35,387 nt of DNA. Origin: a bacterium. Its GTDB lineage: Bacteria > Elusimicrobiota > Elusimicrobia > Elusimicrobiales > UBA9959. Each line of letters begins with the position of its first letter. Positions within the stretch are counted from its first letter, which is position 1. The notes under the pieces were generated by a model. The model ran no database searches. It worked only from the letters and a program-made list of their open reading frames with translations, and was not told the DNA's origin. Positions 1 to 35,387 of the stretch are shown here, one piece after another. Location of the stretch: positions 1 through 35,387 of the forward strand of contig JAJYJH010000019.1 of NCBI GenBank assembly GCA_021789695.1. Direction: 5' to 3'. Position numbers and translations under genes: made by a program.

Positions 1-127
1 CGGCGACCACGCCGAGATGACCGTAGAGCTGATCTCGCCGATCGCCATGGAGAAGGGGTTGCGCTTCGCTATCCGCGAGGGCGGCCACACCGTGGGATCG
101 GGCGTCGTCAGCGAGATCATAGAGTAA
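1..127 (+). CDS. tuf: Elongation factor Tu, C-terminal end (partial)
   Basis: The window opens inside this gene; reading starts at base 2 and ends with TAA at 125-127. The 41 visible residues include [20 protein letters not shown] and end in [10 protein letters not shown], the conserved end of EF-Tu domain 3. EF-Tu carries aminoacyl-tRNA to the ribosome as a GTP complex. Only 3 nt separate its stop from rpsJ, so the two are almost certainly co-transcribed, as in the str-S10 arrangement of many bacteria. Confidence 0.95.
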
Positions 128-130
128 TAT

Positions 131-466
131 ATGGCTGAAAATAATACGGACTCAAAGGCCGGGACTCAGCGGATCCGCATCCGCCTGAACGCCTACGATT
201 ACAGGCTGATAGACCAGTCCACCGCTAAGATCATCGACACGGCCAAGCGGACCGGAGCGCTCATCGCGGGCCCGGTGTTGCTGCCGACGAGGATCAGGAA
301 GTATACGGTGAACAGGTCGGTGCATGTGGATAAGAAGTCGCGCGAGCAGTTCGAGATGCGCATCCACAAGCGCCTCATAGAACTGATCAGCCCTACTCAG
401 AAGACGGTGGACGAGTTGATGAAGCTCGATCTGCCCAGCGGCGTTGAAGTAGAGATAAAACTCTAA
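131..466 (+). CDS. rpsJ: 30S ribosomal protein S10
   Basis: A 111-residue S10. After a short polar N-terminal extension (about 12 residues) comes the hallmark [18 protein letters not shown], then [20 protein letters not shown] and a C-terminal [14 protein letters not shown]10 sits in the 30S head and in other bacteria also acts in NusB/NusE antitermination. There is no clear Shine-Dalgarno, and the 3-nt gap to tuf suggests translational coupling. In most bacteria rplC follows directly; here a strong terminator follows and rplC is 30.3 kb away. Confidence 0.98.
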
Positions 467-502
467 CTCGACACAGCTCAGCGGTTAGCTTGCTTTTGCC
501 AG

Positions 503-540
503 CCCTGGCGGCGCCCCCAAAGCGCCGCCAGGGTTTTGTT
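503..540 (+). terminator. Strong intrinsic terminator of tuf-rpsJ
   Basis: A perfect 12-bp stem (503-514 with 522-533) closes a 7-nt loop and is followed by TTTTGTTTT. It ends the tuf-rpsJ unit and physically separates S10 from the rest of the S10 operon. Confidence 0.95.
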
Positions 541-708
541 TTCGGCTTTTTTCAACGTGGAGCGGGTGAATGGCGGCGCATATGCGGCAGGCAACATCGC
601 TCCTTAGCCGCAAGGCCTGCCATGATCTTTTTATTGGGGTTATAACTAGCAGAAGGATAAACAAACAGAGGCTTGAGGGAAAGCCCCGCGGTTCCGTTTA
701 AGGGAGAT
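541..708. other. Intergenic stretch with no recognised gene
   Basis: No convincing ORF or RNA gene is seen. A promoter-like TTATAACT lies near 639-646 on the plus strand, and the stretch runs into the hairpin at 715-736, so a small plus-strand RNA is conceivable, but nothing else supports it. Confidence 0.3.
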
Positions 709-740
709 AAAAAACCGCCGCCCTTGCGGACGGCGGTTTA
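709..740 (-). terminator. Intrinsic terminator of the RRM protein gene
   Basis: On the minus strand CCGCCG and CGGCGG (715-720 / 731-736) form a stem with a 10-nt loop, flanked by AAA/TTT pairs and followed by TTTTTT (714-709). The T run on that side shows it serves the minus-strand RRM gene. Confidence 0.85.
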
Positions 741-760
741 AAACCGTTAAATGGTTTTTG

Positions 761-1087
761 TTACCAGCTGCGGTCGTAGCCGCCGCGGCCGCCGCGGTCA
801 CGGTTGCCGCCGCCGCGGTTGCCGCCGCCGGTGCGGGGTTCCATCGGGCGGGCTTCGTTGACGGTCAGCTTGCGGCCGTCGAAGTCGGTGCCGTCCAGCT
901 TAGAGATGGCCGCAACGGCCTCCTCGTCATTCGCCATTTCCACGAAGCCGAAGCCGCGGCTCTGGTTCGTGAACTTGTCGGTGATCAGCTTGGCGCTGGT
1001 GACCTGGCCGTGGGTGGTGAACAGGGCGTTCAACTCCTCCTCGGTGGTCTTGAAGGGCAGTCCGCCCACGTATATACGCTTGCTCAT
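761..1087 (-). CDS. RRM-domain RNA-binding protein with RGG-like tail
   Basis: 108 residues. A single RNA recognition motif spans about residues 3-80, with RNP2 (IYVGGLPF) near the start and RNP1 (RGFGFVEM) near residues 44-51. The tail after residue 85 is Gly/Arg/Asn rich (GGGNRGGGNRDRGGRGG). This matches the small glycine-rich RRM proteins of cyanobacteria and other bacteria, thought to bind RNA in stress or cold adaptation. The start is fixed by an AGGAG Shine-Dalgarno about 7 nt upstream. It has its own terminator and a long upstream leader. Its RNA targets cannot be inferred. Confidence 0.93.
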   Translation of the reverse strand: MSKRIYVGGLPFKTTEEELNALFTTHGQVTSAKLITDKFTNQSRGFGFVEMANDEEAVAAISKLDGTDFDGRKLTVNEARPMEPRTGGGNRGGGNRDRGGRGGYDRSW

Positions 1088-1311
1088 TGTTATTCTCCTA
1101 ATGACTATCTCAGCCTCGTCTCAATTCTCTTTCTCTATCTCTTCCGAACTGTCAGTTGGGAGAATTAGGCAAAAAAGTGTGAGTTCAGGTCTGACTACCT
1201 GTATAGTATGACATTTATCGGGCCGGCTGTACATGGGCACTATGGCCCCTAAGAGGTAGGTCCTGGGCCCCGGAGACGCTGCTCCCCCGTTTTCCGAACC
1301 GCCGCCGTGAA
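1088..1311 (-). promoter_or_regulatory. Long 5' region of the RRM gene
   Basis: This 224-nt gap between the FkbM-type gene and the RRM gene must hold the RRM promoter. A possible -10 (TACTAT or TATACA on the minus strand, about 1199-1208) would give a leader near 110 nt, of the kind seen for cold-regulated RNA-binding protein genes. The plus strand at 1275-1286 carries GACGCTGCTCCC, shared with sites at 2416 and 5234. Confidence 0.4.
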
Positions 1312-2385
1312 CTAGGGCACCGCGTACAGGACGGTTTCGCAGGCCACGGGCTGGTGCTGGCGCAGGTAGAAATGGTAGTCCGGGACCAGCGCGCTGATGA
1401 ACAGCGGGATCTCGAACAGGTCGCCGGGCCTGTGGTAGACGCAAACGGCGAGCGTGGGGCGGTTGCGTTTGATGGCGGCGGCCGCGCCCTTGAGGGCCTC
1501 CAGCTCGGCGCCCTCTATATCGAGTTTTATGAAGGTCGCATCGGGGGCAGCGCGGTCTATGGTCTCCGCCTCTACAGAGGTCTCCCCACCGGCCGACACG
1601 GCCGAGGCCGAGGTGCCGTGCCGCACGGCGAAGGGCAGCGCGGCTGGCGCGCTCCACAGGCCTTTGTTGTGCACGCTCACGCCGCGCAGGGCGCGCTTCT
1701 CCACGGTGGCCTTTAGTGTGGCGGCGTTCCGCGGTTCCGGCTCGAAGGCGCAGTACCGGGCGTAGGCGCCGCCGGTGAGGCGCAGGAAGGTGAGCAGTGT
1801 GTCGCCGGTGTAGGCACCGCCGTCCACGAACACCTCGCTGCGCGAAAGTTTCACTATTTCGCGGGGGAAATACTGCTCCTTGCGCCACACGGCGGCGAGC
1901 GGCTCCCCGGCGGCGCCCAGCTTGGCGGCAAGGAAGGCCTCGAAAGTGTCGCGAGAGAGACCATCGGCCAGAAGGCCGTAGGCCGCGTCGAACCGCGCCT
2001 TGCGGCCTTCCAGCCAGGCCCTGTCGATGGCGTTATTCAGCAGCTCGCCCATCACGTCGAAGAAGAAGACTCGGGCCGCGTTTACGCCCAGACGCGCCAG
2101 CTTCTTCCTGGCCAGGCTGGCGTTGGCGAAGGCTATTACTACTGCGAACTTCGGGAACCGGCGGCTGACCTCAGCGAAGTCAACGGCTTCGCCGGAGGAG
2201 GTGAAGCCGTCGTCGGTGAACACAGCGGCCGGCGCGTGTCCTCGGCGCTTCAGGTATTCGCGCACGTAGGGCGCGTACCAGCCGTCGCCGTACAGCACTA
2301 AAGGCAGGCCGGAGGCGCCCAACCGCCGGATGTCCTCTTGCGCCCCGCCGTGGCTTGTCGGAAGCCTGTTCCAGAAAGTGTCCAC
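1312..2385 (-). CDS. FkbM-family methyltransferase
   Basis: 357 residues. The C-terminal half is a SAM-dependent FkbM-type methyltransferase: motif I VFVDGGAYTGDTLLTF (about residue 185), the acidic CAFEPEPRN, FIKLDIEGAELEALKGA and LAVCVYHRPGDLFEIP. The N-terminal about 130 residues contain LVLYGDGWYAPYVREYLKRRG and resemble a Rossmann-like nucleotide-sugar-associated domain often fused to FkbM. Such enzymes O-methylate sugars or secondary metabolites; the substrate is unknown. The GTG start at 2385 lies exactly 7 nt after a TAAAAT -10, predicting a leaderless message. Confidence 0.88.
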   Translation of the reverse strand: MDTFWNRLPTSHGGAQEDIRRLGASGLPLVLYGDGWYAPYVREYLKRRGHAPAAVFTDDGFTSSGEAVDFAEVSRRFPKFAVVIAFANASLARKKLARLGVNAARVFFFDVMGELLNNAIDRAWLEGRKARFDAAYGLLADGLSRDTFEAFLAAKLGAAGEPLAAVWRKEQYFPREIVKLSRSEVFVDGGAYTGDTLLTFLRLTGGAYARYCAFEPEPRNAATLKATVEKRALRGVSVHNKGLWSAPAALPFAVRHGTSASAVSAGGETSVEAETIDRAAPDATFIKLDIEGAELEALKGAAAAIKRNRPTLAVCVYHRPGDLFEIPLFISALVPDYHFYLRQHQPVACETVLYAVP

Positions 2386-2391
2386 CCGACT

Positions 2392-2402
2392 ATTTTACAA
2401 TA
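2392..2402 (-). promoter_or_regulatory. -10 promoter, leaderless FkbM-type gene
   Basis: Minus-strand ATTGTAAAAT: the hexamer TAAAAT (2397-2392) has a TG one base upstream. The predicted start of transcription is the first base of the GTG start codon at 2385. Confidence 0.7.
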
Positions 2403-2415
2403 GTACGATAGGCAC

Positions 2416-2442
2416 AATAGGGACGCTGCTTCCTGTTCTTCC
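2416..2442 (+). repeat. Dispersed REP-like element, copy 2
   Basis: TAGGGACGCTGCT (2418-2430) followed by TCCT and CTTCC matches the element at 5234. It lies between two divergent genes. Confidence 0.5.
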
Positions 2443-2460
2443 AAACTGCCGCCGCGAGGC

Positions 2461-2484
2461 CTGGAGTTCCAGTTTTGATAGAAT
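2461..2484 (+). promoter_or_regulatory. Hairpin + TTTTG-A-TAGAAT promoter, leaderless TfoX gene
   Basis: CTGG-AGTT-CCAG (2461-2472) is followed at once by TTTTG and the -10 TAGAAT (2479-2484). The ATG at 2491 is 7 nt after the last T, so transcription should start on its A. Confidence 0.7.
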
Positions 2485-2490
2485 TGGACT

Positions 2491-2809
2491 ATGGGTACTT
2501 TCAGGGAGGCCATAGAGTCCCTGCGAGACGCGCGTGCTGGTGCAGGAGGTGAACTCCCGGCCGATGCTTGGGAAGTACTGCGTCTACGGCGCGGGGCGGG
2601 TGTTCTGGATGGTTCGCGACGGTACGCTGTTCCTCAAGACTGCGCCGGAGACGCTGCGCCCGTTCGAGGACAGGGATCCCCGCGTCTATCCGGGCAGCAA
2701 GAACACCTGCCAGGATAACGCGGCCTGGCTGGAGGACAGGGAGAAGTTGGCCGAGGCGGTGGCCTGTACGCTGGCCCGCCTGCCGGAGAAGAAGGCCCGT
2801 AAGAAATAA
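2491..2809 (+). pseudogene. TfoX N-terminal-domain protein, frameshifted
   Basis: The main frame (from about 2531 to 2809) encodes VNSRPMLGKYCVYGAGRVFW, then VRDGTLFLK and a Lys/Arg-rich tail, which matches the TfoX/Sxy N-terminal domain. No good start exists in that frame: only a GTG at 2534 without Shine-Dalgarno, with a stop at 2513 upstream. The promoter-linked ATG at 2491 opens another frame reading MGTFREAIESLRD, a fitting first helix. Skipping one base near 2530-2533, in a CGCGCG run, joins the two into a roughly 105-residue protein. This is a 1-nt insertion, a sequencing error, or much less likely programmed frameshifting. TfoX-domain proteins include competence regulators, but small single-domain members are of unknown function. 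Confidence 0.75.
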
Positions 2810-2840
2810 GGCCGGCCCCGTTGCCACAAGGATAAATCGT

Positions 2841-3176
2841 ATGACGGAATTCATCAATTGCGTGAGTTATGGCCTGGGCGGCGCGTTCCTGCTTAATGCG
2901 GTGCCGCATCTGGCGAGCGGCACCCGCGGCGAGGCTTTTCAGACGCCGTTCGCCAGTCCCCCGGGGAAAGGGCTTTCTTCAAACGCCGTTAACGTGGTGT
3001 GGGGGATAGCGAACCTGCTCTTTGCCTACCTGCTGGTGCTCAGGGTGGGCGTCTTCAACGCGCGCAGCGGCAGGCATATCGTTTCATTGTTCGCGGGCTT
3101 TTTCTTGAGCGGCCTTATTAACGCAAAGCACTTTGGTCCGCTTCATGGCGGGGAAAATGGGAGAGCAAAAAGTTGA
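2841..3176 (+). CDS. Small integral membrane protein
   Basis: 111 residues beginning MTEFINCVSYGLGG, with AAGGA about 8 nt upstream of the ATG. Three hydrophobic segments are visible: about residues 5-25, 50-71 and 83-102. The motif NAVPHLASGTRGEAFQTPF followed by a PPGKGLSSNAVNVVWG stretch resembles a conserved but uncharacterised family of small membrane proteins. It lies 31 nt after the TfoX-like gene, probably in the same transcript, and is followed by an intrinsic terminator. No function is assigned. Confidence 0.8.
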   Translation: MTEFINCVSYGLGGAFLLNAVPHLASGTRGEAFQTPFASPPGKGLSSNAVNVVWGIANLLFAYLLVLRVGVFNARSGRHIVSLFAGFFLSGLINAKHFGPLHGGENGRAKS

Positions 3177-3230
3177 ATACAACCCGAAGATTTTGGGCTT
3201 TTGGGAGGAGGTCCCGGGACCATAGGGCCT

Positions 3231-3250
3231 ATGTCCTGAGGGACATTTTT
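3231..3250 (+). terminator. Intrinsic terminator
   Basis: ATGTCC-TGAG-GGACAT hairpin followed by TTTT, 54 nt after the small membrane protein gene. Confidence 0.75.
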
Positions 3251-3298
3251 CACGCGGTCCAGGGACTTTATGCTCTATGTCTCCGTGGCGGGTTCGGC

Positions 3299-3304
3299 TA
3301 GAAT
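3299..3304 (+). promoter_or_regulatory. -10 element of the Tyr/Gly-repeat protein gene
   Basis: TAGAAT at 3299-3304. The predicted leader is about 40 nt, with AGGGG upstream of the ATG at 3351. Confidence 0.55.
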
Positions 3305-3350
3305 ATCTTATCAATATCTCCGGGAAGCCGGAAAACCAGGGGTGCGTTTA

Positions 3351-5237
3351 ATGAAAAAGACAATCCGCGCGGTGGCGTTGGTTCCTTCCCTTTTAGTGGC
3401 CTCGAGTATGGCCTTTGCGTCCGACGGGGCTGCCCTGCAGTTGTCGGACGTTAACGACAGTCTTCGGCAAAGCGTTCAAGAACAGAAAGACTTTCACGCT
3501 CAACCCGGGCAGCAGCCGCGTCCGGGCTGGCAGCCCGGTCATCCCGGCCAGCCTATTCAGCCGGGACCGCATCCGCAGCCTTTCCCCGGCCCCCAGCCGT
3601 ACCCTCCTCCTCCGCCGCCGCAGCCATGGCCTCAGCCGCATCCCCAGCCGCCCGCGCCGGTGGATACCGCACAGGCTTATAATGACGGTATAAGGGATGG
3701 CGCACAGAGAGGCACGTGGGAAGGAGGGCAGCAGGGCTACTCCGACGGCGTAAATGCCGGAGAGATGGATGGGCGCAGGAGAGGGACCGACGACGCCGAT
3801 ACCGCTGGCCGGCAGGCTGGCTATAATGACGGTTACAACGTAGATCAGTCCGCGGCAACGCAGAAAGGTAACTCCGACGGCCAGAACACCGGAGCCGCCA
3901 ATGGCGCCGCGGCCGGTCAGAAGCGCTGCTACGATGAGGGCTATACCAGCGGCTACAATCCAGCGTATGCCGCCGCGAAGCAGGCGGGCGAGCAGGACGC
4001 CGTTTCCTACAACGCCGGTTTCGCCAAAGGGCAGACCGACGCGGCCGTCACCGAGGCGCATAACGGTCAGAAGGCCGGCTATCAGGCCGGGTTCAGCCAG
4101 CGCGAAACCGAGCTTCAGGGGTCCCTCGCCGGCATGCCCGCCGCGAAAGCCGTCTTCGCCGGCAGCGACCTGACCCGGGGCGAGCTGACGGGCCTTCCCA
4201 TAGAACTGGTTCGCAACGGGTATTCTACTCCGCAGGAGCAGCAAGCCTATCAGCAAGGTTATCAGCAGGGCTACCGCAACGCCTATCAGCAGGCGTACGA
4301 TAACGCCAAGTTGCAGGGGTATAATGAGAGATATCAGAACGCCTATAGTCAGGCCTATAACGCCCAGTATTCTATCAGTTACGGGAACGGCTATACCGAA
4401 GGAAAAGATAAGGGTTATCAGGAAGCTTATAACTCGGCTTATAACTCGGCTTATAACGAGTCCTACGGTCGTTACAGCAAGATGGAATACTCCGACCGGA
4501 GGGCCCAGGGCCTAAGCGAGGGGAAGGCCGCCGGCCAGAAGGACGGCTTTGCGGCCGGCAGTGCCGAGCAGGCGAAGCGCGGCTACAACGACGGCTACCA
4601 GAAAAAGGCGGCCGAGGTGTATCCCGGCGCGTTCACCGCCGGCAAGCAGGCCGGCGTAGCCGCGGCCGACAAGTATTACCACGAGAACGCCGTGCTGAAG
4701 GTCTCCGGCATCGGGTTTTACGACGAGAACGGCAACGGCAAGTTCGAGGCCGACGAGAACGTCATGATGAAGGCCGAGATAAGCAACTACGGCTTCCAGC
4801 CGTCGGACGCGGTTTCCATAACTGTAAAGAGCGAGCGCGGGGAGATAACCCTGGTGCCCAACCTGCAGGCGGCGGGTGTGGGCGGCCGGGCGAAGACAGC
4901 GGTGAACCTCGCCGTCGGCAAGCTCTACGACGTAGTCGCGCCGGACGCGGACACCCTTTACGTGACCTTCTCGCTGAAGGGCCAGCCGGTCGGCGATTAC
5001 CAGCAGGCGTACGCGCGGACCAACGCCAACAAGGTCGGGGTGGTGGGCAAGGACGGCGCCGATGTAACGAAGAAGGCCACCTGGTTCTTCCCAGGCAAAA
5101 TCACGTCGCTCAACCGGGGCGACAAGGTGATCATAACCGCCCAGCAGGGGAGTTATTACAAGGTCCGCAAGTCCGACGTGGCCGCCGGCAGCTGGACTGA
5201 GGGCTACATCAAGAGCGACAAACTCAGCCTTCAGTAG
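3351..5237 (+). CDS. Secreted Tyr/Gly-repeat protein with SH3-like end
   Basis: 628 residues from the ATG at 3351 (AGGGG upstream). A Sec signal peptide covers residues 1-24 (cleavage after AFA). A Pro-rich linker, rich in Q/P/H, covers about 51-104. Residues about 107-250 and 297-440 are built of short repeats of the types YNDGxxxG and AYxxGYxxGY, with Tyr or Gly every 3-4 residues. An unrepeated stretch (about 255-293) divides them. Residues 456-469 (FYDENGNGKFEADE) look like a Ca-binding dockerin/EF-hand loop at the edge of a beta-rich domain (about 446-560). The last about 50 residues resemble a variant SH3 domain. The repeats suggest a long helical surface or periplasmic rod. I recognise no named family. 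Confidence 0.85.
   Translation: MKKTIRAVALVPSLLVASSMAFASDGAALQLSDVNDSLRQSVQEQKDFHAQPGQQPRPGWQPGHPGQPIQPGPHPQPFPGPQPYPPPPPPQPWPQPHPQPPAPVDTAQAYNDGIRDGAQRGTWEGGQQGYSDGVNAGEMDGRRRGTDDADTAGRQAGYNDGYNVDQSAATQKGNSDGQNTGAANGAAAGQKRCYDEGYTSGYNPAYAAAKQAGEQDAVSYNAGFAKGQTDAAVTEAHNGQKAGYQAGFSQRETELQGSLAGMPAAKAVFAGSDLTRGELTGLPIELVRNGYSTPQEQQAYQQGYQQGYRNAYQQAYDNAKLQGYNERYQNAYSQAYNAQYSISYGNGYTEGKDKGYQEAYNSAYNSAYNESYGRYSKMEYSDRRAQGLSEGKAAGQKDGFAAGSAEQAKRGYNDGYQKKAAEVYPGAFTAGKQAGVAAADKYYHENAVLKVSGIGFYDENGNGKFEADENVMMKAEISNYGFQPSDAVSITVKSERGEITLVPNLQAAGVGGRAKTAVNLAVGKLYDVVAPDADTLYVTFSLKGQPVGDYQQAYARTNANKVGVVGKDGADVTKKATWFFPGKITSLNRGDKVIITAQQGSYYKVRKSDVAAGSWTEGYIKSDKLSLQ
4434..4463 (+). repeat. 12-bp tandem repeat inside the repeat protein
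   Basis: Two identical copies of GCTTATAACTCG and a third ending GAG encode (A-Y-N-S)n. Near-identity at the DNA level points to recent slippage or expansion of the protein repeat. Confidence 0.8.
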
Positions 5238-5260
5238 GGACGCTGCTCCCTAACTTCCTG
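5234..5260 (+). repeat. Dispersed REP-like element, copy 1
   Basis: TAGGGA-CGCTGC-TCCCTA is a perfect 6-bp hairpin, followed by AACTTCC. The 13-mer TAGGGACGCTGCT recurs at 2418 followed by TCC, and GACGCTGCTCCC recurs at 1275. All are in intergenic DNA. Confidence 0.5.
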
Positions 5261-5262
5261 AC

Positions 5263-5293
5263 AGAACCGCCGGGCCGCCCCGGCGGTTCTGTT
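5263..5293 (+). terminator. Terminator-like hairpin after the repeat protein gene
   Basis: Perfect 12-bp stem (5263-5274 / 5279-5290) with a 4-nt loop, followed by a poor T tract (GTTC). It probably ends the repeat-protein transcript. Confidence 0.65.
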
Positions 5294-5333
5294 CATCGCG
5301 GCAAAATATAAGAGCGTGCCCGTTCATGCCTAA

Positions 5334-5358
5334 GGGGACGCTCAACTTAGCCGTCCCC
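5334..5358 (+). repeat. GGGGACG inverted repeat
   Basis: GGGGACG (5334-5340) and CGTCCCC (5352-5358) form a 7-bp stem. It shares the GGGACGCT core with the element at 5234. A 40-codon ORF starts at 5326 but has no Shine-Dalgarno and no recognisable product. Confidence 0.45.
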
Positions 5359-5460
5359 ATGCTCAAATTCGAGCGCATGGCGAGCGGCATGGACGAGAGT
5401 TTCCTGATAACTAAGTCGTGTGCCAGGCTGCGCAAGCCGGAGGTTTGAGAGGGGGCGTGT

Positions 5461-5856
5461 TCATGAAGCCCGGGGGCTGGGTTCGCGCCGGCACAGGAGG
5501 GCGTTTACGGCGTCCAGCAGCTCTTCCTTGCTGAATGGCTTGACCAGGAAATGTAACGCGCCAAACGCCCGCGCCCGCCGTATCTCCGTGTCGAAAGCCT
5601 TGGCCGACATAATCATCACCTTCACACCGGCGAGGGCCGGGTCGGAGGTGATGCGGTTGCAGAGCTCCAGGCCGCTGATGCCCGGCAACATGATATCCGC
5701 TATGACCAGTTTCGGAGATGTCTGTCCTATCAGTGAGAGGGCGTTGCGCGAATCTGGCACGAGCCGCACGGAGAAGCCGCTGTGCTCCAGCACGTTGCGC
5801 GTGAGTTCCCCCACCAGCTTGTCGTCATCGACTACGATTATATCGGTCTTGTCCAT
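5461..5856 (-). CDS. Stand-alone response regulator (receiver only)
   Basis: 131 residues from the ATG at 5856, chosen because GAAGGA lies just upstream; an in-frame ATG at 5883 has no such site. It is a complete receiver domain: acidic pair D10/D11, phosphoacceptor D54 in VIADIMLPG, a Ser in the MIMSAKA strand, and the Lys in FLVKPFSKEE. No output domain is present, so it would signal by protein interaction, as CheY or Spo0F do. No histidine kinase is adjacent; the nearest is about 19 kb away. Confidence 0.93.
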   Translation of the reverse strand: MDKTDIIVVDDDKLVGELTRNVLEHSGFSVRLVPDSRNALSLIGQTSPKLVIADIMLPGISGLELCNRITSDPALAGVKVMIMSAKAFDTEIRRARAFGALHFLVKPFSKEELLDAVNALLCRREPSPRAS

Positions 5857-5883
5857 GTCCTTCGCCTTTAAAATAGGGTACAT

Positions 5884-6051
5884 AATTTCAGAGCGGTAGA
5901 GGAAAGCAGCCTGTTACGGTTTCGCCGGGGAGAACCGGATTTTCCACGCCGCCGGGCTTTATGTGCCCGTCTCAGGCCATTACGGAGAGACCAGGAACGA
6001 TTCCGCCGCCCCCGCGTCTTCCTTAATTCCTGAAGGCTTTAGGGGGGCGCG
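5884..6051. other. Intergenic region between divergent genes
   Basis: No ORF is supported. A small hairpin CGGGC-TTTATGT-GCCCG lies at about 5952-5968. The region must hold the response-regulator promoter (minus strand), whose -10 is not clear; TATTTT near 5872 is a candidate. Confidence 0.3.
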
Positions 6052-6063
6052 TTTTTGTAGAAT
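6052..6063 (+). promoter_or_regulatory. TTTTGTAGAAT promoter, near-leaderless DTW gene
   Basis: Extended -10 with hexamer TAGAAT at 6058-6063. The predicted transcript start is near 6070, 2-3 nt before the ATG at 6073 and downstream of the in-frame ATG at 6067. Confidence 0.7.
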
Positions 6064-6072
6064 TGTATGCGT

Positions 6073-6738
6073 ATGGACGCGCCGGCGGCCGTAAATTATA
6101 GGGAATACTGCTACGCCTGCCGCAGGGCGAAGGTGAACTGCCTGTGCGGCAGCATAAGGCCTTTTGCCACGCGGATGCGCTTCGTGATACTGATGCACAG
6201 CGAGGAGGCGCGCAATCAGAAGACCGGCACAGGGCGCCTTGCCAGGCTTTGCCTGGAGAATTCCGAGCTGCTGGTCGGCGCCGACTTTTCGAACGACGCG
6301 CGGGTGAACGCACTGTTAGCCGACCCTTCGTACTTCCCTTTCGTGCTGTATCCCGGCCCGACCGCGGTGAACTTCGCAGGGCTTGGCGAAAGCGCCTTGC
6401 CGCCCGGCAAGACCATCCTGATCTTCGTGATAGACGGCACCTGGCGCACCGCCAGGAGTCTGCTGAACAAGAGCCGCAACGTCCGCGGCCTGCCGCGCAT
6501 CTCTTTCTCGCGCGCCTACCTTTCCCAGTTCGCCATCAAGCGCCAGCCCCAGCCGCATTGCGTCTCCACCATAGAGGCGGTATATCACCTTTGCGGGGAG
6601 GCCGAGGAGGCCGGGCGCGAAGAGCTGGGCCTGAAAGCGGAGGTGTTGATGACGGTCTTCAGGAAACTGGTGGACATCCAGTTGCGCTACAGCAGGGAGC
6701 ATCATCACAGGCGCGAGGAGAACGGGCGCGGCGGTTAG
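6073..6738 (+). CDS. tapT: DTW-domain tRNA-uridine aminocarboxypropyltransferase
   Basis: 221 residues from the ATG at 6073; an ATG at 6067 would lie before the predicted transcript start. It has the DTW-family N-terminal cysteine cluster (CYACRRAKVNCLCG), HSEEARNQKTGTGRLARL, the signature DGTWRTAR that names the family (usually DxTW), and STIEAVYHLCGE. Family members (TapT/YfiP) transfer the 3-amino-3-carboxypropyl group of SAM to uridine in tRNA (acp3U, position 47 in E. coli). The family call is firm; the exact tRNA position is inferred. Its stop overlaps the convergent nudC stop by 4 nt. Confidence 0.85.
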   Translation: MDAPAAVNYREYCYACRRAKVNCLCGSIRPFATRMRFVILMHSEEARNQKTGTGRLARLCLENSELLVGADFSNDARVNALLADPSYFPFVLYPGPTAVNFAGLGESALPPGKTILIFVIDGTWRTARSLLNKSRNVRGLPRISFSRAYLSQFAIKRQPQPHCVSTIEAVYHLCGEAEEAGREELGLKAEVLMTVFRKLVDIQLRYSREHHHRREENGRGG

Positions 6739-7433
6739 CCGGCGGCCCAATCGTCCATCAGCCGCCGCGACAGGCTGCCCTTGGGCGGGATTTGCGGCCC
6801 GCCGTCCGGCGGCTGCGACCATTCCGCGGCGGCCTTTAACCTTTCCCTGGTTATCCACTCGGCTCGGTCTATCTCGGAGCCGTCGGGACGTATCTCGCCG
6901 GACTCCCATTCGGCGGAGAAGCCCGCCATCAGAGAACAGGGGAAGGGCCAGGCCTGGCTGCCGCGGAAGACCGGCCGCGAGACGCGCAGGGCGGTCTCTT
7001 CCAGCACCTCGCGTCTGACGCAGTCCTCCAGCGATTCGCCGGGCTGAAGGAAGCCTGCCACCAGGCTCAGGCGCGGGGCCGGCCAGGCGGCGTTGTGGGC
7101 CAGCAGCAGTTCTGCGCCGGAGTTCCTGGTGACGGCTGCAAGTATAGCCACCGAGAAGGAAGGATAGGAAAACTTGGAGCGTCCCTCGCAGGACGGGGCG
7201 GGGCAGCGGCGCGCGTGCGGCGCTGCGGCGTCGGGCGCCGGCTCCATGGGGGCACCGCAGCGGCCGCAGAAGGCGTGCGTGGCCAGGAAGTGGTCCAGGC
7301 CCCGCGCCTGCGCCAGCGAGGCGAACTCCTCCGGAGGCAGCGAGGTCAGCAGCGACCTGAGTTGCACCCATTCCCCGTTGCGCAGCACCGAGTCGCCTTT
7401 GAAGCGCGGCCCGGTCCCGTTTATTCCCGTCAT
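6735..7433 (-). CDS. nudC: NudC-type NAD(H) pyrophosphatase / RNA deNADding enzyme
   Basis: 232 residues. Order: N-terminal domain; zinc ribbon (CGRC, then CPAPSC), about residues 68-98; Nudix box GFLQPGESLEDCVRREVLEE followed by TAL; and the NudC-specific SQPWPFP-like motif, here SQAWPFP. NudC hydrolyses NADH and removes NAD caps from RNA. Two small deviations are visible: Ala for the last Gly of the Nudix box, and Ala for Pro in SQPWPFP; the catalytic REVLEE core is intact. The ATG at 7433 is exactly 7 nt after a TACACT -10, so the message is probably leaderless. Confidence 0.88.
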   Translation of the reverse strand: MTGINGTGPRFKGDSVLRNGEWVQLRSLLTSLPPEEFASLAQARGLDHFLATHAFCGRCGAPMEPAPDAAAPHARRCPAPSCEGRSKFSYPSFSVAILAAVTRNSGAELLLAHNAAWPAPRLSLVAGFLQPGESLEDCVRREVLEETALRVSRPVFRGSQAWPFPCSLMAGFSAEWESGEIRPDGSEIDRAEWITRERLKAAAEWSQPPDGGPQIPPKGSLSRRLMDDWAAG

Positions 7434-7439
7434 GGAGAA

Positions 7440-7451
7440 AGTGTAGCAAAA
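7440..7451 (-). promoter_or_regulatory. TTTTGC-TACACT promoter, leaderless nudC
   Basis: Minus-strand TTTTG-C-TACACT with the hexamer at 7445-7440. The start codon A is 7 nt downstream of its last T. Confidence 0.7.
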
Positions 7452-7502
7452 CCCGCTTCCGGAACGGAACACAGGCACCGCCAGGGAGGCCCAGCGGCAA
7501 TG

Positions 7503-7513
7503 TTTTGTAGAAT
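7503..7513 (+). promoter_or_regulatory. TTTTGTAGAAT promoter, leadered flavoprotein gene
   Basis: Same 11-mer as at 6053, 17585 and 19941, but here followed by about 17 nt of leader containing AGGAGG before the ATG at 7537. Confidence 0.75.
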
Positions 7514-7536
7514 TTAGGAGCAGGACAGGAGGATAT

Positions 7537-8115
7537 ATGGCTAAGGTAGTCGCTTTCAACTGCAGCCCGCGCAAGGACGGGAATACGGCGATAATGCTCA
7601 GGGCGGCGCTGGGGGAGCTGGAGGCCGCCGGTCATCAGACCGAGCTGGTGCAACTGGCCGGCCGGCCGCTGCGGGGCTGCACCGCCTGCAAAGGCTGCTT
7701 CAGGAACAAAGACCGCAAGTGCACGCTGCCTGACGACGGGCTCAACGGCTACGTGCAGAAAATGTGCGAGGCGGACGGCATCGTCATAGGCAGCCCTACA
7801 TATTTTTCCGACATGACGGCCGAGGCCAAGGCGCTGATAGACCGGGCCGGGTACGTGGGTATGGCCAATGGCGGGCTGTACAGGCGCAAGGCCGGCGCGG
7901 CCGTGGCTGCGGCCCGGCGCGGCGGGGCAGTGCACGTCTTCGACAGCATAAATCATTTCTTCCTGATCAACCAGATGGTGGTGCCTGGCGCCAGTTACTG
8001 GAACTTCGGCCTGGGCCGGGAGATTGGAGAGGTGCGGGACGACGAGGAGGGGATGCGCACGATGAAGGTGCTGGGCGAGAATATGGCCTGGCTGGTTTCC
8101 AGGCTCCGTCCCTAA
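7537..8115 (+). CDS. Iron-sulfur flavoprotein-like FMN reductase
   Basis: 192 residues. The N-terminus has a flavodoxin-like FMN site (FNCSPRKDGNTAIML), with IGSPTYFSDMTAEAKALIDR further on. Between them GCTACKGCFRNKDRKC gives C-x2-C-x2-C-x7-C, the compact [4Fe-4S] motif of Isf-type flavoproteins. Such proteins pass electrons between ferredoxin-like donors and FMN, sometimes reducing O2 or peroxide. The start has an AGGAGG Shine-Dalgarno. Partners are not encoded nearby. A plain NADPH-dependent FMN reductase is the alternative, but the four Cys argue for a cluster. Confidence 0.85.
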   Translation: MAKVVAFNCSPRKDGNTAIMLRAALGELEAAGHQTELVQLAGRPLRGCTACKGCFRNKDRKCTLPDDGLNGYVQKMCEADGIVIGSPTYFSDMTAEAKALIDRAGYVGMANGGLYRRKAGAAVAAARRGGAVHVFDSINHFFLINQMVVPGASYWNFGLGREIGEVRDDEEGMRTMKVLGENMAWLVSRLRP

Positions 8116-8133
8116 CTCTCGTTCTTTGCCCGG

Positions 8134-8811
8134 CTATTTTTTTCGTGTCTGTGCGGGCCGCGGCAGGGAATCCAGGTATTTGGCCAGGTCTGGAAAACCG
8201 TTCTGTCTGGCGACGTCTGCGGCGTCAAGACCGTGGCTGTTGCGGTATGCCGGGTCGCAGTCCATGCTTATCAGCAACTCCACAGTATCCTTGTGGCCGC
8301 GCCAGGCCGCGAGGATGAGCGGCGAGTTCCCGTCCCCGTCGTACTCCAAGGGTGAGGCCCCGCCGTCCACCAGCGTGCGGACTATCTCGGTCCTGCCCTG
8401 CAGGGCCGCCCACATCAGCGGGGTCCAGCTCAGGTAGTCGCGAGCCTCGGTGTCGGCGCGGTGGTCCAACAGCATTTTTACCGTGGCCGGCTTGGACCAG
8501 CGCGCCGCCAGGTGCAGGGCCGTGCGTCCCTGCCTGTCGCGCGCATTGACGTCGGCGTGGTGCTGCAGCAGAATCTGCATGATGTCGGTGGCGTTCTTAG
8601 TGGTGGCCATCATCAGCGGCGTCAGGCCGCTCCTGGTCCTCTCGTCGGGAGAGAAGCCGCCGGCGATCAGTTCCTTGACCGTGGCTGCGGTGTCGTTATT
8701 TACGGCCTTCTGCAACTTTTCCATGGGGGTTTCCTGGAAAAGCTTGCAGCCGGACAGGAGGAAGGCCGCGCAAAGCGCGGCCAGGAGTTTCTTCTGGGAA
8801 CGTTCTCGCAT
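8134..8811 (-). CDS. Ankyrin-repeat lipoprotein
   Basis: 225 residues. A lipoprotein signal ends in LLSGC (Cys22). From about residue 30 onward come five ankyrin repeats of the form GxTPLMxAxxxxxxDIxxxLLxxxADVNARD, including GRTALHLAARW and SWTPLMWAALQG. It should be membrane-anchored and mediate protein contacts, perhaps in the periplasm. The TAGAAT promoter predicts a 19-nt leader, but no Shine-Dalgarno is seen before the ATG. It is convergent with the flavoprotein gene (18 nt between stops). Confidence 0.88.
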   Translation of the reverse strand: MRERSQKKLLAALCAAFLLSGCKLFQETPMEKLQKAVNNDTAATVKELIAGGFSPDERTRSGLTPLMMATTKNATDIMQILLQHHADVNARDRQGRTALHLAARWSKPATVKMLLDHRADTEARDYLSWTPLMWAALQGRTEIVRTLVDGGASPLEYDGDGNSPLILAAWRGHKDTVELLISMDCDPAYRNSHGLDAADVARQNGFPDLAKYLDSLPRPAQTRKK

Positions 8812-8836
8812 AAGGGCTTTGCCGTGCGACCGGGAT

Positions 8837-8848
8837 ATTCTAGCAAAC
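8837..8848 (-). promoter_or_regulatory. TTTGC-TAGAAT promoter of the ankyrin lipoprotein
   Basis: Minus-strand TTTG-C-TAGAAT with the hexamer at 8842-8837; predicted leader about 19 nt. Confidence 0.65.
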
Positions 8849-8882
8849 CTATCCGCGGCCGGGAGGCGCTTCCGGGCCGGCT

Positions 8883-9518
8883 CTAGCGTTTCATATGGGA
8901 CAGAAGACGGAAGCAGGCCCCTGCCGCGGCCTCTATGGTGTTGAGGGCGGGGGAGGGCATGGTCTTGTCCGCGCCCAGCGGCATCTTCCCTACGGCGCTG
9001 AAGGCGCCGACGCGTTCCCTGGCCTGCGCCATGACCTCTTCCGCCGGGCGCCCCGCCGCGAACTCCTTCTCAAGCCTGTCGAAGCCCATTCTGGCGTAGG
9101 CGCCGGAGACCAGCCTTTCTGTGGACGGTTCCCTGAACTCGCCGGGGCGTTTGCTCTCCTCGGCCGCTATGGAAAGCGGCGAAACGCGCGCCAGGCGCTG
9201 AAGCAGCAGCTCCCTGCTGCCGCTGAGTGCGGAACAGACCGAGTTGTAGTCCTGCCCTCCGGTAAGCTGGGCTAGCGACTCCTTGAGTTTGGCCGTGTCC
9301 GCCTCTGTCAGGCCGCCGACAGGCCTGGCCGAGAGCCAGCCTTGGAGTTCGCCAAGTTTCTCCAGTTTGAACTCTTCCAGAAGGGCGCCGATGCCCTGCA
9401 GTCTGACGATGAAGAACTCCTTCTGAGTGAACTGGCCGGCTGGTACTGGCCCGGTGAAATCCTTCAGGGCGGCGATGAGCCGCAGCTGGCAGTTGAGCTT
9501 TTCTTTCCTCTTGTCCAT
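8883..9518 (-). CDS. Uncharacterised soluble helical protein
   Basis: 211 residues, no signal peptide or membrane segment, mostly predicted helical with many Leu/Ala/Glu. It begins MDKRKEKLNCQLRLIAALKD and has no motif I recognise. The ATG at 9518 is preceded by GGGGG and a TAAAAT promoter about 60 nt upstream. It is transcribed away from the REC-CheC gene, from a shared intergenic region. No function assigned. Confidence 0.7.
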   Translation of the reverse strand: MDKRKEKLNCQLRLIAALKDFTGPVPAGQFTQKEFFIVRLQGIGALLEEFKLEKLGELQGWLSARPVGGLTEADTAKLKESLAQLTGGQDYNSVCSALSGSRELLLQRLARVSPLSIAAEESKRPGEFREPSTERLVSGAYARMGFDRLEKEFAAGRPAEEVMAQARERVGAFSAVGKMPLGADKTMPSPALNTIEAAAGACFRLLSHMKR

Positions 9519-9570
9519 GATACCCCCGGAGGCCGGCGGCGGTAAGTCCGGCCGCGCAGAACTGTCCCCT

Positions 9571-9580
9571 ATTTTACACT
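9571..9580 (-). promoter_or_regulatory. TG-TAAAAT promoter of the 211-residue orphan
   Basis: Minus-strand AGTGTAAAAT, hexamer at 9576-9571. The leader is about 46 nt. Confidence 0.55.
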
Positions 9581-9608
9581 TTTTCGGGGCGCTTGAGCGG
9601 GCTGCCGC

Positions 9609-9633
9609 CGCGGCGGCCGCGTTTTGCTAGAAT
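9609..9633 (+). promoter_or_regulatory. Hairpin + TTTTG-C-TAGAAT promoter
   Basis: CGCGG-CGG-CCGCG (9609-9621) abuts TTTTGC and the -10 TAGAAT (9628-9633). The predicted transcript starts near 9640, so the in-frame ATG at 9638 is excluded and the ATG at 9665 with GGGGAG is the start. Confidence 0.65.
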
Positions 9634-9664
9634 AACGATGGCGGTTGGCCGCCAGGGGAGAAAG

Positions 9665-10636
9665 ATGAAGGTACTGGTAGTAGACGACAGCCCGGATATA
9701 AGGGCGCTGATAAGGGTCATACTGGAGAGCAAAGGCCACACAGTGGCCGCCGAGGCTGGTGACGGGGAGTCCGGGCTCAGGGCCTTTTCCGAACTGCGCC
9801 CGGACGTGGTGCTGCTGGATATCATCATGCCTGGCAAGTCGGGCCTGGAAGTGCTGGAGGAGATCCGGAGACTGGACCCCGGAGCCAGGGTCTTCATAGT
9901 GACGGCCGTGGAACAGGACGATATAAACCGGAGGTTGCTGCTGCTCGGGGCCTCAGGCATAATCTACAAGCCCTTCAAAGCGGACGACTTCGAGAAGGCC
10001 TTCGCTTCCGCCAGGCCGCCGGAGAGCAGGGTGGTCCCGCCGCCGCAGGACGAGACCCTGATCAGGCTGGCCGCCGGAGGGCTTAGCCTCTGTATGCTTA
10101 GGACCTCGGAGGTCTCCACCTGGGCCTGGGAGCTGGTCGATCTGGAAGTGCTGCGCGGCAGGTTTTCCGACGTACCAAGGCTGCTGGATTTCGGCCGCTC
10201 CGCGGCTTCCGTTCAGGTCAACATAAGGGACGGTTTCAGGCTGGCGGCCGCGCTGCTGTTCCGCTCGGAGGACATAGGCTTCATCTCCAGCTGCTGGGCT
10301 AAGGGCCCGCTATACGACACCGCCGCGGTGGCCGACCTGGAGGAAGGGCTGCTCATAGAGATAGGCAACATCGTCCTGAACGCGCTGGCCAACCCGCTGG
10401 TGAACGCCGCGCGCAAGATCGCCATCCCCTCGGTGCCCATGATGGTGAAGGGAGGTCCGGGGGCCGTGATGACCGGGCTCGGCACATGCGCTGCCGCCGC
10501 TGAAGACCTGCGCATAGTACGGGCCTCGCTGGCAGTGAGACGGGAGGGGCGGGCGGCCAGGGCCGGCGTCCTGGGCCTGATGCCGGAGAACCAGGCGGAT
10601 GAGCTGGAACGCGCTGCCCGCGGTGGAGCCTCCTGA
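9665..10636 (+). CDS. Response regulator fused to a CheC/CheX-like phosphatase domain
   Basis: 323 residues. Residues 1-115 are a full receiver: acidic D7/D8, phosphoacceptor D52 (LLDIIMPGKSG), T81, and K103 in IYKPFKADD. After a linker, residues about 135-310 form a CheC-like domain. The signature ExxN-x22-P is exact: E233, N236 and P259 (EIGNIVLNALANPL, then IPSVP). CheC and CheX use these residues to dephosphorylate CheY-P. A fused copy could dephosphorylate its own receiver or a partner. No other chemotaxis genes are present. The start is set by GGGGAG and the promoter position. Confidence 0.87.
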   Translation: MKVLVVDDSPDIRALIRVILESKGHTVAAEAGDGESGLRAFSELRPDVVLLDIIMPGKSGLEVLEEIRRLDPGARVFIVTAVEQDDINRRLLLLGASGIIYKPFKADDFEKAFASARPPESRVVPPPQDETLIRLAAGGLSLCMLRTSEVSTWAWELVDLEVLRGRFSDVPRLLDFGRSAASVQVNIRDGFRLAAALLFRSEDIGFISSCWAKGPLYDTAAVADLEEGLLIEIGNIVLNALANPLVNAARKIAIPSVPMMVKGGPGAVMTGLGTCAAAAEDLRIVRASLAVRREGRAARAGVLGLMPENQADELERAARGGAS

Positions 10637-10666
10637 GCGGAGTCCCGCGGCCACTGAGCCTGCCCG

Positions 10667-12049
10667 CTACTGCTGCAGGGCGGGCTCCCGCGCCGGGAGG
10701 GAATCCAGTTCCAGCAGGCGCGTTGTCGCGGCGCCCCTGCGGAAAAGCCAGGAGAGCCATGCCCCCTTGGCCAGGGTGGAGAGGCTGATGGCCCACCAGA
10801 TCCCGGGGGCGCCCAGGCCCAGGGTCACCGCCAGCATCCAGGCCAGAGGCCAGCGCGCCAAGGTGAGCGGCACCGAGATTATCATGTAGTCGCGCGTGTG
10901 TCCCAGGCCGTTGAAGGCTCCCTGGAAGAGGAGCTCCCAGCCCAGGAAGATTTCGAAATAGCCTATAACGCGCAGGTAGCGGACGGCGCTAGCCACCACC
11001 TCCGGGTCCGGGGCCAGTGGTCTTATCAGCAGGCCCGGGATCAGGATAAAGGACAGGGCGACCGGGAGCAGCAGCGCCGTGATGAGCAGACGGCCGCGGG
11101 CGGCTATCCGCCTGACACGCCGCCTGTCGCCGCGCCCGTAGGATTGCCCTATCAGCGCGGCCATCGCGGTGGAGAAGCCCATGCCGAGGTAATACGGGAC
11201 ACCCTCCAGCCTGAAGCAGACGCTGAGTCCCGCCAACTGGGCCTCTCCGAAACGCGTGATAATGACGGTAAGCGCCGGGTAGACCAGCGACCAAACCATG
11301 TTGACCGAGGCGGCAGGCAGGCCGATGCGCAGTATGCGCCGCGCGTGCGTGAAGGCTGGCAGGTGGAAGATTTCCGGGAACGGCGGCAGGAAGCCGCGCC
11401 GGCGCAGGAAGATCGCCTGCAGCGTCAGGGCGCAGACCGTGGCGAAGACGGAGGCCGCGGCCGCGCCGGTCACGCCGAAGGGCCGGCCGGTGCCGTAGCC
11501 CAGTATCAGCACCGGGTCCAGCAGCATGTTGACGGCCACCGAGGAGGACATTATCAGCACGTTGGTGCGCGTGTCGCCGTAGGCGTTGAAGACGCTGCCG
11601 GCCAGGTTGCAGAGGTAGTAGAGGGGCAGGGCGCAGACGTAGACCGTAAGGTACTGCCGCGCGAACACGGCCGTGCCGGGGTGAAGACCCATCAGTCGGA
11701 AGACGGCGCCCATGGAGGGGAGCAGCGCCGACATGATGAGCAGGCTGGCGCCCAGGCTCAGCCAGGCCGCCTGTACCGCCGCGCGCAGCGCCTCTTCCTT
11801 TTTCCCGGCGCCGAAGAACTGCGCTATAAGGCTGTTTGCTCCGACGGTGGTCGCGTTCATCGCGGCGTAGACGGCCCAGGTCAGGAAGGCCGCCGAGGCC
11901 ACGCCGGCTATGACCGGGGTCCCCAGCTTGCCCACCCAGAAGATGTTTATGACGTCGAAGAGGATGAAACCGACGAACCCCAGGAAGGCCGGCACGGCTA
12001 TCCTGAAGATCTCCCGGTCCAGCGCGCTGCGCCGCCAGAACCTGTTCAT
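10667..12049 (-). CDS. MATE-family multidrug/cation antiporter
   Basis: 460 residues with about 12 hydrophobic segments in two halves, as in MATE transporters. Typical pieces are RIAVPAFLGFVGFILFDVIN, VASAAFLTWAVYAAMNATTV, AQFFGAGKKEEA and, in the second half, GLPAASVNMVWSLVYPALTV and ALIGQSYGRGDRRRV. MATE proteins export drugs or metabolites using Na+ or H+ gradients at the inner membrane. Substrate unknown. The ATG at 12049 is exactly 7 nt after TAAACT, predicting a leaderless message. It is divergent from the SDR gene, whose promoter overlaps the same 70 bp. Confidence 0.93.
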   Translation of the reverse strand: MNRFWRRSALDREIFRIAVPAFLGFVGFILFDVINIFWVGKLGTPVIAGVASAAFLTWAVYAAMNATTVGANSLIAQFFGAGKKEEALRAAVQAAWLSLGASLLIMSALLPSMGAVFRLMGLHPGTAVFARQYLTVYVCALPLYYLCNLAGSVFNAYGDTRTNVLIMSSSVAVNMLLDPVLILGYGTGRPFGVTGAAAASVFATVCALTLQAIFLRRRGFLPPFPEIFHLPAFTHARRILRIGLPAASVNMVWSLVYPALTVIITRFGEAQLAGLSVCFRLEGVPYYLGMGFSTAMAALIGQSYGRGDRRRVRRIAARGRLLITALLLPVALSFILIPGLLIRPLAPDPEVVASAVRYLRVIGYFEIFLGWELLFQGAFNGLGHTRDYMIISVPLTLARWPLAWMLAVTLGLGAPGIWWAISLSTLAKGAWLSWLFRRGAATTRLLELDSLPAREPALQQ

Positions 12050-12055
12050 GATACA

Positions 12056-12061
12056 AGTTTA
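12056..12061 (-). promoter_or_regulatory. -10 of the leaderless MATE gene
   Basis: Minus-strand TAAACT (12061-12056), last T 7 nt before the ATG. It lacks the TTTTG extension. Confidence 0.55.
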
Positions 12062-12073
12062 CCTTATTGCGGG

Positions 12074-12084
12074 TTTGATAGAAT
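12074..12084 (+). promoter_or_regulatory. TTTG-A-TAGAAT promoter of the SDR gene
   Basis: Hexamer TAGAAT at 12079-12084, only 18 bp from the divergent MATE -10. The two polymerases would probably compete. Predicted leader 26 nt. Confidence 0.65.
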
Positions 12085-12116
12085 ACGTGGGAAGGCGGCC
12101 CCGCGGCCGCTGAGAT

Positions 12117-13175
12117 ATGGACGTCAGAAATACTTCCGGTTTGCGTGTGTTGCTGCTGGGTGGCTCGGGCCTGCTGAGTGGGGCCGCGCGCGAGGCCTTC
12201 CTGGCCGCCGGCCACTACGTGACAGTGGTAACGCGAGGCGCGCGGCCGCTGCCGGGACATCCGCGGCAACTCCGGCTTACGGCCGACCGGAACGACGCCG
12301 CCTCCCTGGCCGCCGCGCTGAAGGGGAAGAGCTTCGATTTCACGGCCGATTTCCTGGCCTACGACGCGTACGGCGTGGAGAGGCTGCTCTCGACTCCCGG
12401 TTTCTCCCCTGGGCGGCTGGTGATGATCTCCAGCGGTCAGGTTTACCTGGTTGGCCGGGGACCGGTACCGCCTTTCAGGGAAGAGGCCGCCGGGGCGCCG
12501 GCCATGCCCGAGCCGGAGGCGGGCACGCGCGCCTGGCATAACTGGGTCTACGGCATGGGCAAGCGCTCGGCCGAAGCCGCGCTGCGGGAACAGGCTGCCG
12601 CGCGCGGGCTCAGGGCGCTGGCGCTGCGCCTGCCGGTGGTGCAGGGCGAACTGGACGGCCTGAATTCGGGGCGGCTCTGGGGCTGGCTGCAGCGCATGGT
12701 CGACGGCGGCCCGGTGCTGCTGCCCGACGGTGGCGAGCAGCCGGTGCGCTTCGTCTATTCCGGCGACGCCGCCCTGGCGCTGCTGCGGCTGGCCTGCGGG
12801 CCGGCCTGGCCGGACCTGCCCGCGCTCAACCTGGCCCAGCCCGAAGAGACGACGCTCCGTGAGTTCCTGGCGTTGGCGGCCAACTGCGCCGGGCTGTTCC
12901 CCCGTTTCGTGCCGGCGCGGGCCGAGGCGCTGCGGGCGGCCGGCCTAGCCGGTACATGCGCCCCCTACTGGGGCCGCTGGTGCTCGCGGCCAGACCCGGC
13001 ACTGGCCTTCGCACTGGGCTTCTCCGCTCGCGGCCCTGAAGAATATCTGCCGGCAGTGGTGCGCGCGCACCTGGAGAACCCGCCGCCGGCGCCGCACGAA
13101 GGCTACGCCGGCCGCGCCCGCGAGCTGGAACTGGCCGCCTCGCTGGAGGGGCGCGCGAAGCGTAACGCGGCTTGA
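12117..13175 (+). CDS. Extended SDR / NAD-dependent epimerase-like protein
   Basis: 352 residues. A Rossmann dinucleotide site (VLLLGGSGLLSGAAREAF) starts at about residue 11. The catalytic Ser is in MISSGQVYLVG, and the YxxxK pair appears as YGMGK at about residue 143. RFVYSGDAALALLRL and an LNLAQPEETTLREF segment follow the usual layout of extended SDRs of the epimerase/dehydratase type. The substrate is not predictable. The start at 12117 has no clear Shine-Dalgarno. A terminator-like hairpin overlaps its 3' end. Confidence 0.82.
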   Translation: MDVRNTSGLRVLLLGGSGLLSGAAREAFLAAGHYVTVVTRGARPLPGHPRQLRLTADRNDAASLAAALKGKSFDFTADFLAYDAYGVERLLSTPGFSPGRLVMISSGQVYLVGRGPVPPFREEAAGAPAMPEPEAGTRAWHNWVYGMGKRSAEAALREQAAARGLRALALRLPVVQGELDGLNSGRLWGWLQRMVDGGPVLLPDGGEQPVRFVYSGDAALALLRLACGPAWPDLPALNLAQPEETTLREFLALAANCAGLFPRFVPARAEALRAAGLAGTCAPYWGRWCSRPDPALAFALGFSARGPEEYLPAVVRAHLENPPPAPHEGYAGRARELELAASLEGRAKRNAA

Positions 13176-13198
13176 ACGGCGTTTTTGTTTTGTACAAT
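13164..13198 (+). promoter_or_regulatory. Terminator hairpin leading into a TTTTG-TACAAT promoter
   Basis: AACGC/GCGTT (13164-13168 / 13179-13183) followed by TTTGTTTTG and then TACAAT (13193-13198). It should end the SDR transcript and start the nitroreductase operon. Confidence 0.6.
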
Positions 13199-13221
13199 AC
13201 GGGGGAGGGAGGGCAATACAA

Positions 13222-14133
13222 ATGAACCAGACTTTGAAACTTCTTACCGAACGCGGCAGTTGCAGGGCGTTCAAGGACCAAAAGGTGCCGCGCGATGTGA
13301 CGCGCCGGCTGATAGAGGCCGGGATACACGCGCCGACAGGCGGCAACCTGCAGCCTTATTCCGTCATAAGGATAGAGAAGCCGGGCGCCGTCAGGGAGCT
13401 GGCCGGGCTATGCGGCCAGAAGTTCATGGAAAAGGCGCCGTTGCATTTCGTCTACTGCGTTGACCTGCACAGGCTCAAGCGCTGGGCGGCGCTGCAGCAT
13501 GCCCCGTATTCGGCGGACCGCGCGCTGAGGCCTTTTTGGCTGGCCTTCCAGGATACCGTGATCTGCGCGCACAGCATGTGCGTGGCGGCGGAGTCGCTGG
13601 GGTTGGGCTCCGTCTACATCGGCCCGGCGTTCGACCAGATGGCCGCCATACGCCGCATGTGCCGCCTGCCGAAAGGCGTGGTGCCGGTGGTCTCGCTGGC
13701 CGTCGGCTACCCGGCCGCCAGACCGCCTGTGCGCCCGCGCCTCGCGCCGGAGGCGGTGGTTCACGACGAGGTTTACCGCGAACTGCCGGACAAGGAGCTG
13801 CTGGCCGCCTACGCCGAAAAATACAAGGGGATCTCGGAAAAGATCTCGGCCGAAAGGCTCGCCGCTTTCGAAAGGACCTGCGCGGGCGCGCAGGGCAGGG
13901 CTTTCGCGCGTAAATGCGCCAAGGCGGCCAGGGCCGCGGGCTATTTCAACGTGGCTCAGTTGAGGTTCGGCCTGGACTACAAGGCCGACCTAATGCTCAG
14001 GATGACGCCGAAGCACCTCGGTATGCTGAAGGCGGCCGGCCTCGGCTGGCCTTGCGCGCGGCCAGGGAAGCTGTCCCGCGCCGAAGTCAGGCACGAAGAG
14101 GCGCTCAGGCCTCCCGTCTCGCGTCTTTCCTGA
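13222..14133 (+). CDS. Nitroreductase-family flavoprotein with C-terminal extension
   Basis: 303 residues. The first about 195 are a nitroreductase fold: RGSCRAFKDQKVPRDVTRRL (FMN-phosphate SxRxF motif), APTGGNLQPYSVI, DTVICAHSMCVAAESLGLGS and VSLAVGYPAARPPVRPRL. These FMN enzymes use NAD(P)H to reduce nitro groups, enones or quinones. Residues about 200-303 are a basic extension with three Cys (TCAGAQGRAFARKC, then GWPC) that I do not recognise. The Shine-Dalgarno is AGGGAGGG. It heads an operon with a small membrane protein and a lipoprotein. Confidence 0.85.
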   Translation: MNQTLKLLTERGSCRAFKDQKVPRDVTRRLIEAGIHAPTGGNLQPYSVIRIEKPGAVRELAGLCGQKFMEKAPLHFVYCVDLHRLKRWAALQHAPYSADRALRPFWLAFQDTVICAHSMCVAAESLGLGSVYIGPAFDQMAAIRRMCRLPKGVVPVVSLAVGYPAARPPVRPRLAPEAVVHDEVYRELPDKELLAAYAEKYKGISEKISAERLAAFERTCAGAQGRAFARKCAKAARAAGYFNVAQLRFGLDYKADLMLRMTPKHLGMLKAAGLGWPCARPGKLSRAEVRHEEALRPPVSRLS

Positions 14134-14141
14134 GGGAGGAT

Positions 14142-14447
14142 ATGGCCCCGGACCGCCAGCTTTACGAGGAGATGCTACGGCGCGGTTCGCGGGGGCGCCT
14201 GTTCTGGCTGCTGGGGCACTGGCTCAAACTGGCGGGTCTTTTCGGGATAGTGCTGGCGCTGGTGGCCTGGCCGGCGGTGTTCTTCGTGAAGCTGCCGGGA
14301 GGTGGAAGAGCCGCCGGGTTTGCCCTGCTGCTGCTGGCAGGGCTTTACGGCCTGGGGTTCTACCTAAAGCGGCTGTCGTACAGGATAGCCTGGAGCGAAG
14401 GGATAGACGTCGCCAAATTCCTGGGGCAGGACGGAGGCGGCCGCTAA
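14142..14447 (+). CDS. Two-TM membrane protein
   Basis: 101 residues from the ATG at 14142, with GGGAGGA just upstream. It lies 8 nt after the nitroreductase stop. Two hydrophobic segments (about 21-47 and 58-76) flank a short KLPGGGRA turn. No family recognised. Co-transcribed with its neighbours. Confidence 0.75.
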   Translation: MAPDRQLYEEMLRRGSRGRLFWLLGHWLKLAGLFGIVLALVAWPAVFFVKLPGGGRAAGFALLLLAGLYGLGFYLKRLSYRIAWSEGIDVAKFLGQDGGGR

Positions 14448-14461
14448 GACTGGGAGGAAAC

Positions 14462-14860
14462 ATGAAACGGATGCTTTTTTTTCTGGCGCTGGCCGGGCTA
14501 TGCGGCTGCGCCACCACGGCGAACTACCGCAGGGCGGTGGACTCCTGGTTAGGGGTGGACGCCGAAACTCTGGTCAAGAACTGGGGATACCCGGCGAAGA
14601 CTTTCACCGCTCCGGACGGCAACACGGTATACGAATACGACAGCAGGGAGACCTACCAGACCTCCAGATTCACCACCTATACCTACGACCCGCGCAGCGG
14701 TACCGGATACTCCACGGCTTACGGCGGAGATACCCTTAATTTCTACTGCTACACCTATTTCGAGATGGGCAAGAACAACAGGGTGGCCGGGGTTTCGTTC
14801 AAGGGCAACTCCTGCAAGGCATCCGCCCCGAAAAAGGGCGGCGGCCACGGTCAGCCCTGA
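14462..14860 (+). CDS. Small lipoprotein
   Basis: 132 residues. Signal MKRMLFFLALAGLCGC with a lipobox-like LCGC. The body has VDSWLGVDAETLVKNWGYP, then YEYDSRETYQTS, which resembles small outer-membrane-assembly (SmpA/BamE-like) or generic lipoprotein folds; the match is weak. A Gly/Lys tail ends it. It is third in the nitroreductase operon (14 nt after its neighbour, GGGAGG upstream). Its 3' end overlaps the convergent gene by 10 nt. Confidence 0.78.
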   Translation: MKRMLFFLALAGLCGCATTANYRRAVDSWLGVDAETLVKNWGYPAKTFTAPDGNTVYEYDSRETYQTSRFTTYTYDPRSGTGYSTAYGGDTLNFYCYTYFEMGKNNRVAGVSFKGNSCKASAPKKGGGHGQP

Positions 14861-15723
14861 TTAAAAGAGGCGGCCAGCGCCGAGCAGTCGGCCAGCAGTT
14901 TCAGCAGGTACTCCTTGCCGTCTACGGAGAAGTATCCTTCCCGCCTGAAGTTGAAGACGAAATCCGTCCCCTTGGCTTCCAGCGAGAGGAAACCGTACTT
15001 GTCGGAGAATGAACTGTCAGCGCTCTGGCGTGCGGGGGGGAGTTTCTTCATGACCAGCTCCTTGTTGTTGGCCCTGACGGAATACCAGTCCCAGCGCGGT
15101 ACGGCGAGAGTCGGGCCCGACAGTTTGTCCGCCAGGCCTTCCGGCTTTATCCGCAGTTCCACTCCGTAGGGATTGGCGGTCCTGCACAGAATATAGAGGG
15201 AGAAGGAAGCCGGGGCGTTGCGTGAAGAGGGGTACCGCTCCAGGTTCACCAGCGTCGGCAGGCCGCCGGCCACGCCTTTTATGTCGTACTGCCCGTCGGG
15301 GCTTCCGGGCCCGGTATCAGCCGGGACAAAGCCTATCTCCGGCGCCAGCTTCACCAGGTCCGTGTCTTGCTGGTAGGCTATGCCGTAGTAGAAGCCGGCA
15401 GCGGCCAGGACCAGGCCGGCCATGGCCCACGGGACGTAGGGCCGCAGGTCGTCGATGTGCCCGAAGAAATAAATCATTACCACCAGCATTCCGACGGTCA
15501 GCATGGCGAACGAAACCACGGCTATCAGCCCGCGCAGAGCGTTGCGCTCCTCGGCTTTTTTGACGGCCGCCGGACTTTTGGAAAAGGAGCCGTAGAGCAG
15601 CAGCAGCGCGCCTATGGCGGTTATGAGGAGGTCGATCTCACCCATGTCCGAATTCCAGGAGGGCGCGAGCAACAGCCCGGCTGTGCCGACAAGGACGAGT
15701 ATCAAGCCAGCGGCGAAAGACAT
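14851..15723 (-). CDS. Orphan membrane protein with soluble C-terminal domain
   Basis: 290 residues. Four hydrophobic segments at about 3-20, 31-46, 66-88 and 97-117, then a soluble region of about 170 residues containing YDIKGVAGGLPTLVNLERYP and RYDW-like RWDWYSVRANN, probably beta-rich. I recognise no family. The start has AGGAGG and a TAAACT promoter. The stop overlaps the convergent lipoprotein gene. Confidence 0.75.
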   Translation of the reverse strand: MSFAAGLILVLVGTAGLLLAPSWNSDMGEIDLLITAIGALLLLYGSFSKSPAAVKKAEERNALRGLIAVVSFAMLTVGMLVVMIYFFGHIDDLRPYVPWAMAGLVLAAAGFYYGIAYQQDTDLVKLAPEIGFVPADTGPGSPDGQYDIKGVAGGLPTLVNLERYPSSRNAPASFSLYILCRTANPYGVELRIKPEGLADKLSGPTLAVPRWDWYSVRANNKELVMKKLPPARQSADSSFSDKYGFLSLEAKGTDFVFNFRREGYFSVDGKEYLLKLLADCSALAASFNQG

Positions 15724-15760
15724 GGGAAAAGACCTCCTGTGGGGCTGGACGTAGCGTTAA

Positions 15761-15770
15761 AGTTTAGCAC
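15761..15770 (-). promoter_or_regulatory. TGC-TAAACT promoter
   Basis: Minus-strand extended -10 (TAAACT at 15766-15761 preceded by GTGC); leader of about 31 nt with AGGAGG. Confidence 0.6.
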
Positions 15771-15779
15771 TTTTCCCGG

Positions 15780-15960
15780 GAATCAGCGGAGGCAGGGGAA
15801 AAGTTACGATATCTCTTCCGGGGCGGCCCAGGAGACGCGAGACCCGTGGCACAAAGTGAGCTGCCTCATAGGACGGATCGTCATCGGGTTAAGGAGATAA
15901 CGCCGGTCCGAGCGGGTTAGATTCGAATATTTAAAAAAGAAAGCTGTACGGCTCCGGTTA
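15780..15960. other. Intergenic stretch with no recognised gene
   Basis: About 180 nt without a supported ORF. It contains GGCA/TGCC and GACG-GAT-CGTC small inverted repeats. A T-arm-like GGTTAGATTCGAAT at 15917-15930 does not form a tRNA. Confidence 0.3.
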
Positions 15961-15995
15961 AAAAAGGCCGCCGGGCTTCGGCCCGGCGGCCTTTT
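15961..15995 (-). terminator. Bidirectional intrinsic terminator with UUCG loop
   Basis: 13-bp stem (15964-15976 / 15981-15993) around a TTCG tetraloop on the plus strand; on the minus strand it runs into TTTTT. It closes the metallopeptidase gene, whose stop is 20 nt away. Confidence 0.93.
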
Positions 15996-16014
15996 GTCTG
16001 TTCGCGGGGCCCCG

Positions 16015-16974
16015 TTACCAGGCCGGGCCGCGCAGGGCGGAGAAGGCCGGGCCGGCAGTGGGGGTTCCGGCTGCGTTGCCGTGGGCTGAGAACTCATTAG
16101 AGCCGGCCGGCTTGTACCAGCAGAGCGGGCGCAACCCTGTGGTGAAGCCGCCGCCGCGGGTGCAGGCGCCAGCCGTCGGGTCGGTGTCGCTCAGCGGCGC
16201 GGAGGCCGGCTGGGCGCACAGGGCGCCCTGCAGGTAGGTATCCAGGCGGCACTGCGTGGCTGGATGGTCCTCGTACATCTGGGCCACCACGTCGGTGTCC
16301 GGCGTGTCGAAATGCGGCTCGGTGGCCTCGTGGTGAAGATCCATGAAGAGCGCGGTCACCGACTTGCCGGCCTTGGCGCCCCTGATGCAGATGCCGCGGT
16401 CGTCGGGGGAGGAAAAAGCGGCGTCGCAGTCCTTTATCGCGACCTGGTCGTCGTCACGGGGCTGCGTGAAGGAGCGGGCGCCGGGATCGGCGAAGATGAA
16501 CCTGAGGCATTTGAGAGTGGCGTAGTAGTCGGCCTCGCCTTCGATGGAGGCCCAGCCGTTGGACCAGCCGCTGCTCTTGGGCGCGCCGCCCAGGTGGTGG
16601 CCAAGTTCGTGGCAGGCCACCAGCGAAAGGCCGTCCATCGTGATGTCGGCGTGGCGGGCCAGGCCGCCGTACATGTTGAGTATGAACTTATTGCCGCTCT
16701 GCTGCGCGGAGGCGTTCACGGTATCGTCGGTCCAGAGACGGTTTATCTGCAGCACGCCGCCGTGCTTGGCGACTATCGGCGCGTAGACGCGCTGGATGGC
16801 GTCCAGCACCTTGTTGTACTCGGCTTCATTCATGCCGCGGGACTGCGGAGACCCGACGGGGATGCGCATGCCGTTGGGAGGAAGAAAGCTGGGATACTGG
16901 TAGGTCGAGGCGCTCAGGGTCGTGGCTCCGAGCAGCAGGACCGAAACTGCGGACAGGACAAGGTTCCTTTTCAT
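16015..16974 (-). CDS. Secreted zinc metallopeptidase (HExxH)
   Basis: 319 residues. Signal peptide MKRNLVLSAVSVLLLGATTLSA. The zinc site HELGHHLGG lies at about residues 143-151, followed by EGEADYYATLKCLR about 20 residues later, whose Glu and Asp fit a gluzincin third ligand. Six or more Cys in the C-terminal half (KDCDAAF, GICIRG, TQCRLDTYLQGALCAQ) suggest disulfides in the periplasm or outside. It has a TATAAT promoter about 55 nt upstream, a distant GAGGGAG ribosome site and a strong terminator, so it is monocistronic. No close named family. Confidence 0.85.
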   Translation of the reverse strand: MKRNLVLSAVSVLLLGATTLSASTYQYPSFLPPNGMRIPVGSPQSRGMNEAEYNKVLDAIQRVYAPIVAKHGGVLQINRLWTDDTVNASAQQSGNKFILNMYGGLARHADITMDGLSLVACHELGHHLGGAPKSSGWSNGWASIEGEADYYATLKCLRFIFADPGARSFTQPRDDDQVAIKDCDAAFSSPDDRGICIRGAKAGKSVTALFMDLHHEATEPHFDTPDTDVVAQMYEDHPATQCRLDTYLQGALCAQPASAPLSDTDPTAGACTRGGGFTTGLRPLCWYKPAGSNEFSAHGNAAGTPTAGPAFSALRGPAW

Positions 16975-17028
16975 CTCTTTTTGGCTCCCTCTTTTTTAAG
17001 GATATGACGAATGTCAATCTTCAGGATT

Positions 17029-17034
17029 ATTATA
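17029..17034 (-). promoter_or_regulatory. TATAAT promoter of the metallopeptidase
   Basis: Consensus TATAAT on the minus strand, 17034-17029, in an AT-richer divergent region. Confidence 0.65.
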
Positions 17035-17080
17035 CCGAAAACGGTCCGCCAATAGAAAGCCCGCGCCCCAAAGACTTATT

Positions 17081-17091
17081 TTTGGTATATT
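17081..17091 (+). promoter_or_regulatory. TTTGG-TATATT promoter of the response regulator
   Basis: Hexamer TATATT at 17086-17091. The predicted leader of about 43 nt includes GGGGGGAG before the ATG at 17141. Confidence 0.6.
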
Positions 17092-17140
17092 GGTACGGTG
17101 GGCCGGAGTTTACGCGCCCTCAGGCTACGGCGGGGGGAGA

Positions 17141-17512
17141 ATGCAGACCATACTCATAATAGACGATGACAGGGATTTTACCTCAATTGCCGTAGCGTAT
17201 CTGGCCAAGGCCGGCTATGCGGCGGAGGTGGCGGGGGATGGCAAAGAGGGGCTCTCCCGGGCGCGCGCCCTGAAGCCGGTCCTGGTCCTGCTGGACATAA
17301 TGATGCCGGGAATGAACGGCATAGAGGTTCTGCGGGAGCTGCAATCCTACGAAGAGACCGCCGGAATTCCGGTGCTTCTGGTCAGCGGGCGCTATTTCGA
17401 CGGGGGGATGTACTCGGTTTTCGCGCAGGAGCCGAACTTCAAGGGCTTCGTCGCCAAACCGGTCTCGCTTGAAGACCTGCGCAAGAAAGTGGAGGCGCTG
17501 ATCGGGAAGTGA
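17141..17512 (+). CDS. Stand-alone response regulator (receiver only)
   Basis: 123 residues. A complete receiver: D8-D10 acidic cluster in ILIIDDDRDF, phosphoacceptor D52 in LLDIMMPGMNG, Ser in LLVSGRYF, Lys in FVAKPVSLED. The ATG at 17141 was chosen for the GGGGGGA upstream and because it begins the first beta strand. No output domain and no adjacent kinase. It is the second lone receiver in this window. Confidence 0.93.
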   Translation: MQTILIIDDDRDFTSIAVAYLAKAGYAAEVAGDGKEGLSRARALKPVLVLLDIMMPGMNGIEVLRELQSYEETAGIPVLLVSGRYFDGGMYSVFAQEPNFKGFVAKPVSLEDLRKKVEALIGK

Positions 17513-17521
17513 GCCAGCCGC

Positions 17522-17541
17522 CGGCCTCTGGCCGTCTTTTT
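17522..17541 (+). terminator. Intrinsic terminator after the response regulator
   Basis: CGGCC-TCT-GGCCG hairpin followed by TCTTTTT, 9 nt after the stop. Confidence 0.75.
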
Positions 17542-17558
17542 CCGTCCTTCAGGGCGCG

Positions 17559-17595
17559 CCGGCCCCCGTTATGCGGGGGCCGGGTTTTGTAGAAT
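17559..17595 (+). promoter_or_regulatory. Terminator hairpin fused to TTTTGTAGAAT promoter
   Basis: A perfect 10-bp hairpin (17559-17568 / 17574-17583) abuts GTTTTG and the -10 TAGAAT (17590-17595). The T tract of the terminator and the TG extension of the promoter are the same bases. The predicted transcript starts at 17602. Confidence 0.75.
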
Positions 17596-17602
17596 GTCCT
17601 TA

Positions 17603-19852
17603 ATGCCGCTCCACCGCGCCGTTATAGGGAAAAAAACCTGGCTGGTCATTGCCGCCATTTTCCTTACCGCCTTGGCCGCAGCCGGGGCCTGGCTTTGGAT
17701 GTTTGCCGGATACAAGTTGTCGCGCTTCGCGCCCGGAGGTCTGGGCGAATCATTCTCCACAAGGATCTACAGCGCCCCTTTCGCGGTGAAGGAAGGGGAT
17801 TTCTCCCCTCCGGACCTGCTGCTGAAGCGGCTGGCAGCGCTCAAATATGCCGCGGCGCCCGGTGCTCCCTCTTTCGGGCAATACGACTGGGAGCCGCCGG
17901 CGCTCTGCGTCAATCTGCGCGGCTTCAGCGCGCCGCTGCTTTCCCAGGCGCCTGGCCCGGTCTCTCTGGAGTACGGTCCGAAAGGCTGGCATTTCCTGTC
18001 CGGCGGCGGCCCGGGAGGGATAATGCTGGAGCCAGAGCTGGCGGCTGAGCTTTCCGGTCCCAACAAGGTGCGCCGGGAGCCTGCCGAAGCCGCAGATATC
18101 CCCCCCGCGCTGAGCTCCGCCGTGATAGCGGTGGAGGACAAGCGCTTCATGCTCCACCACGGGGTGGATTTTCGCGCGACGGCCGGGGCGCTCTGGCGCG
18201 ACCTGACCAGGCCCGGGGTCTGGGGCGGCAGCACCATCACGCAGCAGCTGGCCAAAAACATCTTCCTGAACCCGCGGCGCACCCTGAGCAGGAAGTTAGC
18301 CGAGGCCTTCCTGGCGTTCTACCTCGAGCGCCGCTATACCAAGGAGCAGATACTCACGCTCTACCTCAACGAGATTTACCTGGGCCAGGACGGGCCGGTC
18401 AGTATCGCCGGCGTGAAGGCGGCCTCTGAGTTCTACTTCGGCAAGAAGCCTGGCGACCTGGATCTGTCCGAGTGCGCGCTGCTGGCCGGCATGATTCGCT
18501 CTCCCTATCTCTACAACCCTCGCCGCGACCCGCGCGCGGCGGTGGAGCGGCGCAACTACGCGCTGGGCCGGATGCTGGCCGCCGGCATGATAACCGCGGA
18601 TCAAGAACTGGCGGCCCAGGCCGAGCCGCTGCGCCTGGCGCCGGCACCGCGCCGCGCCTCGGACGCGAACGCCTATTTCGTCTCGGAAGTGGTGCGCCGG
18701 CTGTTGGACAGCTTCGACGAAGACGAGGTGTTCCGATACGGGCTTACCGTCTATACCACGCTGGACCCGGAACTGCAGGCCGACGCGATGGCGGCCGTGC
18801 GGCGCGCCCGTTTTCAGGCCGCGCTGGCCGCGCTGGACCCGGACACGGGCGCGGTGCTGGCGCTGGCCGGCGGCAAGGACTACGGGACCTCGCAGTTCAA
18901 CCGGGCCACGCAGTCCCTGCGGCAGCCCGGCAGCGCTTTCAAGCCTTTTGTGTACGGGGCGGCGCTGGAAGACGGCTTCACGCCGGCCACGCTGCTCTCC
19001 GACGAGCGGCGCAGGTACGGGGGCCTCGGCGGCGAGGTCTGGGAGCCGCACAACTACGGCGGGATCTATTTTGGGACGGTCACGCTGCGCACCGCGCTTG
19101 CCCACTCGCTGAACTCGGCCACGCTGGACCTGGCCGGGCGCGTCGGCCCGGACAAGATAATAGACTTCGCGCGCCGCATGGGCGTGACCAGCCCGCTGGA
19201 CGACAGCCTGGCGGTCGCGCTGGGGGACTCCGGGGTCGGACTGCTGGAGTTGACCGCGGCCTACTCGCCTTTCGACAACGGCGGCTTCATGGTGCGGCCG
19301 GAACTGATAACGGCCGTAAAGGGGCCTGACGGCAGGCCGCTCTACTACGGCACGCGCGAGAGGAGTTCGGTCACCACTCCCGCCCTGGCCTACCTGATGA
19401 CTTCGCTGCTGGAAAGCGTGGTGAAGGACGGCACCGGCTCCAATCTCGCCAAGCTTTACGGCTGGGCTCGCCCCGCAGCCGGCAAGACCGGGACCTCCTC
19501 AGGAGGGCGCGACGCCTGGTTCGTGGGCTATACTCCGGACCTGCTGGCCGGTGTCTGGGCCGGGGACGATTCCGACAAGCCGGTGGGCCTGGTCGGGGCC
19601 GCCGACGCGCTTCCGATCTGGGCGGATTTCATGAGGGCGGCGGAAGGGGGAAGACCGCCGGAGGAGTTCAGGAAGCCTGAGGCCGGGCTGGTCTCGGCCG
19701 TGATAGACCCGGAGAGCGGCCTGCTGGCGGTGTCCGGCTGTCCGCAGCGCCGCACCGAACTCTTTATCGCCGGCACGGAGCCGGTGAAGGATTGTCCGCT
19801 GCACTCGGCGGGCATAAAGGGCTGGTTCAAACGCGTCTTAGGGATGAAATGA
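17603..19852 (+). CDS. Class A penicillin-binding protein, PBP1b-like
   Basis: 749 residues from the ATG at 17603; the in-frame ATG at 17594 overlaps the -10 hexamer and cannot be the start. Residues 12-36 are a membrane anchor. About 50-165 resemble the region before the transglycosylase in PBP1b (FSTRIYSAPFAVKEGDF). GT51 follows: AVEDKRFMLHHGVDF (catalytic Glu178) and GGSTITQQLAKN, RTLSRKLAEAFLAFYLERRY. The transpeptidase has SAFK (444-447), SLN (502-504) and KTG (628-630). It polymerises and cross-links peptidoglycan in the periplasm. The message is near-leaderless (1 nt), so no Shine-Dalgarno is expected. Confidence 0.95.
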   Translation: MPLHRAVIGKKTWLVIAAIFLTALAAAGAWLWMFAGYKLSRFAPGGLGESFSTRIYSAPFAVKEGDFSPPDLLLKRLAALKYAAAPGAPSFGQYDWEPPALCVNLRGFSAPLLSQAPGPVSLEYGPKGWHFLSGGGPGGIMLEPELAAELSGPNKVRREPAEAADIPPALSSAVIAVEDKRFMLHHGVDFRATAGALWRDLTRPGVWGGSTITQQLAKNIFLNPRRTLSRKLAEAFLAFYLERRYTKEQILTLYLNEIYLGQDGPVSIAGVKAASEFYFGKKPGDLDLSECALLAGMIRSPYLYNPRRDPRAAVERRNYALGRMLAAGMITADQELAAQAEPLRLAPAPRRASDANAYFVSEVVRRLLDSFDEDEVFRYGLTVYTTLDPELQADAMAAVRRARFQAALAALDPDTGAVLALAGGKDYGTSQFNRATQSLRQPGSAFKPFVYGAALEDGFTPATLLSDERRRYGGLGGEVWEPHNYGGIYFGTVTLRTALAHSLNSATLDLAGRVGPDKIIDFARRMGVTSPLDDSLAVALGDSGVGLLELTAAYSPFDNGGFMVRPELITAVKGPDGRPLYYGTRERSSVTTPALAYLMTSLLESVVKDGTGSNLAKLYGWARPAAGKTGTSSGGRDAWFVGYTPDLLAGVWAGDDSDKPVGLVGAADALPIWADFMRAAEGGRPPEEFRKPEAGLVSAVIDPESGLLAVSGCPQRRTELFIAGTEPVKDCPLHSAGIKGWFKRVLGMK

Positions 19853-19920
19853 ACCGCGCTTCCGGCCTGCGAAGGGACCAGAGGCCGCTCTTCGGCCGGA
19901 GGGCTGGCTTTAGCAGTGAG

Positions 19921-19951
19921 CGGCGTGCTACGCCCCGCCGTTTTGTAGAAT
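19921..19951 (+). promoter_or_regulatory. Hairpin fused to TTTTGTAGAAT promoter
   Basis: CGGCG/CGCCG (19921-19925 / 19936-19940) followed directly by TTTTG and TAGAAT (19946-19951). Predicted leader of about 5 nt for the next gene. Confidence 0.7.
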
Positions 19952-19962
19952 AGAGCTTCGAT

Positions 19963-20508
19963 ATGATTGCTGTGTTGTCCCTCTTCGTGATTCCTATAGG
20001 CGGCGGCATCCCGGCCGGGGTGCTGCTGGCCCAAGCGCGCGGTATGCCCTGGACCACCACGTCCGCCCTTTACCTGGCGTCGGACCTGCTGCTGGCCGCG
20101 GTGTTCGAGCCGTTGATGCTGCTGTTTATAGCAGCCAGCAGGAAGTCCCCGTTCCTGGCGCGGCTGGGCTGGGCGTTCAGCGAGTCCACGAGGCGCCTGA
20201 CGGCGCATTACCGCGGCTCTGGCCCGCTGGCGCTAATCATGGTGGCCTTCGGAGTGGACCCGATGACGGGGCGCTCGGCGGCGAAGGCGGCCGGCCACGG
20301 CTTTGTCAGCGGCTGGGCCATAGCAATTACCGGGGACATGTTCTATTTCTGGGTCGTGATGGCCTCCACGCTAAAGCTTAGCACCTGGCTGGGCAGCCCT
20401 ATGATGGCGATGTGGGCCGTCCTGGCCGCGATGCTACTGGCGCCAATCGCCATCGGCCGCCTCAGGAAGGCCTTTCTCCGCGGCGGGCGGGCGGGGCGCC
20501 CGCTGTGA
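19963..20508 (+). CDS. Small integral membrane protein, unknown
   Basis: 181 residues with four hydrophobic segments (about 1-23, 35-58, 88-112 and 115-155 in part). It opens MIAVLSLFVIPIGGGIPAGV, and the Gly/Pro-rich turn recalls small-multidrug-export-type proteins, though I cannot name the family. No Shine-Dalgarno; the predicted leader is about 5 nt. The downstream amidohydrolase starts inside its stop codon (GTGA), so the two are translationally coupled and may act together. Confidence 0.75.
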   Translation: MIAVLSLFVIPIGGGIPAGVLLAQARGMPWTTTSALYLASDLLLAAVFEPLMLLFIAASRKSPFLARLGWAFSESTRRLTAHYRGSGPLALIMVAFGVDPMTGRSAAKAAGHGFVSGWAIAITGDMFYFWVVMASTLKLSTWLGSPMMAMWAVLAAMLLAPIAIGRLRKAFLRGGRAGRPL

Positions 20509-21710
20509 GCTCGCTCCGGGCCGAACTGCCTCTCCTCCACGACAGGCACACGCACGTGTCGTTCTACGCCGCGCTGGCCGGGGCGGCCGACCTGTCCGGC
20601 TGCGGTGCCCTGGGCGCGGCGCTGGAAAAGCTAGAAGAACAGAAGGGGCCGCTGCGGCTGGGGCGGGGCTGGCGCAACAACCTCTACGAACTGCCGCCGG
20701 CGGCGCTGGACAGGCTGGGCCCGGCGCTGGTCTGCAACGTGTCGCTGCACAGTTTCAGGATGAGCGCGCCGGCAAGGGAGCTGCTGGCGCGCGATTTCCC
20801 CGACATAGTCGCGGGGATCGACGACCAGAACTGGGTGGAGCGCCACCTGCCGCGCGTTTTCTCCCTTTTCACGGTCGCCGGAGCATACGGGATACCGGCG
20901 TTCATGGAGCGCCTCTCCGGGCTCGGTGTCTGGGTGGTTGAGGATATGCTGGTCTCCCCGGAGGAGGCCGCGCTGCCGCTGGCGCGGGATTACGCCGGCC
21001 GCGTGAAGCTCTGGGCCGCGCCCGAAGTCTACCGCCGGCTGGGACCGGAAGCCAAGAAAGCCGTCGGCGGGATAAAACTTTTCACCGACGGAGCCCTTGG
21101 CGCGCGCACGGCGGCGCTGAACGGGCGCTACTCGGGAGGAGGGAAAGGGATGCTGCTGCATTCCGACGCGGAGCTGACGGCCCTGCTGAAGGAGGCCGCC
21201 GGGCTCCGCGGCCGCGCGGCCGTGCACGCCATAGGCGACGCGGCGCTGGAACAGCTGCTATCGGCGCTTGAAAGGCTGCGCGTCCCGCGCGGCGAGCTGG
21301 CCGTGCGCGTGGAGCACGCGCAACTGATCACCAGGGCGCAGGCGCTCCGGGCGAAGAGACTGGGCCTGGCGCTCTGTATGCAGCCCAACTTCAGCTTCGA
21401 TTCCGCCGATTACGCAGACAGGCTGCCTCCGGAATACCGGCGCGCCAACAACCCTTTCAGGATGCTGCTGGACGAGGCCGGCTTCGTGCCGGGGGCGGAC
21501 CTGGTGTTCGGCTCCGACGGGATGCCGCACGGCGCCGGGCCAGCGCTCGAGGCCGCCCTGTTCCCTCCCTACCCGGGGCAGCGGCTCACGCTGGAGGAAT
21601 TCCGCGCCGGCTACTGCCTGCCGGACCTTTCCGCCGGCCGGCTGGAGGTGGAGATAGACGAGGAAAAGAGGACGGCAGCCGTTGAAGTGCGTCTCGCAAA
21701 CGCCCGCTGA
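20505..21710 (+). CDS. Amidohydrolase (YtcJ/Amidohydro_3-like), short form
   Basis: 401 residues from a GTG at 20505 that overlaps the previous stop. Metal-site motifs run in order: HTH near residues 15-17, GIKLFTDGALGARTAALNG, VHAIGDAAL, VRVEHAQL and FGSDGMPHGAGP. This is the layout of metal-dependent hydrolases of the YtcJ type. Usual members are about 530 residues and start with a beta-sandwich half; here the protein begins almost at the first metal ligand, and the C-terminal strand set (RLEVEIDEEKRTAAVEVRL) is brief. Substrate unknown. Confidence 0.82.
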   Translation: MSSLRAELPLLHDRHTHVSFYAALAGAADLSGCGALGAALEKLEEQKGPLRLGRGWRNNLYELPPAALDRLGPALVCNVSLHSFRMSAPARELLARDFPDIVAGIDDQNWVERHLPRVFSLFTVAGAYGIPAFMERLSGLGVWVVEDMLVSPEEAALPLARDYAGRVKLWAAPEVYRRLGPEAKKAVGGIKLFTDGALGARTAALNGRYSGGGKGMLLHSDAELTALLKEAAGLRGRAAVHAIGDAALEQLLSALERLRVPRGELAVRVEHAQLITRAQALRAKRLGLALCMQPNFSFDSADYADRLPPEYRRANNPFRMLLDEAGFVPGADLVFGSDGMPHGAGPALEAALFPPYPGQRLTLEEFRAGYCLPDLSAGRLEVEIDEEKRTAAVEVRLANAR

Positions 21711-21754
21711 CGCCGTTGTCAGCTGAGTGGAAAGCCTCCATTTCCGCCGGATAC

Positions 21755-21763
21755 TGATAGGAT
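21755..21763 (+). promoter_or_regulatory. TG-A-TAGGAT promoter, near-leaderless M20 gene
   Basis: Hexamer TAGGAT at 21758-21763; predicted transcript start at 21770, one base before the ATG. Confidence 0.6.
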
Positions 21764-21770
21764 ATAGAGC

Positions 21771-22916
21771 ATGGATATCAATGGATTTTTGAAAAAGACG
21801 CGCGAAGACCTGCACCGGATACCGGAGAAGGCGCTGCGCGAGTTCAAGACGGCTGAATACATCCGGGGCTTCCTGGACAGGAACAGGATAGAATACACCG
21901 CTGTAGGCACCAGCACCGTGGCCCTCTTCCGCGGCGGGCCGCGCTGGCTGGCCTTCAGGGCCGACATAGACGGCCTGCCTGTGGCGGAAGAGACAGGGCG
22001 CGCCTTCGCCTCGGAGCATCGGGGGATGATGCACGCGTGCGGCCACGACGGGCACACCGCCAACCTGCTGCTGCTGGCGCGGCGCCTTAGGGAAAGGACC
22101 GCGGCCGGGCGCAGGCTGAAGAGGTCCGTGATGCTGATATTCCAGGCGGCCGAGGAGGGCGAAGGGGGGGCGCGCGCCGTAGCCCGCCACAGGGTCTTCT
22201 CCTCCAAGAAGTTGGACGGCGTCTTCGCGCTGCATCTGGCGCCGGGAATGGAGGAGGGAGCGGCCGGCAGCGCCGCCGGGCCGGTCAGCTACCAGAACTG
22301 CGACCTTGATATTGAGATAACCGGCAGGGGTTGCCACGGCGCGCAGGCTTTCCGCGGCATAGACGTTATTCTAGTCGGGGCCAAACTGGTGGAGGCCTAC
22401 CAGTCCATAGTCTCCCGCAACCTAAAGCCGGAGGACGTGGCGGTGCTTAGTATAGGAAGTTTCCACGCGGGCGGCGCGCGCAACATCATACCGGAGACCG
22501 CGAAGCTGGCCGGCACGATACGCGTTACGGACAAGGAGTTGTTGAAGCTGATACGCGCGCGCCTGGAGGCGATAAACCGCGGTTTTGAGACGGCCTACGG
22601 CGTAAGGATAAAGATGCGCTTCAGGCCGTTCTACCCGGCGATAGTGAATTCCGCGGAGCTCTACGGCGTCTTCCTGCGTTCGGCCAGGAAAGCGGGCGCG
22701 AAGATATACGAGAACGCCCGGCTGTCAGGCTCGGAGGACTTCTCATTCTATCTGCAGAAGGGGGCTAAGGGTCTCTATTTCCTGCTGGGCTCGAAGAACG
22801 CGCGCAAGGGGTTAGTCCACCCGCTGCACAGCCCCAGGTTCGACTTTGACCCGGCCGCGCTGGAAACCGGCAACGGGATATTCTGGGAGATACTGCGGGA
22901 GATGGGCGCGTTCTAA
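21771..22916 (+). CDS. M20-family amidohydrolase / carboxypeptidase
   Basis: 381 residues. The dinuclear metal site is seen in FRADIDGLPV, HACGHDGHTANLL, QAAEEGEGGARAV and ALHLAPG, and near the end SGSEDFSFY and HSPRFDFD. The lid (dimerisation) domain lies about 180-295, with ITGRGCHGAQAFRGID and IGSFHAGGARNIIPETAKLAGTIR. The pattern fits N-acyl-amino-acid amidohydrolases of the HipO/AmaA/IAA-hydrolase group. The exact substrate is not inferable. It starts near-leaderless. Confidence 0.92.
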   Translation: MDINGFLKKTREDLHRIPEKALREFKTAEYIRGFLDRNRIEYTAVGTSTVALFRGGPRWLAFRADIDGLPVAEETGRAFASEHRGMMHACGHDGHTANLLLLARRLRERTAAGRRLKRSVMLIFQAAEEGEGGARAVARHRVFSSKKLDGVFALHLAPGMEEGAAGSAAGPVSYQNCDLDIEITGRGCHGAQAFRGIDVILVGAKLVEAYQSIVSRNLKPEDVAVLSIGSFHAGGARNIIPETAKLAGTIRVTDKELLKLIRARLEAINRGFETAYGVRIKMRFRPFYPAIVNSAELYGVFLRSARKAGAKIYENARLSGSEDFSFYLQKGAKGLYFLLGSKNARKGLVHPLHSPRFDFDPAALETGNGIFWEILREMGAF

Positions 22917-22936
22917 GAGGCCCCATTAAATACAGG

Positions 22937-23214
22937 GCCTTCGTAAGCGGGACTGAAAGCCGCCGGCTCAGGCTCAGGGACGCTGGACGAAGAGGAACTG
23001 CTTCCGATAGCCAGTGCGGGAGGAGTTCGCCGAAAGGCAGACCGTCCCGTGCACGCTCTGCGCCTACTGCATGCCCTGCCCCAACGGCGTGAATCCCGTT
23101 CAACTTCGAGCTTTACAACGCGGCCTTGATGTACGACGACGCAAGGGCCGCGCGCTTCAGATACGTCCGCCTCATGGCCGAGGGCTTGAGCGGGCCTCCG
23201 CCCGCGTCGCCTGA
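22937..23214 (+). pseudogene. Decayed C-terminus of a [4Fe-4S] aldo/keto reductase
   Basis: Fragments in different frames line up with the C-terminal end of iron-sulfur aldo/keto reductases: LDEEELLPIA (from about 22978), then after a shift VREEFAERQTVPCTLCAYC and MPCPNGVNP (from 23014), then after a further 1-nt shift at about 23098 FNFELYNAALMYDDARAARF and RYVRLMAEG. The remaining CxxCxxxCP cluster is missing and the catalytic barrel is gone. It is a remnant, not an expressed gene. The next promoter has grown in its 3' end. Confidence 0.78.
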
Positions 23215-23217
23215 AGA

Positions 23218-23229
23218 TTTTGTTATAAT
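23218..23229 (+). promoter_or_regulatory. TTTTG-T-TATAAT promoter of the DUF481-mscL operon
   Basis: Consensus TATAAT at 23224-23229 with TTTTG. A CGGGC-CTCC-GCCCG hairpin lies 13 nt upstream (23191-23204). Leader about 33 nt with AAGGAG. Confidence 0.75.
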
Positions 23230-23268
23230 GGTCCGTGGGGGAAAATTTTGTCAATTAAGGAGATTATC

Positions 23269-23988
23269 ATGAGCAGATACCGCATCGCCGCGGCTATGTT
23301 GTTCTTGTCTTCCGCAGCCTGGGCCCAGCAGGCCGCGCCTAAGAACTGGAAGGACACCGCCGAACTGTCCTATGTGCAGACCTCGGGCAACACCAAGACC
23401 TCGACGCTGGCGGCCAAGAACCGCTTCGCCTACGATTGGCGCAAGACCGCGCTGGAACTGACGGCGGGCGGCCTGGGCACGCAGAGCGACAACAAGGTGA
23501 CGGCGGAGCAGTACAACGCCGCCGAGAAGATCAGTCTTAAACTGGCCGGCAGGAACTACGCTTTCGAGAAGGGCGGCTGGAGCAAAGACCGCTTCTCCGG
23601 CATAAACGACCGCTACGAGGCTTTGCTAGGTCTCGGCCGCGACCTGCTGGACACGGCCGACGACAAGCTGTCCGCAGAGGCCGGCGGCGGTTACATCCTG
23701 GAGGACCGGCTGGGCTCCGCCAACCAGAGCTTCGGCACCTACCGTGGCTACGTCAAGTACCAGCGTACGCTTTCGGCCACTGCCAGCGCCAGCCAGGACC
23801 TGGAGTACCTCGGCGACCTGGAGGACTCCAAGGGCTACCGTATGAACGCCGAGACCGCGCTGGTGGCCTCCATCAACTCGCACTTTTCGCTGAAGGCGTC
23901 CTACGTCTGGAAGTACGTGAACAGCCCGGCCACCGGCTTCAAGAAGACGGACACGATAACCGCGATGGCCGTCATAGTGAACTACTAG
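23269..23988 (+). CDS. DUF481 (YdiY-like) outer membrane protein
   Basis: 239 residues from the ATG at 23269 (TAAGGAG upstream). Signal peptide ends in AWAQQ. The body is alternating beta-strand sequence typical of a barrel: WKDTAELSYVQTSGNTKTST, RFAYDWRKTALEL, ERYEALLG-like NDRYEALLGLGRDLL and a final TITAMAVIVNY ending in an aromatic residue. This is the DUF481/YdiY family, found in outer membranes and induced by salt or acid in some species. It leads an operon with mscL (23 nt), which fits an osmotic role. Confidence 0.9.
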   Translation: MSRYRIAAAMLFLSSAAWAQQAAPKNWKDTAELSYVQTSGNTKTSTLAAKNRFAYDWRKTALELTAGGLGTQSDNKVTAEQYNAAEKISLKLAGRNYAFEKGGWSKDRFSGINDRYEALLGLGRDLLDTADDKLSAEAGGGYILEDRLGSANQSFGTYRGYVKYQRTLSATASASQDLEYLGDLEDSKGYRMNAETALVASINSHFSLKASYVWKYVNSPATGFKKTDTITAMAVIVNY

Positions 23989-24011
23989 CCCGGACCCGGG
24001 GGAGGGAGATT

Positions 24012-24455
24012 ATGCTCAGGGACTTCAAAGAGTTCGTGATGCGCGGTAACGTGGTGGACATGGCTGTGGGCGTCGTTATCGGCGGCGCTTTCGGAAAGAT
24101 AGTGGGTTCGCTGGTCAACGACGTGTTAATGCCGCCGATAGGCAAGCTGACCGGTGGCGTGGACTTTTCGAACCTTTACCTTAACCTGTCGGGGGCCTCC
24201 TACGCGAGTCTCGCCGCGGCGCAGAAGGCCGGCGCGGCCACGGTGAACTATGGCGTGTTCCTGAACACGGTCATCAACTTCCTGATAGTGGCCGGCGCGA
24301 TGTTCCTCGTGGTCAGCCAGATGAACGCGCTGAAGCGGCGCTTAGAGAAGCCGGCGGCCCCGCCCGCTCCGACCACCAGGGAATGTCCGTTCTGCCTGTC
24401 GGTCATCCCGCTAAAGGCCGTGAAGTGCGCGCACTGCGCTTCCGACTTGAAATAA
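24012..24455 (+). CDS. mscL: Large-conductance mechanosensitive channel with zinc ribbon
   Basis: 147 residues. The N-terminus DFKEFVMRGNVVDMAVGVVI with GGAFGKIV is the first pore helix of MscL; the second membrane helix is around VFLNTVINFLIVAGAMFLVV. MscL opens under membrane tension to release solutes. After the cytoplasmic helix (ALKRRLEKPA) the C-terminus carries CPFC and CAHC pairs, a zinc ribbon present in some MscL proteins but not in E. coli. The ribosome site is GGGAGGGAG. It belongs to the DUF481 operon. Confidence 0.95.
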   Translation: MLRDFKEFVMRGNVVDMAVGVVIGGAFGKIVGSLVNDVLMPPIGKLTGGVDFSNLYLNLSGASYASLAAAQKAGAATVNYGVFLNTVINFLIVAGAMFLVVSQMNALKRRLEKPAAPPAPTTRECPFCLSVIPLKAVKCAHCASDLK

Positions 24456-24477
24456 GGAAAGGACGGGATATCCCCCT

Positions 24478-24927
24478 GTGAAAGAGTATTCGGACCCGCG
24501 GATGCATACCGCCGAGCACGTGCTGAACCAGACCATGGTCAGGATGTTCGGGCGCGGCCGGGCATTCAGCTCGCATATAGAGCGTAAAAAATCCAAGTGC
24601 GACTACCGCTTCGGCCGTGAGCTGACGGAGGCCGAGGCCGCCGAGCTGGAGCGGCGGGTCAACGAGGTGCTGCGCTCCGACCTGCCGGTCACGGCGGAGC
24701 TGGTACCGATGGATAAGGCGAAGGCAGAACTGGACTTGCGCCGGCTGCCTCCGGAAGCCGCGGGCGGCGGCCTGCGCGTCGTGCGCGTTGGGGATTACGA
24801 CGCCTGTCCCTGTATCGGGGAGCACGTGGCCAGCACGGGCTCGATAGGTTTTTTCAGGATAGTTTCCAGCAGCTTCGCGGCCGGCGTGCTGCGGGTGCGC
24901 TTCAGGCTGGAGCCGCCGGCCGCCTGA
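24478..24927 (+). CDS. AlaX-like alanyl-tRNA editing-domain protein
   Basis: 149 residues from a GTG at 24478 (AAAGGACGGG upstream). RMHTAEHVLNQTM supplies the HxxxH metal motif of the editing domain of AlaRS/ThrRS/AlaX, and KCDYRF follows. The second metal motif, usually CxxxH in a CGGTHV-type stretch, appears as CPCIGEHVASTGSIG. AlaX proteins hydrolyse mischarged Ser- or Gly-tRNA(Ala). This short form lacks the N-terminal beta barrel of full AlaX, so its substrate is uncertain. It is last in the DUF481-mscL operon. Confidence 0.83.
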   Translation: MKEYSDPRMHTAEHVLNQTMVRMFGRGRAFSSHIERKKSKCDYRFGRELTEAEAAELERRVNEVLRSDLPVTAELVPMDKAKAELDLRRLPPEAAGGGLRVVRVGDYDACPCIGEHVASTGSIGFFRIVSSSFAAGVLRVRFRLEPPAA

Positions 24928-24953
24928 GCGCGGATGGGTTCGTTGCAGCGGAG

Positions 24954-24983
24954 GCGCCGGGTGCTCCCGGCGCTTATTGTTTT
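24954..24983 (+). terminator. Terminator of the DUF481-mscL-AlaX operon
   Basis: 8-bp stem GCGCCGGG/CCCGGCGC (24954-24961 / 24966-24973) with TGCT loop, followed by TTATTGTTTT. It abuts the stop codon of the convergent histidine kinase. Confidence 0.85.
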
Positions 24984-27124
24984 ATCTCCCTCTTCGGAGG
25001 GATAGGCGGCATTGGATGGCCGGCCTGCGGCGGGGGCTCCGGGAGCGTGGGCGATTGGGGCGGCGGGACCGCGGGGGCGGGATGCTGGGGGGCTTGGGAA
25101 GGCGAAGGGGCCGGCGCTGGCTGTGCTGCCGGAGCGCCCGCGGCCTGCGGCCGGGGGATCTCCCTGCCGGTGGGTATGAAGAAGAAAAAACGAGAGCCCA
25201 CTCCGAGCTCTGACTCTATGCCCATCTCGCCGCCGTGGCGCTGTACTATCTCGCGCGCGATCTTGAGGCCGAGGCCGAAGCCCGCCTTGCGCATGCCCTG
25301 CGCCTCCTTGGTCTGGAAGAACCTCTCCCAGACGCGGGGCAGGTCCTCCTTTGAGATGCCTATGCCGGTGTCTATCACGCTGACCTCTACGCGGTCCGGC
25401 TTGAGCTCGGCCTTGATGGTGATCTTGCCGCCTTCTTTGGTGTACTGGATGGCGTTGGTGCAGAGGTTCTGCACCACCTGGCCTATGCGGGCGTCGTCGC
25501 CGGCCAGCGGCGGCAGCGAGGCCGGCACGTCCTTTATCATGTTGAGCTGGCGCTTCTGCGCGGCTATGCTGACGCGCTCGTAGACGTCCTGAATCACGCT
25601 GAGCAGGTGCAACTCGCCTATCTCCACGCGCAGCTTGCCGGACTCTATGGCGGCCAGGTCCACCAGATCGGAGACCAGGATGTTGAGGGTCTTGGCCGAG
25701 GTCTGGATGTTGGCCGCGTAGCGCTGTTCGCTCGGCATGGCCTTAAGCTTTCCGGTCAGCACTTCGGAATAGCCGAGGATGGCGGTCAGCGGGCTCTTTA
25801 CATCGTGCGCCACCGTGGCGAAGAATTTCTTCTGGAAGCCGTTGATCAGTTCGAGCTGCGTCTTCTGCTCCTGCGTTTCCTTTAGCAGGCGCGCGTTCTC
25901 GAGCTTCAGGAAGCGGGCCTCAAGCGCCTTCTGCACGGAGAAGATCAGGCGCGAGGCCTCCACGGGCTTGAGCAACGCGTCGTCGAGGCCCAGTTCCACC
26001 ACCTGGCTGACTCCCTGCAGCGCCGCCTTGAGCGGGTACTGGTCCACCATGAAGATGATGCGCAGGTCCGGGTCGCGCTCGCGCATCTTCTGGGCGAGCT
26101 CGGCGCCGGTGTGCTCGGCGAAGGTGATGGCGGTGCCTATGACGGCCAGGTGGAAGGCCCCCTGCTTGCAGAGGCCAAGGGCCTCGGCGCCGTCCATCGT
26201 GGCCGTCACCTCGTAGCCCGCAGCGATCAGAGCCTGGCTGAGCATCGTCAGGGCCGGCTTGAAATTGTCCAGCAGCAGGATGCGCTCGCGCTCGCGCTCG
26301 CGCAGCCGCGCTTCGGCGCCGCCCTCGCAGCTCTCGGCCAGTATGCCGGCTATGCGCCCGGCGTGTTCGCGCGGGACGGCCACCGGCTGGTCCTCCTTAA
26401 GCGCCTGCAGGGCGTAACGGGCGGTGTCGGTGCCGGAGACGTAGTAGCAGACGGCCTCCGGCACGGCCGAGCGCACGGCCGCATCCAGCGCGGCCGCGTC
26501 CTGCAGCGAACCGGCGAACTTGACCAGCACGACGTTTGGCGGCGGGGGCTCAGCGGCGGCCTCTTCGCCTTCGTCGCTGCCACCCAGCAGAGACCAGCCC
26601 TTCTTCGGTTTCTTGGCCTTGGCGGCGAGTATGCGTGCCTCGTTCTTTTCACGGATGAACTCAGGCAGGCCTTTGGCAGTCTCTGCGGAGATAGCGTTCA
26701 CACCGGCCTGCTGAAGGGCGGTCTGCACCGCCCCGGTGGAGAAAAGGACCTGGTCGGCCATTATGACCACGGACCGCGCTATCACCCGCACCTGGTCGGC
26801 AAAGCCCATCGGCAGCGGCCAGCTGAGCCGGCGCAGCGGAGAGTTCGTGGACGGGGTAAGGCTGGCTACGGATTCGAGAGTGAACAGCGGGACCTTCGGG
26901 AACTGCCCGTGCAGCGAAAGCAGGTTTTCCCTTTCGGTCGGAGGCAGCCAACCGAAGTCGGCGACCACGGCGGAACACTCGCCCGCGCCCAGTTTCTCGG
27001 CGGCGTACTTCAGCGTCGGCACGCAGGCTATCTCCATTCCGCGGCCGGACATGGAGGGCGTCATCTCGGCAAGTAGCTCCTTGCCGCTGGTTATTATCAG
27101 GACGCGGTTCTTGCTCTCGCTCAT
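24974..27124 (-). CDS. Histidine kinase with two degenerate receivers
   Basis: 716 residues from the ATG at 27124; a GTG at 27127 lies at or before the predicted transcript start. Domains: a receiver-like fold (about 6-105) with TS in place of the acidic pair; a linker; a second receiver-like fold (281-400) in which the phosphoacceptor position is Gly330 (LAVIGTAI) and only one acidic residue remains (D286), while Lys386 is kept; a coiled coil (403-430); HisKA with H440 (FATVAHDVKSPL); HATPase with N557 and DTGIGI (585-590), GFGLGLKIA; and a Pro-rich tail of about 60 residues. No membrane segment, so cytoplasmic. It may sense through protein partners and serve the lone receivers in this window. 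Confidence 0.9.
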   Translation of the reverse strand: MSESKNRVLIITSGKELLAEMTPSMSGRGMEIACVPTLKYAAEKLGAGECSAVVADFGWLPPTERENLLSLHGQFPKVPLFTLESVASLTPSTNSPLRRLSWPLPMGFADQVRVIARSVVIMADQVLFSTGAVQTALQQAGVNAISAETAKGLPEFIREKNEARILAAKAKKPKKGWSLLGGSDEGEEAAAEPPPPNVVLVKFAGSLQDAAALDAAVRSAVPEAVCYYVSGTDTARYALQALKEDQPVAVPREHAGRIAGILAESCEGGAEARLRERERERILLLDNFKPALTMLSQALIAAGYEVTATMDGAEALGLCKQGAFHLAVIGTAITFAEHTGAELAQKMRERDPDLRIIFMVDQYPLKAALQGVSQVVELGLDDALLKPVEASRLIFSVQKALEARFLKLENARLLKETQEQKTQLELINGFQKKFFATVAHDVKSPLTAILGYSEVLTGKLKAMPSEQRYAANIQTSAKTLNILVSDLVDLAAIESGKLRVEIGELHLLSVIQDVYERVSIAAQKRQLNMIKDVPASLPPLAGDDARIGQVVQNLCTNAIQYTKEGGKITIKAELKPDRVEVSVIDTGIGISKEDLPRVWERFFQTKEAQGMRKAGFGLGLKIAREIVQRHGGEMGIESELGVGSRFFFFIPTGREIPRPQAAGAPAAQPAPAPSPSQAPQHPAPAVPPPQSPTLPEPPPQAGHPMPPIPPKREIKQ

Positions 27125-27132
27125 CACATAGT

Positions 27133-27138
27133 ATTATA
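27133..27138 (-). promoter_or_regulatory. TATAAT promoter, near-leaderless kinase gene
   Basis: Consensus TATAAT on the minus strand; predicted transcript start at 27126, two bases before the ATG at 27124. Confidence 0.7.
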
Positions 27139-27196
27139 GTTAAAATACGCGCGGAAGTTGCGGTGCGCGCCTTGGCCGCGGCGCGTACCGATTTAA

Positions 27197-27202
27197 TAGA
27201 AT
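27197..27202 (+). promoter_or_regulatory. TAGAAT promoter of the msrC operon
   Basis: TAGAAT at 27197-27202 preceded by ATTTAA rather than TTTTG. Leader of about 17 nt with GGGAGG. Confidence 0.65.
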
Positions 27203-27225
27203 AATCGCTGCCGCGGGAGGAACAG

Positions 27226-27723
27226 ATGTCGGAAGAGTTGACGGTCACTGGCAGCAACAGGGAGGAGAAGTACCGCAGCCTGCTGCCGCAGGTCAGGGCT
27301 CTGGCGGCGGGGGAGCCGGACGCCGTGGCGCGCCTGGCGAATATCTGCGCCGCCTTGAAGTACAGCATGGGTTATTTCTGGGTCGGGTTCTATCTGGTCA
27401 GGGGCGAAGAACTGGTGCTGGGGCCGTTCCAGGGTCCGGTGGCCTGCACCCGCATAGCCAGAGGACGCGGCGTCTGCGGGCGCTGTTGGGAGAGCGGGGA
27501 GACGCTGCTGGTGGAGGACGTCAGGCTTTTCCCCGGGCACATAGCCTGCAATTCGGCCTCCAGATCTGAGATCGTTGTGCCGTTGAGGGACCGCGAAGGC
27601 AGGGTGGCGGGAGTGCTGGATGTGGACCAGGACGCCGTAGGGGCCTTTGACGCCATCGATCGCAAATACCTTGTGGAGGTAGCGGCCATCGCCATGTACG
27701 AGGGCGAAGGGATAGAGCCTTGA
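27226..27723 (+). CDS. msrC: Free methionine-R-sulfoxide reductase (GAF domain)
   Basis: 165 residues, a single GAF domain. LGPFQGPVACTRIARGRGVC and EDVRLFPGHIACNSASRSEI carry the three family cysteines: C74, C84 and C108, with the same spacing as the catalytic and recycling cysteines of E. coli fRMsr. It reduces free methionine-R-sulfoxide in the cytoplasm, a defence against oxidation. Length matches the family. It leads an operon: the next start codon overlaps its stop (TTGA). Confidence 0.95.
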   Translation: MSEELTVTGSNREEKYRSLLPQVRALAAGEPDAVARLANICAALKYSMGYFWVGFYLVRGEELVLGPFQGPVACTRIARGRGVCGRCWESGETLLVEDVRLFPGHIACNSASRSEIVVPLRDREGRVAGVLDVDQDAVGAFDAIDRKYLVEVAAIAMYEGEGIEP

Positions 27724-28610
27724 GGATACTGATAACCGGCGGAAGCGGCTTCGTGGGAAGCGTCCTGGTCCGCAGGCTGGCCGGGCATACGCTGATACTC
27801 CCGTCCAGGGACCAGGCCCGGCTGAAGGCCGCCGGCCTGAATGCCGAGTTTCCGGCCTTCACGGAGGACCTCGAAGGCCTGGCCGCCGGGACGCGGCCAG
27901 AGGTCGTGATAAACCTGCTGGGCATAATACGCGCGGCGCCCGGGGTTCCGTTCCGGCTGGTGCACGAGGAATACACCCGCAGGCTGTTGGCCGGGGCGAA
28001 GCGGGCCGGCTGCCGCAAGTTCGTCCAGATGTCCGCCTTGGGCGCCGCGGCGGACGCCCCGTCCGAGTATCACCGCAGCAAGTTTGCCGGGGAAGAAGTG
28101 GTGCGGGCCTCGGGGCTGCCATACGTGATCTTCAGGCCTTCCTATATAACCGGCGAGGGGCAGAAGCTTCGCGCCGAGCTCAGGGCGCTCGCGCGCTTCA
28201 CCCCGGTGTTCGCCGCGCCTTCAGACTCTTACGCGGCGCCTGTGGACGCCGGCACCGTGGCGGCCTGCTTCGTCCGCGCCGCCGAGGATGACTCGGTCCG
28301 TGACGAGCTTTTCGAACTGGGCGGGGAAAAGGTAATAAACTTCAGGGAGCTTCTGGCTGCGGAACTGGCTGCGGCCGGGGTGCGCAGGCCGGTGGTAGGG
28401 CTTCCGCGGCGTTTTTTCTTTCCGTTGCTGCCGCTTTTCTCGCTGCTGGACCCGCCGCCCATGACGCGGGAGCAGTACCTGATGCTCGCTTCGCCCAACG
28501 TTCCTTCCGGCAGGTACCGCGGGGCGAACGAACTGCTGCGCCGGGTCCGGCATCTACCAGCTAAGGCTGGAGACAACGGACTATACCGCTGTCCTGCTGA
28601 CGGCCGGTGA
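27720..28610 (+). CDS. NAD(P)-binding SDR, NDUFA9/YbjT-like
   Basis: 296 residues from a TTG at 27720 that overlaps the msrC stop (GAAGGGA upstream). ILITGGSGFVGSVLVRRL is the dinucleotide site; VINLLGIIR, FVQMSALGA, YHRSKFAGEEVVRASGLPYV and IFRPSYITGEG follow the atypical SDR pattern of complex-I NDUFA9-like and YbjT-like proteins, with YxxxK as YHRSK. Role unknown; the pairing with msrC hints at redox stress. A hydrophobic FFFPLLPLFSLL stretch lies near residue 238. Confidence 0.85.
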   Translation: MRILITGGSGFVGSVLVRRLAGHTLILPSRDQARLKAAGLNAEFPAFTEDLEGLAAGTRPEVVINLLGIIRAAPGVPFRLVHEEYTRRLLAGAKRAGCRKFVQMSALGAAADAPSEYHRSKFAGEEVVRASGLPYVIFRPSYITGEGQKLRAELRALARFTPVFAAPSDSYAAPVDAGTVAACFVRAAEDDSVRDELFELGGEKVINFRELLAAELAAAGVRRPVVGLPRRFFFPLLPLFSLLDPPPMTREQYLMLASPNVPSGRYRGANELLRRVRHLPAKAGDNGLYRCPADGR

Positions 28611-28632
28611 TTCTCTTTAAGGAGGAGGAAAA

Positions 28633-29166
28633 ATGAACAGGAACGTCTTTATAGCGCTAGCGGCTCTGGCCGTCTTCTGCGGCTGCGGCGGCAGGGCCGG
28701 GCTGAACGCCCCTAAAACTGCGGCGGACGACCCGTACGTGCGTCTGGCTGCGGAACTGACCGCTGGCGGTAGGGAGCTGGTGAGCGGAAAGGTGGCCGTG
28801 CTGCCGTTCGCCTGTTCCGGCCAGCGCTTTCCCGGGGAGGGGCAGGCTGTCGCCGACAATCTGGGCGCCGCCATGGCCGCCAGAGGCGGAATGCAGGTCA
28901 TGGCGCAGGGCCTTGTGCGGCAGGCGCTGTCTGGCGCCGGGCTGGAGCCTTCGGCCGCGCTGAGCCCCGCGGCCATAAAGGATATCGGCGGCCGCCTCGG
29001 CGCCGCCGCGATAGTGACGGGCACGCTGATTCCCAGAAGCGACGGCGGCATGGTAATCAAGGCTCGTCTTATCGCGACAAGTACCGTTTCGATCCTGATC
29101 GCGGCCGAGGGGGTGCTTCCTCCGGCCGGGTCCGGCGGCCGGGGCGCCGGCGTTTTGCTAAAATAG
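28633..29166 (+). CDS. FlgO-like lipoprotein
   Basis: 177 residues. Signal MNRNVFIALAALAVFCGCGG, with a Cys-rich lipobox (non-canonical FCGC). The body has KVAVLPFACSGQ, GQAVADNLGAAMAARGGMQV and LGAAAIVTGTLIPR, the pattern of FlgO/CsgG/TolB-N-like lipoproteins that form outer-membrane-associated assemblies. No flagellar or curli genes are nearby, so the role is open. AAGGAGGAGG precedes the start; it lies 22 nt after the SDR gene in the msrC operon. Confidence 0.75.
   Translation: MNRNVFIALAALAVFCGCGGRAGLNAPKTAADDPYVRLAAELTAGGRELVSGKVAVLPFACSGQRFPGEGQAVADNLGAAMAARGGMQVMAQGLVRQALSGAGLEPSAALSPAAIKDIGGRLGAAAIVTGTLIPRSDGGMVIKARLIATSTVSILIAAEGVLPPAGSGGRGAGVLLK
29138..29164 (+). promoter_or_regulatory. 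Hairpin + TTTTG-C-TAAAAT promoter over a stop codon
   Basis: GCCGG-GGCG-CCGGC (29138-29151) then G, TTTTGC and TAAAAT (29159-29164). The -10 sits in the last codons and stop of the FlgO-like gene. Confidence 0.65.
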
Positions 29167-29199
29167 ATAACGGCCGCGCCAGGCGGCCCTGGAGGAGAC

Positions 29200-30057
29200 A
29201 TGAAACTCGCAGCCGTATTTCTGGCCGCCTCGATGCCGTTCTCTCCGGCCGCAGCCTCGGCTGCCGGTCATTCGCTCGCCGTCAGGGTCTTTAACGGGGA
29301 CGTCCCTTACGGGCACGCCGTTCTCGTAAGGGACGGGGAAAGGGCCGAATTCTCCCGCATGGTCAATTCCCGGAGCCTGTCTTTTTCCGGCGGCCTTACT
29401 CGCTCGGGCCGCGGGCTGTACAGACTGGAATACGAGGTCTCGCTTTCCAGCGGTCCCGAGGTAAGAACGCGCTCCTTCCGGACCAGCGGTTCCCTTTCGC
29501 TGATGCGCGGTTCCCGGATTACCGCCGTGGCCTGCGGGCCCTGGCGCCTGCGCTTCGAACTTGACGCGGGCCGCGGGGCCGAAAGCAAGAAGGATACACC
29601 CTGGAACCTTCGCTCTTCCGGAAATTATCATCTCGCCGCCAAGGCGCTGTCCGGTGATTATCCTGAGGACTGCCGTCTGGTCCTGCGGGCCGGCGCTCAG
29701 TATAGCGTATCAGACTCTCTTAGCGAGGCGGGAAAAAGCTATTCCTTCACTTTCGGGGGGGGGCTGTCGTACGGCCCTGGAGGCGAGCCTATGCTTCAGT
29801 ACCAGGCCGAGAACGCTTTGGATGGGGACGCCGCACCGCTTTCGGCTGGCGGGGCCGAACGGCTGCCACTGGGAAGACCCCGGGTGGTGAATGCCAGGGA
29901 GGGGGATCTCTCCGGCCTGAGTATGCGGTTCCTGTTGCTCGGCCGGCCGGGTATCTTCGCCGGCGGGCGAGGCGCATCTTTGCCTGAAAAACCTGCCGGG
30001 CAGCACCAGGAGAGGAAGACCAAGGAGAAGTACGGCACAGTGGAGTTGCTGCAATAG
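29200..30057 (+). CDS. Secreted protein of unknown function
   Basis: 285 residues. Signal peptide cleaved after about residue 22 (AAASAAG). The rest is Ser/Gly/Arg-rich with alternating strands (YRLEYEVSLSSG, SYSFTFGGGLSYGPGG), probably beta-structured, with a charged C-terminus (KPAGQHQERKTKEK). GGAGGAG ribosome site; own promoter in the preceding gene. No family recognised. Confidence 0.72.
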   Translation: MKLAAVFLAASMPFSPAAASAAGHSLAVRVFNGDVPYGHAVLVRDGERAEFSRMVNSRSLSFSGGLTRSGRGLYRLEYEVSLSSGPEVRTRSFRTSGSLSLMRGSRITAVACGPWRLRFELDAGRGAESKKDTPWNLRSSGNYHLAAKALSGDYPEDCRLVLRAGAQYSVSDSLSEAGKSYSFTFGGGLSYGPGGEPMLQYQAENALDGDAAPLSAGGAERLPLGRPRVVNAREGDLSGLSMRFLLLGRPGIFAGGRGASLPEKPAGQHQERKTKEKYGTVELLQ

Positions 30058-30096
30058 GATTTTCCGTCTTTATTGGGCGAACCTTTAGGGAATTTA

Positions 30097-30102
30097 TATA
30101 AT
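30097..30102 (+). promoter_or_regulatory. AT-rich promoter of the small lipoprotein
   Basis: TATAAT at 30097-30102 inside a run of A/T (30091-30117) that stands out in this GC-rich DNA. Predicted leader of about 6 nt for the ATG at 30115. Confidence 0.6.
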
Positions 30103-30114
30103 ATAAATATCTAT

Positions 30115-30507
30115 ATGAATACCGATTGTAACTCCAGTTATAGCTCCAGGCGGCGATATCCGGGCGGCTTCATATTGTTGGCAGCCGGGCTGTTGTGCGG
30201 GTCAGCCTGCGCCCATCGCGGGGCTCTCCCGTCCCGCCTCGAGGGAGTGGTTCCCCAATCAGAGCCCGCCCGGCCCGCGGTGCTTCCAGAAGAGATGTCC
30301 GCCGCCCCGGCGCGGCCCGCTGAGGTCCCGGTTGCTTCTCCGGCGCCGGAGCCGCATCCCAGTTCCGCAGTGAGCCGGGAGGCCGGCCGGATGAGCGAAG
30401 GCTCCCCGGACGATTTTATAGACGTGGACGACAAGCACTGGTTCAGGAAGAGCTGGCCGATGGCGGTGTTCCTGGCCTTGCTGGGGGCGGCGGCGGGTAT
30501 TTTTTAG
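30115..30507 (+). CDS. Small lipoprotein with C-terminal membrane anchor
   Basis: 130 residues from the ATG at 30115; upstream in-frame sequence overlaps the promoter. RRRYPGGFILLAAGLLCGSAC is a lipoprotein signal with lipobox GSAC. A Pro/Ala/Glu-rich middle (about 45-100) leads to DDFIDVDDKHWFRKSW and a final hydrophobic segment (PMAVFLALLGAAAGIF). It may thus be anchored at both ends. No family recognised. No Shine-Dalgarno. Confidence 0.68.
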   Translation: MNTDCNSSYSSRRRYPGGFILLAAGLLCGSACAHRGALPSRLEGVVPQSEPARPAVLPEEMSAAPARPAEVPVASPAPEPHPSSAVSREAGRMSEGSPDDFIDVDDKHWFRKSWPMAVFLALLGAAAGIF

Positions 30508-30522
30508 CAGCCCGGCCTGACG

Positions 30523-30551
30523 TTGACTCCTCCGCGGAGTTTTGTTATAAT
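30523..30551 (+). promoter_or_regulatory. Sigma70 promoter of the rplC operon
   Basis: TTGACT (30523-30528), 17-bp spacer, TATAAT (30546-30551): near-perfect -35/-10. A small hairpin ACTCC-TCCGC-GGAGT (30526-30540) lies in the spacer and runs into TTTTG. The predicted transcript start is about 30558. Confidence 0.88.
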
Positions 30552-30557
30552 AATCCG

Positions 30558-30819
30558 GTAGTTGATCGCGGCAACGCCGCGGTTTCTTTGAAAAGAAGTT
30601 TTTATTATTACGCCGCCGCGTTCTACGGAATACGGGCGGCGGCCCTATAGACGGAGCGGCCTTGATTCCCTCCGCCTGCGGGCTAATCATAGAAACTAAA
30701 AAAAAAGCAGCATCAGAACCGGAGCCGAAAGGTTCCGGCGCGGTCCGTTCGCATTCCGCCGCGGGACCCCGGACGATCTGGGTCTTCTCGTCGGAAGAAC
30801 GGCAAGGAGCGGTACTGAT
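30558..30819 (+). promoter_or_regulatory. Long structured 5' leader of the ribosomal operon
   Basis: About 260 nt without a convincing ORF. Hairpins: CGCGGC-AAC-GCCGCG (30567-30581); a 7-bp stem 30611-30617 / 30635-30641; an 8-bp stem with GAAA tetraloop and one G-U pair (30719-30726 / 30731-30738); GGTCC/GGACC (30742-30746 / 30764-30768); GACGA/TCGTC (30772-30776 / 30788-30792). An A10 run is at 30697-30706. AAGGAG precedes rplC. In many bacteria L4 represses this operon through the leader; here the leader precedes rplC rather than rpsJ. Autoregulation is inferred. Confidence 0.55.
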
Positions 30820-31614
30820 ATGACAGAAGAGAACAAAGAGAACAAGGCTCCCGAGGCCAAGCCGGAAGGAAAGCCGGAGGCGAAGCAGCTCAACTCGGCG
30901 CATAAATTTCTGATCGGCGAGAAGATGGGCATGACCCAGATCTTCGACGCCGCCGGCAACCTGCACGCCGTCACGGTCGTGAAGGCCGGCCCCTGCCGCG
31001 TGGCCTACACCCGCACCAGGGAAAATGACGGCTATCAGGCCGTTTGCCTCGGCTTCGGCCACAAGAAAGAGAAGAATTCCTACAAGGCCGAGTTGGGGCT
31101 CGCCAAGAAGCTGGGCACTTCCGCCCTGAAACACCTCAGGGAGTTTCGCGTCACCGATCTCGCCGGCGCCGAGCAGGGCCAGACCGCAGGCGTAGAGCGC
31201 TTTGCGGCGGGCGACTGGGTGGACTTGCAGGGCGTTTCCAAGGGCCACGGTTTCTCCGGCGGCATGAAGCGCCACAACTTCAAGGGCCAGCCCGCCAGCC
31301 ACGGCGCCAGCGACCGCGAGCGCGCCCCCGGCTCCCTGGGCAGCCGCCGCTCGCTGGGCCGCGTGCTCCCCGGCCAGCGCATGGCCGGCCACTGGGGCGT
31401 AGAGACCGTCTCCGTACAGAAGGTGAAGGTTGTGAAGGTTATCCCCGAGGAGAACCTGCTGCTAGTCAACAGCGGTATTCCCGGCGCGAATGGCAGCATG
31501 GTCTACATCACGCGCACCAACAAGAAGACCCCCAAGCCGGTCGCCGCCGCGCCCGCTAAGAGCAAGAAGAAGGAAGCCGTCAAGGCCGCGGCCAAGCCGG
31601 CCGCCAAGAAATAA
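30820..31614 (+). CDS. rplC: 50S ribosomal protein L3
   Basis: 264 residues, longer than the usual about 210 because of a Lys/Glu/Pro-rich N-terminal extension (residues 1-27) and a Lys/Ala-rich tail (about 235-264). Core motifs: LIGEKMGMTQIFDAAGNLHA, VSKGHGFSGGMKRHNFKGQP and SLGSRRSLGRVLPGQRMAGH. L3 is an early assembly protein of the 50S near the peptidyl-transferase centre. The first gene of this operon here, 30 kb from rpsJ. Confidence 0.97.
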   Translation: MTEENKENKAPEAKPEGKPEAKQLNSAHKFLIGEKMGMTQIFDAAGNLHAVTVVKAGPCRVAYTRTRENDGYQAVCLGFGHKKEKNSYKAELGLAKKLGTSALKHLREFRVTDLAGAEQGQTAGVERFAAGDWVDLQGVSKGHGFSGGMKRHNFKGQPASHGASDRERAPGSLGSRRSLGRVLPGQRMAGHWGVETVSVQKVKVVKVIPEENLLLVNSGIPGANGSMVYITRTNKKTPKPVAAAPAKSKKKEAVKAAAKPAAKK

Positions 31615-31632
31615 GGCCCTGAGAGGATTAAC

Positions 31633-32259
31633 ATGGAAACCAAGCTCTTTAACCTGAAGGGACAGGAAGTCGGCAAGGTCGACCTGCCGGAGGACATCTT
31701 CTCCGCCAAGCCTGATTCCTATTTTATACACGAGGTGGTTAAGCACTACCTCGCCAACAAGCACCGCGGCACCGCCTGCACGAAGACCCGTTCCGAGGTC
31801 TCCGGCGGCGGAAAAAAGCCGTGGAAGCAGAAGGGCACCGGTCGCGCCCGTCACGGCTCCACCCGCTCGCCGATCTGGCGCAAAGGCGGCGTCGTGTTCG
31901 GCCCTAAACCGCGTTCCTTCCGCCAGTACCTGCCGCAGCAGAAGCTGAGGCAGGCCCTTGTGGAGGCTCTTTCCGCCCGCGCCGCCACCGGCGCGGTGCT
32001 GGCGATAGAGAATCTCGGCCTCGAGGCCGCCAAGACCAGCTCTCTCAACGGGCTGCGCAAGGTTTTGAACGCCAAGAGCGTGCTGTTCGTCACCGACAAG
32101 ATGGACAATAACTTCAGGACCGCGTCCCGCAACATAGCGGACTTCGGCTGGTGCCTGGCCCGCAACCTGAACGCCTACGAGGCGATGCGCAGCGAGAAGC
32201 TCGTTTTCACCGCCGGCGGTCTTAAGGCTCTGGCGGAGAGCGTGAAGGAGGCAAAATGA
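31633..32259 (+). CDS. rplD: 50S ribosomal protein L4
   Basis: 208 residues. Motifs: KGTGRARHGSTRSPIWRKGG in the extended loop lining the exit tunnel, and SLNGLRKVLNAKSVLFVTDK in the globular part. L4 is the known repressor of the S10 operon in E. coli, so it is the first candidate to act on the leader at 30558. Stop overlaps the rplW start (ATGA). Confidence 0.97.
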   Translation: METKLFNLKGQEVGKVDLPEDIFSAKPDSYFIHEVVKHYLANKHRGTACTKTRSEVSGGGKKPWKQKGTGRARHGSTRSPIWRKGGVVFGPKPRSFRQYLPQQKLRQALVEALSARAATGAVLAIENLGLEAAKTSSLNGLRKVLNAKSVLFVTDKMDNNFRTASRNIADFGWCLARNLNAYEAMRSEKLVFTAGGLKALAESVKEAK

Positions 32260-32546
32260 ACTTTACCGAAGTGCTGATAGCCCCCATACTCAGCGAGAAG
32301 AGCGTGCTGCTGAAGGACAAGCAGAACCGCTACACCTTCCAGGTGAACCTCAAAGCCAACAAGACCGAGATCAGGAAGGCCGTAGAGACCCTTTTCAAGG
32401 TAAATGTTACCGCCGTGCGCACCGCCACGCTGCCGGGCAAACTTCACCGCGTGGGCCGCAGCGAAGGCTACCGCTCCGACTGGAAGAAGGCCATAGTCAC
32501 CCTTAAGACCGGCCAGAAGATAGACATGACGGACCTGCCCAAGTAA
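32256..32546 (+). CDS. rplW: 50S ribosomal protein L23
   Basis: 96 residues. APILSEKSVLLKDKQNRYTF and NKTEIRKAVETLFKVNV are typical. L23 sits at the exit of the peptide tunnel and docks trigger factor and SRP. Its start overlaps rplD by 4 nt; GAAGGAGG inside rplD is its ribosome site. Confidence 0.97.
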   Translation: MNFTEVLIAPILSEKSVLLKDKQNRYTFQVNLKANKTEIRKAVETLFKVNVTAVRTATLPGKLHRVGRSEGYRSDWKKAIVTLKTGQKIDMTDLPK

Positions 32547-32568
32547 GGCGGGCTAGCGAGAGGAAAAT

Positions 32569-33408
32569 ATGCCGATCAAATCATACAGACCCTATACCCC
32601 CTCGAGGCGGACGATACAGATGGCCGATTATTCGGACATCACGAATACCGAGCCAGAGAAGAGACTGACCGCCGGTATGCGCAAGCACGGCGGCCGCAAC
32701 AACACCGGCATGGTCATGGTCCGCCACCACGGCGGCGGTCACCGCCGCCGCTTCCGCGCGGTGGATTTCAAGCGCGAGAAGTTCGGCGTGCCCGCGAAGG
32801 TGGCCTCGATAGAGTACGATCCTAACCGCAACGCGCGCATCGCGCTGCTGGTCTACGCCGACGGCGACAAGCGCTATATACCGGCCCCTCTGGGCCTGGG
32901 CGTTGGCGCCGCCGTGATGAGCGGCCCCAAAGCCGAGATCCGGCTGGGCAACGCGTTGCCGATGGCCAACATCCCCGACGGCACGTTCATACACGCCATC
33001 GAGATGATCCCCGGCAAGGGCGCGCAGTTCGTGCGCGCGGCCGGCACGCAGGCGCAGTTGATGGCAAAGGAGGGCGACTACGCCCTCGTCAAGATGCCGT
33101 CCGGGGAGATCCGCAAGGTGCTCAAGAACTGCATGGCCACGATAGGCCAGGTCGGCAACATCGAGCACAATACGATAACCCTCGGCAAGGCCGGCCGCAA
33201 GCGCCACCTGGGCATCCGCCCGACCGTGCGCGGCGCCGCGATGAACGCCGTCGACCACCCGCTCGGCGGTGGCCGCGGACATTCCAAGGGCAACAACGTT
33301 CCGCGCTCGCCGTGGAACCAGCCGTCCAAGGGCTTCAAGACCAGGACCAAGTCTAAGATTTGGAGCTGGATGATAGTGCAGGACCGCCGCAAGGCGACGG
33401 CCGCGTAA
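32569..33408 (+). CDS. rplB: 50S ribosomal protein L2
   Basis: 279 residues. Contains [20 protein letters not shown] and, near the end, [17 protein letters not shown] with the conserved His implicated in peptidyl transfer. One of the most conserved 50S proteins; length as expected. GAGAGGA ribosome site. Confidence 0.98.
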
Positions 33409-33419
33409 CGGAGGAATAA

Positions 33420-33707
33420 ATGAGCAGATCGTCTAAAAAAGGGCCTTTCGTCGACCAGAAGCTGCTGGCCAAGATTCAGGCCGCCGTGGCTAGCGGCGCC
33501 AAGACGCAGATAAAGACCTGGGCGCGCGCCTGCACGATAACCCCCGAGTTCGTCGGGCAGACGCTGATGGTGCACAATGGCCGGAAGTTCCTGCCGGTGT
33601 ACGTGACCGAGCGCATGGTCGGCCACAAGTTGGGCGAGTTCTCTTTCCCGCGGCTCTTTAAGGGTCACGGCCAGTCGCATACCAAGGAAGCGACGGACCT
33701 CACCTAA
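33420..33707 (+). CDS. rpsS: 30S ribosomal protein S19
   Basis: 95 residues. [39 protein letters not shown]. Length and motifs match S19, which contacts the tRNA decoding region with S13 in the 30S head. GGAGG upstream. Confidence 0.98.
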
Positions 33708-33731
33708 CGGGGCTATTTAAGGGAGAATATC

Positions 33732-34100
33732 ATGGACGCTAAATGCCATCTCAAATACCAGCGCTACGGCCGCCGCAAGGTCGCCCAGCTGATGGACCAG
33801 GTAAGGGGCAAGTCCCTTTACGAGGCTCAGTACATACTGGCCAGCATCCCGATGCGGGCCACCGACGTGTTGGGTAAGGCCATCAAGTCCGCCGGCGCCA
33901 ACCTGTCCGTCAAACTAGGCAAGAAGCTGGACCTCAGGCAGGTCTGGGTGACCGAGTGCTTCGCCGACCAGGGCCCGATGAAGTCCCTGCGCCGCGTGCA
34001 GCCCGGCCCGCAGGGCCGCGCGATGCCGTTCAAGCGCAAGATGTGCCACATCAGCGTGGTCGTCTCGGACACTAAGCAGAAGTCCAAGGAGAGCAACTAA
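33732..34100 (+). CDS. rplV: 50S ribosomal protein L22
   Basis: 122 residues. YGRRKVAQLMDQVRGKSLYE and LRRVQPGPQGRAMPFKRKMC include the long beta hairpin that lines the exit tunnel, where macrolide-resistance changes occur in other species. GGGAG ribosome site. One nt separates it from rpsC. Confidence 0.97.
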   Translation: MDAKCHLKYQRYGRRKVAQLMDQVRGKSLYEAQYILASIPMRATDVLGKAIKSAGANLSVKLGKKLDLRQVWVTECFADQGPMKSLRRVQPGPQGRAMPFKRKMCHISVVVSDTKQKSKESN

Positions 34101-34101
34101 T

Positions 34102-34839
34102 ATGGGTCAGAAAATACACCCCAGGGGCTTAAGGCTCGGCTACATCCAGGACTGGCAGTCCCGCTGGTTCTCTCCCAAGAAGATGCCCGAGCTGATCCGC
34201 GAGGACTTCGAGATAAGGCACATGGTGACGGAACGCTTCGCCACGGCTTCCGTCAGCTGGGTGGACATCGAGCGCGCCGGCGCGTACCTGAAGGTGACAA
34301 TCCACACCGCCCGCCCGGGAGTCGTGATCGGCCGCAAGGGTGCCGACATAGAGGCCCTGAAAAAGGCCGTGGAGCGCCTGACAAAGCGCAAGGTTTTTGT
34401 CAACGTTTCCGAGATCAAGATCCCCGAGCTGGATGCCCGCCTTGTCGGGCAGTCCGTGGCTCAGCAATTGGAGAAACGCATCAGTTTTAAGCGCGCTATC
34501 AAGCGCGCGATGGAGCGCACGATGGGCTCCGGCGCGCTCGGTATAAAGGTCATGGCCTCCGGCCGCCTCGGCGGCGCCGAGATAGCCCGCCGCGAGTGGT
34601 ACCGCAAGGGCCGCGTGCCGCTGCAGACCATCTCCGCCGACATCGACTACGGCCTTACCGAAGCCCACACCTCGATGGGCAAAATCGGTATAAAGGTCTG
34701 GATCTTCAAGAAACTCTTCTTCGCGAAGACCCCGCGCGAACTGCGCGAGCAGCTGATGAAGCTTGAGGCCGAGAACCCGACCGAGACCCCGGTGCTGGAC
34801 GAGGCCGCCGCCGCACGCAACGCGCAGCCGTCCGCCTGA
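34102..34839 (+). CDS. rpsC: 30S ribosomal protein S3
   Basis: 245 residues. [20 protein letters not shown], the type II KH domain with [17 protein letters not shown], and [21 protein letters not shown]3 forms part of the mRNA entry helicase site. A short acidic/Ala tail follows the core. AAGGAGAG lies in the end of rplV. Confidence 0.97.
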
Positions 34840-34864
34840 GGAGTTTCAGCCAAGGAGCATAAAT

Positions 34865-35278
34865 ATGTTGATGCCTAAGAGAGTGAAATACCGCAAGCCG
34901 CATTCGGCGCCCCGCATTAAGGGCCCGGCCAAGCGCGGCACTACGCTGGCCTTCGGCGAGTTCGGCCTGAAGGCGCTGGAGCCCCGCTGGGTCACCGCCC
35001 GCCAGATAGAGGCGTGCCGCGTGACGATCGTGCGCTACCTCCGCAAGAAGGGCAAGATCTGGGTCCGCATCTTCCCGGACAAGGCCATTACGAAACATCC
35101 CGCCGAGACCCGCATGGGAAAGGGCAAGGGCGCGCCGGACCACTGGGTGGCCGTCGTGAAACCCGGCCGCATGCTTTTCGAGGTGGAAGGCCTGGACATG
35201 GCTACCGCGAAGGAGGCCTTCACCCGCGCCGGCCACAAGCTGCCGATACGCACCCGCTTCGTCAGCCGCGAGAACTGA
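34865..35278 (+). CDS. rplP: 50S ribosomal protein L16
   Basis: 137 residues. [11 protein letters not shown] is the canonical N-terminus, which fixes the ATG at 34865 (AAGGAG upstream) rather than longer in-frame options. [20 protein letters not shown] and [20 protein letters not shown] are diagnostic. L16 organises the A-site tRNA pocket. Confidence 0.97.
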
Positions 35279-35298
35279 GCCAAGGAGCCTAACGTACC

Positions 35299-35387
35299 AT
35301 GAAAAGAAAAGACAAGGAAAACCTGAGGAACATGGGCGACGCCGAGCTCCGCGCTCAGGCCGCCGACCTCAAGAAGCAGATCTTCCA
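35299..35387 (+). CDS. rpmC: 50S ribosomal protein L29 (partial)
   Basis: The 29 visible residues ([20 protein letters not shown], then AADLKKQIF) match the first helix of L29. AAGGAG precedes the ATG. The gene runs off the window. Confidence 0.92.

Follow-up and report, generated by a model that had tools for sequence, protein, structure and literature searches.

A conserved, structured RNA upstream of rplC in one family of Elusimicrobiota is probably an unlisted ribosomal-protein leader

We found that rplC of an elusimicrobial bacterium is preceded by a conserved and structured RNA that lies behind a conserved promoter and is tied to rplC, and that is probably an unlisted ribosomal-protein leader of the rplC-rplD-rplW-rplB operon. 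The window, that is, the whole stretch of 35,387 nucleotides analysed here (contig JAJYJH010000019.1), ends in the start of an S10-type operon, rplC-rplD-rplW-rplB-rpsS-rplV-rpsC, whose genes were identified by profile matches (Table 1), the rplV match of 69 bits being just below the curated cut-off of 73.65. In L3, the product of rplC, an N-terminal extension of ~30 residues (30820-30909) stands ahead of the match to the family model, which covers residues 31-230. In the reading that we favor, and that we consider rather likely, the RNA is a cis-acting leader through which a downstream-encoded ribosomal protein, most likely L4 and otherwise L3, would lower expression of the whole operon. Within the known kind of ribosomal-protein leaders, the RNA would then represent a new structural class.

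Promoter prediction across positions 30000-31000 returned a single plus-strand promoter, which matches the consensus at 11 of 12 positions and has an extended -10; it places the predicted start of transcription at ~30558 and leaves ~262 nt to the rplC ATG at 30820. The initial annotation had likewise described a promoter at consensus strength and a leader of about 260 nt, and both descriptions held. The same arrangement recurred among relatives: a TANAAT -10 with a TG lay upstream of the core in all 45 leaders, the TG having played no part in the choice of the best -10 (the -10 of leader L030 reads TATTAT), the promoter score was at least 10 of 12 in 40 of the 45, and the end of the -10 was separated from a conserved CCTATAG motif by 88-99 nt, again in 40 of 45. 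Between the core and rplC, a second promoter of the same kind was predicted in none of 44 leaders. Transcription starting close to 30820, which the initial annotation had named as one of two observations that would undo its proposal, was rejected on the basis of this prediction.

The RNA from 30558 to 30840 folded at -111.4 kcal/mol, compared to a mean of -94.2 kcal/mol for shuffled sequences (z -3.43), and none of 200 shuffles reached so low an energy, in agreement with the earlier description of a hairpin-rich leader. The GAAA-capped 8-bp stem of that description was recovered as P4, and its stem and flanks were conserved in the window's genus, as seen in an alignment that took in 20 of its 29 leaders and omitted the more divergent ones and those carrying long 3' inserts. 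The most conserved part of the leader was not P4 but the core, a three-way junction of the helices P1, P2 and P3. Ahead of P1, a 5' hairpin of differing sequence was present in most of the members folded and was weak or different in some. P1 itself reads GUUUUUAU/AUARAAAC in most genera, while genus g5 carries a wholly different sequence (UUUAGGUUU/AAACCUAAG or similar) with the pairing kept. A pairing of P1 proposed by RNAalifold, of 5' GUUUCU with AGAAAC, was set aside, as other genera pair GUUUUUAU with AUAAAAAC.

Table 1. Features of the window that bear on the rplC leader
Feature	Position	Strand	Basis or remark
rpsJ (S10)	131..466	+	30 kb upstream of the leader, same strand
Intrinsic terminator after rpsJ	501..535	+	14 pairs (11 GC) followed by TTGTTTT
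Promoter	30523..30551	+	TTGACT, 17-nt spacer, TATAAT, TG ahead of the -10; 11/12 consensus matches
Predicted 5' leader of the rplC operon, ~262 nt	30558..30819	+	start site inferred from the promoter
P0, 5' hairpin	30564..30584	+	fold; 9 bp, AAC loop
Conserved core, three-way junction P1-P2-P3	30596..30698	+	covariance models R1 and R2
P1, 5' strand	30597..30605	+	fold; pairs with 30689-30697
P2 hairpin	30611..30641	+	30611-30623 with 30628-30641; conserved, nearly invariant CGUUC...GAAUAC
P3 hairpin	30642..30683	+	internal loop CCUAUAG/CUGCGG; covarying stem; conserved apical GGCCU..AUUCC
P1, 3' strand	30689..30697	+	fold; pairs with 30597-30605
P4, 8-bp stem with GAAA loop	30719..30738	+	sequence and fold
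P5, variable 3' hairpin region	30739..30799	+	fold and genus alignment
Ribosome-binding site of rplC, AAGGAG	30804..30809	+	AAGGAG motif also in other leaders of the genus
rplC (L3)	30820..31614	+	TIGR03625
rplD (L4)	31633..32259	+	TIGR03953
rplW, rplB, rpsS, rplV, rpsC	32256..34839	+	profile matches

Covariation across relatives strongly supported the core. A covariance model (R1) built from 8 seed sequences, none of them of the window's genus and with divergent or duplicate members left out, scored the window's core at 96.2 bits (E 6.6e-22), and a second model (R2), among whose seeds is the window's own sequence, scored it at 109.8 bits. Upon aligning 40 of the 46 members (36 distinct rows), we found 98.9% of the cells paired, versus 91.8% for shuffled and 43.9-51.1% for slid alignments; with the divergent genus g5 added (33 of 46 members), 98.0% were paired and double-sided changes occurred at 18 of 34 pairs. 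The best supported helix was P3, with 99.8% of cells paired and double-sided changes at 6 of 14 pairs. On a tree of the L3 proteins, a quick build with many weak branches, we counted at least eight and at least nine coincident double changes at two pairs of P3 and at least five at one pair of P2, and the mean was 3.1 for true partners versus 0.67 for 112 non-partner column pairs, the summed count taking in P2 and P3 only. Some double changes in P1 (alignments A6 and A8) were register shifts of the model fit and were excluded as support, whereas the differently built P1 of g5 was counted. Hence, the check across relatives that the initial annotation had proposed yielded compensatory changes in the stems that were strong and recurred on the tree of the rplC protein.

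Sequence conservation was concentrated in the same region. A block of ~100 nt 5' of rplC was nearly unchanged in the window's genus, and the mean pairwise identity among 29 genus leaders was 90% in the core, 86% in the 5' hairpin segment and 57% across the remaining 3' leader, where at the same loci rplC codons 31-130 gave 80% and the 100 nt upstream of the promoter 46%; the first genus-only alignments omitted divergent or duplicate members. Scanning 340 genomes of the phylum with R2, under strict filters that may miss weak copies, we detected the core in 46, one copy each, all among the 59 genomes of the window's family and none among the 281 elsewhere. Of 61 genomes, made up of the window's own and 60 relatives, 58 yielded L3, and rplC started 140-288 nt beyond CCTATAG in 44 of 45 leaders, the remaining one being cut by the contig end. 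At one locus (L036, genome G005), rplC was split into two frames in the assembly, probably through an error in sequencing or assembly. When 84,980 species genomes were scanned with a pattern, 41 contigs were returned, of which 35 carry the name Elusimicrobia, Elusimicrobiales or Elusimicrobiota, while 6 are titled "bacterium" alone and match loci of the window's genus; rplC lay downstream in 38 of the 41, and in the other 3 the locus ended too early or gave no match. Two marks of a ribosomal-protein leader, a constant position 5' of ribosomal-protein genes and a covarying structure, were thus present.

The core is not needed everywhere in the family, 13 of whose genomes gave no match. In 3 of these no rplC was found and in 1 rplC stands at the contig start, but the other 9 have rplC with readable upstream DNA and gave no core match even with the filters off. 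By eye, several of these nine (g14, g11, g92 and g91) carry a promoter-like TATAAT together with another leader rich in hairpins at the corresponding position. At the three g14 loci (L136, L137 and L138), a different leader that has a promoter-like site of its own lies ~100-350 nt upstream of rplC; its hairpin has a stem that differs among the three loci yet looks paired, and its 5' segment (ACCUUAA...GUUCUUUUGAA) is similar to the one in other genera. In L132, L133, L134 and L140 (g92, g11 and g91), rplC is also preceded by promoter-like sites and hairpin-rich leaders that lack the core, and these are possibly diverged or replaced leaders.

The position of rpsJ bears directly on the origin of the leader. 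The initial annotation held rpsJ to be absent, which was mistaken: the gene lies near the other end of the window and is followed directly by a strong intrinsic terminator, so that the two operon halves look transcriptionally separate. In all 16 leader-bearing genomes with rpsJ and the leader on one contig, rpsJ was upstream on the same strand. The two lay 88-144 nt apart in three genomes of the sister genus g13 (G120, G145 and G251); four genomes of g10 and g12 had 2-34 kb between them, and nine from the window's genus had 16-79 kb. As the leader keeps to rplC while rpsJ stays collinear upstream at varied distance, we regard it as an rplC-proximal element and not as a leader of rpsJ. Of the two origins that had been offered, a relocated or a new autoregulatory element, we therefore retained the new ribosomal-protein leader, in keeping with its conserved promoter, covarying structure, strict association with rplC and lack of an Rfam match, and rejected relocation, given rpsJ within the window and the three g13 genomes in which the leader separates neighboring rpsJ and rplC genes. 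Among genomes of the sister family f2, 22 of 22 with both genes had the rpsJ and rplC matches at most 0.25 kb apart, and the core leader was absent. The usually tight junction is now an insertion site, its interval (0.09-79 kb in the 16 genomes) holding ordinary, variable genes; in the window (466-30523) these include two-component proteins, a MatE exporter, a penicillin-binding protein and a peptidase, and of 31 interval open reading frames tested, 30 had relatives within the matching interval of G007, the closest relative, and 5 within that of G023. The split between rpsJ and rplC may be a separate event or a consequence. Positions 1-127 of the window are presumably the 3' end of tuf, and several contigs that carry rpsJ start or stop no more than a few hundred bases from it; perhaps a duplication of tuf breaks assemblies near this gene.

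Searches for known RNAs and for recognizable switches gave little. Rfam 15 had no match at gathering score in the window and nothing relevant in leader L001 up to E 10 or in six other members up to E 5, and a 17-bit match to L2-Alphaproteobacteria in L066 was below gathering score and far from the leader, which led us to reject a known Rfam RNA, including a riboswitch or T-box. Simple searches for mimicry of the genome's own 23S rRNA likewise gave no result better than chance: no k-mers pointed to it, 114 of 200 shuffles scored as high in local alignment and the best covariance hit reached 9.7 bits, where a mimic in three dimensions lies beyond searches of this type. Terminator-like hairpins between the core and rplC were found in 15 of 44 leaders, compared to 87 of 440 shuffles, and none occurred after the core in the window's own leader, so that intrinsic-terminator attenuation is a weak candidate for a conserved mechanism. 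The ribosome-binding site was partly paired on average (median unpaired probability 0.38); we found no conserved partner pairing with it, and by eye P3 offered only a four-base GGAG/CUYC match. In the open-access literature, a body that most subscription papers lie outside, we found no ribosomal-protein leader from Elusimicrobiota.

From these results, we infer a regulatory role for the RNA, its binding by a ribosomal protein, the identity of that protein and a route of the signal to rplC. RNA polymerase would start near 30558 and produce the three-way-junction RNA, whose conserved loops (P2 CGUUC/GAAUAC, P3 CCUAUAG/CUGCGG and the P3 apical loop) would form the putative binding site. A ribosomal protein present in excess over rRNA, most likely L4 and otherwise L3, may bind there and lower expression of the seven genes from rplC to rpsC, either at transcription, by a pause or attenuation around P4, or at the initiation of rplC translation. 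L4 is our tentative choice of ligand, with a chance a little short of even, and L3, the next candidate, we consider unlikely. The choice of L4 follows from analogy with the E. coli S10 operon, for which PMC10931766 describes L4 as the established feedback ligand acting on both transcription and translation, and from the "prior ligand" rule of PMC7247131, which would name L4 here.

Several other explanations would account for part of these data. The core could be a ligand-free structural 5' element that makes the mRNA more stable, shields rplC from transcription arriving from upstream or favors antitermination via general factors; the very strong, constitutive-looking promoter, the terminator after rpsJ and the lack of a conserved attenuator would all fit such an element, but invariant internal-loop nucleotides and a conserved apical loop exceed what a plain stabilizing stem needs, and we consider it unlikely, if somewhat less so than its competitors. 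Three-way junctions with invariant internal- and apical-loop nucleotides are a common plan of aptamers. The core, built in this way, might hence sense a ligand other than a ribosomal protein (a metabolite, an ion, a nucleotide signal or uncharged tRNA) and tune ribosome synthesis to growth, a notion that also agrees with the lack of detectable rRNA mimicry and that would call for a new aptamer class, known ones being out for want of an Rfam riboswitch or T-box match. Riboswitch classes, however, usually also control metabolic or transport genes, whereas the core was seen before rplC only and in one copy per genome, which makes such an aptamer rather improbable. We hold a more specific version to be more doubtful still, in which the core, as an aptamer, would read a cellular signal (a nucleotide, a metabolite or the state of tRNA) and set ribosomal-protein synthesis directly, and in which the gain of the leader, with its own promoter after the rpsJ terminator, would have split rpsJ from rplC in this family and let ordinary genes, up to 79 kb of them, settle in between.

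An independent small RNA gene that stands before rplC by chance would likewise be a compact conserved RNA with its own promoter, and in many relatives P4 is followed by a U-rich tract. Within the window's own clade, however, that tract is not conserved, the core stays constantly beside rplC while the upstream gene content varies, and none of the 44 leaders offered rplC another promoter, so that we regard a small RNA gene as very improbable. Chance folding without function has in its favor that GC-rich hairpins form readily in GC-rich DNA, as the well-folding shuffles illustrate; the depth of conservation, the model search and above all the covariation, which refutes it, leave it a negligible chance. 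We thus continue to favor a ribosomal-protein leader. If it binds L4, it would add one more unrelated RNA that solves the same feedback problem, this one in front of rplC rather than rpsJ. Its core, a compact covarying domain of ~103 nt, lends itself to binding and structural studies, and the leader marks the place where the normally clustered operon halves came apart.

Like the Elusimicrobial leader, the L4-binding S10 leader of E. coli and the S10 leader of Firmicutes are long and structured and have their own strong promoter in front of an operon with rplC-rplD-rplW-rplB, and here too the operon encodes L4. Both of these known leaders precede rpsJ, in the E. coli type as the first gene of the operon, whereas the Elusimicrobial leader starts at rplC and, where rpsJ is its neighbor, lies downstream of that gene; it is not a member of the E. 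coli-type S10 class. It further differs in having no Rfam match, no conserved terminator and, in L4, a putative ligand. For its position there is a precedent in the Archaeoglobi L4 leader, which, according to Table 1 of PMC7247131, precedes rplC, rplD, rplW and rplB and for which L4 was proposed from gene content; that RNA is archaeal, the precedent concerns position only, and no Rfam match found here equates the two. The core had no Rfam match to other ribosomal-protein leaders either (L2 of Alphaproteobacteria, L20, S4, S15, L31 and others), yet these are likewise restricted to a phylum or class and place covarying stems before ribosomal-protein genes.
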